A stretch of 64,000 nucleotides of DNA from Rhodococcus sp. Leaf278 (lineage in GTDB: Bacteria; Actinomycetota; Actinomycetes; Mycobacteriales; Mycobacteriaceae). Within the stretch, counting starts at the first letter, position 1, and the number at the start of each line of letters is the position of its first letter. Positions 1-64,000 of this stretch are shown here, one piece after another. The notes under the pieces are model-generated. The model searched no databases and was not told the origin of the DNA. It saw only the letters and a list, made by a program, of their open reading frames with translations. Position numbers and translations under genes: made by a program. The stretch lies in assembly GCF_001426085.1 (NCBI RefSeq), contig NZ_LMRR01000010.1, forward strand, positions 1-64,000. Direction: 5' to 3'.

Positions 1-415
1 TCCTTCGCGAACTGACCGCCCGCTCGAATCTACGGGTCATCCTGACGGGTGCCGGCAGAGGGGGAACGATCGTGCACCCGTGGCAGTACGTCCTATTGCG
101 ACATCGATCATCATGTTGTCCGTTCCCCGCGTTCACGCCGACTGTCTCACGATCAGCCTGGCAAAGAACGAATTGCGACCAGAACGGAGCAATTCCGCGC
201 GCCTCTGGCAAACGCGCGCGCATTTGCCGGAGGCTGGACGCGACTCGCGCTGTCACCCGCACCCGGCGACATGGCGGAGCCTTGGCGAATCTCCAGCACA
301 CTGTCGACTCGACTGTGATCGATCGCAAAGGTGCGCAAATCTGACGATTGCTCAGTTCTGAGGCTGATCCAATTCAGAGAACTCGACACAGCGCCGGAGC
401 AGCTGGAGGTTCGAC
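1..415. other. Left-edge stretch with no supported gene
   Basis: The open frames here overlap on both strands, have no ribosome binding site and resemble no family I know, so I call no gene. The only structure I see is a copy of a short dispersed repeat (188-231). The last part is the leader of the following gene and carries a GGAGG motif six bases before its ATG. Confidence 0.5.
188..231 (+). repeat. Dispersed intergenic repeat, copy 1
   Basis: A segment of about 44 bases with the core AACGCGCGCGCATTTGC, preceded by ATTCCGCGCGC. It aligns with 4996-5038 in the same orientation (ATTCCGCTCGC, then AACGCGCGCGCGTTTGC) and with 4947-4990 in the opposite orientation. The inner GGCAAA...TTTGCC is itself palindromic. 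All three copies are intergenic. The origin is unknown; it could be a small non-autonomous palindromic element. Confidence 0.6.
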
Positions 416-952
416 ATGACGGTGATCGACCAACCAACGGACCTGTCTCCTGTGGCCGTTCCAGCTATTGCAGACAAGGTCGGGTGCCACTATCGACCGC
501 CGAACGATTACGAGGTGGGTCGCGAACAAATTCGAGAGTTCGCCCGTTCGGTCCACGACGACCACCCCGCCCATCGCCTGGAATCAGCGGCAGCTGCGCT
601 GGGGTATTCCACGCTGATCGCCCCGGTCACCTTCGTCAGCGTCATCGGCACGAGGCTATTGCCGGAGTTGTTCGCGCACTTGCTGATCGGCTATTCCGTC
701 AGCGATGTCCTGCACACCGATCAACAGATCCTGATCTGCCGTCCGATGCAGGTCGGCGACCGCGTCAGCTCCGACCTGTGCTTGGAATCGTTTCGCCAAT
801 CCTCGGGAAGCGACGTGATGGTCACCTGCACCACCCTCACCGATCAACGAGGCGACGAATTAGCCGTCACTCGAACTACATTCGTAGCCCGGACAGGTGG
901 ATACACCGAACCCGCGATAGCCACCGCGCTTCGCAATCTCATGCGTAGCTGA
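416..952 (+). CDS. MaoC-type hot-dog dehydratase, HadA/HadC-like
   Basis: A 178-residue protein with the single hot-dog fold of the UPF0336/MaoC N-terminal dehydratase group. The stretch YEVGREQIREFARSV, followed by LGYSTLIAPVTF and later VDQ-like HTDQQI and VGDRV motifs, matches the accessory subunits of mycolic-acid (3R)-hydroxyacyl-ACP dehydratases (HadA and HadC of mycobacteria, about 160 residues). Those subunits contribute substrate binding and need a HadB partner for catalysis. No HadB-like gene is adjacent, so this is a stand-alone paralogue whose substrate cannot be inferred. The ATG is supported by GGAGG six bases upstream. The family call is firm; a role in mycolate synthesis is only a possibility. 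Confidence 0.75.
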   Translation: MTVIDQPTDLSPVAVPAIADKVGCHYRPPNDYEVGREQIREFARSVHDDHPAHRLESAAAALGYSTLIAPVTFVSVIGTRLLPELFAHLLIGYSVSDVLHTDQQILICRPMQVGDRVSSDLCLESFRQSSGSDVMVTCTTLTDQRGDELAVTRTTFVARTGGYTEPAIATALRNLMRS

Positions 953-973
953 GCCGATTTCACAGCCGGTGTG

Positions 974-1750
974 TCACGACGGGTCCGTCCTGTTGCGAAT
1001 GGACAGGGCCGCAGCGGACGACCGGATGTGTTCTTCGGCCGACGTCATGGCGAGCTCCGCGTCGCCGGCTTCGACGGCGGCCAGAATCTGCCGATGTTCG
1101 GCATTCAGCGTGTCGGCCAACGACTCCCAATCCTCGATCTCCAACAGCGCGGCGAGGATGGGCGCACGCATCGATTCCCGGATTGCTGCCGTGAGCGAGG
1201 CAACGAAGTCGTTGCCCGAGGCCTCGGCCAAGGCGATGTGAAAATTCGTGTCGGCGTCGTTGAAGACCTCTCGGGCGACACCCCGCGCGGCCATGATGTC
1301 CACGGCCTGCCTCGCCTGCTCGAGCTTGTCCTGATCGGGGGCCACGGCGGCGAGGTGGACGCTGGCCCGCTCGAGTGCCACTCGCGTGCTGATCAAGTCG
1401 TCGATCCGAAAATTGGCCAGCGCCACGTGCAGGCGAAGGAGACGTGTGAGCGCGGGCCGCGGCAGAGCCGCAACGAACGTGCCGGCTCCTGGACCCGAAC
1501 CCGGTGACGACCGGAGAATTCCGCTGCTTTCGAGGACGCGAACAGCTTCCCGCACCCCCGCACGGCTGACATCGAGTTGAGCTGCGAACTCGCGCTCGGG
1601 CGGTAGCGGATCTCCGACGCGGAGGTCGCCGGCCATGATGCGCTCCTCGATTGCATCGATGACCAACTCGTGCGCGCGGGCGCGACGGACCGGCTTCCAC
1701 GACAGCGGTTCGTTCTGCGCCCGTCCAGCATCGTCAGCCATATGGGTCAT
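974..1750 (-). CDS. lldR: FadR-subfamily GntR regulator, probable lactate-responsive LldR
   Basis: A 258-residue regulator. Residues about 15-85 form the winged HTH of the GntR family (LVIDAIEERIMAGDLRVGD, LPPEREFAAQLDVSRAGVREA). The rest is an all-helical FCD ligand domain, including the metal-binding pattern around FHIALAEASGN and EHRQIL. It is transcribed away from a lactate permease and lactate dehydrogenase, the arrangement expected for an LldR-type repressor released by L-lactate. A TGGTCAGACCT operator lies in the shared promoter region. The start at 1750 has no clear ribosome binding site and the ATG at 1741 is an equal alternative. The family is certain; the lactate ligand is inferred from context. 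Confidence 0.85.
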   Translation of the reverse strand: MTHMADDAGRAQNEPLSWKPVRRARAHELVIDAIEERIMAGDLRVGDPLPPEREFAAQLDVSRAGVREAVRVLESSGILRSSPGSGPGAGTFVAALPRPALTRLLRLHVALANFRIDDLISTRVALERASVHLAAVAPDQDKLEQARQAVDIMAARGVAREVFNDADTNFHIALAEASGNDFVASLTAAIRESMRAPILAALLEIEDWESLADTLNAEHRQILAAVEAGDAELAMTSAEEHIRSSAAALSIRNRTDPS

Positions 1751-1782
1751 CCAACCAGAAGAAGGTTTGTGCCTTCAGCCTC

Positions 1783-1830
1783 TTGACCCCACTGAGTGTG
1801 ATCCATATCATTCTTCGTGTGGTCAGACCT
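1783..1830 (+). promoter_or_regulatory. lctP promoter with LldR-like operator
   Basis: TTGACC at 1783-1788 and TATCAT at 1806-1811 are separated by exactly 17 bases, a good sigma-A-type promoter. Immediately downstream, over the expected start site, lies TGGTCAGACCT (1820-1830), with a perfect GGTC-A-GACC core. It matches the TNGTNNNACNA site of FadR-type lactate regulators such as corynebacterial LldR except at the last base. This position suits repression by blocking the start site. A weaker CRP-like sequence, TGTGATCCATATCATT (1797-1812), overlaps the -10 region and is unproven. Confidence 0.7.
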
Positions 1831-1862
1831 CACACACCTTGAAGGTCTCGAATGGAGCAGCT

Positions 1863-3548
1863 GTGTACACACCCGAACTTCAACCGCTCGCGGGCAGCAT
1901 CGGATTGTCCGCAGCGGTGGCATGCCTGCCGCTGCTGACGGTCTTCGTCGCGCTGGGCGTCCTGCGATGGAAAGCGCACTTCGCCGGATTGGCCGGACTC
2001 GCCGTCGCTCTGGTGGTCGCGATCTTCGCGTACGACATGCCGGTGAACCTGGCCGGGCTGTCTGCCACACAGGGCTTCGTCTTCGGGTTGTTCCCGATCG
2101 TGTGGATCGTGATCTGCGCGATCTGGTTGTACGAGTTGACGGTGGCGAGCGGACGATTCGACGACCTCCGCCGCATCATCGACGCGATCTCCGACGACCC
2201 CCGCATCCAGGCCATCATCATCGCGTTCGGCTTCGGCGGGCTACTCGAAGCTCTCGCAGGATTCGGTGCTCCCGTCGCCATCACGGGCGTCATGCTCCTG
2301 GCCGTCGGCTTCGCTCCGATGCGCGCGGCCGTCGTCGTGCTGCTGGCCAACACCGCGCCGGTTGCCTTCGGTGCCATCGGCATTCCGATCCTGACCGCGG
2401 GCAACCTGACCGGCATCGACTATCACGAGATCGGCGCGTACGTGGGGCATCAGACCCCGTTCATCGCCCTGTTCGTACCGCTCTTCATCGCGTTCTTGAC
2501 CGATGGTCGACGCGGCGTCTCCCAGACGTGGCCGGTTGCCCTGGCCGTCGGCGTCGTGTTCGCCGTCGCACAGTGGGTCAGCGCAACCTGGATCTCGGTC
2601 GAGTTGACCGACATCATCGCCTCACTTGCGGGCATCGCCGCCGCAGTCGTCGTCCTCCGGTTCTGGAAGCCGGCCGGATCCGACGAAGCCCGCGAGCGCA
2701 TTCTCCTGGCCCGAGATGCCGACCTCGATTCGGGCAGCTCCGGCAGTGCCCCGATCACGCCGGCACCCGTCGCCACCCGCACACTCGAGGCCGCTCCCCT
2801 GACGGCACAGCGCGTGTGGCTGGCACTGTTCCCCTATCTGCTGATCATCGCGGTGTTCTCCGTGGCCAAACTGTGGTCCCCGGTCACTCGATTCCTGGCA
2901 TCGACCGACATCGCCGTACCGTGGCCCGGTCTCGACGGCAACATCCTCACCGCCGCCGGTTCCCCGGCCACCACCACCATCTACAAGTTCACCTGGCTGT
3001 CGACGCCGGGAACACTGCTCCTGATCTGCGGTGTGATCGTGGCCGCCGTCTATCGCGTCAGCGCCCCCGATGCTGCCCGCCTGTTCGGAGCCACTCTGAT
3101 CAAACTCCGATTCTCCGCACTCACAGTCGGCGCGGTTCTCGCGCTCGCCTACGTGATGAACCAGTCGGGGCAGACCATCACCATCGGCACCTGGATTGCC
3201 GGCACCGGCGCGTTGTTCGCCTATCTCTCCCCGATTCTCGGATGGCTGGGAACTGCGGTCACCGGTTCGGACACCAGCGCGAACGCCCTGTTCGCGACGC
3301 TGCAGCAAACTGCGGCGATCAACGCCGGCATCGACCCCACCCTGCTGGTCGCCGCCAACACCTCGGGTGGTGTGGTGGGAAAGATGATCAGCCCGCAGAA
3401 TCTCGCCATCGCCGCGACCGCGGTGGGCTTGATCGGACGAGAGTCCGAGATATTCAGAAAAGTCATCTGGTGGAGTCTCGGCCTACTGCTTGCCATCTGC
3501 CTCCTGGTCGGACTCCAGAGTTCGGTACTGGCCTGGATGCTCCCCTGA
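1863..3548 (+). CDS. lctP: L-lactate permease
   Basis: A 561-residue integral membrane protein of the LctP/GlcA family, which takes up lactate (and glycolate) with protons. Many hydrophobic helices alternate with short loops. Family landmarks are GGLLEALAGFGAPVAI near residue 125 and the C-terminal GSDTSANALFATLQ and GKMISPQNLAIA motifs. I chose the GTG at 1863, giving VYTPELQPLAGS, because it has a GGAG-like sequence just upstream and gives a length close to the usual 550; the open frame extends further upstream with non-membrane sequence. It is followed 51 bases later by a lactate dehydrogenase gene, so uptake and oxidation are co-expressed. Confidence 0.93.
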   Translation: MYTPELQPLAGSIGLSAAVACLPLLTVFVALGVLRWKAHFAGLAGLAVALVVAIFAYDMPVNLAGLSATQGFVFGLFPIVWIVICAIWLYELTVASGRFDDLRRIIDAISDDPRIQAIIIAFGFGGLLEALAGFGAPVAITGVMLLAVGFAPMRAAVVVLLANTAPVAFGAIGIPILTAGNLTGIDYHEIGAYVGHQTPFIALFVPLFIAFLTDGRRGVSQTWPVALAVGVVFAVAQWVSATWISVELTDIIASLAGIAAAVVVLRFWKPAGSDEARERILLARDADLDSGSSGSAPITPAPVATRTLEAAPLTAQRVWLALFPYLLIIAVFSVAKLWSPVTRFLASTDIAVPWPGLDGNILTAAGSPATTTIYKFTWLSTPGTLLLICGVIVAAVYRVSAPDAARLFGATLIKLRFSALTVGAVLALAYVMNQSGQTITIGTWIAGTGALFAYLSPILGWLGTAVTGSDTSANALFATLQQTAAINAGIDPTLLVAANTSGGVVGKMISPQNLAIAATAVGLIGRESEIFRKVIWWSLGLLLAICLLVGLQSSVLAWMLP

Positions 3549-3599
3549 CCCGTCGTCGACCCCACTCAGCGCAACACTGCACAGAATCGAGACCATGAC

Positions 3600-4862
3600 A
3601 TGCCCATCACCCGGCAGATGCCCAAAGCCACCGACCTGCGCGAGGTCCTCTCGTTCAAGAAACCAGATCTGAACCTGCGTCGCCGACGCCTCAACGCCGC
3701 ACTGACCATCGACGATCTCCGTACCATCGCCCGTCGACGCACCCCACGCGCGGCATTCGACTACACCGACGGTGCCGCCGACGCCGAGATCTCGCTCTCG
3801 CGGGCTCGTCAGGCCTTCCGCGACGTCGAATTCCACCCCTCGATCCTGCGGGACGTCTCCCACGTCGACACCTCGACCACGGTGTTCGGCGGGCCGTCCG
3901 CGCTCCCGTTCGGCATCGCCCCGACGGGATTCACCCGCCTGATGCAGACCGAGGGTGAGTACGCCGGATCTGCCGCGGCCGGAGCCGCTGGAATTCCGTT
4001 CTGCCTCTCGACCCTGGGAACCACGTCGATCGAGGACGTCAAGGCCACCAACCCGAACGGTCGAAACTGGTTCCAGCTCTACGTCATGCGAGACCGCGAC
4101 ATCTCGTTCGGTTTGGTCGAACGCGCCGCGAAGGCAGGCTTCGACACCCTCCTGTTCACGGTCGACACGCCGGTCGCCGGGTCGCGTCTGCGGGACAAGC
4201 GCAACGGATTCTCCATCCCGCCGCAGCTGACCGCATCGACGATCGCCAACGCCATCCCGCGTCCGTGGTGGTGGTGGGACTTCCTCACCACCGCCAAGCT
4301 CGAGTTCGCCTCGCTGTCTTCTACCGGCGGCACGGTCGGAGAGCTGCTCAATTCTGCGATGGATCCGTCGATCTCGTTCGAGGATCTCGACGTCATCCGT
4401 AGCATCTGGCCCGGCAAACTGGTCGTCAAAGGTGTTCAATCGGTGGCGGATTCGGCTCGCCTCGCCGAACTGGGAGTCGACGGCATCATCCTGTCGAACC
4501 ACGGAGGCCGACAACTCGATCGCGCTCCTGTCCCCTTCCATCTGCTGCCGCAGGTCGTGAGCGAAGTGGGATCCGACTTCGAGGTAGCTGTCGACACGGG
4601 CATCATGCACGGCGCCGATATCGTCGCCTCGATCGCGATGGGGGCGTCGTTCACCCTCGTCGGCCGGGCGTATCTCTACGGCCTGATGGCAGGCGGCCGC
4701 GAGGGCGTCGACCGGATGATCGACATCCTGCGCGAAGAAATCGTGCGCACCATGCAACTGCTGCAGGTCAATTCGCTTGCGGAACTCACCCCGGAGCACG
4801 TCACTCAGCTGACTCGATTCGCTCCCCTGCAGTCAGGTGTACGTACGTTGACGCCGCGCTGA
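3600..4862 (+). CDS. lldD: FMN-dependent L-lactate dehydrogenase (alpha-hydroxy-acid oxidizing enzyme)
   Basis: A 420-residue TIM-barrel flavoenzyme oxidising L-lactate to pyruvate and passing electrons to the respiratory chain. The N-terminal [11 protein letters not shown], the FMN-contacting PTGF and WFQLYV segments, the lysine in LVVKGV and the active-site SNHGGRQLD (catalytic His) are all present, as is the C-terminal phosphate-binding VGRAYLYG. Length matches actinobacterial LldD2 (about 414). It sits directly after the permease in a two-gene operon, so it completes a lactate-to-pyruvate route. A mycofactocin-linked or glycolate-specific function is less likely given the neighbours. Confidence 0.92.
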
Positions 4863-4946
4863 CCGCTGCAACGGCTTGACGAGGTGGCGTTCGCGTTCGG
4901 GTTCGGGGCCGCCGGGTTCGGGGCCGGTGGGCCTCCGGGTTCGACG

Positions 4947-5038
4947 CAATTGCGCGCGCGTTTGCCAAACGCACGCGAGATCGCCGGCCGGAGACAGGCT
5001 ATTCCGCTCGCACCTGACGAACGCGCGCGCGTTTGCGG
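4947..5038. repeat. Inverted pair of the dispersed repeat between convergent genes
   Basis: The 243-base gap between the convergent lldD and tad operon contains two copies of the repeat also found at 188-231. The copy at 4947-4990 is inverted (GCGCGCGTTTGCCAAACGC) and the copy at 4996-5038 is direct (ATTCCGC then AACGCGCGCGCGTTTGC). Head-to-head copies can fold into a long hairpin that could act as a two-way terminator. The following bases (about 5039-5100) are GC-rich with short GGCGGAC-type reiterations. No gene is seen in the gap. Confidence 0.6.
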
Positions 5039-5105
5039 ACTCGGGCGGGCGGACTCGGCCGGGCGGACTCGGCCAGGCGGATCAGGCGGACGGGCGGACG
5101 AACCC

Positions 5106-5471
5106 TCACCCCGGCCCCGCCCGCGCCGTCGCGATGGCGTCGGACATTCCGAATCGCCCGAGGAACACCGGTTGCCCCACAGTCACGATCACGTCCCATT
5201 CGTCGATCGTGCACTCCCGCAACTGAGTCCCCATCCGCACCGCCAACCCCCGCGCCGATTCACACGCATCCGCCACCCCGCGGTCGAGTGCGCCCGCACC
5301 GGCCAACGCAGCGAGATCGGCCGCCGACTGCGCCTGATGACGAGCACCCACCGCCGATCCGACGTGGATCACCATCACGACGACGGTGATCAACGCCGAC
5401 ATCGTCAGAGCCGCCAACACCGTCGCACCACCCTCGTCACCACGCAACGACCACCGGAAATCGAGTCTCAT
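5106..5471 (-). CDS. TadE-like membrane protein, Rv3654c type
   Basis: A 121-residue protein with a short basic N-terminus, a single hydrophobic segment (ATVLAALTMSALITVVVMVI, about residues 15-35) and a small soluble tail with QAQSAADLAALAGA. This is the signature of the TadE-like proteins of the actinobacterial helicase/secretion neighbourhood (the Rv3654c group). They are probably pilin-like minor components of the Tad machine, exposed outside the membrane. The ATG at 5471 overlaps the TGA of the preceding gene (ATGA), so translation is coupled. It is the last gene of the operon; the dispersed-repeat hairpin lies beyond. Confidence 0.8.
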   Translation of the reverse strand: MRLDFRWSLRGDEGGATVLAALTMSALITVVVMVIHVGSAVGARHQAQSAADLAALAGAGALDRGVADACESARGLAVRMGTQLRECTIDEWDVIVTVGQPVFLGRFGMSDAIATARAGPG

Positions 5472-5779
5472 TCCACTGCAACCGGTTCCGCAGCAGCAAC
5501 CGCCTCCGCCGACAACGTCAATCCCGGCAGCGGACTCTCGACCTCCACCCGCGCGACGAAGAACTCGCCATCCTCGATCACCGTGACCCGCGCACCGTCC
5601 GGCGCAACCCTCTCCCCCACCGACACAGCCCGGGCCGCATCCCCTCGGGCCGCCAATCGAGCAGCCTCCCTCGCAGCATCGACACAGCCGATGTACATGG
5701 TGACCGACACGATCGCCCCGATACACACCACGATCACCGCGACGATGGACGCGATCGCGAACGCCGCCTCCACCGTCAC
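5468..5779 (-). CDS. tadE: TadE-family minor pilin
   Basis: A roughly 103-residue protein starting near GAVTVEAAFAIASIVAVIVV, the conserved TadE N-terminal E-x-A-x transmembrane segment, followed by CVDAAREAARLAARGD and a small extracellular domain. TadE proteins are pseudopilins needed for Flp pilus assembly. The start is uncertain: no ATG exists between the upstream pilin gene and this motif. The GTG at 5779 is the likeliest codon, leaving about 24 bases after the pilin stop; a non-standard start further upstream is possible. The next gene begins inside its stop codon. Confidence 0.75.
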   Translation of the reverse strand: MTVEAAFAIASIVAVIVVCIGAIVSVTMYIGCVDAAREAARLAARGDAARAVSVGERVAPDGARVTVIEDGEFFVARVEVESPLPGLTLSAEAVAAAEPVAVE

Positions 5780-5802
5780 GGCACCGTCGTCACCGGTCGC
5801 GA

Positions 5803-6006
5803 TCAGACGGCAGTGTTCAACGCTCGATCGATGATCCCCGTCAACGCCGTCACGATGCTGTCCCCCGTCACCACGGTGTACAACACCGCTCCGAATGCCG
5901 CGGCCGCGATGGTCCCGATCGCGTACTCCGCGGTCGACATGCCATCGTCCTCCACTCCGAACAGAACGATTCGAGTCTTCAACTGCTGCAGTGCGTTCCC
6001 TATCAT
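5803..6006 (-). CDS. Flp-type major pilin, DUF4244 family
   Basis: A 67-residue prepilin. The motif DDG-MSTAEYAIGTIAAAAFG fits the Flp prepilin rule: cleavage after Gly, Glu at +5 and Tyr at +6, then a hydrophobic helix of about 20 residues. The leader is about 22 residues. It corresponds to Rv3656c of M. tuberculosis and would polymerise into a thin pilus. It has its own strong ribosome binding site (GGGAGG about ten bases before the ATG) and a hairpin upstream, unlike the other tad genes, which are coupled by overlap. That fits higher expression of the structural subunit. Confidence 0.85.
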   Translation of the reverse strand: MIGNALQQLKTRIVLFGVEDDGMSTAEYAIGTIAAAAFGAVLYTVVTGDSIVTALTGIIDRALNTAV

Positions 6007-6027
6007 GTTGCTTCCCCTCCCAATGCT

Positions 6028-6050
6028 CCGGTACGGCGTTTCCGCACCGG
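6028..6050 (-). promoter_or_regulatory. Hairpin ahead of the pilin gene
   Basis: In the 63-base gap between tadC and the pilin gene, CCGGT-a-CGG pairs with CCG-c-ACCGG (eight pairs, one mismatch) around a five-base loop. It lies about 22 bases before the pilin start and its GGGAGG. Such an element could protect a processed, pilin-rich 3' transcript. That role is inferred. Confidence 0.45.
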
Positions 6051-6069
6051 AAATCTCGATATGCGGCCA

Positions 6070-6642
6070 TCAGAGCAGACCGCCGCCCAGCACGTTGCCC
6101 GCCAGGCCGATCACCACTGGGATGATCCCGAGACAGATGAAGGCCGGCAGAAAGCACAGACCCAGTGGCCCGCTGATCAGCACGCCCGCGCGTTCGGCCG
6201 CAGCGGCCGACGCGTCCTCGGCGCGAGTTCGTTGTGTCGCAGCCAGTTCCGTCATCGCCGACGCCATGGACGACCCGGCCCGGGCCGATCGGCGCGCCAT
6301 CCTGGCCAAAGCCTCGGTCTCCGGATCGTGCGCGACGGCATCCCACGCAGTCTCGGCATCGGCCCCCAATTCGAGCAGGTCGGCGGCTTTGCGCAACGCG
6401 ATCCCGAACGAGGCGGGGGCGGACTGCGCCGCGGCGGTAGCGGCCGTTGCGATCGGAAGCCCCGATCGCAAGCATGCGGCGAGCAGGTCGAATGTTGTCG
6501 CTACCGCGAGTGGGTCGGGTCTCGAAGCGTCGACGGTGTCGGGCTCGGCACTGGCATCGGGTGTATGTCTGCGAAGCCCGCCGCCGACCGAGGGCATAGC
6601 GACCAATGCCGTTGCCAGACAGAGGACTGCAGCCCACATCAT
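6070..6642 (-). CDS. tadC: Tad inner-membrane platform protein TadC-like
   Basis: A 190-residue member of the type II secretion F family. It has an N-terminal hydrophobic segment (MMWAAVLCLATALVAM), the T2SSF core around ATTFDLLAACLRSGLPI and AWDAVAHDPETEALARMARRSARAGSS, and hydrophobic C-terminal helices (GPLGLCFLPAFICLGIIPVVIG). With TadB it forms the platform that transmits force from the TadA ATPase to the pilus. The ATG at 6642 overlaps the tadB TGA. It is shorter than proteobacterial TadC (about 300), as is usual for actinobacterial versions. Confidence 0.82.
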   Translation of the reverse strand: MMWAAVLCLATALVAMPSVGGGLRRHTPDASAEPDTVDASRPDPLAVATTFDLLAACLRSGLPIATAATAAAQSAPASFGIALRKAADLLELGADAETAWDAVAHDPETEALARMARRSARAGSSMASAMTELAATQRTRAEDASAAAAERAGVLISGPLGLCFLPAFICLGIIPVVIGLAGNVLGGGLL

Positions 6643-7418
6643 GTCATCACCTTGCCGGTGATCGCGTCGGTCCACAGCAGGCCCGCACAGCCGAGTGCCG
6701 TGCCGATACACAGCAGAATCCCGCCTATGCCACCGCCGAGCAGAATCTGAAGCGGATTCGCCCCCATCAACTGTCCGAGCGCAACTCCGAGGAGCGGCAG
6801 ACCTGCCAGCACCAACGCAGTAGCCCGCGCACCGGCCAGCGACGCTTCGGTTCGTTCACGAAACCGTCTGCGCCCCAGCATGTCCTCGCGCACAGCATCC
6901 AATAACTCGGCCAGCGCCAGTCCATGCTCGTCGGCCACCCGCCACGCTGCCGCCACCCGGCCGAGCTCGGCGTCCAGTAGCGAACCGGATGCGGCAATAC
7001 CGTCGGCAGCCCTCCCTCCCAGCCTGGACCGCGATGCCGCGCCGCGGAGCGCAGCCGAGGCGATTCCGCCGCACTCGTCGGCCGCGACCGCGCTGGCCGT
7101 GGCGGGGTGAGATCCCACGCGAAGCTCGCCGACGATGACCTCGACTCCGGTGGCAAGCCAGTGCAATTCGGTCGCACGCCGATCACGTTCGACCCGCCGC
7201 CGATAGCGTCTCCAGCCCGTACCACCAGCCACCGCCGCCGCACTCACGGCCCACACGCCACCGAGCCACCACACCGCACCAGCCGCAAGCAGTGCAGTAC
7301 AGCTCGGCACCAGCCATTTCGGCACTGACGATACCCTGCCCGACCCATGCGAGAGCATTCGAGAACCGTTCGGCCACAACAGCATTGCGGCAGCAAAGAG
7401 CACCAGCACGGACGTCAT
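6639..7418 (-). CDS. tadB: Tad inner-membrane platform protein TadB-like
   Basis: A 259-residue type II secretion F-family membrane protein. Hydrophobic helices lie at the N-terminus (VLVLFAAAMLLW, then LLAAGAVWWLGGVW) and C-terminus (ALVLAGLPLLGVALGQLMG, ILLCIGTALGCAGLLW). Between them is a cytoplasmic T2SSF domain with EVIVGELRVGSHPATA. It corresponds to Rv3658c and should pair with TadC and the TadA ATPase. Its start overlaps the tadA stop by four bases and tadC starts inside its own stop, so platform and motor are made together. Confidence 0.83.
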   Translation of the reverse strand: MTSVLVLFAAAMLLWPNGSRMLSHGSGRVSSVPKWLVPSCTALLAAGAVWWLGGVWAVSAAAVAGGTGWRRYRRRVERDRRATELHWLATGVEVIVGELRVGSHPATASAVAADECGGIASAALRGAASRSRLGGRAADGIAASGSLLDAELGRVAAAWRVADEHGLALAELLDAVREDMLGRRRFRERTEASLAGARATALVLAGLPLLGVALGQLMGANPLQILLGGGIGGILLCIGTALGCAGLLWTDAITGKVMT

Positions 7419-8599
7419 CGGACATCGCCGCAGCGTCGGTCCAGCAGTTCGGACAGTCGCATCCGACCCGGCAGTGCGTCGCTATCCACAGACCAGGCCG
7501 CCGCGATGTGTACCCGTCCGGTCGGATCGACGTCGACCACCCCGATCTCTCGAAGCCGTCGCGTACCGTCCGCGCTGCGATGAACGTGTAGCACCACCTG
7601 GACGGCTGCGGCCAACTGACTGTGCAGCGCATCGCGTCCCATGCCACCCAGCGCTGCAAGGGCTTCGAGACGCGCGGGTACTTCGGCGGGTGAGTTCGCA
7701 TGGATTGTTCCGGCTCCGCCGTCGTGGCCGGTGTTGAGAGCCGTCATCAGGTCGATGACCTCGGCTCCGCGTACCTCACCGACCACGAGCCGATCGGGAC
7801 GCATCCGCAGTGCTTGACGTACCAGTTGCCGCACCGATACCTCCCCCACCCCTTCGACATTGGGTGCGCGAGCCACCAGACGCACAACATGCGGATGTGC
7901 CGGTGCCAACTCGGCCGCGTCCTCCACGCAGACGATCCGTTCGGCCGGATCCACCTCACCCAACAGCGCGGACAGGAGGGTGGTCTTCCCCGCGCCGGTA
8001 CCGCCGACGACCAGGAAGGCCAAGCGTCCCAACACGATCCGGCGTAGCAGCTCGTACCCGTCCTCGGTCACGGCTCCCGATGCACGGAGCGCGGCGAGTC
8101 CCTGCGTCGCCGGTCGCAGGACTCGAAGCGAGACACACGTTCCCCCGCTCGCCACCGGTGCCAGCACAGCGTGGAGCCGGACGCCGAACACGTCCCGCCC
8201 CACTCCGGGCAGCCGACCGTCGACCCAGGGCTGCGCATCGTCGAGTCGACGGCCGGCAGAGAGTGCGAGCCGTTGCGCCAGCCGCCGAACGGCAGCCTCG
8301 TCGACGAAGCGAACTCCGGTGCGCTCGAGTCCTCGACCACGATCGATCCACACCTGATCCGGTGCGGTGACCAGTACGTCGGTCACTCCCGGCTCGGACA
8401 GCAGCGGTTCGAGCGGGCCTGCTCCGGTCAGCTCGGTCTGCAGAACACGGAGGGCTGCAAGCATATCGGTGTCACCGATGACGCCTCCTGCCTCGGCTCG
8501 GATGGCCGCGGCCACGGTCGCCGGAACGGGGGCGTCGGCCGATGCGGCCAGGCGATCACGAACGCGGTCCAGCAGATCCGCGGTGACGACCGCACTCAT
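7415..8599 (-). CDS. tadA: Tad pilus assembly ATPase TadA/CpaF
   Basis: A 394-residue secretion ATPase that powers pilus assembly at the cytoplasmic face. It shows the CpaF N-terminal region ([23 protein letters not shown]), Walker [10 protein letters not shown], the Asp box with CVEDAAEL, the His box/Walker B in [17 protein letters not shown] and [14 protein letters not shown] placed the start at 8599, where ATG overlaps the TGA of the upstream ssd gene. The open frame runs on upstream but only as antisense-like sequence, and this start gives the usual CpaF length. Confidence 0.9.
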
Positions 8600-9711
8600 G
8601 CCGCCCACCGCCGTGCGCCGGGCTTCTGCGCGAAGGTCTCCAGCACACCGGTCGCCGCTGCGGCCATGGGAGAACGCCGACCGAGAGCGAGCCCGCCCCG
8701 CTCGAGTCGCTCGGCCAATCCCGGCTCGGCGCGCATCGACGTCAACAGCGGTAGACCGAGCGCAGCGGCAATGTCGTCGGCCCTCAGCCCGCCCGGCGCA
8801 GGCCCTCGAACGACGATGCCGACGTTGGCATTTCGATCTGCCACGTGCGCTGCGACCGCTTCCGCAGAGGTGACGGCACGTAGCTCCGCCGGCAGTATCA
8901 GCACGACGAGGTCCGCGGCGGCGTACAGAGCGTCGGAGATGTCGCATGGCTGACGCGGGGCATCGCACACCACCAGATCGCCCGCTGTGCGTCCTGCGTC
9001 GAGCACAGCCGTCACAGCGACGGCAGTCAACCCGATGCTCCGACTCTCGGCTCTGCCCAGCGCCAACACCGACAACCCGCCCCGGGAGGGCAGTGCCCCA
9101 TGCAAGGCGTCAGCAGACACTCGACCACCTTCGACGACCAACCCCGACCACCGCAGACCGGGCGTGTTCTCCCAGCCGAGCAGTAGATCGAGGCCGCTGC
9201 CGTAGCGGTCCCCTTCGACGAGGAGCGCACGTCTACCCGAGCGGAAGCTGCAGAGTCCGAGGGCCGCGGCGAACGTGGAAGCGCCCGCACCACCGCGAGC
9301 GCCGACCACAGCGATCACCCCGCCGTCTCCTGTCAGTAAAGACGCGGGCTCGCCGAGTATTCGTACGAGCGCGTCCTCGTCCGACGGCAGCGAGACCACC
9401 TGTTCGGCCCCGAGGGCAGTGGCAGTTCGCCAATCGTCGAGAGTCGACGGTGCAGCGGTGACCAGAATGACACCCTCTCGCCGCGGGAATCCGTTCGACA
9501 ATGCCGTCTCGGCGGACGAGAAATCGATCAGAATTGTTCCGGTGCGATCCCAAATCGACCGCGTCGATCCGATACCGACCAGTAAGTTCTGCTCTTCCAC
9601 AACACAATCCGCGGCTGCGGCGATTCGATACACGTCCTCGCGGAGGCTGCGAAGTTCGATCGACATCGTCACCGTCGGCTGTGCACTTCGCTGTCGAGAG
9701 TCCGTTTCCAT
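8596..9711 (-). CDS. Ssd/CpaE-like MinD-family protein
   Basis: A 371-residue protein of the CpaE/septum-site-determining (Rv3660c) group. An N-terminal receiver-like region precedes a MinD/ParA fold. The P-loop is degenerate: GARGGAGAST has the ParA outline but lacks the conserved lysines, as in M. tuberculosis Ssd, so ATP hydrolysis may be weak or absent. Later motifs include LLVEGDRYGSGLDLLLG and LVVCDAPR. In Tad loci CpaE-like proteins localise the machine; Ssd has also been linked to septum control and stress. It is the first gene of the operon. The alternative start MSIELRS lies 15 codons downstream. Confidence 0.82.
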   Translation of the reverse strand: METDSRQRSAQPTVTMSIELRSLREDVYRIAAAADCVVEEQNLLVGIGSTRSIWDRTGTILIDFSSAETALSNGFPRREGVILVTAAPSTLDDWRTATALGAEQVVSLPSDEDALVRILGEPASLLTGDGGVIAVVGARGGAGASTFAAALGLCSFRSGRRALLVEGDRYGSGLDLLLGWENTPGLRWSGLVVEGGRVSADALHGALPSRGGLSVLALGRAESRSIGLTAVAVTAVLDAGRTAGDLVVCDAPRQPCDISDALYAAADLVVLILPAELRAVTSAEAVAAHVADRNANVGIVVRGPAPGGLRADDIAAALGLPLLTSMRAEPGLAERLERGGLALGRRSPMAAAATGVLETFAQKPGARRWAA

Positions 9712-9825
9712 GCGCCAAGCGTGCGTGAGAATCTGCTCGAGATGCGCGCGACTTGGGGAAATGTGGATAGATTCGGCCCTGTGGATGAATAACGGGACTT
9801 ACGTACCAATTTCCGACCTACCCCA

Positions 9826-9925
9826 GAAAAGAGGACGACCCTCGCCAGGGGGGGAGGAGGCGAGGGTCGTCTGGTTCAGCCCCGGGGGGTCGGGCTGAAC
9901 ACCGCCCGGAATGAACCGGGCTCAC
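9826..9925 (-). ncRNA. 6C small RNA
   Basis: Read on the minus strand, two stable hairpins carry C-rich loops. The first has a nine-pair stem (GTTCAGCCC / GGGCTGAAC, 9892-9900 with 9874-9882) closing a loop with six consecutive C. The second has a 13-pair stem (9859-9871 with 9834-9846) closing a loop with seven consecutive C, followed by CTCTTTTCT, a terminator-like tail. Two hairpins each with at least six loop C residues define the actinobacterial 6C RNA. The position between the ssd (Rv3660c) and HAD (Rv3661) homologues is also that of the mycobacterial 6C/B11 RNA. A further small GCCCGG/CCGGGC hairpin lies at the 5' end. Exact ends are estimated. Confidence 0.92.
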
Positions 9926-9930
9926 AGAAA

Positions 9931-9961
9931 ATACTACACCCGTGGATGTCCTTGTTTGCAA
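9931..9961 (-). promoter_or_regulatory. 6C RNA promoter
   Basis: On the minus strand TAGTAT (9936-9931), preceded by TG in TGTAGTAT, forms an extended -10. TTGCAA (9961-9956) is a possible -35 with a 19-base spacer, slightly long. The start would fall near 9925, just before the first hairpin. Confidence 0.6.
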
Positions 9962-10045
9962 GTTCAACCGTCGGATTTTCTGGACCGAGTTCTGCCGAGT
10001 CCCCCACTGTCACCACGCAACATCCCCCGGTCACCACCGGCCACT

Positions 10046-10891
10046 ATGGTGACAAACGTGACCCAGAGCGCGAACATCGACGACGCCCCCGCCGGCCGAC
10101 GCCCAGCGCGCGTCGCGGCATTCTTCGACCTCGACAAAACGATCATCGCGAAGTCCAGCACGCTGGCGTTCAGCCGGCCGTTCTTCGATCAAGGTCTGAT
10201 CAATCGGCGTGCAGTGCTCAAGAGCAGCTACGCGCAATTCCTGTTCCTGCTTTCCGGGGCCGATCACGACCAGATGGAGCGCATGCGCGCCCACATCGCG
10301 AGCATGACCGCCGGTTGGGACGTCGAGCAGGTCCGCGCTGTCGTCGCGGAAACGTTGCACAATATCGTCGACCCCCTCGTGTTCGCCGAAGCCGCAGACC
10401 TCATCGCAGACCACAGGCTCCGAGGACACGACGTCGTGATCGTCTCGGCATCCGGCGACGAGATCGTCCACCCCATCGCCGAGATGCTGGGCGCCGACCA
10501 CAGCATGGCCACGACGATGGTGACCGTGGACGGCAAGTACATCGGCGAGGTCGACTTCTACTGCTACGGCGAGGGCAAGGTCGACGCCATGAACTCCCTG
10601 GCAGCGCAACATGATTACGACCTGGCTTCGAGCTACGCGTACTCGGATTCGATCACCGACGTACCGATGCTCCGCGCGGTCGGGCACCCGACGGCCGTCA
10701 ACCCCGATCGCGCACTGCGCAAGGAAGCTGCCTCCAACGGATGGCCGATTCTCACGTTCTCCAACCCGATCTCGTTGCGATCGCGAATTCAGACACCGTC
10801 CGGAAAGACCGTAGCCGTCAGTGCCGCAGCAAGTTTCAGCGCACTTGCCGCAGGTGTGGTCACCTACGGACTGCTCCGAAGAAAACGATGA
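10046..10891 (+). CDS. HAD-IB family phosphatase (SerB-like), Rv3661 homologue
   Basis: A 281-residue HAD-superfamily hydrolase of subfamily IB. The catalytic aspartates are in AAFFDLDKTII; motif II is VIVSASGDEIV; motif IV is YAYSDSITDVPML; GEGKVDAM carries the motif III lysine. A C-terminal hydrophobic segment (AAASFSALAAGVVTYGLL) followed by basic residues suggests membrane attachment. The family includes phosphoserine phosphatase-like enzymes; the true substrate is unknown. The ATG at 10046 gives the length of mycobacterial homologues (about 287); the frame is open to 9911 but that part overlaps the 6C promoter. It is divergent from the tad operon. Confidence 0.85.
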   Translation: MVTNVTQSANIDDAPAGRRPARVAAFFDLDKTIIAKSSTLAFSRPFFDQGLINRRAVLKSSYAQFLFLLSGADHDQMERMRAHIASMTAGWDVEQVRAVVAETLHNIVDPLVFAEAADLIADHRLRGHDVVIVSASGDEIVHPIAEMLGADHSMATTMVTVDGKYIGEVDFYCYGEGKVDAMNSLAAQHDYDLASSYAYSDSITDVPMLRAVGHPTAVNPDRALRKEAASNGWPILTFSNPISLRSRIQTPSGKTVAVSAAASFSALAAGVVTYGLLRRKR

Positions 10892-10902
10892 GGCCCAAAC
10901 CC

Positions 10903-10931
10903 TTGATGTGAGGCGCGTCACGGGGTACAAA
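10903..10931 (+). promoter_or_regulatory. Promoter of the Ms1-like RNA
   Basis: TTGATG (10903-10908) and TACAAA (10926-10931) are separated by 17 bases, a good vegetative promoter just after the HAD stop. The start would be near 10938. No protein gene follows it; a strong terminator ends the transcript about 300 bases later. Confidence 0.7.
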
Positions 10932-10937
10932 TGACGT

Positions 10938-11243
10938 ACGGAAGAACGCAAGGCCAAGAACGAATCGGAAGAGAAGATTCGCTCTCCCGACCGGGATTCC
11001 CAGCACGGACACCGGCACCCACGCGGAGCTTGCCACCTAATGGCAGAAGCGCTGTGGGCCTGCGAAATTCGCCAAGGATCAGCAAGAACCCTGCACCGGT
11101 TGCAGGGATGACCTCATCATTGTCGAATTCTCGCCGAGGCCACGTGGTAGTCCATCACAGCCCACCTGTGCACGCTTGGTAACCAGGCGCTCCGTGCTAA
11201 CGGGCGGCGACGTCGACGCAAGTCGGCATCGCCGCCCTTTTAT
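10938..11243 (+). ncRNA. Ms1/MTS2823-like RNA (RNA polymerase-binding small RNA)
   Basis: A roughly 305-base transcript unit bounded by its own promoter and a strong intrinsic terminator, with no convincing coding frame. It lies between the homologues of Rv3661 and Rv3662c, where mycobacteria encode MTS2823/Ms1. That abundant RNA of about 300 bases binds core RNA polymerase in stationary phase and takes the place of 6S RNA. Length, strand and locus all match. Internal complementarity includes CCCTGCACC with GGTTGCAGGG (about 11090-11107). The open frame 10931-11182 inside it has no ribosome binding site and looks accidental. The call rests on position and boundaries, not a sequence model. Confidence 0.82.
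11202..11241 (+). terminator. Intrinsic terminator of the Ms1-like RNA
   Basis: GGGCGGCGA pairs with TCGCCGCCC (nine pairs). Inside, CGAC-GCAA-GTCG forms a tetraloop hairpin, and TTTTAT follows directly. It is a classic U-tract terminator on the plus strand, just before the convergent gene ending at 11251. Confidence 0.88.
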
Positions 11244-11250
11244 GTGCTCA

Positions 11251-11997
11251 CTACTGAGCAGCTTCGGCAATCGAAGTCGCTTCTGCTGCACCGGCTTCGA
11301 ACGCTCCGCAGCACAAGATGACCCAACTTCCGACGCCGGTCGCGGTGCCCTCGGCGAAGCCTGTCGCGCCGTCTCGGTAGGCATTCGCTCGACGCATCCA
11401 ACTCACCTCGGGCACGCCGAGGTTGTGCGGGTCGAAACCCGACGACGCAGCCACCAGCCTCGATGCAGCGCGCGCAACGATGCCGTCGGCAGATCCGAAA
11501 GCTTTGAGCGTCAACAGTTCACCGTGCACCACCGCCGCAATCACCGGGGCGGGTGCCGAAGTTCCGCCGGTCACCAACTGAGCGAGCAGATCGAGTCGCT
11601 CACCCACTCCCGCATCGCCGCGGGGACGGCCGAGGGCGGAGGCGTCGTCGACGAGGTCTGCCGCGGCCAACAAGTGCAGACGAGCCAGGGTCTGCAACGG
11701 GGCACGCTTCCACGTCGACAGCGTGTTCTGCAGAGCGTCACCGTCCAGAGCGGCGGCGACCCTCAGCGCACCCGCGAGAACCGGGTCACCTTCCTCGCCT
11801 TCGCGAGGGAAATCCATGGATCCGCCCTCCAGCGTCGAGGACGAGCGAGCTGCACGCACGGCGGCCTCGGCTGCGTTGGCCGGCCAGCCACGACGATTGG
11901 ACTTGTGTCGATGCACTGCGCCGAGGGCGTCGCGCGCACGTTCGGCGGAATCGACAACTCCGGGCAATTCCAACAGCGGGGCGAGGGGGTCCGTCAC
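11251..11997 (-). CDS. Conserved actinobacterial protein, Rv3662c homologue
   Basis: A 248-residue, alanine-rich, mostly helical protein beginning MTDPLAPLLELPGVVDSAERARDAL from a GTG codon. No catalytic motif or signal peptide is obvious. It contains HRHKSNRRGWPANAAEAAVRAARSSSTLEG and GELLTLKAFGSADGIVARAASRL, with a small hydrophobic C-terminal part. It matches by position and size Rv3662c, a conserved protein sometimes labelled oxidoreductase without support. It lies 30 bases after dppD and reads in the same direction, so it may be the tail of the dpp operon. Function unknown. Confidence 0.75.
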   Translation of the reverse strand: MTDPLAPLLELPGVVDSAERARDALGAVHRHKSNRRGWPANAAEAAVRAARSSSTLEGGSMDFPREGEEGDPVLAGALRVAAALDGDALQNTLSTWKRAPLQTLARLHLLAAADLVDDASALGRPRGDAGVGERLDLLAQLVTGGTSAPAPVIAAVVHGELLTLKAFGSADGIVARAASRLVAASSGFDPHNLGVPEVSWMRRANAYRDGATGFAEGTATGVGSWVILCCGAFEAGAAEATSIAEAAQ

Positions 11998-12027
11998 GAC
12001 AGACGACGGTACCCCCTCCCCACACCC

Positions 12028-13701
12028 TTACTGTGCCCCTGCTGCCAGCAGCTCGGCTCGGGCCTGGCGACGCTTGGCCTGTTCGGCCGGGTCCGGCACC
12101 GGGACAGCCGCGAGCAGCCGCTTGGTGTACTCGTTCGTCGGACGACGCAGGATCTGGTCCGTCGTGCCGAACTCGGCCAACTTGCCCTTGTTCAGCACCG
12201 CGATCCGCTTGGCCAATACCTCCACCACAGCGAGGTCGTGGCTGATGAACAAACACGCGAAGCCGTACTCGTGCTGCAGTTCCTTGAACAGCTCGAGCAC
12301 CTTCGCCTGCACCGACACGTCGAGAGCGGACGTCGGTTCGTCGGCCACCAGCAGCGTCGGCTCGAGAGCCAGCGCCCGCGCGATACCGACTCGCTGCCGC
12401 TGCCCACCGGACAACTGGTGGGGATACCTGTTGCGCATGGTGCGCGACAGGTGCACCTGGTCGAGCAGCTCTTCGACCTTCTTGTTCCGCTCGGATGCGC
12501 CGAGTTCGGTGTGCAACAGCATCGGCTCGGCGATCGACTGACCGATCGGCCAGCGCGGGTTCAGCGACGAACCCGGATCCTGGAACACGATGCCGACCTT
12601 GCTGCGCACCGACCGTAATTCTCGATTCGACAGGTTGGTGATGTCGACGCCGGCGATGGACAACGAGCCACCGGTGAGCTTGTTCAGGCCCACCACGGCC
12701 TTGCCGATCGTGGACTTACCGGAGCCGGATTCACCGACGAGACCGACGACCTCACCCATCTCGATGTCGAGACTGACCCCGTCGACCGCCCGAAATACCG
12801 TGCGTCCCGGGTACTCGATGACGCCGTCGACGATGCTCAGTGCTCGGGTGTCCTCCGCCGCTTTCGGCTGGGCGATGGTGCCTGCCGCGACGGACTCCAT
12901 GCTGCTGCCCAGGTGCGGAACCGAGGCGAGCAACTGCTGCGTGTACGGATGCGACGCGTTCTTGAAAATAGTTTGTGCAGCATCGGTTTCGACGACGACG
13001 CCGTCCTTCATCACCGCGATACGGTCGGCCATGTCGGCCACCACACCCATGTCGTGGGTGATCAGCACGATCGACGCGTCGATCCGGTTACGCAGGTCAC
13101 GCATCAGGTCGAGGATCTCGGCCTGCACGGTGACGTCCAGGGCCGTGGTCGGCTCGTCTGCGATGAGCAGCGATGGGTCCGACGACAGTGCCTGGGCGAT
13201 CATGGCGCGCTGACGCTGACCACCGGAAAGTTGGTGCGGGTAGTAGTCCACCCGAGTCTCCGGATCGGGCATCTCGACGAGCTTCAACAACTCGACGGCC
13301 CGAGCCTTCGCTTCCTTCTTCGACAGCGAGGTGTGTGCACGGATGGCCTCGGTGATCTGCCAGCCGATCGAGTACACCGGGTTGAGCGCCGTCATGGGCT
13401 CCTGGAAGATCACCGCCACGTTCTTGCCGCGGATGGGAGCCAGCTGCTTCTCCGGCAGCCCGACCAGTTCCTTCTCGCCCAGCTTGATGCTGCCGGAAAC
13501 ACGTGAATTGTCGGCCAGCAGACCGGGAATGGCCATGGCGGTGGTCGACTTACCGGATCCGGACTCACCGACGATGGCGAGTACCTCGCCGGCGGCGACC
13601 GTGAACGAGACGGAATCGGCGGCCTTGCGCCATACCTTCTCGACCTCGAACTCGACCGTCAGATCGGTGACGGTCAGAACCGTGTCCTTCTGAGTACTCA
13701 T
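12028..13701 (-). CDS. dppD: Dipeptide ABC transporter, fused double ATPase DppD
   Basis: A 557-residue protein with two complete ABC ATPase domains in one chain, equivalent to DppD plus DppF. Each half has Walker A GESGSGKST (near residues 41 and 321), the signature LSGGQRQR, and Walker B (LLIADEPTTALD and LLVADEPTSALD). Each also shows the peptide-family tail after the NBD. It powers peptide import with DppB and DppC. The ATG at 13701 begins one base after the dppC stop and has a GGAA-type site; the track's upstream extension would overlap dppC. The order dppA-B-C-D matches Rv3666c-Rv3663c. Confidence 0.93.
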   Translation of the reverse strand: MSTQKDTVLTVTDLTVEFEVEKVWRKAADSVSFTVAAGEVLAIVGESGSGKSTTAMAIPGLLADNSRVSGSIKLGEKELVGLPEKQLAPIRGKNVAVIFQEPMTALNPVYSIGWQITEAIRAHTSLSKKEAKARAVELLKLVEMPDPETRVDYYPHQLSGGQRQRAMIAQALSSDPSLLIADEPTTALDVTVQAEILDLMRDLRNRIDASIVLITHDMGVVADMADRIAVMKDGVVVETDAAQTIFKNASHPYTQQLLASVPHLGSSMESVAAGTIAQPKAAEDTRALSIVDGVIEYPGRTVFRAVDGVSLDIEMGEVVGLVGESGSGKSTIGKAVVGLNKLTGGSLSIAGVDITNLSNRELRSVRSKVGIVFQDPGSSLNPRWPIGQSIAEPMLLHTELGASERNKKVEELLDQVHLSRTMRNRYPHQLSGGQRQRVGIARALALEPTLLVADEPTSALDVSVQAKVLELFKELQHEYGFACLFISHDLAVVEVLAKRIAVLNKGKLAEFGTTDQILRRPTNEYTKRLLAAVPVPDPAEQAKRRQARAELLAAGAQ

Positions 13702-13702
13702 G

Positions 13703-14641
13703 TCAGTTCCGTTTCGGATCGAGTGCGTCACGGAGTGCGTCGCCGAGCATGATGAACGCGAGCACCGTGACGGAGAGGAACGCGGCTGGGAACAGCACCA
13801 GGTACGGTGCCGTCAGGAACACGTTCTGACCGAGGTTGATCTGCAGACCCCAGGAAATCTCCGGAGCTTGCAGTCCGATTCCGAGGAACGTCAGCGTCGC
13901 CTCGGCCGCAATGAACGTACCCACCGAGATGGTCGCGTAGATGATCACCGGCGCAAGGGCATTGGGCAGAATGTGCCGCACCAGAATTCGGTACGTGGAC
14001 GCACCGAGCGCCTGAGCAGCCTGGACGTACTCGCTGTTCTTGATCGCGATGACACTCGATCGGACCAGTCGCATCGCCGTCATCCAGCCGAACACGATCA
14101 GAGCGAGCGAGACGGTGAAGATCGTGCGCTGTGCGGTCACCGTCAACAGGATGAGGGCACCGAGCAGCAGCGGAATTCCGAAGAACACGTCGGTGAACCG
14201 AGCCAGGATGCTGTCGATGAAACCGCCGAAATAGCCTGCGAGAGCACCGATCAGCACACCGATGATGAGCACACCGATGACCGACAGCACACCGATGGAC
14301 AGCGAGATCCGCGCACCGTAGATGACATTGGCGTAGTAGTCGCAGCCCTGAATGTCGGTGCCGAACCAATGTTCGGCACTGGGGGTCTGGCGCGAGTTGG
14401 ACAGCGAGCAGACCCGGGGGTCGATACCCCGAGCGAACAGTTGCGGGAACACCGCCATCACCAGGAGCACAGCGAGCAGGAACGACCCGATGATGAAGAA
14501 GGGACTCTTGCGCAAGAACTTCCACGCGTTGCCCCACAGGCTGGCCTGGCCGACCAGATCTACGGCCTCACCGGTGATGACGTTGCCCGGCTGGCCCTCG
14601 TCCGCGGCGTGGTGAGCTGCGTTCGTATCTTCCTTATTCAT
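13703..14641 (-). CDS. dppC: Dipeptide ABC transporter permease DppC
   Basis: A 312-residue permease of the peptide/nickel class. It has a cytoplasmic N-terminus (about 40 residues), a first helix FFIIGSFLLAVLLVMAVF, the extracytoplasmic loop with HWFGTDIQGCD (family motif HxFGTDxxGRD) and five further helices. The coupling EAA loop is AQALGASTYRILVRHILPNALAP. It forms the channel with DppB. Its first eight bases overlap the dppB 3' end, indicating coupled translation. Confidence 0.92.
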   Translation of the reverse strand: MNKEDTNAAHHAADEGQPGNVITGEAVDLVGQASLWGNAWKFLRKSPFFIIGSFLLAVLLVMAVFPQLFARGIDPRVCSLSNSRQTPSAEHWFGTDIQGCDYYANVIYGARISLSIGVLSVIGVLIIGVLIGALAGYFGGFIDSILARFTDVFFGIPLLLGALILLTVTAQRTIFTVSLALIVFGWMTAMRLVRSSVIAIKNSEYVQAAQALGASTYRILVRHILPNALAPVIIYATISVGTFIAAEATLTFLGIGLQAPEISWGLQINLGQNVFLTAPYLVLFPAAFLSVTVLAFIMLGDALRDALDPKRN

Positions 14642-15557
14642 AGCGAATCCTTGGATCGAGAACCGCGTAGAGAACGTCCACCACGAGGTTGAAGAAGATG
14701 TAGAAGAAGACGAAGAGCGTCACGATGCCGACGACGACGGCACCTTCCTGACGCGCCAGTGCGTCGTAGATCGCGCGGCCGAGACCCGGCAGGTTGAACA
14801 CCGTTTCGGTGACGATCGCACCGCCCAGCAGACCGCCGACGTCGGCACCGATGAAGGTGACGACGGGAATCAGCGAATTACGCAGCGCATGGCGAACGAT
14901 GATGCGGCGGTTGCTGATTCCCTTGGATTTAGCGGTGCGGATGTAATCCGCCGCCATCGACTCCGCCACGGACGTACGAGTCAATCGGGCGACGTAGGCC
15001 ATCGACAGCGACGCGAGCACCAGGCCCGGGAGCAGGTAGCTCGACCACCCGTTGTTGATACCGGAGATCGGGAAGAAACCCAGTTTCACGCCCAGCGTGA
15101 ACTGCGCGATGAAGCCGAGCACGAAGACCGGGACGGAGACCAGCAACGTCGTCGAAATGAGCACGAGGTTGTCGAAGAACGACCCCTTCTTGAGGGCCGA
15201 CAGAACACCGGCCGCAATGCCCATGACCGTCTCGAAGACCACGGCGACGATGGTGAGCTTGATGGTGACGGGCAGGGCCCGCTCGATGGTGTCGAGCACG
15301 GGTCGGCCGGAGAAGTCTGTGCCGAAGTTGCCCTGGAAAAATCCACCGATGTACTTGAGGTACTGGACGACCAGGTTGTCGTCGAGGTTGAACTCGTCGC
15401 GCAACTGGGCCACGACGGCAGGGGCGAGCGGGCGATCTCCGGCCAGGGCGCGGATGGGATCACCTGGCAGTGCGTACACCATGGCGAAGATGAGGAAAGA
15501 GGAGCCGATCAGGACGGGAATCGTCAACAGTAATCGGCGGGATATGTAGCGACCCAC
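14634..15557 (-). CDS. dppB: Dipeptide ABC transporter permease DppB
   Basis: A 307-residue permease: an N-terminal helix (RLLLTIPVLIGSSFLIFAMVYALPGDP), five more helices and the EAA loop RTAKSKGISNRRIIVRHALRNSLIPV. The frame is open further upstream, but GTG at 15557 has AGGAG eight bases before it and begins VGRYISRRLLL, the usual DppB start; this gives the same length as Rv3665c (308). The gap of 141 bases to dppA holds two hairpins that probably set the ratio of binding protein to permease. Confidence 0.92.
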   Translation of the reverse strand: MGRYISRRLLLTIPVLIGSSFLIFAMVYALPGDPIRALAGDRPLAPAVVAQLRDEFNLDDNLVVQYLKYIGGFFQGNFGTDFSGRPVLDTIERALPVTIKLTIVAVVFETVMGIAAGVLSALKKGSFFDNLVLISTTLLVSVPVFVLGFIAQFTLGVKLGFFPISGINNGWSSYLLPGLVLASLSMAYVARLTRTSVAESMAADYIRTAKSKGISNRRIIVRHALRNSLIPVVTFIGADVGGLLGGAIVTETVFNLPGLGRAIYDALARQEGAVVVGIVTLFVFFYIFFNLVVDVLYAVLDPRIRYE

Positions 15558-15616
15558 TGTGGTTTCTCCTTGGATGCGGCGATCCTGCGAATCGGGTCTC
15601 GCTGACGCAGGTCTTC

Positions 15617-15685
15617 GGCGGGCGTCGAGCCCGCCGCCGAAACGAAACCGATGGGTGGCAACGGAGTCACGTCCGTTGCCACCCA
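15617..15685 (-). promoter_or_regulatory. Intercistronic hairpins between dppA and dppB
   Basis: Just after the dppA stop, TGGGTGGCAACGGA (15652-15665) pairs perfectly with TCCGTTGCCACCCA (15672-15685): 14 pairs, six-base loop. A second hairpin, CGGCGGGC with GCCCGCCG around 15617-15636, follows. Neither has a U-tract. Such structures often stabilise the mRNA of the abundant binding protein and reduce read-through to the permeases. That role is inferred. Confidence 0.6.
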
Positions 15686-15698
15686 CCGGTGTCCGTTG

Positions 15699-17321
15699 TT
15701 AGCTGACTACGACGTCCTCGAGGACGATGTCGCCGGTGTTGTCGATCTTCACGTCGGAGACGCGATCGGACCACACTGCCTGGTTCAGGCCGTAGAACAG
15801 CGGCGTTGCGGGCATCTGCTGGAACAGGATGTCCTCGGCCTTCTGGTAGTCCGCCGTCGCAGCTTCGATGTTCTCGGCGTTGTTGCCCTCTGCGAGAGCG
15901 GCGTCGAAAGCCGGGTCGCTGAAGAACGTGGCGTTGCTACCGGCCGGCGGCAGTGCCGCGGAGGAGTACAGCGGAGACAGGAAGTTGTAGATCGACGGGT
16001 AGTCCATGATCCAGCTCGAGCGGAACGGGCCGGTCATACCCTTGGCGTCCTGCAGCGGTAGGTACTGAGCGAACTGCAGATCGCCGCGCAGTGCGTAGTC
16101 GACACCCAGGTTCTCGCGAATCTGGTTGCCCACGGCCGTCATCCACGAGTCGTGTCCGGCGCCGGCGTTGAACCACAGGTCCACCGGCTGGCTGCGATCG
16201 AAGCCGGCCTCGTCGAGCAGACGGTTGGCCTCGTCGGCGTTGAGCTCGCAGGTGGCACCACAAGCGTCCTCGCGGTAGCCCTCGACCACGGGAGAGGCGA
16301 AGGAATCGGCGGGGGTACGGGTGTCGGTGAAGATCGCCGTCGCGATGGCCTGGCGATCGATGGCCATCGAGAATGCCTTGCGCACGTTCGGGTCCTGGAA
16401 CCGCGGGTCGTACGTCGGGAAGCCGAGCGAGGTGATGTCGGGACGGGCGCGATCGGCGTAACGATCACCGAACTGATCTCGCGCAGTGGCCCAGGCGTCC
16501 TCGGGCAGATCGAGCATGATGTCGAGTCCACCGCCCTGAATATCGTTGTAGCCGGTGTTCAGCTCGGTGTAGACCTTGAAGTTGACGCCTGCGGACTTGG
16601 CGGCATTGTCGCCTGCGTAGTCGTCGTACTTGGTGACGGTGAAGCCCTGCCCGGGAACGAAGTCCGAGTCGGCCTTGAACGGGCCGTTACCGATCGGGCG
16701 TGCACCGAATGCCGTCGGGTCGGCGTAGAACGCCTCCGGCAGCGGATCGAACGCGGTGTAGCCGAGTGTCAGCGGGAAGATTGCGAACGGTCCGTTGAGC
16801 TTGACGGTGAAGGTCGTGTCGTCGACGACGTTCAATCCGCTCAGTTCGGTCGCGGCGGGCGCGGCGGTGTCGCTGCCCTGCAGATCTGCGTAGCCTTCGA
16901 TGTTCTCGAAGAAGTAGGAAGCACCGAAAGCGTTGGTGCTCAACGCATTGTAGCTCCACGCCTTGGTGAAGGACTCCGAGGTGACGGGAGTGCCGTCGTG
17001 GAACGTCCAGCCGTCCTTGAGCTTGACGGTCCAGGTGATGTTGTCCTCGGACTCGACGGACTCCGCAACACCGTTGTACTCGACGCTGTTGTCTTCGTCG
17101 TTGAACGTGACCAGTGGAGTGAAGAGCGCCTTGAGGACCTGGCTGCCTTCGCTCTCGGTGGTGTTTCCGGGAACCAACGGGTTCTCCGGCTCACCGATGT
17201 AGATGCTGTAGATCCCGTCGGCGCTGCCGCTGGAGCTCGAGCCTCCACCGCCACACGCGGCGAGCAGGCTCGCACTCATCAGCACAGCCGTGGTGACTAC
17301 CGCGGCACGTTTGATACGCAA
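15699..17321 (-). CDS. dppA: Dipeptide-binding lipoprotein DppA (SBP family 5)
   Basis: A 540-residue extracytoplasmic solute-binding protein. The signal peptide ends in the lipobox LLAAC (Cys 23), followed by a Gly/Ser linker, so it is a lipoprotein anchored outside the membrane. Family-5 features include YIGEPENPLVPGNTTE, VKLKDGWTFHDGTPVTSESF (typical of oligopeptide binders) and FSMAIDRQAIATAIF. It captures peptides for DppBCD. Translation starts at TTG (17321), with GGAGG about ten bases upstream. It is the first gene of the dpp operon. Confidence 0.93.
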   Translation of the reverse strand: MRIKRAAVVTTAVLMSASLLAACGGGGSSSSGSADGIYSIYIGEPENPLVPGNTTESEGSQVLKALFTPLVTFNDEDNSVEYNGVAESVESEDNITWTVKLKDGWTFHDGTPVTSESFTKAWSYNALSTNAFGASYFFENIEGYADLQGSDTAAPAATELSGLNVVDDTTFTVKLNGPFAIFPLTLGYTAFDPLPEAFYADPTAFGARPIGNGPFKADSDFVPGQGFTVTKYDDYAGDNAAKSAGVNFKVYTELNTGYNDIQGGGLDIMLDLPEDAWATARDQFGDRYADRARPDITSLGFPTYDPRFQDPNVRKAFSMAIDRQAIATAIFTDTRTPADSFASPVVEGYREDACGATCELNADEANRLLDEAGFDRSQPVDLWFNAGAGHDSWMTAVGNQIRENLGVDYALRGDLQFAQYLPLQDAKGMTGPFRSSWIMDYPSIYNFLSPLYSSAALPPAGSNATFFSDPAFDAALAEGNNAENIEAATADYQKAEDILFQQMPATPLFYGLNQAVWSDRVSDVKIDNTGDIVLEDVVVS

Positions 17322-17766
17322 GGAAAATCCTCCATCCAGATGTGAACACGGGGTCGTCCGTGCTCAGTTCCTCGGGCGCGACGCCCGGGGATTCGTGGGC
17401 GACCGCATGGCACGGCAGGTGAGCCGTTCCAACGATCTGATGGAACGAACTTTAGACACATCCTGATACGAACATGTGAACTCCCCCAGTTTTTGCTGAC
17501 CCACGAGTAAGTCGGAAACATGATCGAAACGTTTCGGCAAGTCGATTTCTCACAGTGCGGACAGAGCCGTCGAGACGGCGTCCTGCGAGCGACGCCGATG
17601 ACCGCCCACCGTGCGGAAACTACCGATCACCGCAGATCAGGGGGTTGCAGGCGATTGCAACGGTGCGATCGCCATCACATGTGACTACCCTCACCAGTGG
17701 CTCGAGACCGGCTGTCGAATGCCGTTTCATGGGCGAAAAGCATCGGACGAAAGAGAGCTATTCGAG
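17322..17766. promoter_or_regulatory. Divergent dppA/acs regulatory region
   Basis: A 445-base gene-free interval between the divergent dppA and acs genes. It contains a perfect 12-base palindrome, CGAAACGTTTCG (17525-17536), two TTGCA repeats (TTGCAGGCGATTGCAA, near 17645-17660) and a CRP-like site (17680-17695). The palindrome resembles a LacI- or TetR-type operator but I cannot assign its regulator. I could not fix the dppA promoter with confidence. Confidence 0.55.
17680..17695 (+). promoter_or_regulatory. CRP/GlxR-type binding site upstream of acs
   Basis: TGTGACTACCCTCACC matches the actinobacterial CRP consensus TGTGA-N6-TCACA at nine of ten fixed positions. Its centre is about 80 bases before the acs ATG. 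A TCGAAT hexamer at 17715-17720 could be the -10 of a promoter with the site near -41, an activating position. Crp itself is encoded at 26811. Confidence 0.65.
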
Positions 17767-19710
<1,944 letters not shown>

Positions 19711-19718
19711 GCGCTCCG

Positions 19719-19768
19719 CGCATGTGCACGGAACTTCGTAGTGGGCTACGAAGTTCCGTGCACATGCG
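19719..19768. terminator. Perfect 23-bp hairpin between convergent acs and MFS genes
   Basis: Arms 19719-19741 and 19746-19768 are perfectly complementary over 23 bases with a TGGG loop; each arm contains TGCACGGAACTTCGTAG or its complement. No U-tract follows on either strand. The element at 36546-36587 shares the sequence pattern with paired substitutions in both arms. It probably ends transcription from both directions. Confidence 0.75.
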
Positions 19769-19780
19769 GCGCCAGCCGCT

Positions 19781-21151
19781 CTACACGCTGTCGAGCGACC
19801 GGTCTCGCGTTTCCTTCATGATGATCAGCGAGATCAGCGTCAACGATGCAGCGATGGCCAGGTAGACGCCCACCCAGCCGACGCCGTAGGAACTCACCAG
19901 CCAGGTTGCGATGAACGGGGCCACTGCGGCTCCGAGGATCGACGCGGTGTTGTACGAGATTCCCGAGCCGGTGTAACGCACGTTGGTCGGAAACAGCTCG
20001 GGCAGAACGGCACTCATGGGTCCGAACGTGAGGCCCATCAGTCCGAGGCCGACGCACATGAACACCAGCATCTTGCCTGCCGACGCGGACGACGGGTCGG
20101 CGAACCAGTGGAACGACAGACCGAACAGCACGATCGCTGCGGTGATGACGATGAGCGTCGGACGTCGGCCGTACTTGTCGGCGAGCAGCCCGGCGACCGG
20201 GATCAGGGCCGCGAAGAACAGCACCGCGATGAGCTGGAGCTCGAGGAAGTCGGTGTACGGAATGGCCAGCTTGGGACCGTTGACGTCGGCCACCTTGCCT
20301 GTTCCGTAGCTGACCACCCACGTGGTCATGATGTAGAACAGCGTGTAGGTGGCGAGCATGACGAAGGTACCGATGATCAGCTGACGCCAGCTGGTCTTGA
20401 ACACCTGAGCCAACGGGGTCTTGACCTTCTGGCCGCGCTCGACGGCCAGCTTGAACACCGGCGTCTCCTCGAGCTTGAGCCGGACGTACAGGCCGATGAT
20501 CACCATGATCGCGCTGAGCAGGAACGGGATGCGCCATCCCCACGTGAGGAACGCATGGTCGGTGCCGGAGTTCGCGGAGTCGTAGCCGGTCGCGATGACG
20601 ATGAGCAAGAAGATGCCGTTGGCGAAGAAGAAGCCGATGGGCGCGCCCAACTGCGGGTACATCGCTGCCCAGGCTCGCTTACCCGGCTTGGCGGTCTCGG
20701 TGGCCAGCAACGCCGCACCACTCCACTCACCGCCGAGGCCGACGCCCTGGGTGAACCGCATGATCGCCAGCAGAGCCGGCGCCCACAGACCCGCTGCGGC
20801 ATAGGTCGGCAGGAGTCCGATCGCAAACGTCGCGACACCCATCGTCAGCAGGGACCCGACGAGGGTCGCCTTGCGGCCGATGCGATCACCGAAGTGGCCG
20901 AACAGAATAGAGCCGATGGGTCGTGCGACGAACGCCAAGCCGAACGTCGCGAACGACGCCAGCAGCGCGGTGGTGTCGTTGCCCGCGGGGAAGAACAAGC
21001 GGGGGAAGACGAGTACCGCGGCGGTGGCATAGATGTAGAAATCGAAGAACTCGATCGACGTGCCGACCATCGAGGCGATCACGATGCGTGACCGAGGCAC
21101 CTGGGGTGCGGGAATTGCGCCGTCGTCCGTGACGGCGTGTGGTGAACTCAC
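19781..21151 (-). CDS. MHS-family MFS transporter
   Basis: A 456-residue major-facilitator protein of the metabolite:H+ symporter family (ShiA/ProP/KgtP group) with about twelve helices. Landmarks are SMVGTSIEFFDFYIYATAAVLVF in helix 1, GHFGDRIGRKATL between helices 2 and 3, RFTQGVGLGGEWSGA, and LADKYGRRPTL in the second half. The substrate is probably an organic acid or zwitterion such as shikimate or a dicarboxylate, but sequence alone does not decide. It replaces the protease gene found here in M. tuberculosis (Rv3668c), next to acs, so an organic acid used with acetate metabolism is conceivable. Confidence 0.88.
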   Translation of the reverse strand: MSSPHAVTDDGAIPAPQVPRSRIVIASMVGTSIEFFDFYIYATAAVLVFPRLFFPAGNDTTALLASFATFGLAFVARPIGSILFGHFGDRIGRKATLVGSLLTMGVATFAIGLLPTYAAAGLWAPALLAIMRFTQGVGLGGEWSGAALLATETAKPGKRAWAAMYPQLGAPIGFFFANGIFLLIVIATGYDSANSGTDHAFLTWGWRIPFLLSAIMVIIGLYVRLKLEETPVFKLAVERGQKVKTPLAQVFKTSWRQLIIGTFVMLATYTLFYIMTTWVVSYGTGKVADVNGPKLAIPYTDFLELQLIAVLFFAALIPVAGLLADKYGRRPTLIVITAAIVLFGLSFHWFADPSSASAGKMLVFMCVGLGLMGLTFGPMSAVLPELFPTNVRYTGSGISYNTASILGAAVAPFIATWLVSSYGVGWVGVYLAIAASLTLISLIIMKETRDRSLDSV

Positions 21152-21394
21152 GAATTGCTCCTGAAGAGGGAAGTTCCCTGAAAATTACCTGATGAACACC
21201 TGAGAATTTCACGCCCCCGGTCCGTTCGTTGCCGATTCGTGCAAGATTTCCGTGTTTGTCTCGGCCGGCGGGGAGGTAACCATCGGCGGGCCGAGCATCG
21301 CTCGCCCGCCGCGTAGCGGTTAATCTGCTACCTAGGCACTACTGTCGATACGATCCGCAAAACACCGAGCAGAGCGATTACAAGGGGTCGAGAG

Positions 21395-21889
21395 TTGAGC
21401 GTCAGCAATGACAAGGGATACGGAAACGGCGTCCCGAACACGATTTCGTCGATACCTCTGACCGATGTCGATGCGCGCACCCCTGGTAGCGCCAGCATCG
21501 GAAATCTCGTCAAGGACGCCACCACTCAGGTCTCGACGCTGGTGCGCGCCGAAGTCGCTCTCGCCAAGGCCGAGGTCACCGGCGAGGTCAAGAAGGGTCT
21601 GCAGGGCAGCGTCTTCTTCATCATCGCGCTGACGGTGCTGCTGTTCAGCACGTTCTTCTTCTTCTTCTTCGCCGCCGAACTGCTCGACGTGTGGCTGTAC
21701 CGCTGGGCGGCCTTCCTCATCGTGTTCGCGGTCATGGTGTTGGCGGCGGCGCTGTTCGGATTCCTGGGCTACCGCAGAGTCAAGAAGCTGCGCAAGCCCG
21801 AGAAGACCATCGACTCGCTCAAGCAGGCGTCGACGGTACTGCCGAACCAGCACGACTCCATCCCCGGAATTCCCGGCTACAAGAAGTAG
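21395..21889 (+). CDS. Holin-like (phage holin family) membrane protein, Rv3669 homologue
   Basis: A 164-residue protein with a cytoplasmic N-terminus containing the family region SIGNLVKDATTQVSTLVRAEVALAKAEV (amphipathic helix) and two transmembrane helices (FFIIALTVLLFSTFFFFFFAAELL and FLIVFAVMVLAAALFGFLGY). A basic tail follows. Despite the family name there is no phage context; these proteins are general actinobacterial envelope proteins of unknown role. Translation starts at TTG (21395) with AAGGGG nine bases upstream. Six TTC codons in a row encode a phenylalanine run at the end of helix 1. The next gene begins 24 bases later. Confidence 0.82.
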   Translation: MSVSNDKGYGNGVPNTISSIPLTDVDARTPGSASIGNLVKDATTQVSTLVRAEVALAKAEVTGEVKKGLQGSVFFIIALTVLLFSTFFFFFFAAELLDVWLYRWAAFLIVFAVMVLAAALFGFLGYRRVKKLRKPEKTIDSLKQASTVLPNQHDSIPGIPGYKK

Positions 21890-21913
21890 TCGACGCCCGG
21901 CGAGTCGAGCAGT

Positions 21914-22846
21914 ATGAATCAACCCGATCCGTCCACCGTCCGCTACCCGGGACGATGGATCCATCGTGATATCCACGCCAACGGAATCCGGTTCCACATC
22001 GTCGAAGTCGGCGAACACGAACCGAACGCGCCCCTGGTGGTCCTGCTGCACGGCTTCGCCGACTTCTGGTACTCGTGGCGACACCAACTCGATGCACTCG
22101 CCGGGTCCGGTGTCCGCGCCGTCGCCGTCGACCTGCGTGGGTACGGCGATTCCGACAAACCCCCACGCGGATACGACGGTTGGACCCTGGCCGGCGACAT
22201 CGTCGGCCTCATCAGAGCTCTCGGCTACCCGAACGCCACATTCGTAGGACACGCCGACGGCGGATTGGTCTGCTGGGCCAGCTCGGCGCTGCATCCACGT
22301 CTGGTGCGCTCGATGGTGCTGATCAACGCCCCGCACCCCATCTCCCTGCGACGTGCAGTGTTGAAGGATTCCGCCCAACGCGCGGCTCTGCTGCCGCACT
22401 TCGTTCGCTATCAGGTTCCACTGCGGCCCGAGAGGTTGCTGACCCGTCGAGGCGGCAGCGCGGTGGAGGAACTGATGCGAAGTCGAGCCGGGTCCGCCTG
22501 GACGAGCACCGAGGATTTCGCAGACACCGCAGCCAGGATGAGCTCCGCCATCCGCATTCCCGGTGCCGCACACTCTGCGCTCGAATATCAGCGCTGGGCG
22601 TTCCGCAGCCAGTTCCGCTCCGACGGCCGCCGCTTCATGGATGCAGTCGACGTACGCACCTCGATCCCGGTCGTGCAGATCAGCGGTGACCTCGACCCGT
22701 ACGTGCTGCCCACCACCCTCGATCGGGATCGGCACTGGGCCCCGGGTCTGACGCGTCGAACGGCGCGGGACGTGGGGCACTACGTGCACCAGGAAGCCCC
22801 GGACGTGGTGTCCGAGGAGATCCTGCGGGTCGTGCGCGAGAACTAG
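21914..22846 (+). CDS. ephE: Alpha/beta hydrolase, epoxide hydrolase EphE-like
   Basis: A 310-residue alpha/beta-hydrolase. LLHGFADFWYSWRHQ is the oxyanion-hole HG motif, LRGYGDSDKP the typical following loop, and GHADGG the nucleophile elbow with Asp as nucleophile, as in epoxide hydrolases and dehalogenases rather than serine esterases. The catalytic His is in RDVGHYVHQE. Position and size match Rv3670 (ephE). It probably hydrolyses a lipid or xenobiotic epoxide in the cytosol; the substrate is unknown. It is in the same transcription unit as the holin-like gene and convergent with marP. Confidence 0.85.
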   Translation: MNQPDPSTVRYPGRWIHRDIHANGIRFHIVEVGEHEPNAPLVVLLHGFADFWYSWRHQLDALAGSGVRAVAVDLRGYGDSDKPPRGYDGWTLAGDIVGLIRALGYPNATFVGHADGGLVCWASSALHPRLVRSMVLINAPHPISLRRAVLKDSAQRAALLPHFVRYQVPLRPERLLTRRGGSAVEELMRSRAGSAWTSTEDFADTAARMSSAIRIPGAAHSALEYQRWAFRSQFRSDGRRFMDAVDVRTSIPVVQISGDLDPYVLPTTLDRDRHWAPGLTRRTARDVGHYVHQEAPDVVSEEILRVVREN

Positions 22847-22856
22847 TCAGCACGCC

Positions 22857-24047
22857 CTAGACGATGCAGTCGCCGGTACCCACCGACACCGGCGCATCGA
22901 AGCTCTGCGCCAACTCGTCCGCGATCTCCGACGCCGTCAGTACGAATCCCGTGTCGGGGTCGTCGACGGCGGCACCGAACACGACACCGAGAACCTCACC
23001 GGACGAGTTGACCAGTGGTCCACCGGAATTACCCTGTCGGACCGACCCACGCACCGTGTAGACCTCGCGTTGTACGGTGCCGGTGCGGTAGATGTCGGGG
23101 CCGCTGAGGTTGATGATTTCGCGTATCCGCGCCGGGCTCGCCGTGTAAGGCCCGCCGCCGGGGTAACCGAGCACGATGGCGTCGGTACCGGATTCGGCCG
23201 GGGCCGGAGCGAAATTCAGCACCGGCGCTTGGAGCTGCGAAACCCGAAGCACCGCAACGTCTTCTTCGGGGTCGAACAGTACGACGTCGGCGTCGAGCGG
23301 GCCGTTGGGCGAATCGACGGTCACCTCGGACGTCCCTGCCACAACGTGCGCGTTGGTCATCACCAGGTCGGACCCTACGACGAAGCCGGAGCCTTCGAGG
23401 GCCTTCTGGCAACTCGGGGCAATGCCGTTGATCTTGATGACGCTCGACGCCAGCGTCACCGGAATCGGACCCGCTGCGATGCCGGAGTCCGGAGCTGCGA
23501 CGTCGACAACCGGCGTGCGACCGAACGGTCCGATGACATCCGGCAGTCCGGAGGTGTCGAGCAGCGCCGAGAATTCCTTGGGCACCTGACGCAACCAGTC
23601 GGGTGCCACCTCGTCGACCTTGCCCAGGACAGTCGAGCCGCGCACCGCGCTGGCGACCTCTGGCTGCGACGACGACGTCAACGGAATGGCCAGCAGCCAC
23701 GCGGCAGCGAGAACGGCCGCGGCCTGCAAACCTGCCCCGATCGTGCTGTCCACGGATCTGGCTGCGCGCGAATGTATTCCGCTGCGCAGCGCGCGACCCA
23801 GAACCATGCCGGCTACCTCACCGACGATCACCAACACCACGATCAACGCGATACCGACGAACACCCGCGTTCGCGAACCGTCGACGTGTTCGAGCACGTG
23901 CGGCGCTACCAGAATGCCGGCGACGGCCCCGAGCACGACGCCGAGAAACGCCAGCGCCGACGCCACCGCACCCTGCCGCCATCCCGATGTTGCCGCCAAC
24001 AGCGCGATGGCGACCACCGCGATATCTACCCACCCTGAACCCGTCAC
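22857..24047 (-). CDS. marP: Membrane-anchored periplasmic serine protease MarP
   Basis: A 396-residue protein: four N-terminal transmembrane helices (CvpA-like region, residues about 5-130), then a trypsin-like protease domain outside the membrane. The catalytic triad is visible as TNAHVV (His), DVAVLRV (Asp) and QGNSGGP (Ser). Cys residues in APSCQKAL and in the last residues GTGDCIV could form the disulfide known in mycobacterial MarP. MarP protects against acid and oxidative stress by processing cell-wall hydrolases. GTG at 24047 overlaps the TGA of the upstream Nudix gene; it is the last gene of a four-gene operon (nth, thioredoxin-like, Nudix, marP). Confidence 0.92.
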   Translation of the reverse strand: MTGSGWVDIAVVAIALLAATSGWRQGAVASALAFLGVVLGAVAGILVAPHVLEHVDGSRTRVFVGIALIVVLVIVGEVAGMVLGRALRSGIHSRAARSVDSTIGAGLQAAAVLAAAWLLAIPLTSSSQPEVASAVRGSTVLGKVDEVAPDWLRQVPKEFSALLDTSGLPDVIGPFGRTPVVDVAAPDSGIAAGPIPVTLASSVIKINGIAPSCQKALEGSGFVVGSDLVMTNAHVVAGTSEVTVDSPNGPLDADVVLFDPEEDVAVLRVSQLQAPVLNFAPAPAESGTDAIVLGYPGGGPYTASPARIREIINLSGPDIYRTGTVQREVYTVRGSVRQGNSGGPLVNSSGEVLGVVFGAAVDDPDTGFVLTASEIADELAQSFDAPVSVGTGDCIV

Positions 24048-24757
24048 CGATCGAGCCTCGCTCCTACCGCAGTCAAGCTGGCCTCCAGATCGCGTATGTC
24101 CCCCGTGTCCCATTCGGACTCCCAGCCCGACACAGCGAGCAGGCCCGCCAGAATACCGCCCGTGAATCCCCACACCAGCATTCCCTGTACCGAGAAGGCC
24201 GGGCCCTGGTAGCCGGCGGGGTGCCGCACCTGGAATCGGTTGTCCGGATCGAGCAACTCTTGCAACGGAACTCGCACCACGCGCTCGGTTTCACCTGCAT
24301 CGACAACCCGAACCGGGCTCGGCGATTGCCAGTACGAAAGCACTGGAACCACATCGAAGCGCGACGGCGGCACGTAGATCCCGGGCATCGTCGCCAGCGG
24401 CACGACTCCGGCGGGGTCGAGACCGGTTTCCTCCTGCGCCTCCCGCAGCGCCGTTCCGATGGGACCGCCGTCGCCGGGATCGGTAGCACCACCGGGGAAG
24501 GCGATCTGTCCGCTGTGATCACGCAGCGTCGACGCGCGCTGGGTCAGCAGCACGTCGGCGTCGGCGGGTAACCCACCGGGAGCGGTCGGATCAGCGGCTT
24601 CCGGCCCGCCGAACAGCACCAACACCGCTGCGGAACGGGTTCGGTCGGCCGGCTGGGCTTGCCGCTGCAACACCGGGTTGATACCGGTGGTGTCGGTCAG
24701 TCCGCCGGCGCTGCCGGCGACGTCGAGCATGCGCCCGAGCCACTCGGGTGCGCTCAC
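24044..24757 (-). CDS. CoA pyrophosphatase-type Nudix hydrolase, Rv3672c homologue
   Basis: A 237-residue Nudix protein. The box reads GGATDPGDGG...ALREAQEETGLD (about residues 89-111), preceded by LLTQRASTLRDHSGQIAFPGG, which matches the NuCoA signature LLTxRSxxLRxHxGQVxFPGG of CoA diphosphohydrolases. It would cleave CoA or its derivatives into 4'-phosphopantetheine and 3',5'-ADP. The GTG start overlaps the stop of the thioredoxin-like gene and marP starts inside its own stop. Confidence 0.9.
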   Translation of the reverse strand: MSAPEWLGRMLDVAGSAGGLTDTTGINPVLQRQAQPADRTRSAAVLVLFGGPEAADPTAPGGLPADADVLLTQRASTLRDHSGQIAFPGGATDPGDGGPIGTALREAQEETGLDPAGVVPLATMPGIYVPPSRFDVVPVLSYWQSPSPVRVVDAGETERVVRVPLQELLDPDNRFQVRHPAGYQGPAFSVQGMLVWGFTGGILAGLLAVSGWESEWDTGDIRDLEASLTAVGARLDR

Positions 24758-25416
24758 GACGCGACTCCGAGGTTCTCGCGCACGGCGTCGGCAATCTCGT
24801 CGACGCTTCTGAAGGGTTGAGGTAGCACCTTGGCGACAGTGCCATCCGCAGATATCAAAACGGATACGGGCAGCACGTTCGGCGCTCCCACCGCAGCCGC
24901 GACGCGCCCGCCGCCGTCCTGAACTCCGGGCAGAGTGACCCCGTAATCGGTGAGCCTCGTCAGGCCGTTGGCCTCGTTGGCGTCGTTGTGCACCGTCAGC
25001 ACGGCGACGGAATCACCTGCCCGCTGCGCGTATTGCTGCAGGTACGGCAATTCTTCCGCGCAGGGTCCGCACCAGTAGGCCCAGATGTTCAGCAGCGCGG
25101 GTCGGCCGGCCAGTGCCTGGCCCAGATCGACGGACGAGCCGTCGCCGATGCATTCGAGGGTGATGCCCGCCAACGGGCCCGCTGCGTTGCCCGACGGCGT
25201 CGGGCACGGGGCGAGACCGGCGTTCTGCCTCAACGGTGCGAGGGCCTCGGGCGTGTCCGCGGCCCGGCGCTCGGCCGTCGACGGTGCACGCTGCCCCAGA
25301 CCGGGACCGTCCGAGGACGCCTCGGCAGGAGTTTCGCTTCGCGGCCACAGCGCGTAAACCATCCCGACGACGAGAATGAGCGCAACCAGAGACCAGCGGA
25401 GAGCGGCCTTGTTCAC
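24754..25416 (-). CDS. Membrane-anchored thioredoxin-like protein (ResA/TlpA type), Rv3673c homologue
   Basis: A 220-residue protein with an N-terminal uncleaved signal anchor ([19 protein letters not shown]) and an extracytoplasmic thioredoxin fold with the redox motif [11 protein letters not shown]. The cis-proline region is [10 protein letters not shown]. It is probably a periplasmic thiol reductase or oxidase; Cys residues in APCP and LECIG are conserved-looking extras. It is coupled by GTGA overlaps to nth upstream and the Nudix gene downstream. Confidence 0.88.
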
Positions 25417-26180
25417 GACACGATTCCGGCAAGAGCGAGGAGGTGATCGGTCTCAGGGCCCCTCACCAGAGCTGCTGCGGCGGCCGGATCGGTCGGACCG
25501 AGACCGAACGACGGGCAGTCCTTCGCGAGGACACACACCCCGCACGCCGGTGTACGGGAGTGACACACGCGGCGACCGTGAAATATGACGCGATGCGAGA
25601 GCAGCGTCCACTCTTTTCGCACGATCAAGGCACCGACCGCGTGCTCGACCTTGACGGGGTCCTCTTCCTCGGTCCACTGCCAGCGCCGCACCAGGCGGCC
25701 GAAATGCGTGTCGACGGTGATGCCGGGAACGTCGAACGCATTGCCGAGAACGACGTTGGCCGTCTTGCGGCCGATACCGGGCAGCGTGACGAGGTCCTTC
25801 AGGTTTGCAGGCACCTTGCCGTCGAAGTTCTCCAGCAGTTTCTGCCCTAGCCCGATCAGTGAGTTGGCCTTGTTCCGGTAGAAACCCGTGGTTCGGATGA
25901 ACTCCTCGAGTTCGGTGCGGTCCGCCTCGGCGTAGTCGCGGGCTGTGCGGTATCTCACGAACAGTGCCGGCGTGACCATGTTGACGCGCTTGTCGGTGCA
26001 CTGCGCCGACAGGATGGTCGCCACGGCCAGTTCGAGGGGCGTGGTGAAGTCGAGTTCGCAGTACACGTGCGGAAAGGCGACCCCGAGCGTCCGGTTCATT
26101 CGCCGAGCTCGACGCACGAGCCCGAGGTGCGTCTCCTCGCGTTTGCGCACGTCGGGGCGTTTCGGAGCTGTCGAATCCAC
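25413..26180 (-). CDS. nth: Endonuclease III (DNA glycosylase/AP lyase)
   Basis: A 255-residue base-excision repair enzyme removing oxidised pyrimidines and cutting AP sites. The helix-hairpin-helix [13 protein letters not shown] carries the catalytic Lys and [11 protein letters not shown] the catalytic Asp. The C-terminal iron-sulfur motif C-X6-C-X2-C-X5-C reads [17 protein letters not shown]. The GTG start gives 25 extra N-terminal residues relative to the E. coli enzyme. It is the first gene of the operon leading to marP. Confidence 0.96.
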
Positions 26181-26272
26181 TCCACAACTGTACGGACAAG
26201 AATGCGTAACGTTCGTCGCGGCAGCAGCGGACCGTGTTTGTATCGAGATCTTTTCGGTGTTAACTGGCCGGT

Positions 26273-26542
26273 ATGCAAGGACTCGCCGTGGTGCTCTTTC
26301 CAGTACTACTCATGCTCTTCGCACTCGCGATGGAACGAGTCGAGTTCCGGCTCAGCAAGCTCGGCGTCCGGGAGCAGGAAGTACAGGAATTCCTCGATCA
26401 GGCGAGCAAGTCCGAGGTCGCCACACTGGCCAGCGATGGGTTCCCACACGCGCTGGCGCGGTTCAATACCCGCAAGCGTCGGCAGACCCCTCCGCGGACC
26501 ATCGACACGCGCGACGGCATGGTCGACCAACGCGCCAGCTGA
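26273..26542 (+). CDS. Small single-pass membrane protein, Rv3675 homologue
   Basis: An 89-residue protein with an N-terminal transmembrane helix ([21 protein letters not shown]) and a soluble tail [14 protein letters not shown], then a basic Arg/Pro-rich end. It lies between nth and crp as Rv3675 does in M. tuberculosis. Function unknown. Confidence 0.7.
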
Positions 26543-26810
26543 GCAACGGTTTCGTCCGATAAGTCGCGATTTCCATGAATTTTCGGTGAACGGGAACACA
26601 CGCTCATTCGCTCTGGCAACCTGTGGTGGCGTCGATCACTCGGTTTCGACCGAGTCGAAGTAGACTCCCCTGAGGTAATTGTTGTGTTTGGACATTGCAC
26701 CGGCTTCGACGCCTGAACTGCTCCCGCGGTTCGGTGGGTGGCACGACTGTGTACAAACGCCTTCGATGGTGCGGGTTTGCCGCATCGTCGACATCCATAA
26801 AGGAGCGCAA

Positions 26811-27485
26811 GTGGACGACGTCCTGGCACGGGCCGGCATCTTCCAAGGAGTCGAACCCTCTGCGGTTGCGGCGCTGACGAAGCAGCTGCAGCCTGTCGAT
26901 TTCCCCCGCGGACACGTCGTGTTCAACGAGGGTGAGCCCGGAGACCGGCTCTACATCATCGTTTCCGGCAAGATCAAGCTCGGACGACGCTCCCCCGACG
27001 GCCGCGAAAACCTGCTGACGATCATGGGACCGTCGGACATGTTCGGCGAGCTCTCCATCTTCGATCCCGGCCCCCGTACGTCCTCGGCCACCACGGTCAC
27101 CGAGGTCCGCGCGGTCAGCATGGATCGCGCTGCCCTCAAGGACTGGATCGACCAGCGCCCCGAGATCGCCGAGCAGCTGCTGCGCGTGCTGGCTCGACGT
27201 CTGCGCCGCACCAACAACAACCTGGCCGACCTCATCTTCACCGACGTCCCCGGACGTGTCGCGAAGGCGCTGCTGCAGCTCGCGCAGCGCTTCGGAACGC
27301 AGGAAGCGGGGTCGCTTCGCGTCACCCACGACCTGACGCAGGAAGAGATCGCCCAGCTCGTCGGTGCCTCTCGCGAGACCGTCAACAAGGCACTCGCCGA
27401 CTTCGCACACCGCGGATGGTTGCGCCTCGAGGGCAAGTCCGTGCTGATCTCGGACTCCGAGCGTCTGGCTCGCCGAGCTCGCTAG
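26811..27485 (+). CDS. crp: cAMP receptor protein Crp (CRP/FNR family)
   Basis: A 224-residue global regulator, exactly the length of Rv3676. The cyclic-nucleotide domain shows [22 protein letters not shown] and [18 protein letters not shown] (phosphate-binding Glu/Arg). The long dimer helix follows, and the C-terminal winged helix is [30 protein letters not shown], whose Arg-Glu recognition residues predict TGTGA-N6-TCACA sites. I chose GTG at 26811 because AAAGGAG lies five bases before it. The 268-base gap upstream holds the palindrome TTCGAC-cga-GTCGAA (26645-26659). Candidate targets in the window are acs and whiB4. Confidence 0.95.
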
Positions 27486-27547
27486 GCCGGGTTCAGTCGG
27501 GACAGCAGCTCGCTAGGCCGAGCTCCTTCGAGACAGCAGCTCGCTAG
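27477..27547. repeat. 31-bp tandem repeat across the crp stop codon
   Basis: GCTCGCTAG occurs at 27477, 27508 and 27539, an exact 31-base period. The first two units differ at a few positions (GGCCGGGTTCAGTCGGGACAGCA against GGCCGAGCTCCTTCGAGACAGCA, quoted without the shared start); the third is partial. The first TAG is the crp stop. The last CTAG contains the stop codon of the convergent metallo-hydrolase gene on the other strand. Confidence 0.75.
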
Positions 27548-28335
27548 TTCTCGCGGAGGTAGGCCAGCTGCGTCTTGACCGACATTCGCGCAGCAGGCCA
27601 CAGCTTCTTGTCCACGTCCGAGTAGACGTGGCGTACCACCTGCATCGGCTTCGCGTTCTCGCCGATCTCGACGAGCGCCGCGCGAACCTGATCCAAACGC
27701 TGCCGACGGTGAGCGCGATACGCTCGCGCCACCTCGGCGGCGTCCGGCAGTTCCGGGCCGTGCCCGGGCAGCACCGTCTTTCCCGCACCTGCTGCTTCCA
27801 GCCGGTCCAGCGAGTCGAGATAGTCCGCGAGTGAGCCGTCCTTCGGGTCGAGCACCGTGGTGCCGCGGCCCAGGATCGTATCTCCGGTGAGAATCGCATC
27901 GTCGAGCACCAAGCTCACCGAATCCGCAGTGTGACCGGGGGTGTGCAGCACTTCGATGCGCAGCCCGGCTGCTTCGATCACCTCGCCGTGGGCCAATGTC
28001 GCAGCGTCCCCGTGCAGAAACGTTTCCCCGAATGCGCGGACCGGAGCGGCCGTCTTGCGGTGGAACCGCTTCACTCCGCCGGTGTGGTCCGCGTGGCGAT
28101 GGGTCACGAGCGTCAGCACCACCGTGCCCGACGCGGCGACGGCGTCCAGATGAGCGCGGTCCTTGGGACCCGGATCGACGACGATGCACTCGTCGGACCC
28201 GGGTGCCCGCAGGATCCAGGTGTTCGTTCCGTCGAGTGTCATCTTGCCCGGGTTGTCGGCGAGCAGAACCGACGCGGTGGGCGTCACCTGCCGGAGAAGT
28301 CCGTACGCGGGATGCTGGGGGTTCGAGACGGCCAT
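27544..28335 (-). CDS. Metallo-beta-lactamase-fold hydrolase, Rv3677c homologue
   Basis: A 263-residue MBL-fold enzyme of the LACTB2/glyoxalase-II-like group. Metal ligands are in VTHRHADHTGG (HxHxDH), LHTPGHTADS, LTGDTILGRG and VLPGHGPEL. A C-terminal winged-helix-like tail (KPMQVVRHVYSDVDKKLWPAARMSVKTQL) is typical of LACTB2-type proteins, some of which are RNases. No signal peptide; cytosolic. It is convergent with crp, with only the tandem repeat between them. Confidence 0.85.
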   Translation of the reverse strand: MAVSNPQHPAYGLLRQVTPTASVLLADNPGKMTLDGTNTWILRAPGSDECIVVDPGPKDRAHLDAVAASGTVVLTLVTHRHADHTGGVKRFHRKTAAPVRAFGETFLHGDAATLAHGEVIEAAGLRIEVLHTPGHTADSVSLVLDDAILTGDTILGRGTTVLDPKDGSLADYLDSLDRLEAAGAGKTVLPGHGPELPDAAEVARAYRAHRRQRLDQVRAALVEIGENAKPMQVVRHVYSDVDKKLWPAARMSVKTQLAYLREN

Positions 28336-28400
28336 GAAAGTACTGTAGGTCGCCCACTGTTCTCGAGGTGGAACAGGACCGGTGACGACGACTAACGTCG

Positions 28401-29273
28401 ATGCGTATGAAGATCGGACTCGTCGGGGCAGGCCCCTGGGCTCGCAAAACTCAAGCTCCCTCGCTGCTCGCTCATCCGGGAGTGGAGTTCACCGGAGTGT
28501 GGGCGCGCAGACCCGAAGTCGCGGCCGATCTGGGGGCGCCGGTCTTCGACTCCTTCGACGCTCTGTTGGGCGCAGTCGACGCGGTCGCCTTCGCGGTACC
28601 ACCGGCGGTACAGGCCGGGTACGCATTGCGCGCGGTGCAGGCAGGCAAACATGTGTTGCTGGACAAGCCGATTGCGGCAACCGTGGCCGAGGCCGAGGAA
28701 CTTGCAGCGGCTGTGACGGCCGCCGGAGTGCGGTCGATGGTGACCTTGACTCTCCGATTCGCCCCGGAGACAAGGCAATTCCTCGACACAGTGGCCGGAC
28801 GAACCTGGGCAGCAGGGTCGGGAACCTGGTTCTCCGGGGCGATCCTCGGCGGGGCATACGCCAATTCGCCGTGGCGACATGACGACGGTGCGATCCTCGA
28901 CATCGGCCCACATGTGTTCGACCTACTCGACGCTGCGTTGGGAACGATTGCACGCGTTGCCTATTCGCACCGAGAGGTGGCGTCGGACAGTTGGGCGGTA
29001 CTGCTCGAGCACGAGGGCGGCGCGCGCAGCACGGTGCAACTGTCACTGCGGACACCGATCATGCCCTCGCTCATGCGCATCGAACTGAGCGGCACCGACG
29101 GAGTCGAGACCCTCACCGATCGATCCACGTCGTCGACCGACTGCTTCGCCGTCCTACTGGACGAATTCCTCCAGTCGGTCGACTCCGGTGTTGATCACGA
29201 ATGCTCGGTACACCGAGGACTGCACCTGCAGAAATTGATCGATCAGGCGCGAGAGGGAGCCCTGAACCCATGA
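28401..29273 (+). CDS. Gfo/Idh/MocA-family oxidoreductase
   Basis: A 290-residue NAD(P)-dependent dehydrogenase. The N-terminal Rossmann fold begins KIGLVGAGPWARKTQAPSLLAHPG, the family motif DKPIAATVAEAEEL provides the Lys that contacts cofactor and substrate, and DIGPHVFDLL resembles the catalytic GxHxxD region. The substrate is probably a sugar or polyol derivative, unknown. The last four bases overlap the start of the WS/DGAT-like gene (ATGA), so the two are co-translated. The pair is absent from this position in M. tuberculosis, between the Rv3677c and Rv3678c homologues. Confidence 0.85.
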   Translation: MRMKIGLVGAGPWARKTQAPSLLAHPGVEFTGVWARRPEVAADLGAPVFDSFDALLGAVDAVAFAVPPAVQAGYALRAVQAGKHVLLDKPIAATVAEAEELAAAVTAAGVRSMVTLTLRFAPETRQFLDTVAGRTWAAGSGTWFSGAILGGAYANSPWRHDDGAILDIGPHVFDLLDAALGTIARVAYSHREVASDSWAVLLEHEGGARSTVQLSLRTPIMPSLMRIELSGTDGVETLTDRSTSSTDCFAVLLDEFLQSVDSGVDHECSVHRGLHLQKLIDQAREGALNP

Positions 29274-30664
29274 CTGTGCTGGACGTCAAGGACGCGATGT
29301 TCCATCTCGCCTCCACCCCACACCGTTCGATGGATCAGTACACGGTGATCGTCTTCGACTCCGGTGACAGCGATCCGCCGAGCTTCGACGACGTGGCGGC
29401 GCACATCGACCATCGCGCTCGACGTGTTCCGAGGCTGGGGATCCGCATCTGCGAGGCGCCGGGGCAGTGGGAATTTCCGCGATGGGTCCGTGATCCGCAT
29501 CCTGTTCGCGACCATCTGGTCGATCATGACCTGTCCAATGGCCGACACACACTCGACTCGTTTTTGGCAGAACTATCGAGCGTTCCGGTCGACGCGACGG
29601 ATCGGGCATGGAAAATTCATGTGGGCCGGGGACTTTCGGAGGTCGACGGAGCACGGGGAGCGGCCACTGTCGTCGTCGTTCAGATCAGTCATGCGCTGTC
29701 CGACGGATCGGTGGGCACCCATATCGCCCGCGGACTGTTCGGTCGCGACGACATCACCGGGCACACGACTCTTACGGATCCGGTGGCATCGCGTGCGCGC
29801 CCGCGGTACGACGCAGTGAAGGCCGCCGTGCTGCTGCCGTTCCGTTGGGCCCGGTCGCAGATCCCGATGGTGCGCGCCCAGCGGAAGTACCTGGCTGCGG
29901 TGCGAGACGGGGAGCTGGTGACACATGCGCCTGTCGAGGGCGTGACATTCAACGCCCATCCCGACGAGACCAGAGTCGTGCACCTGATGCAGTTCCCGAA
30001 GTCGCACTGGACGGGCGGCTCGGCGACCGTAACCGTCACTGCACTCACCGCCGTCGGGGCCGCACTGGCCGAATACTTCGCGGCCCACGGCGAACCGGAC
30101 CGTGACGACCTCCGAGCCCTCGTGCCCACCGCCCTGCCGGCGTCGGTGCCGTGGCCGGCCGTGAATCGCACACTGCCTGCTGCTGTGGAACTGCACCCAC
30201 AACTCGCCGACGTGACCCGACGAGCGAAGGCCGTCGGGGAATCGCTGGCGCTGCAACGCGTCCACGTGACCGATCACCGCCACCTCGACGCAACTCGATC
30301 GGCCGAGGTCTATCCAGCGGCTCTGGTGCTGGGCTTCGGGCGCCATGGTCGGCGCGCGGCCCCTCGCACCGGGACACCTGATCGCGTCAACACACACACG
30401 GTTGTGACCAGCATCAACCGAACGAACCTCGAGCTCATGCTCGGCTCGGCGCGAGCGCTGTCGTGTGCGGGTATGGCGGCTCTCGGGCCCGGCTGCAGCG
30501 TCAGTCACGCCGTGTACGGGTACGGCGATCTGATCACCGTCTGTGTGACCGCGTGTCCGACGACCGTGCCCGACCACGCCGACTATGCGACCATGCTGCG
30601 CTCGGCGATCGAGGAGACCTGCGCCGCACTCCACGGAACGGCGACTACCGAAGTTCGACGATGA
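29270..30664 (+). CDS. WS/DGAT-like acyltransferase with altered active-site motif
   Basis: A 464-residue protein resembling bacterial wax ester synthase/diacylglycerol acyltransferases. Residues 1-60 carry the N-terminal domain (MFHLASTPHRSMDQYTVIVFD), and WKIHVGRGLSEVDG plus VVVQISHALSDG occupy the position of the HHxxxDG catalytic motif. Here the first His is Ser (SHALSDG), but the second His and Asp-Gly remain. The C-terminal half has VVTSINRTNLELMLG in place of the SNVPG-type region. It may acylate a lipid alcohol, or be a condensation-like enzyme of different substrate. Its 3' end overlaps the convergent ridA-type gene by 20 bases. Confidence 0.7.
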   Translation: MTVLDVKDAMFHLASTPHRSMDQYTVIVFDSGDSDPPSFDDVAAHIDHRARRVPRLGIRICEAPGQWEFPRWVRDPHPVRDHLVDHDLSNGRHTLDSFLAELSSVPVDATDRAWKIHVGRGLSEVDGARGAATVVVVQISHALSDGSVGTHIARGLFGRDDITGHTTLTDPVASRARPRYDAVKAAVLLPFRWARSQIPMVRAQRKYLAAVRDGELVTHAPVEGVTFNAHPDETRVVHLMQFPKSHWTGGSATVTVTALTAVGAALAEYFAAHGEPDRDDLRALVPTALPASVPWPAVNRTLPAAVELHPQLADVTRRAKAVGESLALQRVHVTDHRHLDATRSAEVYPAALVLGFGRHGRRAAPRTGTPDRVNTHTVVTSINRTNLELMLGSARALSCAGMAALGPGCSVSHAVYGYGDLITVCVTACPTTVPDHADYATMLRSAIEETCAALHGTATTEVRR

Positions 30665-31103
30665 GCTCCACTTCCACCGACGCACCGAGGGGCAATTCGG
30701 CCACACCCACAGCCGAGCGGGCGTGCTTGCCTGCGTCACCGAAGATCTCACCGATGACGTTCGACGCCCCGTTGATCACCCCGGGTTGACCGGTGAACCC
30801 CGGCGCGGACGCCACGAAGCCGACGGCCTTGATCACGCGCGCGATCGAATCGATACCGACGAGGGCATGAACCGCAGCGAGCGCGTTCAACGCGCAGATG
30901 CGCGCCGCTGCTGTGGCGTCCTCGGCCGAGACGTCGGAGCCGACCTTGCCCGCGGCCGTCAGATTTCCGTCCACGATGGGCAGCTGACCCGAGGTGTAGA
31001 CGAGGGAACCCACCTGTACCGCCGGGACGTACGCCGCCAACGGCGGCACAACCTCGGGAAGCTCGATGCCCAGCTCGGACAGCCGTCCGCTCCAGTCGGC
31101 CAT
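30645..31103 (-). CDS. RidA/YjgF family protein, Rv3678c homologue
   Basis: A 152-residue member of the Rid family, which hydrolyses reactive enamine/imine intermediates or relates to that fold. Matching segments are LAAYVPAVQVGSLVYTSGQLPIVDG, ICALNALAAVHALVG and a C-terminal GASVEVELIVEL. The conserved active-site Arg region of canonical RidA (near NxRAxFP) is not evident; SAVGVAELPLGASVEVE is the equivalent, so deaminase activity is uncertain. A DUF4177 gene lies immediately upstream on the same strand. Confidence 0.85.
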   Translation of the reverse strand: MADWSGRLSELGIELPEVVPPLAAYVPAVQVGSLVYTSGQLPIVDGNLTAAGKVGSDVSAEDATAAARICALNALAAVHALVGIDSIARVIKAVGFVASAPGFTGQPGVINGASNVIGEIFGDAGKHARSAVGVAELPLGASVEVELIVELR

Positions 31104-31108
31104 CGTGC

Positions 31109-31276
31109 TCAGCCCTTCGGACGCTTGAAGTACGCGACCAAGGTGTCGCCGCCGTTGGGGCCCGCCATGATCGTGACGAGCTCCCAGCCCTCGGACCCGT
31201 AGTTGTCGAGAATCTGCTTGGTGGCGTGAATCAGCACCGGTGCGGTGAAGTACTCCCAGATGATCTTTTCGCTCAT
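31109..31276 (-). CDS. DUF4177 family small protein
   Basis: A 55-residue protein, MSEKIIWEYFTAPVLIHATKQ, with the DUF4177 pattern of a WEY motif, then LDNYGSEGWELVTI and a final strand (TLVAYFKRP). It corresponds to the small Rv3678A-type gene. Function unknown. The ATG at 31276 is the start; a longer in-frame extension would run through the promoter of the opposite ATPase gene. It precedes the RidA gene by five bases. Confidence 0.8.
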   Translation of the reverse strand: MSEKIIWEYFTAPVLIHATKQILDNYGSEGWELVTIMAGPNGGDTLVAYFKRPKG

Positions 31277-31382
31277 GACTGTCGACCCTATCGTTCGGCC
31301 GAACACGAGGGGTGCGTCACTGCGAAGACGGGATTGTCGGTTCCGTCGGACGACCGCCGTCGAGTCTCTATATGGTCGAAGC

Positions 31383-32390
31383 GTGGGTACATCGAACCAA
31401 GAGGGATGGCCGGCGAAGGCAGATGCCGCGCGGCTGCATTTCGTGTCCGGCAAGGGCGGCACAGGCAAGTCGACGGTGGCCGCCGCGTTGGCGCTCGCGC
31501 TTGCTGCCGGGGGACGAAAAGTACTGCTGGTCGAGGTCGAGGGCAGGCAGGGCATCGCGCAGCTGTTCGACGTGCCGCAGCTGCCGCCGGTCGAGACGCG
31601 AGTGGCCTCGGCGGACGGCGGTGGTGAGGTCTACGCGCTGGCCATAGACATCGAGACGGCGTTCCTCGAATACCTCGACATGTTCTACAACCTCGGTTTC
31701 GCCGGTCGCGCGATGCGCAAGATCGGTGCCATCGAGTTCGCGACGACCATCGCACCGGGTCTGCGCGACGTACTCCTGACCGGCAAGGTCAAGGAATGCG
31801 TGGTGCGGACCGACAAGAAGGGAAACCGGGCGTACGACGAGGTCGTCGTGGATTCGCCGCCGACGGGTCGGATCGGGAACTTCCTCGACGTCACCAAGGC
31901 CATGGCCGATCTGGCCAAGGGCGGCCCGGTGCGTTCGCAGAGTGAAGGCGTGGTTCGGTTGCTGCACTCGGCGGACACCGTCGTGCATCTCGTCACACTG
32001 CTCGAAGCCCTGCCGGTTCAGGAGACCGCCGACGCAGTCCGTGAACTCGCTGCGGCAGATCTTCAGCTGGGCACGGTCATCGTCAACCGCACCGAACCGA
32101 CGTTCTTGCCCGACGACTCGCTCGACGCCATAGCCGAGGGCAACATCGACGCCGCCGCCATCCAGGACGGCCTCGCCAAGACCGGAATAACGCTCTCCGA
32201 GGCCGACTTCGCCGGTCTGCTCACCGAATCGATCGAGCACGCGTCGACGCTGTCGGCTCAGGTGGAGAGCGCGACGCAACTCGAAGAACTCGACGTCGCA
32301 CGCATGTCGTTGCCGATGTTGGCCGACGGTGTCGATCTCGGCGGCTTGTACGAGCTCGCCGCCAAGCTGGCAGAACAGGGTGTCCGATGA
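31383..32390 (+). CDS. bagA: Get3/ArsA-like ATPase subunit A (Rv3679 homologue)
   Basis: A 335-residue P-loop ATPase of the SIMIBI class. [21 protein letters not shown] is the deviant Walker A with the signature Lys. [16 protein letters not shown] is switch II/Walker B, and VIVNRTEP the base-binding region. No CxxC metal site of arsenical pumps is seen, so arsenite export is unlikely. The mycobacterial pair Rv3679-Rv3680 has been described as bacterial Get3-like proteins BagA/BagB that form a complex. I chose the GTG at 31383 just before GTSNQEGW. The next gene starts within its stop (ATGA). Confidence 0.87.
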
Positions 32391-33517
32391 CTCGACCAGT
32401 AGCAACCGAACTCGACGTCGATCGCATTCTGACCGATCCCACGTCCAGGATCGTTGTCGTCTGTGGGGCAGGCGGGGTCGGTAAGACGACGACTGCCGCC
32501 GCGATGGCGTTACGTGCCGCCGAGCAGGGCAGGCGGGTGGTGGTCTTGACGATCGACCCGGCCCGCCGTCTCGCTCAGGCTCTGGGGCTCGGCGATCTCG
32601 ACAACAGCCCGCAGCCGGTGAAGTTGGGTGCCGGTGCCAAGGGCGAGCTGCACGCGATGATGCTGAACATGCGGCGCACGTTCGACGAGATGGTCATCGA
32701 GCATTCGACGCCGGAGAAGGCCGAGCAGGTCCTGGCCAACCCGTTCTATCAGACGGTGGCGTCGTCCTTCTCGGGCACGCAGGAGTACATGGCGATGGAG
32801 AAGCTGGGGCAGTTGTCCCTGGACAAGTCGTGGGATCTCATCGTGGTGGACACTCCGCCGTCGCGCAATGCCCTCGATTTTCTCGACGCACCGCAGCGGC
32901 TCGGTTCGTTCCTCGACGGCCGCTTCATCCGACTGCTGACCGCTCCCGGCCGCGGCATCACCCGGGTGGTCACCAGTGCGATGAGTCTGGCGATGCGCGG
33001 CGTCTCCACGGTGATCGGAAGCCAGATGCTTTCCGACGCATCGGCTTTCGTTCAATCGCTGGATTCCATGTTCGGCGGATTTCGCGAGCGTGCGACGCGT
33101 ACCTACCAGCTGTTGCGCGAGGACGGCACCAGTTTCCTAGTGGTCGCTGCTGCAGAGCCCGACGCATTGCGGGAGGCGGCGTTCTTCGTCGAACGCCTCT
33201 CGGCCGAGAAGATGCCGTTGGCCGGTCTCGTCGTGAACCGGACGCACCCGACGCTGTCGTCGGTGCAGGCCGATCACGCTGCAACCGCAGCTGACCTGCT
33301 CGATCGGATAGAAGACCCGGGCTCGACGCTGACCGCTGCGGTCCTCCGAATCCATGCGCAACGCGCGGTGACGGCAGCACGCGAGGTGCGGTTGCTTCGA
33401 CGCTTCACCGGTGCGCACCCCCGGGTGCCCATCGTCGGTGTTCCCTCGCTGCCGTTCGAGGTCTCCGACCTCGCCGCGCTGCGTGCGGTGGCCGATCAAC
33501 TGACGCGTAAGGGATAA
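32387..33517 (+). CDS. bagB: Get3/ArsA-like ATPase subunit B (Rv3680 homologue)
   Basis: A 376-residue partner ATPase. [19 protein letters not shown] is Walker A with the signature Lys; [15 protein letters not shown] is switch [20 protein letters not shown] is Walker B/switch II. Hydrophobic stretches around [23 protein letters not shown] recall the client-binding helices of Get3-like proteins. Coupled by overlap to bagA, so an equimolar hetero-complex is likely. The physiological substrate is not known from sequence. Confidence 0.87.
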
Positions 33518-33563
33518 ATCGACCGAGCTCGGCAGGCTGTGCGCCTGCCGGGCCCGGCAAGAA

Positions 33564-33887
33564 CTAGATTGCTGCTTGCTGCTGGCGCTGGGTTTCGAAG
33601 AACTCGGACCAGGAGTCGACCTCGGGGTGCTGCTTGAGCAGCGCCCTGCGCTGGCGTTCCGTCATGCCGCCCCACACGCCGAACTCGACTCGGTTGTCGA
33701 GGGCATCCGCACCGCACTGCATCAGTACCGGGCAGTGCCGGCAGATGGTCGCGGCCTTCCGCTGCGCTGCGCCCCGGACGAAAAGCTGATCCGGGTCCGT
33801 GCCCTTGCAGCGGGCGTGCGACACCCAGGCGATGCGTGCTTCTGCTTCCTCTACATCGAGTCGCGTCGGCGCGGTTGTCGTATGCAT
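33564..33887 (-). CDS. whiB4: WhiB-family iron-sulfur regulator WhiB4
   Basis: A 107-residue WhiB protein. Four cysteines bind a [4Fe-4S] cluster (HARCKG, then ICRHCPVLMQC: C...C-X2-C-X5-C), followed by the GVWGG turn and a basic C-terminal helix (TERQRRALLKQHP). By position, between bagB and ponA2, it is the WhiB4 (Rv3681c) orthologue, an oxygen/redox-sensing factor influencing antioxidant genes. The start at 33887 has AAGGGG about nine bases upstream. A CRP-like site sits just upstream of its promoter. Confidence 0.9.
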   Translation of the reverse strand: MHTTTAPTRLDVEEAEARIAWVSHARCKGTDPDQLFVRGAAQRKAATICRHCPVLMQCGADALDNRVEFGVWGGMTERQRRALLKQHPEVDSWSEFFETQRQQQAAI

Positions 33888-33971
33888 GCGGATACCCCTT
33901 TGCGTGTCGGTCGTCCTTGCTGGACGTCCCGGAGGCTCCAAGACCGTTTGTACTTCGCTGCCGAAGCACAA

Positions 33972-34019
33972 ATTCTAAGAGCTGCCCCACAATCATTATC
34001 AAGTGTTACGTGAATCACA
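33972..34019 (-). promoter_or_regulatory. whiB4 promoter with CRP-like site
   Basis: On the minus strand TAGAAT (33977-33972) is a good -10 and TTGATA (34002-33997) a -35, with a 19-base spacer. Directly upstream, TGTTACGTGAATCACA (34004-34019) matches TGTGA-N6-TCACA at nine of ten positions, centred roughly 46 bases before the predicted start: an activating position for Crp. The site could also act on the divergent ponA2. Confidence 0.6.
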
Positions 34020-34164
34020 CCGTGTTCATAATTTAGGTAAAGCGAGCCGCGAATGCAAGACGGCGAGGTCACATTTCTGGTACGGCCGTCCCGAGCAGGG
34101 GCGCAGCACACAGCGCATGCGGGCCTGATGCCGGTCCGAGCCGTACCCACGTACGCTGTGCCCT

Positions 34165-36531
34165 GTGTCAGTTGGAAAAACCGTGGCGAAGCTCGCCGGA
34201 TGTTCAGCACTCGCCGGTGCGTTGCTCGCCGGCGTCATGTTCCCCATGGCCGGAGGATTCGGATACGCCTCGAACCGTGCCGCCGATACCGTCGACAACG
34301 TGTCGGCCGAACTGGTCGAGGGCGCAGTACCTGCCGTCTCGACGATGACGGACGTCAACGGCACACCCATCGCGTGGCTGTACGAGCAGCGCCGTTTCGA
34401 AGTACCGAGCGACAAGATCTCCAACGAGATGAAGCTCGCCATCGTCTCGATCGAGGACCGCCGCTTCGCCGAACACCGCGGTGTCGACTGGCAGGGCACG
34501 CTGCGCGCGTTTCTGACCAACACTACGAGCGGCCAGGTCGAGCAGGGCGCGTCCACGATCGATCAGCAGTACGTGAAGAACTACCAGCTGCTGGTGGTGG
34601 CCAAGACCGACTCGGAACGACGCGCGGCAATCGAGACGACACCCGCCCGCAAGATCCGCGAGATCCGGATGGCGCTCACGCTCGACAAAGAGCTCACCAA
34701 GGACGAGATCCTCACCCGATACCTCAACCTGGTGCCGTTCGGTAACGCGTCCTTCGGTATCCAGGACGCGGCCCAGACCTACTTCGGCATCGATGCCAGC
34801 CAGCTCAGCGCCGTCCAGGCCGCGATGCTCGCCGGAATGGTGCAGTCCAGCTCGGCCCTGAACCCGTACACCAACGAAGAGGGTGTGCTCGAGCGCCGGA
34901 ACACCGTGCTCGACACGATGATTCAGAACCTTCCCGAGCGCGCCGCAGAGCTCGAGGCACTCAAGGCCGAGCCGCTGGGTGTACTACCGGTCCCCCAGAC
35001 TCTGCCTCGCGGATGCATCGCGGCCGGCGACCGTGGATTCTTCTGTGACTACGCATTGCAGTACCTCGCTCAGGCCGGAATCAGCCAGGAGCAGATCGAC
35101 AAGGGCGGGTACCTCATCCGCACGACGCTCGACCCCGCGGTGCAGAACTCCACCAAGGCCGCGTTGGTCGAGAACACCAGCCCGAGCCTCGACGGCGTCG
35201 CCACGGTCATGAACGTCGTCGCACCAGGGCAGGACCAGCACCGCGTTCTGTCGATGGGCAGCAGCCGCACGTACGGCCTCAACGCCGACGAGGACGAAAC
35301 CGTGCAGCCGCAACCGCACTCCCTCGTCGGCAACGGAGCGGGCTCGATCTTCAAGATCTTCACCACGGCCGCAGCCATGGAACGCGGGCTGGGGACCAGC
35401 GCAACGCTGCAGGTTCCCAAGCGCGTGGAGGTCAAGGGCGTCGGCGACGGCGGTGCCCGAAACTGCCCCGCGTCCACCTACTGCGTGGAGAACGCAGGCA
35501 ACTACCCGCCTGCGCTGTCCATCACCGACGCGCTCGCGCAGTCCCCCAATACTGCGTTCGTCAAGCTGATCGAGTCCGTGGGCGTCACGCCGACGGTCGA
35601 TATGGCCGTTCGCCTCGGCCTGCGCTCGTACACCGACCCGGGTTCGTCGGGCACGGAGCAGTCGATGGCCGACTTCCAGAAGAGCCAGAACCTCGGCTCG
35701 TTCACACTCGGACCCACCTGGGTCAACCCACTGGAATTGTCCAACGTGGCCGCCACGCTCGCCTCCGGCGGCAAATGGTGCCCGCCCACCCCGATCGACT
35801 CGATCTTCGACCGTGACGGCAAGCCCGTTCCGGTCGCACACCAGGCCTGCGAGCAGGTCGTCGAGCCCGGCCTGGCAAATACCCTGGCCAACGCGATGAG
35901 CAAGGACGACCAGGCGGGCGGCACGTCCGCGTCCGCCGCCGGTTCCGCCGGTTGGAACCTGCCGATGTCCGGCAAGACCGGTACCACCGAGTCGAACCGT
36001 TCCTCGGGCTTCCTCGGGTTCACCAACAACTACGCCGCCGCCGTGTACACCTACGGCGATTCGCCGACGCCCAGCGAGATCTGCTCGTTCCCGCTGCGGC
36101 CTTGTGGCTCGGGCAACCTGTACGGCGGTAACGAACCCGCGCGGACGTGGTTCGACGCCATGACCCCGATCGCCAACAACTACGGTCCCGTCGCGTTGCC
36201 ACCGGTCGACCAGAAGTACGTCCGCGGCTCCGCCAACGGTCAGGTTCCCGATGTGACGGGTCAGAGCCAGTCGTCTGCGACGTCCACGCTGCAGGGTGCA
36301 GGCTTCCAGGTGACCGCGGTGACGACGGCCGATCAGTCTGCGCGCGGCACCGTGGTGTCGACGTCGCCGTCGGGTTCGGCGGTACCGGGTTCGAACATCA
36401 CGATCTACGTCAGCGACGGCTCGGTTCGACCGGCACCGGCTCCGGCCCCTTTGCTGCCGAACATTCAGATACCGGACCTACCGCCGGGGATCCAGATCCC
36501 GGCGATCCCGGGGCTGACAGCACCTCGCTGA
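34165..36531 (+). CDS. ponA2: Bifunctional class A penicillin-binding protein PonA2
   Basis: A 788-residue peptidoglycan synthase. It has an N-terminal membrane anchor (ALAGALLAGVMFPMAGG), a GT51 glycosyltransferase domain (EDRRFAEHRGVDWQG with the catalytic Glu; GASTIDQQYVKN) and a transpeptidase domain. The latter shows SIFK (394-397, nucleophile Ser), SPN (460-462) and KTGT (604-607). One PASTA domain ends the protein (VPDVTGQSQSSATSTLQGAG), with a Pro-rich tail. It polymerises and cross-links the wall from outside the membrane. Start is GTG. Matches Rv3682 (810). It is divergent from whiB4 and convergent with yqeY across a long hairpin. Confidence 0.95.
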   Translation: MSVGKTVAKLAGCSALAGALLAGVMFPMAGGFGYASNRAADTVDNVSAELVEGAVPAVSTMTDVNGTPIAWLYEQRRFEVPSDKISNEMKLAIVSIEDRRFAEHRGVDWQGTLRAFLTNTTSGQVEQGASTIDQQYVKNYQLLVVAKTDSERRAAIETTPARKIREIRMALTLDKELTKDEILTRYLNLVPFGNASFGIQDAAQTYFGIDASQLSAVQAAMLAGMVQSSSALNPYTNEEGVLERRNTVLDTMIQNLPERAAELEALKAEPLGVLPVPQTLPRGCIAAGDRGFFCDYALQYLAQAGISQEQIDKGGYLIRTTLDPAVQNSTKAALVENTSPSLDGVATVMNVVAPGQDQHRVLSMGSSRTYGLNADEDETVQPQPHSLVGNGAGSIFKIFTTAAAMERGLGTSATLQVPKRVEVKGVGDGGARNCPASTYCVENAGNYPPALSITDALAQSPNTAFVKLIESVGVTPTVDMAVRLGLRSYTDPGSSGTEQSMADFQKSQNLGSFTLGPTWVNPLELSNVAATLASGGKWCPPTPIDSIFDRDGKPVPVAHQACEQVVEPGLANTLANAMSKDDQAGGTSASAAGSAGWNLPMSGKTGTTESNRSSGFLGFTNNYAAAVYTYGDSPTPSEICSFPLRPCGSGNLYGGNEPARTWFDAMTPIANNYGPVALPPVDQKYVRGSANGQVPDVTGQSQSSATSTLQGAGFQVTAVTTADQSARGTVVSTSPSGSAVPGSNITIYVSDGSVRPAPAPAPLLPNIQIPDLPPGIQIPAIPGLTAPR

Positions 36532-36545
36532 GCGGCTTCGCCGCA

Positions 36546-36587
36546 TGTGAACGGAAATTCGTAGCCCACTACGAATTTCCGTTCACA
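36546..36587. terminator. Perfect 19-bp hairpin between convergent ponA2 and yqeY
   Basis: TGTGAACGGAAATTCGTAG (36546-36564) pairs perfectly with 36569-36587 around a CCCA loop. Without a U-tract it still is the likely two-way terminator. It is a sequence relative of 19719-19768: two base pairs differ, each changed in both arms, and the loop is the reverse complement. Confidence 0.75.
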
Positions 36588-36594
36588 AGGAATG

Positions 36595-37059
36595 TCACAG
36601 GCGGTCTTTGACGGCCTTCGAGAGTCGCGATCCGTCGGCCTTGCCTGCGGCCAGTCCCGACGCGATCTTCATGACCTGACCCATCTGCTTCATGGCCGGT
36701 CGCTCGCCCAATTCCTCTGCAACCTGGGCGATGGCGGTGTCGACTATGGTGGCCAGCTCCTCGTCCGTCAGCGGAGTGGGCAGGTACTCGTTGATGATCT
36801 GCGCCTCGGCGTGCTCGTTGGCAGCGAGCTCGCCGCGTCCGTTCTGCGTGTAGATCTCGGCGGATTCTCCGCGCTTCTTCGACTCCTTCGCCAGCACCTT
36901 CAGGACGTCGTCGTCGGTCAGCTCGTGGGCCTCCTTGCCGGAGACCTCCTCGGTCTGAATAGCAGCGAGGATCATGCGCAGCGTTGCCAGCCGGAGCTTG
37001 TCTTTCGCTTTCATCGCTGCGGTCAGGTCGGTTCGGATGCGAGCCTTGAGTTCGGACAT
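36595..37059 (-). CDS. GatB/YqeY domain protein
   Basis: A 154-residue YqeY protein, related to the C-terminal tRNA-interacting domain of GatB. The whole length matches the family: MKAKDKLRLATLRMILAAI, IYTQNGRGELAANEHAEAQII, EYLPTPLTDEELATIV and a terminal MKQMGQVMKIASGLAAGKADG. Some homologues assist amidotransferase or tRNA-related functions, but the role is not settled. Single-gene unit on the minus strand between ponA2 and the metallophosphoesterase, from which it is divergent. Confidence 0.9.
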   Translation of the reverse strand: MSELKARIRTDLTAAMKAKDKLRLATLRMILAAIQTEEVSGKEAHELTDDDVLKVLAKESKKRGESAEIYTQNGRGELAANEHAEAQIINEYLPTPLTDEELATIVDTAIAQVAEELGERPAMKQMGQVMKIASGLAAGKADGSRLSKAVKDRL

Positions 37060-37121
37060 GGCCGAAACGCTACGCGGCGCGGCTTCCTTCTCGCACGTCC
37101 ATATCAGGTTGCTGCCGTATC

Positions 37122-38183
37122 GTGGATCGGGTGGCCGTTCAACTCAGTCCCTCGCTTCTCCGTTCTTCGACGCAGCTGCGCAGCGCCCCCGAGCAACTGC
37201 GCAGTGCCGCCGAGCACGTGCGTGACGCCGTCAGAGCAGCACCGCTGAAGAGTTCCGTCATCGGGACGGCGGGTGCCGCTGCGTTGGGGCTCGGCTACGC
37301 CACCCTCATCGAGCGCAATGCCTTCACTCTGCGTGAGACGTCCATGGCGGTGCTCGAGCCCGGTTCGGCGACTCTACGGGTGCTGCATATCAGCGACCTG
37401 CACATGATGCCGGGCCAGCGGATGAAGCAGAACTGGCTCCGTGAACTGGACCGCCTCGAGCCCGATCTGGTCGTCAATACCGGCGACAACCTCTCCCACC
37501 AACGTGCCGTCCCCAGCGTCGTGCAGGCACTGGGGCCGATGCTGGCGCGGCCGGGTCTGTTCGTGTTCGGCAGCAACGACTACTTCGCACCCAAGCCGAA
37601 GAACCCGTTCAAGTACTTCGACAAGAACCACAAGCGCACGACGGGTGAATCGCTGCCGTGGCGCGACCTGCGAGCCGCGTTTTCCGAGCGGGGCTGGCTC
37701 GACGTCACGCACGTACGTCGCGAACTCGAGGTCGCCGGGGTACGTATCGCGGCTGCCGGCGTCGACGACCCGCACTTGAAGCGGGACCGATACGACACCA
37801 TCGCCGGCCAGCCGAACCCGTTGGCCGACCTACGCCTGGGCATCACGCATTCGCCGGAGCCACGCGTGCTCGACAGGTTCGCCCAGGACGGTTACGACCT
37901 CGTCCTCGCCGGTCACACCCACGGCGGTCAGCTGTGCCTGCCGTTCTACGGCGCCCTGGTGACCAACTGCGAGATCGACCGTTCCCGGGTCAAGGGTCCG
38001 TCCAAGTGGGGTGCGCACACCCAGCTGCACGTCTCGGCGGGCGTGGGCACCTCGCCTTATGCGCCGGCACGCTTCTGCTGCCGCCCCGAGGCGACTCTGA
38101 TCACGCTGACTCCGGCCCCCAGAATGGGTCCGAGAAACGTCTCCGACGAGGGCGTTTCGCGTTCCGAGGCAGTCGTGAGTTAG
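37122..38183 (+). CDS. Metallophosphoesterase, Rv3683 homologue
   Basis: A 353-residue calcineurin-like phosphoesterase. After about 85 residues with a hydrophobic segment ([19 protein letters not shown], probably a membrane anchor) come the metal motifs ISDLHMM, NTGDN, FGSNDYF (in place of GNHD), an H in GITHSPEP and GHTHGGQL. It resembles UDP-2,3-diacylglucosamine hydrolase-like and YkuE-type membrane phosphatases. The substrate is unknown. GTG at 37122 is the start. Its stop lies 17 bases before a tRNA gene. Confidence 0.87.
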
Positions 38184-38200
38184 ACTTCTCCAGCGGTACA

Positions 38201-38274
<74 letters not shown>

Positions 38275-38288
38275 CAGTTGGGCCACCG

Positions 38289-38330
38289 AAAGGGACCCAC
38301 TCGATTCAGTCGAGTGGGTCCCTTTTCTAT
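38289..38330 (+). terminator. Intrinsic terminator after tRNA-Pro
   Basis: AAAGGGACCCACTCGA (38289-38304) pairs perfectly with TCGAGTGGGTCCCTTT (38310-38325) around TTCAG, followed by TCTAT. Sixteen pairs and a T-rich tail make a strong plus-strand terminator. Confidence 0.93.
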
Positions 38331-38354
38331 TCGTGATCGACGCTACTGTGAGTC

Positions 38355-38780
38355 ATGCCGACACCAACCCGCGTCCACGTCACCCACCGGTTCGTCTCTC
38401 CCCCCGAGGTAGTCTTCGCGGCATTGTCCGAGCACGAAAACCTCGGGCCGTTGTTCATGGCCAAGATCCGCCGGGTTCGCGACGGCGACACCTCGCGCAA
38501 CGGGGTCGGGTCGGTCCGCAGCCTGAAACTGGGGCCGCTTCCCGCGTTCGAGGAGACCACAACCGCATCCGAGCCGAACTCGCTCATCGAGTACCGCATC
38601 ACCAAAGGCGGCCCCCTACGCGGCCACTGGGGCGTGCAGAAGCTCACCCCCACTACCGACGGCGGTACCGAACTCGATTACACGATCGGGTTCGACGCAC
38701 CGATCCCAGGACTCGCTGCGATCGTCGGCAAGGCCTTGACGTCGAGCATCTCGAAGAACTTGCCCCGCCTGGCACGCTGA
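38355..38780 (+). CDS. SRPBCC-family (polyketide cyclase/START-like) protein
   Basis: A 141-residue helix-grip protein: HRFVSPPEVVFAALSEHENLGPLFM at the start, then strands RNGVGSVRSLKLG, FEETTTASEPNSLIEYRI and GGTELDYTIGFD, and a C-terminal amphipathic helix. Such proteins bind small hydrophobic ligands or act on them; no catalytic residues can be named. It stands alone after the tRNA terminator and 52 bases before an ABC transporter operon, with which it may be co-transcribed. Function unknown. Confidence 0.75.
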   Translation: MPTPTRVHVTHRFVSPPEVVFAALSEHENLGPLFMAKIRRVRDGDTSRNGVGSVRSLKLGPLPAFEETTTASEPNSLIEYRITKGGPLRGHWGVQKLTPTTDGGTELDYTIGFDAPIPGLAAIVGKALTSSISKNLPRLAR

Positions 38781-38832
38781 GTCTCAGAGAAATTCTCATA
38801 CTCGAGTCGGACGACAGCACTACTGGGGACTG

Positions 38833-39765
38833 ATGTATCCATCCCGTCGACGCGACAGAGTCGACGACATGGACATCGTCAGAACTCACAGCCTCGGCAA
38901 GCGCTACGACACGCACACCGTCGTCGACGACGTGAACCTTCGCATCCCTGAGGGGTGCGTCTACGGCTTTCTCGGTCCCAACGGATCGGGCAAGTCGACG
39001 ACCATGAAAATGCTGCTGTCCCTGATTCGGCCGACCTCGGGTGAGGTAGAGATCCTCGGCAGGCCGATGAATCACGGCACCCGCCGCGAATTGCTCTCAC
39101 ACATCGGATCACTCATCGAAGCTCCACCCGGATACGGACATCTCACGGGTGCGGAGAACCTTCGCATCGTGCAACGCTCGCTCGGATTGCACACCGAACA
39201 GATCGAACGGGCAGTGGCCACCGTCCGGTTGCAGGAACACCTCGACAAGAAGGTGAAGAACTACTCGCTCGGGATGAAGCAGCGCCTCGGTATCGCGATG
39301 GCGCTCGCGCGCGAACCTCGACTTCTGATCCTGGACGAGCCCACCAACGGATTGGACCCGGCCGGCATAGAAGAGATCCGCGGCCTGCTCCGTCATCTCG
39401 CCGAACATGGCGTGACAGTCATGGTTTCGAGCCATCTGCTCGGCGAGATCGACAAGACGGCCAACATGCTGGGAATCCTGAGCCATGGTCGCTTGATCTT
39501 CCAGGGCACCCGAGACGAACTGTTCGCCGCCTCCACGCCCGATGTGCTCATCGACGTCATCGACCCCGAACGCGCCAGTTCGGTTCTACAACAGACGATT
39601 CCGCGATACGGCCATACATTGAGACTGTCCGGCATCGACGATCGAGGTACCGCGCAGGTGGTGGCAGAACTCGTCGGCGCGAACGCAGGCGTCTACGGAG
39701 TTCGGCGCGACGATCAATCGCTCGAAGACGTATTCATGAATCTGACGAAGGGAGGTCGATTGTGA
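38833..39765 (+). CDS. ABC transporter ATP-binding protein, bacitracin/lantibiotic-resistance type
   Basis: A 310-residue ATPase of the BcrA/CcmA-like class. Walker A is GPNGSGKST, the signature is NYSLGMKQRLGIAMAL, Walker B is LLILDEPTNGLDPAGI, and a C-terminal extension of about 80 residues follows. It energises export with the two permeases encoded next. GGGGA lies five bases before the ATG at 38833; starting at 38869 (MDIVRTHSLG) would give the length typical of the family and remains possible. The downstream permease starts within its stop codon. Confidence 0.87.
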   Translation: MYPSRRRDRVDDMDIVRTHSLGKRYDTHTVVDDVNLRIPEGCVYGFLGPNGSGKSTTMKMLLSLIRPTSGEVEILGRPMNHGTRRELLSHIGSLIEAPPGYGHLTGAENLRIVQRSLGLHTEQIERAVATVRLQEHLDKKVKNYSLGMKQRLGIAMALAREPRLLILDEPTNGLDPAGIEEIRGLLRHLAEHGVTVMVSSHLLGEIDKTANMLGILSHGRLIFQGTRDELFAASTPDVLIDVIDPERASSVLQQTIPRYGHTLRLSGIDDRGTAQVVAELVGANAGVYGVRRDDQSLEDVFMNLTKGGRL

Positions 39766-40508
39766 CGACGGTACGCAACGAATTCGCCAAACTCCGGCAC
39801 CTGCACATCGGTGCGATCGGCGCAGTGCTGGTCGCCGCAATCGTAGGCTTGACCTTCGTCGGCGCTCTCACCGCAGCGACGTCGAACGATTCGACCACGG
39901 TCTCCTGGGCACTGCCACTGGCCGGGCTGTCCCTTGCCGTCCCCATCGCCTCACCCCTGCTGATCGCTGTGATAGCCAGCCGCACGGTGGAAGTCGAGCA
40001 CCAGTCGAACGGCTGGTTGCTGAACCAGTCCACTGGCACCGACCGCGGAGCCCTCGTTCGCGCGAAGTTCGTCTCGACCGGCCTCGTTGTCGGCGGAGCG
40101 ACGGTGGTGGCCAGTGCGGCAGGTGTGTTTCTGGGAACCGCCATCGGGGTGACGCAACCGTTGCCTGCCGGCCTGTGGTTCGGCTACACGGCGGCGGTGG
40201 TGACGGCGAACCTGGTGATACTCGTTCTGCACCTGCTGATTTCAGCGCGAGTGGACAACCAACTGGTCGCGCTGGGAATCGGCATCGTGGGTACCGTCAT
40301 CGCGATCTGCGCCTCCGGATTCCCCTCCTGGGCAGCGCACCTGACGCCGTGGGGATATTTCTCGTTGGCGTCTGCCGCCGACTACCGAGGCGAGCAGGTG
40401 GTGACGCTGAACCCGTCCTACGCCAGCATCGTCGCCCTCGGAGTTATCGGGGCAGTGTTGTTCTGGCTCATGACCGTTCGACTGGATCGACAGGAGGTAC
40501 GAGCATGA
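39762..40508 (+). CDS. ABC-2 type permease, first subunit
   Basis: A 248-residue membrane protein with about six helices. An N-terminal VRNEFAKLRHLHIG leads into the first helix, a domain AVIASRTVEVEHQSNGWLLNQSTG follows, and several hydrophobic segments end in IVALGVIGAVLFWLMTVRLDRQE. This is the BcrB/ABC-2 organisation. GTG start overlaps the ATPase stop (GTGA), and the second permease begins in its own stop (ATGA). With no two-component system next to it, the exported compound cannot be predicted; an antimicrobial peptide or lipid is typical for this class. Confidence 0.83.
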   Translation: MTTVRNEFAKLRHLHIGAIGAVLVAAIVGLTFVGALTAATSNDSTTVSWALPLAGLSLAVPIASPLLIAVIASRTVEVEHQSNGWLLNQSTGTDRGALVRAKFVSTGLVVGGATVVASAAGVFLGTAIGVTQPLPAGLWFGYTAAVVTANLVILVLHLLISARVDNQLVALGIGIVGTVIAICASGFPSWAAHLTPWGYFSLASAADYRGEQVVTLNPSYASIVALGVIGAVLFWLMTVRLDRQEVRA

Positions 40509-41260
40509 ATGCGTTCTCGGCCGAAATGATCAAGCTCAGGCGCTCACAGGCATGGACGGTCGTCGTTCTCCTCCCGCTGATCATCGCGGGGGTCGGAACG
40601 TTCAACACGATCACCTCGGGCGAAGAGTTGGCCGACGGATGGCACACATTGTGGTTGCGCACAGTCGTGTTCTACGGCCTGTTCCCACTCGCACTCGGTG
40701 TTGCCGTATTGGCCTCGCTGGCGTGGAGGTCCGAACACCGAGGAGGGAATTGGAATGCCCTGATGAGCGGGCCGGTTTCGTCGGTGCGCATCGTGATCGC
40801 CAAGACGGCTGTGGTGGCAACTCTGACCGCGGCGATGAACGTCGTCATGCTGGCAGCCGTCGTCGTTCTCGGCAAGGTAGTCTTTTCGCTGGACGGCATG
40901 CTCCCCACCGAGCTCTTCGCGACCAGTGCGCTCGTCGTGGTGGCCTCGCTACCGCTGGCGGCTCTGCAGTCCGGTCTGTCGATGGCGATCAGATCGTTCG
41001 CGGTGCCGATCGCCATCGCTCTCGTCGGGGCCGGTCTATCGGTATTCCTCCTCACCGCCGAGGTGACCGGAGCAATCTTCGTGTTGCCCTATGCACTGGC
41101 TACTCGCGCAACCCAATTGGCAACGGGAACCTTCGGTGACTCCGGTTCACTCACAACCGCGGCCGCGCTGTCGGTCCTGGCGGCCACGGCGCTACTCGCT
41201 CTCGCAGTCGTTGCATCGACCGCAAGGACACTCGACCGCAGGGACATTCACGTCCATTGA
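40505..41260 (+). CDS. ABC-2 type permease, second subunit
   Basis: A 251-residue membrane protein, a distant paralogue of the preceding one: AEMIKLRRSQAWTVVVLLPLIIAGVGTF, then the conserved WRSEHRGGNWNALMSGPVSS, and helices through VSATALLALAVVASTARTL-like sequence. The pair would form the heterodimeric channel for the adjacent ATPase. The operon ends 5 bases later in a strong two-way hairpin. Confidence 0.83.
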   Translation: MNAFSAEMIKLRRSQAWTVVVLLPLIIAGVGTFNTITSGEELADGWHTLWLRTVVFYGLFPLALGVAVLASLAWRSEHRGGNWNALMSGPVSSVRIVIAKTAVVATLTAAMNVVMLAAVVVLGKVVFSLDGMLPTELFATSALVVVASLPLAALQSGLSMAIRSFAVPIAIALVGAGLSVFLLTAEVTGAIFVLPYALATRATQLATGTFGDSGSLTTAAALSVLAATALLALAVVASTARTLDRRDIHVH

Positions 41261-41265
41261 CAGCA

Positions 41266-41300
41266 CGAGACCCCGATCGACTGTCTCGATCGGGGTCTCG
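41266..41300. terminator. Terminator between convergent ABC and F420 oxidoreductase genes
   Basis: CGAGACCCCGATCGA (41266-41280) pairs perfectly over 15 bases with 41286-41300 around CTGTC. The plus-strand tail TCGCTTGTTCTC is moderately T-rich. It lies between two converging stop codons and can serve both. Confidence 0.88.
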
Positions 41301-41310
41301 TCGCTTGTTC

Positions 41311-42282
41311 TCAGCTGGATGCAGCGCGCAGCTTCTCCAACAACGGGCCTGCGGCCTCGGCGAGGAAACGCTCCTGGGTTTCGTCGCCTACCTGCACGAG
41401 TGCGATGTCGGTGTACCCGGCCTCCCAGTACGGCTTGACGGCCTCGACGATGGCGTCCAGGTCCGGTCCGCACGGAATCGTGTCGGCCACATCCTCTTTG
41501 CGAACGAACTTGGTGGCTCCGGCGAATCCGGCCGTCGTCGGAAGATCGGCGTTGACGGCCCAGCCGCCCGCGAACCAGCGGAAGCGATCGTGTGCGCGAT
41601 CGATGGCGGCGTCCTTGTCCGGATCCCAGGAAATGGGGATCTGGCCGATGGAACGCGCCGGGCCCTCGTGGTTGTCGGACCATGCCTTGACGAGATCGGC
41701 GTCCGGCTCGGTGGCGATGAGGTGATCGCCGTACTCGGCGAACCGCGCCACGGCCTTCTCACCGCCGGCTGCGATGCCGATCGGCACGCCACCCTCGGGC
41801 AGATCCCAGATGCGTGCGGAGTCGACGCGAAAGTGCTTGCCCTCGTACGTGACCAGGCCGCCGGCGTGCAAGGCCCTGATGATTTCCAGTGCCTCGACGA
41901 ACATGTCCTGCCGCTTGTCGATCGACGGCCATCCTTCACCCACAACGTGCTCGTTGAGGTTCTCGCCGCTACCGAGGCCGAGGGTGAAGCGTCCGTCGGC
42001 CAGAATCTGCAGCGTCGCAGCCTTCTGCGCGACGACGGCCGGGTGGTACCGAATGATCGGGCACGTCACGTAGGTCATCAGCTCGACGCGTTCGGTGGCC
42101 TGGGCCACCGCACCCAGCGTCGTCCAGGCGTAGGGCGAGTGACCCATGGACGAGAGCCACGGTGAGTAGTGATCACTGCTGACCTCGAAGTCGAAGCCGA
42201 CCTTCTCGGCTCCGACGGCGTACTTCACCAGCTCTTTGGGGCCGCTCTGCTCGGTCATCAGGGTGTATCCGAAATTGGTCAT
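41311..42282 (-). CDS. F420-dependent LLM-class oxidoreductase
   Basis: A 323-residue luciferase-like TIM-barrel protein of the F420-dependent glucose-6-phosphate dehydrogenase-like group (G6PDH/TIGR03557 family). Landmarks are FGYTLMTEQSGPKELVKYAVGAE, FEVSSDHYSPW, YVTCPIIRYHPAVVAQKAATL, LGLGSGENLNEHV and IGIAAGGEKAV. It uses cofactor F420 to oxidise or reduce an unknown substrate. Nine bases separate it from the SDR gene upstream, so it is the last gene of a four-gene operon. Confidence 0.88.
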   Translation of the reverse strand: MTNFGYTLMTEQSGPKELVKYAVGAEKVGFDFEVSSDHYSPWLSSMGHSPYAWTTLGAVAQATERVELMTYVTCPIIRYHPAVVAQKAATLQILADGRFTLGLGSGENLNEHVVGEGWPSIDKRQDMFVEALEIIRALHAGGLVTYEGKHFRVDSARIWDLPEGGVPIGIAAGGEKAVARFAEYGDHLIATEPDADLVKAWSDNHEGPARSIGQIPISWDPDKDAAIDRAHDRFRWFAGGWAVNADLPTTAGFAGATKFVRKEDVADTIPCGPDLDAIVEAVKPYWEAGYTDIALVQVGDETQERFLAEAAGPLLEKLRAASS

Positions 42283-42291
42283 GCTGTTCTC

Positions 42292-43092
42292 CTAAATTGT
42301 TGCGACGGAACCGGCGTCGACTCGGTAGTTGGATCCGTTGACGAAGGACGCGCGATCCGAGCACAGGAACGTGATCACCGAGGCGACCTCCTCGGGCTCA
42401 CCTCGACGTCCCAGCTCCATGTACGGACGCTCCTCGTCGAGGAAGCTCTCGATGGCACCGTCGCGGTCGGTGCCCTTCTCCTCGGCGCGCTTGTCCATCA
42501 TCGCGTCGGTCATCGGGGTGTGAATGAATGCCGGCGAGACTGCGTTGACCAGCAAGCCCTCCGACGCATAACTGCGCGAGAGTCCCTTGGCCAGGGCAAG
42601 CACACCGGCTTTGGCTGCGCAGTAGGGCAATTCGTCGTCGTACGGCTGCACTGCGTCCTCGGAGGTCAGCAACACGATGCGTCCCCAGCCGCCGCGCCGG
42701 AGGGCCGGCAGAAAGGCCCGCAACAGTCGAACGGGGCCCATCAGATCGATGTCGAGGGTGGAGCTCCACCCCTCCTCGTCGATCTCGTGGAACAGTCCCT
42801 GCGCGCCCGTCACTCCTGATGATTGGACGAGAATGTCGATGTCGCCCACGGCCTGCTGCGTCTGCGCCGCCAACTGTTCGACGGCCGCAGTGTCGGTCAC
42901 GTCCGCAGCGAAGGCGAACAACTGCCCATCGCGTGCGTCGAGCTGCGCTGCTGCGTCGTCGAGCGCATTTTGATCCTTGTCGCTGATCACGACCCGAACA
43001 CCCTCGGCGAGCAGCATTTTCGCCGTGTGCCACCCGATGCCGGAGTCTGCTCCGGTCACCAGTGCTGTCTTACCGTCGATTCCCAAATCCAT
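42292..43092 (-). CDS. Short-chain dehydrogenase/reductase
   Basis: A 266-residue classical SDR. Cofactor binding is TGADSGIGWHTA; the catalytic Ser and Tyr-Lys are in LLTSEDAVQP and YCAAK. The Asp in ISDKDQ at the end of strand 2 points to NAD(H) rather than NADP(H). The NNAG-like motif reads SSGVTG, a notable deviation. C-terminal NGSNYRVDAGSVATI is typical. Substrate unknown; the neighbours (GH15, HAD, F420 enzyme) hint at sugar or polyol chemistry. A GGTGGG site precedes the ATG. Confidence 0.87.
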   Translation of the reverse strand: MDLGIDGKTALVTGADSGIGWHTAKMLLAEGVRVVISDKDQNALDDAAAQLDARDGQLFAFAADVTDTAAVEQLAAQTQQAVGDIDILVQSSGVTGAQGLFHEIDEEGWSSTLDIDLMGPVRLLRAFLPALRRGGWGRIVLLTSEDAVQPYDDELPYCAAKAGVLALAKGLSRSYASEGLLVNAVSPAFIHTPMTDAMMDKRAEEKGTDRDGAIESFLDEERPYMELGRRGEPEEVASVITFLCSDRASFVNGSNYRVDAGSVATI

Positions 43093-43121
43093 GAAATCCC
43101 ACCTTGTCCAAGAGAGTGCTG

Positions 43122-44921
43122 TCAGGCTGTGGCGTCGTGCGAGCGCGCAATGGTCAGCGCCGCGTTCACCAGGGCCAGGTGGCTCAAGCCCTGCGGGAAG
43201 TTACCCAGAAAGGACCCATCCGAAGCATCGATCATTTCGCTGTACAACCCGACGTCGTTGGACAGCTCCACCAACTGGTCCATCAGGGCCTTGGCCTCGT
43301 CGTCTCGGCCGACACACGACAACGCCGACACCCGCCAGAAGGCGCAGGCCACGAACGTCACCTCTTCCTGGGCGACTCCGCTGTAGCGGTACATCAGGGG
43401 CCCCGTACCGAGCTCGTCGACGAGTGCATCGATGGTCGACGAGAGTCGTTCTCCACGATCGAAATCCATCTCGGCGGCCAGCAGAACCGACGCGTCGAGC
43501 CCGTCGGCACCCGGGTAGGCGAGGTAGGCCTGACGCTCGTCGGACCAGCACTCGGTTTCGATGTAGCGCCGAATGCATTCTTTCTCGGCCTTCCATCGAT
43601 CCGGGATACCGGGGATCTCCCCCGCTTCCGCCAGGTGCACGGCGCAGTCGAGCGCCTGCCAGCAACCGAGTTTGGAACTGGTGTAGTGCTGCTCGTCCTC
43701 GAGCTCCCAGATACCGGCGTCCTTGCGCTGCCACGAATCACACGCCTCGTCCGCGATGGACGCCAGCAGTCGGCCGGTCTGCGCGTCGAGGATGTTCCCC
43801 GCGTCGACGTACTGCCGGATGATCGAGAACAGGTCGCCGAAGATCATCAGCTGGAGTTGGTCCGCCGCGGCGTTGCCGTTCACCACCGGCCCGATGCCCT
43901 TCCAACCGGGCACGTCGGGTTGCTCCGTCCCGCCGGGCAATTCACCACCGAGCGTGTAGAAGACGTTGACCAACGGATCATTGGAGCGGATGACTTTCAG
44001 CAGCCACGCCACCGCAGCATGGATCTCTTCACGAAGACCGAACCGCTGCAACGCACGAATAGTGTAGGCAGTGTCGCGAACCCACGCGTAGCGATAGTCC
44101 CAGTTCTTCCCGCCGGTCCGGTTCTCGGGCAGTGAGGTTGTCGCGGCGGCGGCAATGGCACCGGACGGGCTGTGCAGCAACAGCTTCAGTGACAAGGCAC
44201 TGCGAGCCACGTGCTCGGCCCATGGGCCCTCGTAGGAGAACTCGTCGGACCACACCCGCCAATTGGCGATGGTGCGGTCGATTCCCTCGTCGACGTGCTG
44301 CGGATCCGGCAGCGGCAGCGGTTCGTTCTCGGTGCCCACCACGCCGAGTACGTGCCGGGAGCCTGGTTGGGTGGTGAAGACACCGCTGATGTCGCGGTCG
44401 GCGAGCTGCACGTTCTCGATACCCAATGTCCTGACCGCCAAGGTCAATCCGTCGACGCGTAGGACGGTGCCGTGCTCGGTGTCGTACGCCCACGGGGAGG
44501 CGACACCGAGCATGGTGCCCGGCGCGACCGCCCACGTCAGCTCGACCTCGCCGTCGAGACCGTCGACGCGACGCGCCAGCTCCACCCACGGCAACCGTCC
44601 GGCGACGCCGGTGTTCAGTGAGTCGGTGATCCGCACGGTGCCGGAGTCGGTTCGGAACGTGGTGCTCAGAACGTTGGTGCCGGAGACGAATTCGCGCTCG
44701 ACGGTGAATTCTTCCCGGGGCGCGAGTTCGATGTAGCCGCCGTGCGGGGCGTCGAGCAGCGCCGCGAACGGAGGCGGTGAATCGAGATTCGGAACGGGAA
44801 ACCAGTCGATGCGCCCGTCGTCGGCGATCATCGCCACGGTCCGACCGTCACCGATCGCGCCGTAGCTCTCGATGGGGACGTAACCGTCGACCCGGGGGTG
44901 CGGCTTGCGGAACTCGCTCAA
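43122..44921 (-). CDS. Glycoside hydrolase family 15 (glucoamylase/trehalase-like)
   Basis: A 599-residue GH15 protein: an N-terminal beta-sandwich (YVPIESYGAIGDGRTVAMIADDGRIDWFPVP), then an (alpha/alpha)6 barrel with GGKNWDYRYAWVRDTAYTIRAL and the later CVGRDDEAKALMDQL. In mycobacteria this subfamily includes trehalases, so hydrolysis of trehalose or an alpha-glucan in the cytosol is the best guess. The frame has no nearby ATG. TTG at 44921 overlaps the TGA of the upstream HAD gene (TTGA), which fits both length and coupling. Confidence 0.86.
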   Translation of the reverse strand: MSEFRKPHPRVDGYVPIESYGAIGDGRTVAMIADDGRIDWFPVPNLDSPPPFAALLDAPHGGYIELAPREEFTVEREFVSGTNVLSTTFRTDSGTVRITDSLNTGVAGRLPWVELARRVDGLDGEVELTWAVAPGTMLGVASPWAYDTEHGTVLRVDGLTLAVRTLGIENVQLADRDISGVFTTQPGSRHVLGVVGTENEPLPLPDPQHVDEGIDRTIANWRVWSDEFSYEGPWAEHVARSALSLKLLLHSPSGAIAAAATTSLPENRTGGKNWDYRYAWVRDTAYTIRALQRFGLREEIHAAVAWLLKVIRSNDPLVNVFYTLGGELPGGTEQPDVPGWKGIGPVVNGNAAADQLQLMIFGDLFSIIRQYVDAGNILDAQTGRLLASIADEACDSWQRKDAGIWELEDEQHYTSSKLGCWQALDCAVHLAEAGEIPGIPDRWKAEKECIRRYIETECWSDERQAYLAYPGADGLDASVLLAAEMDFDRGERLSSTIDALVDELGTGPLMYRYSGVAQEEVTFVACAFWRVSALSCVGRDDEAKALMDQLVELSNDVGLYSEMIDASDGSFLGNFPQGLSHLALVNAALTIARSHDATA

Positions 44922-45610
44922 GCACTTGCCTTTTCGTTGGAGTAGATGGGACTGTTCTCGATGTTCGCCAGCAGATCTGCTGGGTCGTCGAACACGGCCA
45001 CCGCTCCCGCGTCGAGCAATTCGCTGCGCGAGATCCCGCCGCTCGAAACACCGATGGCGCGCACTCCCGCGCGTCCGGCCGATTCGATGTCCCACACACT
45101 GTCGCCGACCATCAGGGCACGCTCCGCTCGAACACCGGCACGCTCGAGCGCCACCGCGACGATCTCGGGTTCGGGCTTGGCCACGTCGGCATCTTCACCG
45201 GACGTCACGACGGCAACCGAGTCCTCGACGTCGAGCAGGTCACGTAGCGTCGCGAGCTCGCTTTCGGGGGCCGAGGTCGCGAGTACCACGGTGACTCCGC
45301 GAGAGCCCAAGTCCGCCAACAGTTCACGGGTACCCGGCAGCACTTCGAGATCGGACGAAGCATCGGCGTAGTACTCCCCGTGCAGTTTTTTCGCTTCCTG
45401 CGCCACCGCACTGTCCGCCGACCCGACGAGCGCCTCGAGCAGCTTCGATCCGTCCATCCCGATGCTGCGGTGAATACGCCACGATGGAACGTTTCGGCCG
45501 GCCTCCCGGAACGCGCGGGACCACGCGTCCACATGCACGTAGTTGGAATCGACGAGCGTGCCATCGATGTCGAACAGGACAGCGTCGACCGTCGGCGTGG
45601 AAACAAGCAT
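44918..45610 (-). CDS. HAD-family hydrolase, phosphoglycolate phosphatase/beta-PGM type
   Basis: A 230-residue HAD phosphatase with an alpha-helical C1 cap. Motif I is FDIDGTLVDSN, motif II VVLATSAPESE, motif III the Lys in DVAKPEPEIV, motif IV MVGDSVWDIESA. The group dephosphorylates small sugar phosphates or phosphoglycolate. It is the first gene of the HAD-GH15-SDR-F420 operon, with GH15 translationally coupled, so a sugar phosphate from the same pathway is plausible. The ATG at 45610 opens MLVSTPTVDAVLF. Confidence 0.85.
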   Translation of the reverse strand: MLVSTPTVDAVLFDIDGTLVDSNYVHVDAWSRAFREAGRNVPSWRIHRSIGMDGSKLLEALVGSADSAVAQEAKKLHGEYYADASSDLEVLPGTRELLADLGSRGVTVVLATSAPESELATLRDLLDVEDSVAVVTSGEDADVAKPEPEIVAVALERAGVRAERALMVGDSVWDIESAGRAGVRAIGVSSGGISRSELLDAGAVAVFDDPADLLANIENSPIYSNEKASA

Positions 45611-45661
45611 GACCGTCGGATACCCATGGTCGATACACGCAAACAGTCGACGGAGAAAACA

Positions 45662-45692
45662 ACAGGCCCCTCGCAGTACGCGAGGGGCCTGT
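45662..45692 (-). terminator. Intrinsic terminator of dps
   Basis: On the minus strand ACAGGCCCCTCGC and GCGAGGGGCCTGT form 13 pairs around a five-base loop, 14 bases after the dps stop, followed by TGTTTTCTCC. A strong terminator isolating dps from the next operon. Confidence 0.88.
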
Positions 45693-45706
45693 CGAGGTGA
45701 AAAAGC

Positions 45707-46180
45707 TCAGCTGGCTTGAGCCTGCCACATCCAGTGCAGCTGCTCGAGTCGCGCCGTGATGGCGATGAGCAGGTCCTGCGTCACCGGGTCGGCTTCGGCG
45801 GTATCGGCGACGCGTCCGCGAAGACGTTCGACGACGGCGGCGATGTTGTCGACCACGGCCGGCACGACCTCACTGTCCTGAGTCCACCCGGCACCGAAGC
45901 CCTTGGTGCCCGCCGTCGAGGAGACGGTGGCTGCGCGGCCGTCGGGACTCACTCCGATGGCCGTCGCACGCTCGGCCGCCTGATCGGTGAATTCACGTGC
46001 AGCCGTGACCAATTCGTCGAGCTCGAGGTGCACGGAGCGGAAGTTCTTGCCGATCACGTTCCAGTGAGCCTGCTTCGCGATGAGCGAGAGGTCGATGAGA
46101 TCGACCACGGTTCCCTGAAGCGCGTCGCCCGCGATCTTCTGCTGGCCTGCGTCGAGAGTGCTGGTGATGGGGTTCGTCAT
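45707..46180 (-). CDS. dps: Dps-family DNA-protecting ferritin
   Basis: A 157-residue Dps protein. The ferroxidase ligands are in LSLIAKQAHWNVIGKNFRSVHLELDELV (His, then Asp/Glu). VVDLIDLSLIAKQ and the terminal LLIAITARLEQLHWMWQA complete the four-helix bundle. It oxidises and stores iron using H2O2 and can coat DNA. The ATG at 46180 has GGGAGG seven bases before it. A good promoter lies upstream and a terminator downstream, so it is monocistronic. The neighbour katA also handles peroxide. Confidence 0.93.
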   Translation of the reverse strand: MTNPITSTLDAGQQKIAGDALQGTVVDLIDLSLIAKQAHWNVIGKNFRSVHLELDELVTAAREFTDQAAERATAIGVSPDGRAATVSSTAGTKGFGAGWTQDSEVVPAVVDNIAAVVERLRGRVADTAEADPVTQDLLIAITARLEQLHWMWQAQAS

Positions 46181-46224
46181 GATGTGGCCTCCCTGCCGTT
46201 GGACGACGGTATGCATCGCACACC

Positions 46225-46253
46225 ATTATTGTTCTTTCGTCTGTACTGCACAA
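46225..46253 (-). promoter_or_regulatory. dps promoter
   Basis: On the minus strand TTGTGC (46253-46248) and AATAAT (46230-46225) are separated by exactly 17 bases. The start would fall near 46218, about 38 bases before the dps ATG. Confidence 0.65.
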
Positions 46254-46278
46254 CGGCAGGTCGACACACATAATTCCG

Positions 46279-46309
46279 GATCGGCGGCACCGTCGCTGTG
46301 ATGCCGATC
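46279..46309 (-). terminator. Possible katA terminator
   Basis: GATCGGC (46279-46285) pairs with GCCGATC (46303-46309), with an inner CAC/GTG pairing. It lies seven bases after the katA stop. The tail is not U-rich, so strength is uncertain. Confidence 0.5.
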
Positions 46310-46316
46310 CCTTCGG

Positions 46317-47846
46317 TCAGACCTTGGCGGCCTCGTCGGCAGGATCGTCGATCGCGCCGGCACCGGTGGTCGGTGCAGTCTCGTTCTGCTGCGACCGAAC
46401 ACCTTCCTCGACCTTCTTGCCGATCTCGGGGTCGACGTTGGTCCAGTACTCGAACACTCGGCTCAGAACGGGCTCGCTGACGCCGTTGAGGACGTGTCCG
46501 ACGATGTTTCCGACCAGACGCTCACGCTGCGCGTCGTCCATCGTCTCGCGCACCAGGTTGCCGGCCTGGACGAAGTCGCCGTCCTCCGGGTGCTCGATGT
46601 AGCCGGTGCGGACGAAGCGAGGCTCGAAATCCCACGCCCCGTCGTCGCCGTACTTGTTCGTGTCCGCCGACGGGCCGCCGAAGGAGTTCGGGGCGTAGAC
46701 GGGCGTCTCCGGGGAGTTGAACGAGTACCGCATGTTGCCGTCCTTGGAGTACGAGTTGACCTCGGACTTCGGGGCGTTGACCGGCAGCTGCGCGTAGTTC
46801 GCTCCGATACGGTACCGGTGTGCGTCGGCGTAGGAGAAGACACGGCCGAGCAGCATCTTGTCGGGGCTGAAGCCGATGCCGGGCACGGTGTTGGACGGCT
46901 CGAACGAACTCTGCTCGATCTGAGCGAAGAAGTTCTCCGGGTTGCGGTTCAAGGTCATTTTGCCGACCTCGATCAGCGGGTAGTCCTTCTGCGACCAGAC
47001 CTTGGTGAGGTCGAACGGGTTGTACTTGTAGTTCTCGGCATCGTCGTACGGCATGAGCTGCACCTTGAGGGTCCAGCTGGGGAAGTCGCCGTTCTTGATG
47101 GAGCCGAAGAGGTCCTGACGGTGGTGGTCAGGGGATGTGCCGGCGACCTCGTCCGCCTTGTCCTGCGTCAGGAAGTCGATGCCCTGGTCGGTCTTGAAGT
47201 GGAACTTCACCCAGGTCTTCGTGCCGTCCTCGGCGATCAGCTGGTAGGTGTGCGAACCGAATCCGTCCATGTGGCGGAACGACTTCGGGATTCCGCGGTC
47301 ACCCATGAGCCAGGTCACCTGGTGTGCCGACTCGGGCGAGAGGGTCCAGAAGTCCCACTGCATGTTGTTGTCACGCAGGCCGGAATCGGGCATGCGCTTC
47401 TGGCTGCGGATGAAGTCCTGGAACTTGATCGGGTCCTTGACGAAGAAGATCGGGGTGTTGTTGCCGACCAGGTCCCAGTTGCCCTCGTCGGTGTAGAACT
47501 TCAACGAGAAGCCGCGCGGGTCGCGCCAGGTGTCGGGGCTACCCTGCTCGCCGGCGACGGTGGAGAAGCGCGCCAGCATCTCGGTCTTGGCACCGGGCTG
47601 CAGCACCTTGGCCTTGGTGTACTTGCTGATGTCACCGGTGATCTCAAGCTCGCCGAACGCGCCTGCACCCTTGGCGTGCACGACGCGCTCCGGGACCCGC
47701 TCACGGTTGAACTGCGCCATCTTTTCGATCAGGTAGTGGTCGTGCAGGAGGATCGGACCCTGCGTTCCGGCGGTCAGCGACTGGTCGTCGCTGGGTACGG
47801 GGATACCCGAGTTGCTGGTGGTCGGCTTATTGATCGGCTTGGTCAT
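46317..47846 (-). CDS. katA: Monofunctional heme catalase
   Basis: A 509-residue catalase converting H2O2 to water and oxygen. The distal His is in [12 protein letters not shown], the distal Asn region follows [33 protein letters not shown] carries the conserved Asn, and the proximal heme Tyr is in [13 protein letters not shown]. The length and lack of a C-terminal flavodoxin domain place it with small-subunit (clade 3) catalases. I chose the ATG at 47846, with AGGAGG seven bases upstream; the frame upstream is accidental. Its promoter was not identified with confidence. Confidence 0.96.
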
Positions 47847-48031
47847 ACGAGCCTCCTGATGGCTGGAGTAGAACCGGGAGAGCTGTCCCGGGGATGCACT
47901 GCACGGCCGGACGCTGGACCGCGTTCTCGAAGAGAATGCCTCGCGCGGCCGTGGCATAAACCCCGGGTACGACGGCGTCTCCACGCCCAAGCATGCCATC
48001 AATCTGGACTAAGTCAAGAAAAGGACCACTT

Positions 48032-48667
48032 TCAGCGAACCAGCTGCGCTTCGCCGGTCCGCATCGAACCCGACACGATCTGCAATCCGAAATACGTGCC
48101 CGACGGCATCCATCGGCTCAAGGTCGGTCCCGTGGCTTCCACCCGAACCCGAGCCAACCTGGCCTTACCCTTCAGACGGGCAACACCGACGGCCGAGCCG
48201 CCATCGACCGGTTGCGCGAACCCGATGGACCCGAGCATCGGAAATTGCGGTCCGTAGCCGCGAGAATCGGAATGTACCGACCATTCGCCACTGCTCACCC
48301 CGGCCTTGCCCAGCACATCACCGTCGAAGTCGGCCAGCACCTTGGGCAGGTGCCAATTGGTCCTACCGCCGTGCACGGACGTCGCGGAATCCACGGCGAT
48401 GAACGGAACCGCCATCCGCGGGATCCTCCCCACATCCCGGCGCAGTACAGGGCTGGCCAGTATCTCGCGGTAGGGGCCGACAGGTGACGTCATGTAGTCG
48501 ACGACCATGCACATCGTGATCGGCAGCGTCTTCGCGCCGGTAGGCGCGAAGTCCGACGACCGAGAGCGATGCCACCAGATCGTGGCTCGGACGTCGGCCG
48601 GCCACGGTGCGGCCGGGCTGACGGGCCAGTCGGTGCGCTCGGTCTCGGATTCGGCCACACTCCACAT
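48032..48667 (-). CDS. Acetoacetate decarboxylase-superfamily protein
   Basis: A 211-residue protein with the ADC-like beta-barrel: ATIWWHRSRSSDFAPTG, a strand pair PITMCMVVDYMTSPVGPYREIL (a frequent ADC-like motif YxxSPVGPYxE), VHGGRTNWHLPKVLADFDGD and a C-terminal GTYFGLQIVSGSM. The catalytic Lys of true acetoacetate decarboxylase cannot be placed with certainty (K in LPKVLADF is a candidate), so a decarboxylase role is only suggested. Its ATG shares a base with the stop of the GMC oxidoreductase (TGATG), making it the last gene of the TetR-FMO-GMC operon. Confidence 0.78.
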   Translation of the reverse strand: MWSVAESETERTDWPVSPAAPWPADVRATIWWHRSRSSDFAPTGAKTLPITMCMVVDYMTSPVGPYREILASPVLRRDVGRIPRMAVPFIAVDSATSVHGGRTNWHLPKVLADFDGDVLGKAGVSSGEWSVHSDSRGYGPQFPMLGSIGFAQPVDGGSAVGVARLKGKARLARVRVEATGPTLSRWMPSGTYFGLQIVSGSMRTGEAQLVR

Positions 48668-50358
48668 CAGGAATCCCTCCCCACCACGGTCAACGGAAGA
48701 CGCAGCGCACCCGGCGCAGACACCGGCACCACCGGGCGGACCGGCTGGGTGGGGGCAACTTCCTGGTACTCGCTACCCGCCGCGGGGCGCTTGTCGGGCT
48801 CACCCTTGTTGGGCCACAACGCCATTGCGCGCTCGGCCTGTGCGGTGATGGTCAGCGACGGGTTGACACCGAGGTTCGCGCTGACAGCGGAACCGTCGAG
48901 CACGTGCAATCCGTCGTAGCCGTAGACACGTTGATAGCCGTCGATCACACCGGTCTTCGGTGAGTCACCGATGGCGCAGCCACCGAGGAAGTGTGCGGTC
49001 ATCGGAATGTTGACGATCTCCGCGATCGACCCGCCCGGGTCGCCGCCGATCTTGTCGGCGAGCAACCTGATCGCCGTATGCCCCTGCGGAATCCACTGCG
49101 GTGGTGGGTCGCCTGCACCGGGCCTACTGGTGAGCCGACGGCCGAACGGGCCCTTCTTCGATCCGAGTTCGAGCGAGTTGTCGTCGGTCTGCATGACCAA
49201 CGCGATGACGGTGCGCTCCGACCAACGATGCACCGACAGGCTCCGCACCGCAGCGCCGGGATGACGCAGAGCGACGCCGAGGGTCTTGAGCACGCGGGGC
49301 ATCTTGCCGCCGCCGTCGCTGAGTACGGTCTGCAACAGGCCGATGGCGTTGCTGCCCTTGCCGTATCGCACCGGTTCGATATGTGTGTGGTCGTCGGGAT
49401 GGAAAGACGAGGTGATCGCCACACCCTCGTGGTAGTCCACCTCACGGCCACGGGCAGTCGCCGCGAGCACTGCCTCGGAATTGGTGCGCACCAACGAGCC
49501 GATCCTGTCCGACAACCGCGGTAGCGAACCCTTCTCCTTGGCTGCGAGCATCAACTTCTGGGTGCCGTAGGTGCCGGCCGAGAAGATGACCTGATCGGCG
49601 GTGATGGTCTTCTCCTTGCGGCGCAGCTTCCCGCCGGTCCGACGCGTCACCACGTCGTAGCCTGCGCCGTTCGGTCGCACGTCCACGACCGTGGTCAACG
49701 GAAGAACATGCGCGCCTGCATGTTCGGCGAGATAGAGGTAGTTCTTGACGAGGGTGTTCTTGGCGCCGACGCGGCAGCCCGTCATGCACGATCCGCATTC
49801 GGTGCAGCCGGTGCGCTCGGGCCCGACACCACCGAAGAAGGGGTCGGGTGCAGTCTTGCCACGATCACCGAAGTAGACCCCGACCGGAGTCGAGGTGAAC
49901 GTGTCGCCCACCCCCATGTCCTCGGCCACTTCCTTCATGACCTTGTCCGAGGGGGTGATCGTCGGATTGGTCTCGACACCGAGCATCCGACGCGCCTGGT
50001 CGTAGTACGGATTCAACTCGCGCTGCCAGTCGGTGATCGAACCCCACTGCGGGTCCTCGAAGAACTTCGCAGGTGGCTGGTAGAGAGTGTTCGCATAGTT
50101 CAGCGAGCCACCCCCCACGCCGGCTCCTGCCATCACCAGTACATCGGGCAGCAGGTGGATCCGTTGCACGCCATAGCAACCCAGCGCCGGAGCCCACAGG
50201 TACTTGCGCAGCCGCCAGCTGGTCTTGGGCAGCTCGTCGTCCTCGAAGCGGCGACCGGATTCGAGAACCGCCACCCGATAGCCCTTCTCCACGGCCCGCA
50301 GCGCGGCCACGCTCCCGCCGAAACCGGAGCCGATGATCAGTACGTCGTAGTCGCTCAT
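48667..50358 (-). CDS. GMC-family FAD oxidoreductase (cholesterol-oxidase-like)
   Basis: A 563-residue flavoprotein. The FAD motif is VLIIGSGFGGSVAALR; GAGVGGGSLNYANTL is the second GMC motif; C-terminal HFLGGCAIGDSP and VLDGSAVSANLGVNPSLTITA carry the active-site and FAD-binding residues. A Cys-rich segment CTECGSCMTGCRVGAKNTL is typical of the sterol/ChoD-like branch and is ferredoxin-like in spacing. It probably oxidises a hydrophobic alcohol such as a sterol or terpenoid. The start overlaps the FMO stop (ATGA). No signal peptide. Confidence 0.88.
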   Translation of the reverse strand: MSDYDVLIIGSGFGGSVAALRAVEKGYRVAVLESGRRFEDDELPKTSWRLRKYLWAPALGCYGVQRIHLLPDVLVMAGAGVGGGSLNYANTLYQPPAKFFEDPQWGSITDWQRELNPYYDQARRMLGVETNPTITPSDKVMKEVAEDMGVGDTFTSTPVGVYFGDRGKTAPDPFFGGVGPERTGCTECGSCMTGCRVGAKNTLVKNYLYLAEHAGAHVLPLTTVVDVRPNGAGYDVVTRRTGGKLRRKEKTITADQVIFSAGTYGTQKLMLAAKEKGSLPRLSDRIGSLVRTNSEAVLAATARGREVDYHEGVAITSSFHPDDHTHIEPVRYGKGSNAIGLLQTVLSDGGGKMPRVLKTLGVALRHPGAAVRSLSVHRWSERTVIALVMQTDDNSLELGSKKGPFGRRLTSRPGAGDPPPQWIPQGHTAIRLLADKIGGDPGGSIAEIVNIPMTAHFLGGCAIGDSPKTGVIDGYQRVYGYDGLHVLDGSAVSANLGVNPSLTITAQAERAMALWPNKGEPDKRPAAGSEYQEVAPTQPVRPVVPVSAPGALRLPLTVVGRDS

Positions 50359-51863
50359 GCGGAAACCACCTTCTTGTCTGATTCACGAGTGTCGGAGACG
50401 AGTCGATAATTCGAGGTGTCGAACGATCGCGTCTTGTTGCGGAACCGGAATGTGTAGGTCGGCCACATCGTGGAGTTGCGACCGTTGGCGTCGAGGTACC
50501 AGCTCGAGCAACCGCCGGCATTCCACACCGTACCGTCGAGGGACGAGTCCACCCACGAGTTGTGCTGCTGCTGAGCGGATTCGGACACCTCGACTGCGGC
50601 GGCCCGATGATCCCTCATCTCACTGAGCGCCGAGACGACGTAATTGGCCTGCGACTCGAGCATGTAGACGATGGAGCTGTGCCCGAGGTTGGTGTTGGGG
50701 CCGTACATCAGGAACAGGTTCGGGAACCCGGCGACCGTGGTACCCAGGTGAGCCTGCGGACTACCGCCCCAGCGCTGCGCGAGGGTACGACCGTCGTTGT
50801 CGCGCAACAGATGTGACACCGGAGGTTCGGTAGGAGTGAACCCCGTCGCGAAGATGATGGTGTCCACCTCGTAGTTGCGGCCCGAGGCGTCGACGACGCC
50901 GTTCTGGGTCACCGACGTCAGGCCCGATGTCACCAGATCGACGTCGGGTCGATCCAGCGTCCGCAGCCAATCGTTGGACAGCAGAAGACGTTTGCAGCCG
51001 GGGGCGTAGCCGGGAGTCAGCGCCGCCCGGGTTGCGGGGTTCTTGACCTGTCGCTTCAGATTGACCTTCGCGAAGGCCTTCACGGCGGGCAACACCCACG
51101 GATTGTCGGCCAGGACGGTGACGTACGCCTCGCGGTACCCGTAGATGATGCCGCGAACGGCGCGGTGAGCGGCAGGAACCTTCTCGTACAGCGACCGCTC
51201 GAGACGGCCGATGGTGCGGTCCAGACGGGGGATCACCCAAGCCGGTGTTCGTTGGAACACTGTGAGCCGCTTCGCCTTGTCGACGATCTCGGGCACGAAC
51301 TGCACTGCAGACGCACCGGTTCCGATGACGGCGACACGCTCCCCGGTGAGATCGTGCTCGTGGTTCCACGTCGCGGAATGGAACACAGTTCCCTGGAATG
51401 TGTCGATGCCCGGCACGTTCGGAATCTTCGGCGTCGACAGTGCGCCCGTCGCCGCCACGAGGACTCTGACGCTCGTCGAACCCTGCGAGGTCTCTACGGC
51501 CCACCGCTGATCCGCGTCGCTCCAATCGGCCGACAGCAGTTCGCAATCGGTGACGATGCGGTCCCGGAGGTTCAGGCGGTCGACCACGGAGCGGAGGTAG
51601 TCGAACAGCTCTGGTTGGCGCGCGAAGGTGTGACTCCACTTCGGGCTGGGCGCGAACGAGAACGAGTAGAGCGACGTCGGGACATCGCACGCACACCCGG
51701 GATAGGTGTTGTCACGCCACGTGCCACCTACCTCCGACGCGCGCTCGATGACGGTCACGTCGGCACTCGGATCGGCGGCGAGGATCTTCGCTACCGCGGC
51801 GAGGCCGGCGAAACCGGCTCCGACGACGAGCACGTCGAGTTGCTGGGGCAGTGCAGTTTTCAC
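50355..51863 (-). CDS. Flavin-containing/Baeyer-Villiger monooxygenase
   Basis: A 502-residue NAD(P)H-dependent monooxygenase. The first Rossmann motif is VLVVGAGFAGLAAV and the second VAVIGTGASAVQF. Between them lies FQGTVFHSATWNHEHD, the fingerprint FxGxxxHxxxW of class B monooxygenases, and GGTWRDNTYPGCACDVPTSLYSFSF is characteristic of BVMO-like proteins. It would insert oxygen into a ketone or oxidise a heteroatom. Together with the GMC enzyme it could process an alcohol to ketone to ester; the order in vivo is inferred. The start overlaps the TetR stop by four bases. Confidence 0.9.
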   Translation of the reverse strand: MKTALPQQLDVLVVGAGFAGLAAVAKILAADPSADVTVIERASEVGGTWRDNTYPGCACDVPTSLYSFSFAPSPKWSHTFARQPELFDYLRSVVDRLNLRDRIVTDCELLSADWSDADQRWAVETSQGSTSVRVLVAATGALSTPKIPNVPGIDTFQGTVFHSATWNHEHDLTGERVAVIGTGASAVQFVPEIVDKAKRLTVFQRTPAWVIPRLDRTIGRLERSLYEKVPAAHRAVRGIIYGYREAYVTVLADNPWVLPAVKAFAKVNLKRQVKNPATRAALTPGYAPGCKRLLLSNDWLRTLDRPDVDLVTSGLTSVTQNGVVDASGRNYEVDTIIFATGFTPTEPPVSHLLRDNDGRTLAQRWGGSPQAHLGTTVAGFPNLFLMYGPNTNLGHSSIVYMLESQANYVVSALSEMRDHRAAAVEVSESAQQQHNSWVDSSLDGTVWNAGGCSSWYLDANGRNSTMWPTYTFRFRNKTRSFDTSNYRLVSDTRESDKKVVSA

Positions 51864-52465
51864 GAGTCCATCACCTTTTCGGACCAGACGGGGAGGAGCC
51901 GATCACGCAGGTGCGCGTCGGCTTCGGGAGTACGGAACAGAGCCGAGACAGCGAGCCCGCGAGCCAGCTCGACGCTGAGCTCGATGGACTCGGGGGACAT
52001 GCGGCTACCCATGACGATCTGAGCGCCGCTCTGGATGGCCTCGGCGACGCGTCGTTCGAGCGGAACCATCGCCTCGTGCAGCGCCGGGTCGGTGCGGGCC
52101 GCGACCCACAGTTCGAGGGCGGCGTAGAACAGCGGGCCCGAGAATGCGTCGACGAGGATCTCGGGTCCGCGCTCCGGGTCGGGCTCGGCTTCCAGTATTT
52201 CGGAGAGGCGGCGGTCCACGAGATGCTCGACGGCAGCGGTCACCAACGACTCCTTGGTCGGGAAGTGGTGTAGCTGCGCTCCGCGGGACACTCCGGCACG
52301 CCGCGCGATCTCTTGCGTGCTGGTCTTGGCGAAACCCAGCTCGACGAGGCAGTCGATCGCGGCATCGAGCAACTTCGCGCGGGTCCCCGCGGTGCGTTCG
52401 GCCTGCGTGCGGCGCGGGGTAGGCGCGCCGTCGCTGAGCTCTGTGTCGGTAGTCACACTTCGCAC
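51860..52465 (-). CDS. TetR-family transcriptional regulator
   Basis: A 201-residue TetR regulator. The N-terminal HTH is KTSTQEIARRAGVSRGAQLHHFPTKESLV (residues about 45-75), and the rest is an all-helical ligand/dimer domain. The start is GTG at 52465, with a second GTG three codons later. It is the first gene of the TetR-FMO-GMC-ADC operon, with all junctions overlapping, so it probably represses its own operon and responds to the pathway substrate. The 203 bases upstream are shared with a divergent small gene. Confidence 0.88.
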   Translation of the reverse strand: MRSVTTDTELSDGAPTPRRTQAERTAGTRAKLLDAAIDCLVELGFAKTSTQEIARRAGVSRGAQLHHFPTKESLVTAAVEHLVDRRLSEILEAEPDPERGPEILVDAFSGPLFYAALELWVAARTDPALHEAMVPLERRVAEAIQSGAQIVMGSRMSPESIELSVELARGLAVSALFRTPEADAHLRDRLLPVWSEKVMDS

Positions 52466-52668
52466 AGTAGCGTCAAAACAACAAACAGTCCAGCCTGACT
52501 TTAAGTTTGGTCACAACTCCGCTCATCCGCCTTCAGGACCGCCGAAGGTCCTGGACAGAGGTTCAGGTCAGCGCGAGGGCCAATGGTGGCGTCACCGGGT
52601 CGCGCTGACTTTGGGCACGCTGGCACTCGGGCGCAGCATGCGCTCCACTTCGACGGAAGGAATCGGCA

Positions 52669-52947
52669 ATGACCGGCCACACGATACGCCCCGAGGACAT
52701 ACTTCCCGACGGAGCCGAAACGGCCTCGTTCGACGGCCTCCCAATCCGGAAAGGCACCGTCGCGGCGTTCGTCGCGAATGCGCTGACGCTCCGCGACGAG
52801 GACCCCGGAACCGAATCCCACGATGAACTGATTGGGACCCTGAAAGACCTGACGCCACAGCTGGCGGCCATCGGTATTTTCGAGGTGTTCGAGCCCCGCG
52901 ACCCAGAAATCGCACAATTGGTCCGAGCCGTCATGCAGGAGGACTGA
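52669..52947 (+). CDS. Conserved hypothetical small protein
   Basis: A 92-residue acidic protein, MTGHTIRPEDILPDGAETAS, without signal peptide, transmembrane helix or recognised motif. The ribosome binding site GGAAGGA lies six bases before the ATG, and codon use matches the neighbours, so it is probably real. The C-terminal part (LTPQLAAIGIFEVFEPRDPE) looks folded. It is 40 bases upstream of the deacetylase gene and may share its transcript. I do not recognise the family. Confidence 0.65.
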   Translation: MTGHTIRPEDILPDGAETASFDGLPIRKGTVAAFVANALTLRDEDPGTESHDELIGTLKDLTPQLAAIGIFEVFEPRDPEIAQLVRAVMQED

Positions 52948-52987
52948 CGCCAGTTTGCCCAGTCTCGACGCGGGCAATACACCGGCC

Positions 52988-53875
52988 ATGCCTCTCCCCT
53001 CGCACGGCCGCTTCGAGTACTCCCCCATCGTGGACCGGCCACAGTTCGAGTGGCCGGGCGGCGCGCGCCTCGCGGTGTACGTAGCGGTCAACTGCGAGCA
53101 CTTTCCGTACGACGACGGCGAACCTGGCCTCGGTTACACGCCCGCAATGGATCAGCCCAATACTTACAACTGGGGCTGGCGCGAGTACGGCAACCGAGTC
53201 GGTGGGTTTCGAATCGCAGAGACATTGCAGCAGAGCGGGATTCGGCCGACCCTCCTTGTGAACACCGAGGTGTACGAGCATGCCCCGCAGCTGGTCGACG
53301 CTTTCCGCGGTTTGGGTGCTGAGGTCGTCGCGCACGGCCGAACCAATGCCGTTCAACCGAACAACCTGGATGAGGACGCCGAGCGCCGCTCGATCGACGA
53401 GGTGGCGACCGCTATCGAACGTCACGAGGGCTCACCGCCCCGGGGCTGGATGAGCCCCGGGGCCAACCCCAGCCGTGTGACCGAGGACCTGCTGGCCGAA
53501 CGCGGCTACGACTACACCTTGGATTGGCCGATCGACGATCAACCCGTGTGGCTCGAGACCAGGGGCGGGCCATTGCTGAGCGTCCCCTATCCGCACGAGG
53601 TCAACGACCTCCCGGTGTTCGTCCATCACCATCAGACCGCGGACACGTTCGAGCGCAACATCATCGACAGCTTCGACGAGCTGAAGGAGAATTCGGCGCT
53701 GCAACCCGTGGTGCTCGCGATCTCGTTGCACGCCTTCCTCACCGGGCAGCCCTACCGACTCCGGCGGTTACGCGCAGCGCTGAAGCACATGACCGACAAC
53801 AGCGACGGCGTCTGGTTCACCACCCCCGGCGACATCGCGGCGCACTACCGCGCGGTTGTACCGCCCAGTCGTTAG
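52988..53875 (+). CDS. Polysaccharide deacetylase-family protein (PuuE-like)
   Basis: A 295-residue NodB-homology protein of the allantoinase-PuuE/cytosolic branch. It starts MPLPSHGRFEYSPIVDRPQFEWPGG; AVYVAVNCEHF, TYNWGWREYGNRVGGFRIAETL, VVAHGRTN, GWMSPGANPSRVTEDLLAERGYDY and LAISLHAFLTGQPYRL follow the NodB barrel. The canonical metal His pair of motif 2 (H[S/T]xxH) is replaced around EVVAHGRTN, as in the PuuE-like group. Substrate unknown, not necessarily a polysaccharide. A TTG at 52955 could extend it by 11 codons, with AGGAGG about 13 bases before. Confidence 0.82.
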   Translation: MPLPSHGRFEYSPIVDRPQFEWPGGARLAVYVAVNCEHFPYDDGEPGLGYTPAMDQPNTYNWGWREYGNRVGGFRIAETLQQSGIRPTLLVNTEVYEHAPQLVDAFRGLGAEVVAHGRTNAVQPNNLDEDAERRSIDEVATAIERHEGSPPRGWMSPGANPSRVTEDLLAERGYDYTLDWPIDDQPVWLETRGGPLLSVPYPHEVNDLPVFVHHHQTADTFERNIIDSFDELKENSALQPVVLAISLHAFLTGQPYRLRRLRAALKHMTDNSDGVWFTTPGDIAAHYRAVVPPSR

Positions 53876-53902
53876 ATCGGCAGGACCGCAGACGGCGTGT
53901 AG

Positions 53903-55768
53903 TCAGGCTGCGCGCCGTTTTCGTCGGTGGTAGCTGGGGATGGGTTGTCTCGTGGGGTCCACGGATTCGGGTGGAATCACGTAGGGGTGTCCGTCGTCGC
54001 CCATGACCACCTGCCAGTCGCCGTGGTGGACGAGGCGGTGGCATTCCCCGCAGACCAGCGCGAGGTTGTTCAGATCGGTGTGGCCGCCGTCTTCCCAGAA
54101 TTTCACGTGGTGGACGAGGCGGTGGCATTCCCCGCAGACCAGCGCGAGGTTGTTCAGATCGGTGTGGCCGCCGTCTTCCCAGAATTTCACGTGGTGGGCT
54201 TGGCACCATTGTGCAGGTCGGCCGCACATCACGCAGCAGGTATCGCGGATGGTCAGCGCGATACGTTGGTCCTCGCTGGCGAGTCTGGTGGTCCGTCCGA
54301 GCGCGAGGGGGACACCGTTGTGGTCGACGATGACGGGTGTCAGGTCTGCGTCGCAGGTGAGAAGTTCGGCGAGGGAGCGACTGATCGGGCCGGTCCAGTC
54401 GAGGTGGAACGGCCAGTCGACGTCACCCGGCTCGGGCGCAGACCTCGACCTGGCATCGCCACCACCGGCTGCTGCACCGCGACCGTCCGTATTACCCGGC
54501 TCGGAGACAGACCTCTGCCCGGCATCATCACCACCACCGGCTTCGGCACCGGCACCATCACCACCGGCTGTTGCCCGACATGGAGCGTCAATGTCCCCTC
54601 GGGCGGCGCCATCAGCGCGCGCGCCGGTGCGACCGTTGCTGTCGCTGACTTCGTGACGCACAGTATCGCCGCCGGAGCCGATCGTGTCCTGACCGGCATC
54701 GTCGCTCGACGCATTGTCGGCCGCATCAGTCCGATCGGATTGCGTTGTAGTGCTAGAGGTTTGCTCCTTGCCGTCGCGAACGAGCAAGTCCCGCAGGGGA
54801 ACGATCAGGTGCACCGACGCCCGCGACCCGCCCGCCGACCCCCGGCTACCCCCTCGCAGGTGTCGGTCGAGAATCTGATCGAGTGCATCGGCTCGGCGCT
54901 TCGACGGACTCCGCGGATCACGCTCGCCGCCGGGGCCGGGGCGCGGCGCGGTCAGTGCCGACAACGCGGTGAGCAGCTTCTCGGCCAGCAACCGGTCGGC
55001 GTTACCACCGAACTGATAACGACCGTTCGCGAGAGGATGCAGATCGAACCGATTCAAGCCCGAATTCTCCGACACTGGCACCGGCGGTGGCCCCGACGGA
55101 ACAGGCTCGGGCCCATCAGGTTCGGGTCCCGACGTACCGCCGACGTCGGGATCCGAACCCGCTTCCCCACCACCCTTGTCGTCGGAATCCGCATCGCCGG
55201 TGCCCGAGGATGCGGCGTCGGCCCGGCTCGCCTGTTCCTGCTCCCGTCGTTCCTGATCCGCCCTCTCATGCCGCGCTCGAGCGTCCTCCGCGGCAGCATG
55301 CGCCAAAGCCTGCGCGCGCGAGGAGACATGGCCGGCGGTGCTGCGCAACGCGGTGTCGAGGAGTTCGGCGACGATTGCGTCGCGCCGGTCCTGATCCAGT
55401 GTCGGATCGGCCACCAGCACGACGTCGTATCCCTCGGCGATCGCCATGGCGTGCGCGGCATGGATCCGCCCCGCGGCGAGGGCGTCGAGCACGGTGTGAT
55501 GATCGCCCAGCCAGTACCCCAGCGCGTTCTGGCGGGTAGCGGATCCGTCGGTGATCCGCACCGATCGGGCAAACCAGCGGGTGACGGACGAGTGCCCGAG
55601 TTTCATCGCCAAGCCGCGTCGGTCGATCTCGGCGAGCAGTGTCAATCTGGTTGCCGCGAGGGCATTCTCGAGGGAGGTCACGTCAGCAAGCTCGGAGACC
55701 AATTCCTGGTCACCGAGCCCGAACACATCCCCCCATGTCTTCACACCGCGAAAGCTATACCCACCCAC
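53903..55768 (-). CDS. DUF222/HNH endonuclease (13E12 repeat type) with duplicated HNH core
   Basis: A 621-residue protein with the usual two-part layout. Residues 1-330 are DUF222 helices (ELVSELADVTSLENALAATRL, HTVLDALAAGRIHAAHAMAIAEGYD, NADRLLAEKLLTALSAL) broken by a charged, low-complexity insert. After a long Gly/Asp-rich linker comes a zinc HNH domain (CVMCGRPAQWCQAHHV). The core HVKFWEDGGHTDLNNLAL...CGECHRLVH occurs twice in tandem because of an exact 84-bp repeat, so the ββα-metal motif is duplicated in frame. This family is multicopy and variable in Rhodococcus and mycobacteria; biological role unknown. Whether the duplicated enzyme still cuts DNA is open. Confidence 0.87.
   Translation of the reverse strand: MGGYSFRGVKTWGDVFGLGDQELVSELADVTSLENALAATRLTLLAEIDRRGLAMKLGHSSVTRWFARSVRITDGSATRQNALGYWLGDHHTVLDALAAGRIHAAHAMAIAEGYDVVLVADPTLDQDRRDAIVAELLDTALRSTAGHVSSRAQALAHAAAEDARARHERADQERREQEQASRADAASSGTGDADSDDKGGGEAGSDPDVGGTSGPEPDGPEPVPSGPPPVPVSENSGLNRFDLHPLANGRYQFGGNADRLLAEKLLTALSALTAPRPGPGGERDPRSPSKRRADALDQILDRHLRGGSRGSAGGSRASVHLIVPLRDLLVRDGKEQTSSTTTQSDRTDAADNASSDDAGQDTIGSGGDTVRHEVSDSNGRTGARADGAARGDIDAPCRATAGGDGAGAEAGGGDDAGQRSVSEPGNTDGRGAAAGGGDARSRSAPEPGDVDWPFHLDWTGPISRSLAELLTCDADLTPVIVDHNGVPLALGRTTRLASEDQRIALTIRDTCCVMCGRPAQWCQAHHVKFWEDGGHTDLNNLALVCGECHRLVHHVKFWEDGGHTDLNNLALVCGECHRLVHHGDWQVVMGDDGHPYVIPPESVDPTRQPIPSYHRRKRRAA
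54023..54190. repeat. Exact 84-bp tandem duplication in the HNH gene
   Basis: Bases 54023-54106 and 54107-54190 appear identical over 84 bases, and the first seven bases of a third copy follow. The unit encodes 28 residues that carry the HNH catalytic core. The identity means the event is recent or maintained by recombination; a read-collapse or assembly artefact is possible but would more often remove than create such a repeat. Confidence 0.9.
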
Positions 55769-55792
55769 CGACAGACTTTTCCGATGACTCGG

Positions 55793-56194
55793 CTACAACG
55801 CACGCATGCTCTTGTTCCGGGCATTGTGGGTGAGCTCGGCCAGTCCGAGCTCTTCGAGGAGCGGCGGTAGGTACATCCCGAACCGCCCGCGGTATCCGTT
55901 CCTGAGTCCGTACCAACCGCCGACCGGGTTGTCCGGCGAGCGCCCCCACGCTTCGACCGTTTCCGGTGCCGCCGGCTTCTTCTCGTCTGCGGCACCTAGC
56001 AGTACCCAGTCAGCACGTTCGGTGAGCCAGCCGTGCAAATCTTCGACGGCCTCGATGCGGTATCGCAGTGTCGTCGATCCCACCTGGCATACGAGGGCCG
56101 CCGGCTCGAGGTCGGGATCACGATACATGGTGTACGCCGAGGTCCCGGGGGCGGTCGTGAGAGCCCAGGGGTCGGATTTGGTTCCACTGGTCAT
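55793..56194 (-). CDS. Conserved hypothetical protein
   Basis: A 133-residue cytosolic protein, MTSGTKSDPWALTTAPGTSAYTMYRD. Tryptophan-containing segments (DWVLLGAADEKKPA, VEAWGRSPDNPVGGWYGL) and a C-terminal YLPPLLEELGLAELTHN suggest a folded single domain. I know similar proteins only as uncharacterised actinobacterial families. The start at 56194 is chosen because the sequence upstream is not protein-like; the ribosome binding site is weak. It ends 24 bases before the HNH gene begins, same strand. Confidence 0.7.
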   Translation of the reverse strand: MTSGTKSDPWALTTAPGTSAYTMYRDPDLEPAALVCQVGSTTLRYRIEAVEDLHGWLTERADWVLLGAADEKKPAAPETVEAWGRSPDNPVGGWYGLRNGYRGRFGMYLPPLLEELGLAELTHNARNKSMRAL

Positions 56195-56325
56195 GTCCGG
56201 GGTCCGTTCGGTTGTCGCAGTCAGCCGATGGACAGAAAGCTCGACCGAGCACGGTGATTGCCTCATACGGCTCGGTCAGTGTGGACCCGCCGAACGATCA
56301 ACGCAACCAGCTCCCGACGCGGGCG

Positions 56326-58158
56326 CTACGGCGCGACGGTGCGGTACCGCAGCATCATTTCGTGGTCCTCGTGGTCGAGCATGTGGCAGTGCCACATGTA
56401 CCCCTGCAGTTCGGTCGGCCCCGGAGCCGGCATGTCGTGACCACCCATATCGTGGCCACTCATATCGCCACCTCCGTGGTGCGAGGCCGGACCCGCGAAG
56501 GTGGCGTCGGGATCGAAGCCGAGTTCGTCGGCCGTCGGGAATCGCACGAGGATCTGAGTGACAGTGCCCGGGTACGTGTTGACGGTGTCCTTCCACCCGG
56601 CTTCCCAGGTGGCCGGCGGCACCGATGGACCGGTGAGGAACTTCTCCACCGGCGGAGCCCATCTGGTGCCGAAGGTCGGCCGCGGGAAATCACGCTGGTA
56701 GGCGGCGAGGTCGATCGGGATGCGGCCCAGCGTCCGAAAGTGCGCCAGGTGCAGGTGAATCGGGTGCGGCTCCACCGTCGTGTTGACGATGTTCCACATC
56801 TCTACCGTGCCCTGCTTGGGCATCTCGATGTCCGGGTCGGAATACCGCAGGTTGTTCAGGTTCATCAGCGTCATGTCCAGGTTCAGCCCACCGGAGGGCT
56901 GATTGACGGTGACGGTGCGCGTGAAAGCGGGTGTCGGCAACGCGGGCAACAGATCCGGCTGCCCCTTACCTCCGCGCAACAGGGACGGCATGCCGCCCCG
57001 GAACCCTGCCGCGGACGCGACGCGGAACTGGCAGAACATCGGCATCGGGACGGCTCCCAGCGACGCGGCCTGCGCCGGCGGCGGCTCGTCGTTGAGCAAC
57101 TCGACCAACGCCCCTGCCTCGACGGCTCCGAAGTCGACGAGGATGTCTACGCGCTCGGCGGGTGCGAGTCGGATGCTGGTGGTCTCCACCGGCGCATCGA
57201 GCAATCCGCCGTCGTTACCGATGACCCAGAAGCGAAGTCTGTTGGTGAAGAACAGGTTCCACACGCTGTACGAACCGGCGTTGACGAGCCGCAGTCGGTA
57301 CATGCCCCGCGCGACTTCCATCGTCGGCCAGATCTTGCCGTTGACGACACCCACGTCGCCGGTGCCGCCGCCTTCCCACTTACCTTGCGGCACGGTGATA
57401 TTGGAGCGGATGCTCATGCTGCCGTCGGGGTTCATTATCTTTTCCTGCAGCACCAACGGTAGCTCGAATTCACCCGAGGGCAGGCCGAGGGCATTGTCGG
57501 AGGTGCCGGTGTCCCAGCGATCACGGACGAGGTTCATACCGAGCAGGCCGGCGTAGACGTTGATACGCGTCATCGACATGGCGTGGTCGTGGTACCACAG
57601 CCCGGCGGCGTCGTTGAGCCCGGAAAAGTTGTGCGTCATCGACTCGCCCGGGCGCACCAACATTTCGGAGTGACCGTCGCTGGCCGGTTCGGTGATACTG
57701 CCGTGGAAGTGCAGCGCTGTGGGCGTCATCGTGCGGTCCATCTCGCTCATACCGTGCAGCGAGGTGTCGATGTCGGCGGCGAGAGGATTACCGGCGGTGG
57801 TGTTCGAGTACTTCAACGTCCAGGGCTGACCGGTCTGCGATTCGATGGTGGGACCGAGGTAGTCGCACTGGCCGTAGCCGAAGGTGGGCGCGGGCCTGAG
57901 ATCGGCGTGGAACGTGTGGGTGGCGCTGTGCGCGTCGAGCGAGATCTCGGTACCGGTGATCAGCGGCAACCGCGGCAGTTCGTCTCGGAACGGCGTCAGC
58001 GGCGGCGAATGAAACAGCAGTGGGCTCTGACCACGGAGGAAGTCGTCGGCCAGTGCTCGACGCGTCGTCGACGCCACCGGGATTGCTGCCGCTCCGGCTG
58101 CCACTGCGGCGACCGCCAGCCCACGTAGGGCTGTTCGTCTGGACACGGAGCCGCTCAC
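56326..58158 (-). CDS. Multicopper oxidase, Tat-exported
   Basis: A 610-residue three-cupredoxin oxidase of the bilirubin oxidase/CotA/phenoxazinone synthase branch. The N-terminus [20 protein letters not shown] is a Tat signal (RR-x-A-L-R), so it folds with copper before export. Copper ligands are visible: LHFHGSI and [10 protein letters not shown] (type 3/2), [11 protein letters not shown], and [13 protein letters not shown] (HCH with type 1 Cys; Met axial). Near the C-terminus is a His/Met-rich insert ([19 protein letters not shown]) that may bind Cu(I). Likely substrates are phenols, metals or Cu(I). GTG start; AGGAGG about 12 bases upstream. The gene lies opposite a ugpC-type ATPase gene. 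Confidence 0.9.
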
Positions 58159-58275
58159 CCGGCCACCTTCCTCCTGGTTGTGATTGGGCCCATACTATGT
58201 GCTGGTCGGCTCCCGCCGTCACCCCACACTCGGATCGTCCGGCACGTTCCTGCCGGTGGAGGGATCTATTTCGTC

Positions 58276-59346
58276 ATGGCAACAATCTCGTTCGAGCGCA
58301 CGACCAGGCTTTTTCCCGGCTCCGACACCCCCGCGGTGAACGAGCTGGACCTGCACATCGAGGACGGTGAGTTCCTCGTTCTGGTCGGCCCCTCCGGCTG
58401 CGGTAAGTCGACGTCGCTCCGAATGCTCGCAGGGCTGGAAGAGGTCAATTCCGGTCGCATCCTCATAGGCGGCAAGGATGTCACCAATTCCGAACCCAAG
58501 GATCGCGACATCGCGATGGTGTTCCAGAATTACGCGCTCTATCCACACATGACCGTCGCCGAGAACATGGGGTTCGCCCTCAAGTTGGCGAAGGCGAACA
58601 AGGAAGACATTCGCACCCGCGTCGAGGAGGCCGCGAAGCTGCTCGACCTCGAGCCGTACCTCGACCGCAAGCCGAAGGCCCTCTCCGGCGGGCAGCGGCA
58701 GCGAGTCGCCATGGGACGCGCCATCGTTCGGCAACCCCAGGTCTTCCTTATGGACGAGCCGCTGAGCAACCTCGACGCCAAACTGAGGGTCCAGACGCGT
58801 ACTCAGATCGCTCAGTTGCAGCGTCGGCTCGGCACGACGACGGTGTACGTCACCCACGATCAGGTCGAGGCCATGACGATGGGCGATCGCGTCGCGGTGC
58901 TCAAAGGTGGTGTGCTGCAACAGTGCGCCACACCCCGCGAGCTCTACCGCACTCCGGTGAACGCATTTGTCGCCGGGTTCATGGGTTCACCATCGATGAA
59001 TCTGTTCCGCGCTCCGGTCACCGACGGCGGCGTTCGCCTGGCCGATCAGGTGATCCCGGTGCCGCGTCAGACCCTCGGTTCCGCGACCGAGGTGATGTTC
59101 GGTATCCGACCCGAGCACATCGAGATAGCCGACAGCGGAATTGCTCTCGAGATCGACGTCGTCGAAGAGCTCGGTTCCGAAGCATTCGTGTTCGGACGAG
59201 CAGACATCAACGGGAAGTCCGAAACCATTGTCGCTCGGGCCGACTGGCGTAGCCCGCCGGAGAAGGGCGACCGCGTCCACGTCCGCATCGACGACGCGCA
59301 CGCGCACATCTTCGACGCCTCGGGCGACGGCCTTCGCCTGAACTGA
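58276..59346 (+). CDS. ugpC: Sugar/sn-glycerol-3-phosphate ABC ATPase (UgpC/MsmK type)
   Basis: A 356-residue MalK-like ATPase. Walker A is GPSGCGKST, the Q-loop [13 protein letters not shown], the signature [15 protein letters not shown], Walker [13 protein letters not shown], the switch His in VYVTHDQ. The C-terminal TOBE/regulatory domain ([17 protein letters not shown]) has two OB-like folds. No permeases or binding protein are adjacent, so it is probably a shared ATPase serving several carbohydrate importers, as in other Gram-positives. The start is placed at 58276 (MATISFERT). A TACTAT -10-like hexamer lies at 58193-58198. Confidence 0.9.
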
Positions 59347-59354
59347 CCACCTAC

Positions 59355-59400
59355 GTCGTGCGCGTTTTGCGTAGCTCCAAGTACGCACAACGCGCACGAC
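59355..59400. terminator. 19-bp hairpin between convergent ugpC and asd
   Basis: GTCGTGCGCGTTTTGCGTA (59355-59373) pairs with 59382-59400 with one mismatch around an eight-base loop. It lies eight bases after the ugpC stop and one base before the asd stop on the other strand. As at 19719 and 36546, there is no U-tract. Confidence 0.7.
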
Positions 59401-59401
59401 C

Positions 59402-61692
<2,291 letters not shown>

Positions 61693-61840
61693 GCGTATTA
61701 CCTCCGCTGGATAGCCGACAATCGTTCGATTGTCCGCGGGTCACCTTACCGAGCGAGCGGCCCGAACAGTGGTTCGGGTAGCTCCGAGCTGGGATTTCAG
61801 GGTGGTCTGCCTGCGGCTTCGCCTGTCTTAACATGTTCCA

Positions 61841-64000
<2,160 letters not shown>

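Follow-up and report, generated by a model that had tools for sequence, protein, structure and literature searches.

A CRP-type palindrome in the promoter of a Rhodococcus Ms1 RNA gene

The window analysed here, a stretch of 64,000 nucleotides from Rhodococcus sp. Leaf278 (NZ_LMRR01000010.1, positions 1 to 64,000), contains what is very probably (probability roughly 0.9) the single Ms1 RNA gene of this genome, with its own sigma-A-type promoter, from which it is presumably transcribed (Table 1). RNAs of this kind are already known, and what is added here is a CRP-type site in the Ms1 promoter. Ms1 has been reported to bind core RNA polymerase without sigma-A in M. smegmatis (PMC4191392) and in S. 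coelicolor (PMC9130861), and in stationary-phase M. smegmatis it is described as the predominant RNA on RNA polymerase, with more than 60% of the polymerase-bound RNA reads (PMC11077062). From the M. smegmatis and S. coelicolor RNAs, we infer both transcription and RNA polymerase binding for the Rhodococcus RNA. By homology, the folded RNA would bind the RNA polymerase core, without the primary sigma factor, when growth stops; it would store RNA polymerase and affect its amount.

Table 1. Features of the Ms1 locus and the candidate regulator gene, in window coordinates.
Feature	Position	Strand	Remarks
6C RNA	9830-9904	-	RF01066, 73.8 bits; between ssd (TIGR03815) and the HAD gene
HAD-IB hydrolase, upstream neighbour	10046-10891	+	TIGR01490, 220.9 bits
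-35 element TTGATG	10903-10908	+	read directly; usually TTG[A/C]TG across genus and family
CRP/GlxR-type palindrome TGTGAGGCGCGTCACG	10907-10922	+	centre -23.5, in the -35/-10 spacer; one mismatch to TGTGA-N6-TCACA
-10 element TACAAA	10926-10931	+	17-base spacer; in relatives TA, mostly C and A, then AA
Ms1 RNA	10938-11241	+	RF02566 match; predicted start A10938; end within the terminator U-run
5' hairpin, purine loop GGAAGAGAA	10961-10981	+	Rfam helix 4; 91.9% of cells paired
Central hairpin	11002-11198	+	closing stem 11002-11008 with 11192-11198; next stem 11019-11029 with 11170-11179
Apical hairpin CCCUGCA...UGCAGGG	11089-11107	+	RNAalifold helix 11; two pairs changed on both sides
Extra small hairpin	11144-11155	+	RNAalifold helix 12; absent from the Rfam structure
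Terminator hairpin, GCAA loop and U-run	11202-11241	+	97.9% of cells paired, 37 sequences
Downstream convergent gene	11251-11997	-	no Pfam or NCBIfam match
CRP relative, candidate regulator	26811-27485	+	224 aa; PDB 3h3u, E 4.6e-134

The Ms1 covariance model, RF02566, aligned over its full length (model positions 1-304 of 304) with window positions 10938-11247 on the plus strand, scoring 140.7 bits with an E value of 3.1e-37 (cmscan). This locus is the sole match in the 5.7-Mb genome of the strain, the RF02566 scan finding no second copy there, and none of 14 control genomes matched. From 10938 to 11241, the RNA measures 304 bases. Five other Rfam families gave hits within the stretch at E values of 0.46 to 5.3, far under their own cut-offs, and were taken as chance. 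Beyond the convergent gene that follows Ms1 lies a dipeptide-type ABC transporter gene, also convergent; ssd, on the far side of 6C, presumably belongs to the mycobacterial gene order at the Ms1 locus. The closest named match to the HAD protein is from Rhodococcus sp. IEGM 1381 (98%, in a list that may omit the window's own record), which we take to be a relative within an R. fascians-like clade. The gene sits downstream of a HAD-IB gene and is separated from 6C by one gene, which is the published context of Ms1 (PMC9130861, PMC6582537). Together with size and strand, the covariance match, the upstream HAD-IB gene and the nearby 6C bear out the initial annotation, which had assigned the stretch to the Ms1/MTS2823 locus from its sequence. 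We call the gene an Ms1 homologue because published use of the name Ms1 includes Rhodococcus (PMC4191392).

The promoter and terminator were compared across 37 sequences of the genus, the window and 36 others. The -35 element reads TTGATG, TTGCTG or TTGAAG in this set, the -10 element is of the TANNAA type, and the RNA start ACGG is kept throughout, with A10938 as the predicted start base. The terminator hairpin proper (11202-11237) is GC-rich and is followed by TTTTAT. An automatic promoter and terminator scan returned no element on the plus strand of the stretch; it missed both because its rules accept only a -10 element whose sixth base is T and a stem free of interruptions, and its result was set aside because the comparison among relatives supports promoter and terminator alike. 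The initial annotation had also proposed a promoter after the HAD gene and a terminator with a tetraloop, framing a transcript of about 305 bases. Both elements lie where it placed them and are conserved in the 37 genus sequences, and the sequence evidence points to a unit of about 300 nt with a sigma-A-like promoter, an A start and an intrinsic terminator.

The RNA resembles M. smegmatis Ms1 (PMC4191392) in having an A start, a length of about 304 nt up to the terminator, a HAD neighbour and a sigma-A-like promoter. It agrees with the Rfam consensus in the ACGGA at its start and in the greater part of the fold, and differs from M. smegmatis Ms1 (RF02566) in a rewritten apical region, in the extra hairpin and in a score under the Rfam cut-off. 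The Ms1 of R. erythropolis, which appears as a prominent stationary-phase band by gel (PMC9130861), comes from Rhodococcus in the broad sense, as does the window, though from another species. Streptomyces coelicolor scr3559/Ms1 belongs to the published synteny class and binds core polymerase (PMC9130861). In the related genus Corynebacterium, the CoRP RNA of C. glutamicum is an abundant RNA polymerase-associated RNA; unlike Ms1, it is about 500 nt long, binds both core and holoenzyme, and is reported to have close homologues only in Corynebacterium (PMC11077062).

The score of 140.7 bits lies below the curated Rfam cut-off of 162 bits, which is a curators' rule and not a biological trait; under that rule the gene does not rank as a listed RF02566 member, and for this reason a default Rfam scan of the window does not list Ms1; it lists only 6C, a tRNA and msiK. 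The msiK RNA motif lies at window positions 58214-58271 (+; RF01747, 55.9 bits). At an E value of 0.001, RF02566 matches all 37 genomes of the genus (best matches 94.3-145.6 bits), none of which reaches the cut-off. Across the family, under strict filters, 337 of 401 genomes match and 95 reach it; 64 are without a match, and 15 of the 20 listed among these come from g3, a genus with small genomes. A class-wide draw, filtered as strictly, gave matches in 27 of 296 genomes, 25 of them from the same family, and the two outside it were weak (36.6 and 29.6 bits). RF02566 thus hardly extends past the family; a synteny-based survey reported Ms1 in 824 species and 146 genera (PMC9130861). Default annotation therefore under-reports Ms1: the cut-off removes all 37 of the genus genomes, and 242 of the 337 family genomes that match.

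Over aligned columns, the window RNA is 71.8-79.9% identical to seven Ms1 RNAs of Nocardia, Rhodococcus, Prescottella and Antrihabitans, and 62.8-70.1% identical to six mycobacterial or Mycobacterium-like ones, among which M. smegmatis itself was not identified; the values for one Williamsia and one Tsukamurella Ms1 are 61.6% and 63.5%. The initial annotation had held that primary sequence conservation is low outside mycobacteria. These values show that it is not very low. A Rhodococcus member, which the initial annotation had held to be informative for defining the family, is not new, since Ms1 relatives in rhodococci had been reported in PMC3207917, Rhodococcus is listed in PMC4191392, and a rhodococcal Ms1 appears in PMC9130861.

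The stretch from 10937 to 11243 has a predicted folding energy of -132.1 kcal/mol, compared with a shuffle mean of -104.5 kcal/mol (z -5.65; none of 100 shuffles as good). Two structures were scored on an alignment of the 37 distinct genus sequences, the window included, against covariation shuffles that do not keep relatedness. In the RNAalifold structure, which was built from the same alignment on which it was scored and is favoured by this, 98.7% of cells are paired, compared with 34-43% when partners were slid. Both partners changed in fifteen of its pairs, where shuffles averaged 7.8 such pairs (0 of 500 as high); further pair types did not exceed the shuffles (35 vs 33.2; 118 of 500). 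The Rfam structure, transferred from the window's cmscan alignment (94 of 96 pairs), is paired in 86.1% of cells vs 31-41% with partners slid, and 97 cells changed on both sides vs 38.2 in shuffles. Shuffles had as many pairs changed on both sides as this structure (16.0 and 16) and more further pair types (50.6, against its 43).

A comparison of the fold with that of Ms1, suggested as a check when the stretch was first annotated, found most of the Rfam consensus fold kept. The closing stem, the next stem, the upper stem, the apical hairpin and the terminator are well kept (90-98% of cells), helix 11 of the Rfam structure is intermediate (78.4%), and its helices 1, 6 and 12 are poorly kept (59-68%). 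In the RNAalifold structure, the closing stem of the central hairpin is paired in 100% of cells, with two pairs changed on both sides; in the Rfam structure, the next stem is paired in 98.3%. The fold described for Ms1 is a long hairpin with a central bubble, accompanied by two short hairpins close to the ends; in the Rfam structure, the flanks of a candidate for this bubble, helices 5 and 7, have 89.8% and 98.3% of their cells paired, and helix 6 between them has 68.1%. Of the four pairs in the extra hairpin, two have both partners changed, one in 18 and the other in 17 of the 37 sequences. In the 5' hairpin, one pair changed from C-G to U-A in 13 of the 37; its loop is identical in all 37 save one base in a single sequence (L031), and GGCCAAG is invariant. 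The near-invariant CUCUCCC (10952-10958) pairs with GGCCAAG (10967-10973) in the Rfam structure or with GGAAGAG (10982-10988) in the RNAalifold structure, one pairing excluding the other. With little informative variation at hand, these two modelled pairings are a possible switch. One genus member (L014, 1501-1796, minus strand) is without the apical hairpin, 22 alignment columns being deleted, and the apical hairpin of Ms1 may, judging from this deletion, be dispensable.

At least 19 of the genus and family genomes carry more than one match to RF02566, and 15 of these 19 hold between them 19 short copies of 246-260 nt, scoring 44.8-107 bits (loci L180-L196, L094 and L097). A long Ms1 is also present in 13 of the 15; G289, which is 74% complete, and G046 show short ones only. 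For the most part, the short copies retain the ACGGA start, the GGAAGAGAAG loop (L190 and L191 excepted) and the core arms, with much of the upper hairpin missing. Second matches in G018, G019, G151 and G181 (27.6-32.5 bits) were not counted as Ms1; the three that were examined, those in G018, G151 and G181, look like little beyond a hairpin and have no Ms1 sequence-profile match. Searched with one short copy, a set of 72,556 plasmid records returned eight, all from Rhodococcus, of which two span 80% or more of the query; the best matches were on R. pseudokoreensis NZ_CP070614.1, Rhodococcus sp. JS3073 NZ_CP113952.1, R. oxybenzonivorans NZ_CP021355.1 and R. opacus NZ_CP093381.1. With the window Ms1 as query, the plasmid search returned four records, including the 2.66-Mb Nocardia farcinica NZ_LN868939.1. 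On another of the four, the Tsukamurella tyrosinosolvens plasmid NZ_LR134469.1 (153.6 kb), positions 64385-64554 correspond to the first half of the window Ms1 (76.7%, 47% of the query). A phage collection searched with one short copy gave no match. Extra Ms1 copies are already known and are only extended here: a second Ms1 gene has been reported in M. nebraskense, M. celatum, R. jostii RHA1 and Smaragdicoccus, and on a Rhodococcus-associated plasmid (PMC9569102).

Within the spacer of the Ms1 promoter, we found a palindrome of the form TGTGA-N6-TCAC[G/A], which occupies a fixed promoter place in relatives, mostly starting at -31 or -32. At most two mismatches in its ten arm bases occur in 34 of the 37 genus promoters; 200 mononucleotide shuffles gave 0.3 on average and never more than 2. 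A position table was drawn up from 116 of 122 promoters (37 genus and 85 further loci), with short copies left out. Each base of the right arm TCAC is kept at 82-97%; of the six bases between the arms, five are kept at 40-62% and the sixth at 86%. The exact pattern TGTGAN6TCACR occurs once in the 64-kb window, where 0.22 occurrences are expected and 16 of 100 shuffles had at least one. Genome-wide, it is found at 14 distinct places, or 22 strand-wise matches, compared with 10 for the reversed pattern.

The spread of the site was read from a set of loci located by an RNA profile (157 of 160 loci), without use of the promoter in the search. The predicted start base set by the profile is about 8 bases off for a few loci (L107, L191, L094 and L097), and the 42-base stretch that was read still spans the spacer in these. 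Fifty-five of 80 named loci carry the site with at most two mismatches, these 80 being the top-ranked of 579 in HAD protein similarity and, as related sequences, not independent. It is kept in Nocardia (24/24), Williamsia (4/4), Tsukamurella (3/3) and Mycolicibacter (8/8, each with exactly two mismatches), as well as in 12 of 16 Rhodococcus sensu lato, counted with Prescottella and Antrihabitans; the members with more than two mismatches are R. aetherivorans, R. sp. HNM0569, Prescottella equi and R. spongiicola. Among named Mycobacterium, it is kept in 4 of 25 and degenerate in 21, and M. shimoidei retains both palindrome arms. In genus g29, taken as Mycobacterium from the scores, 28 of 31 have the site, as do 13 of 15 first copies in g23, g19 and g2. 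Among the short copies, 17 of 19 are without it, and the two that have it are both in G046.

A candidate regulator is encoded in the window itself. The CRP relative differs from 3h3u at about 20 of 224 residues, counted by eye, and a 29-residue helix-turn-helix stretch is identical; we take 3h3u to be the CRP of M. tuberculosis and the residues of this stretch to be those that read DNA. The cNMP-binding domain matches four places in the genome, of which this gene scores highest. That cAMP-CRP (of the GlxR type) binds the spacer palindrome and controls Ms1 is a tentative proposal drawn from these sequences, to which we give somewhat less than an even chance. We presume ncRv13660c to be the mycobacterial counterpart of 6C. 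CRP sites have been described upstream of ncRv13660c and two other sRNAs (PMC4117774). For Ms1 itself, a review citing Sikova 2019 states that the -491/+9 region contributes to its expression (PMC8628891), and no link between CRP and Ms1 was found in the open-access text searched.

Two other identities for the stretch were considered. Ms1 and 6S RNA both bind polymerase and have in common an open-promoter-like fold, and a 6S RNA would bind the sigma-A holoenzyme, unlike Ms1, which binds the core (PMC4191392); core binding is also what was found for S. coelicolor Ms1 (PMC9130861). A search with the 6S model RF00013 returned nothing from the genome or, at E values up to 10, from the stretch, which RF02566 matches at 3e-37; this identity, very improbable to us, was rejected. 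Still less probable, to the point of being almost negligible, is a protein-coding gene in the frame 10931-11182. Its 83 codons from an ATG are open in the window and in nine other genomes, and 10 of the 37 genus genomes have a frame of 75 codons or more; the ATG, which 25 of the 37 possess, lies 7 bases before the predicted start base of the transcript, indels in the Ms1 alignment do not come in threes, and neither Pfam nor NCBIfam gave a match. The frame was rejected, in agreement with the earlier view that no credible coding frame exists here.

A more serious alternative accepts the Ms1 gene and denies the CRP site: the palindrome would be part of an extended sigma-A promoter or the site of another regulator, a reading whose chance we put just short of even. 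Because some bases of the left arm also belong to the -35 element, the arm may owe part of its conservation to the promoter, and most named Mycobacterium have the promoter without the palindrome. A study of CRP in M. tuberculosis by ChIP-seq names other sRNAs, but not Rv3661, Rv3662 or MTS2823, in its main text (PMC4117774), and LexA binding is cited for the MTS2823 locus in PMC4191392. Against this, the right arm is highly conserved though it lies outside both hexamers, and the arms and their spacing equal the E. coli CRP consensus quoted in PMC4117774, where the M. tuberculosis motif is said to resemble it. In the named Mycobacterium without the site, moreover, TCTAG or a similar sequence stands in place of the right arm, and the left arm has changed as well, in most at one or two bases.

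If the palindrome is indeed a CRP site, cAMP-CRP would, most simply, sit on it during growth, and repression would be expected because a protein centred at -23.5 would block RNA polymerase; as growth ends, CRP would leave the site, and the polymerase-storing RNA would be turned on. Direct CRP/GlxR control, which we entertain at rather under even odds, would make the site an old one, common to Rhodococcus, Nocardia, Williamsia, Tsukamurella and many mycobacteria, which a large clade of Mycobacterium would since have lost. On the same reading, and with the same reserve, short Ms1 copies, some of them on plasmids, may mostly have escaped CRP control. Published levels may fit site loss loosely: MTS2823 is reported to be very abundant already in growing M. 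tuberculosis and to rise ten-fold (PMC3207917), and M. smegmatis Ms1 to rise about 130-fold (PMC4191392). If CRP control is real, loss of the site would leave Ms1 high during growth, and the conserved CRP-type site in the Ms1 promoter opens this to a direct and cheap test.
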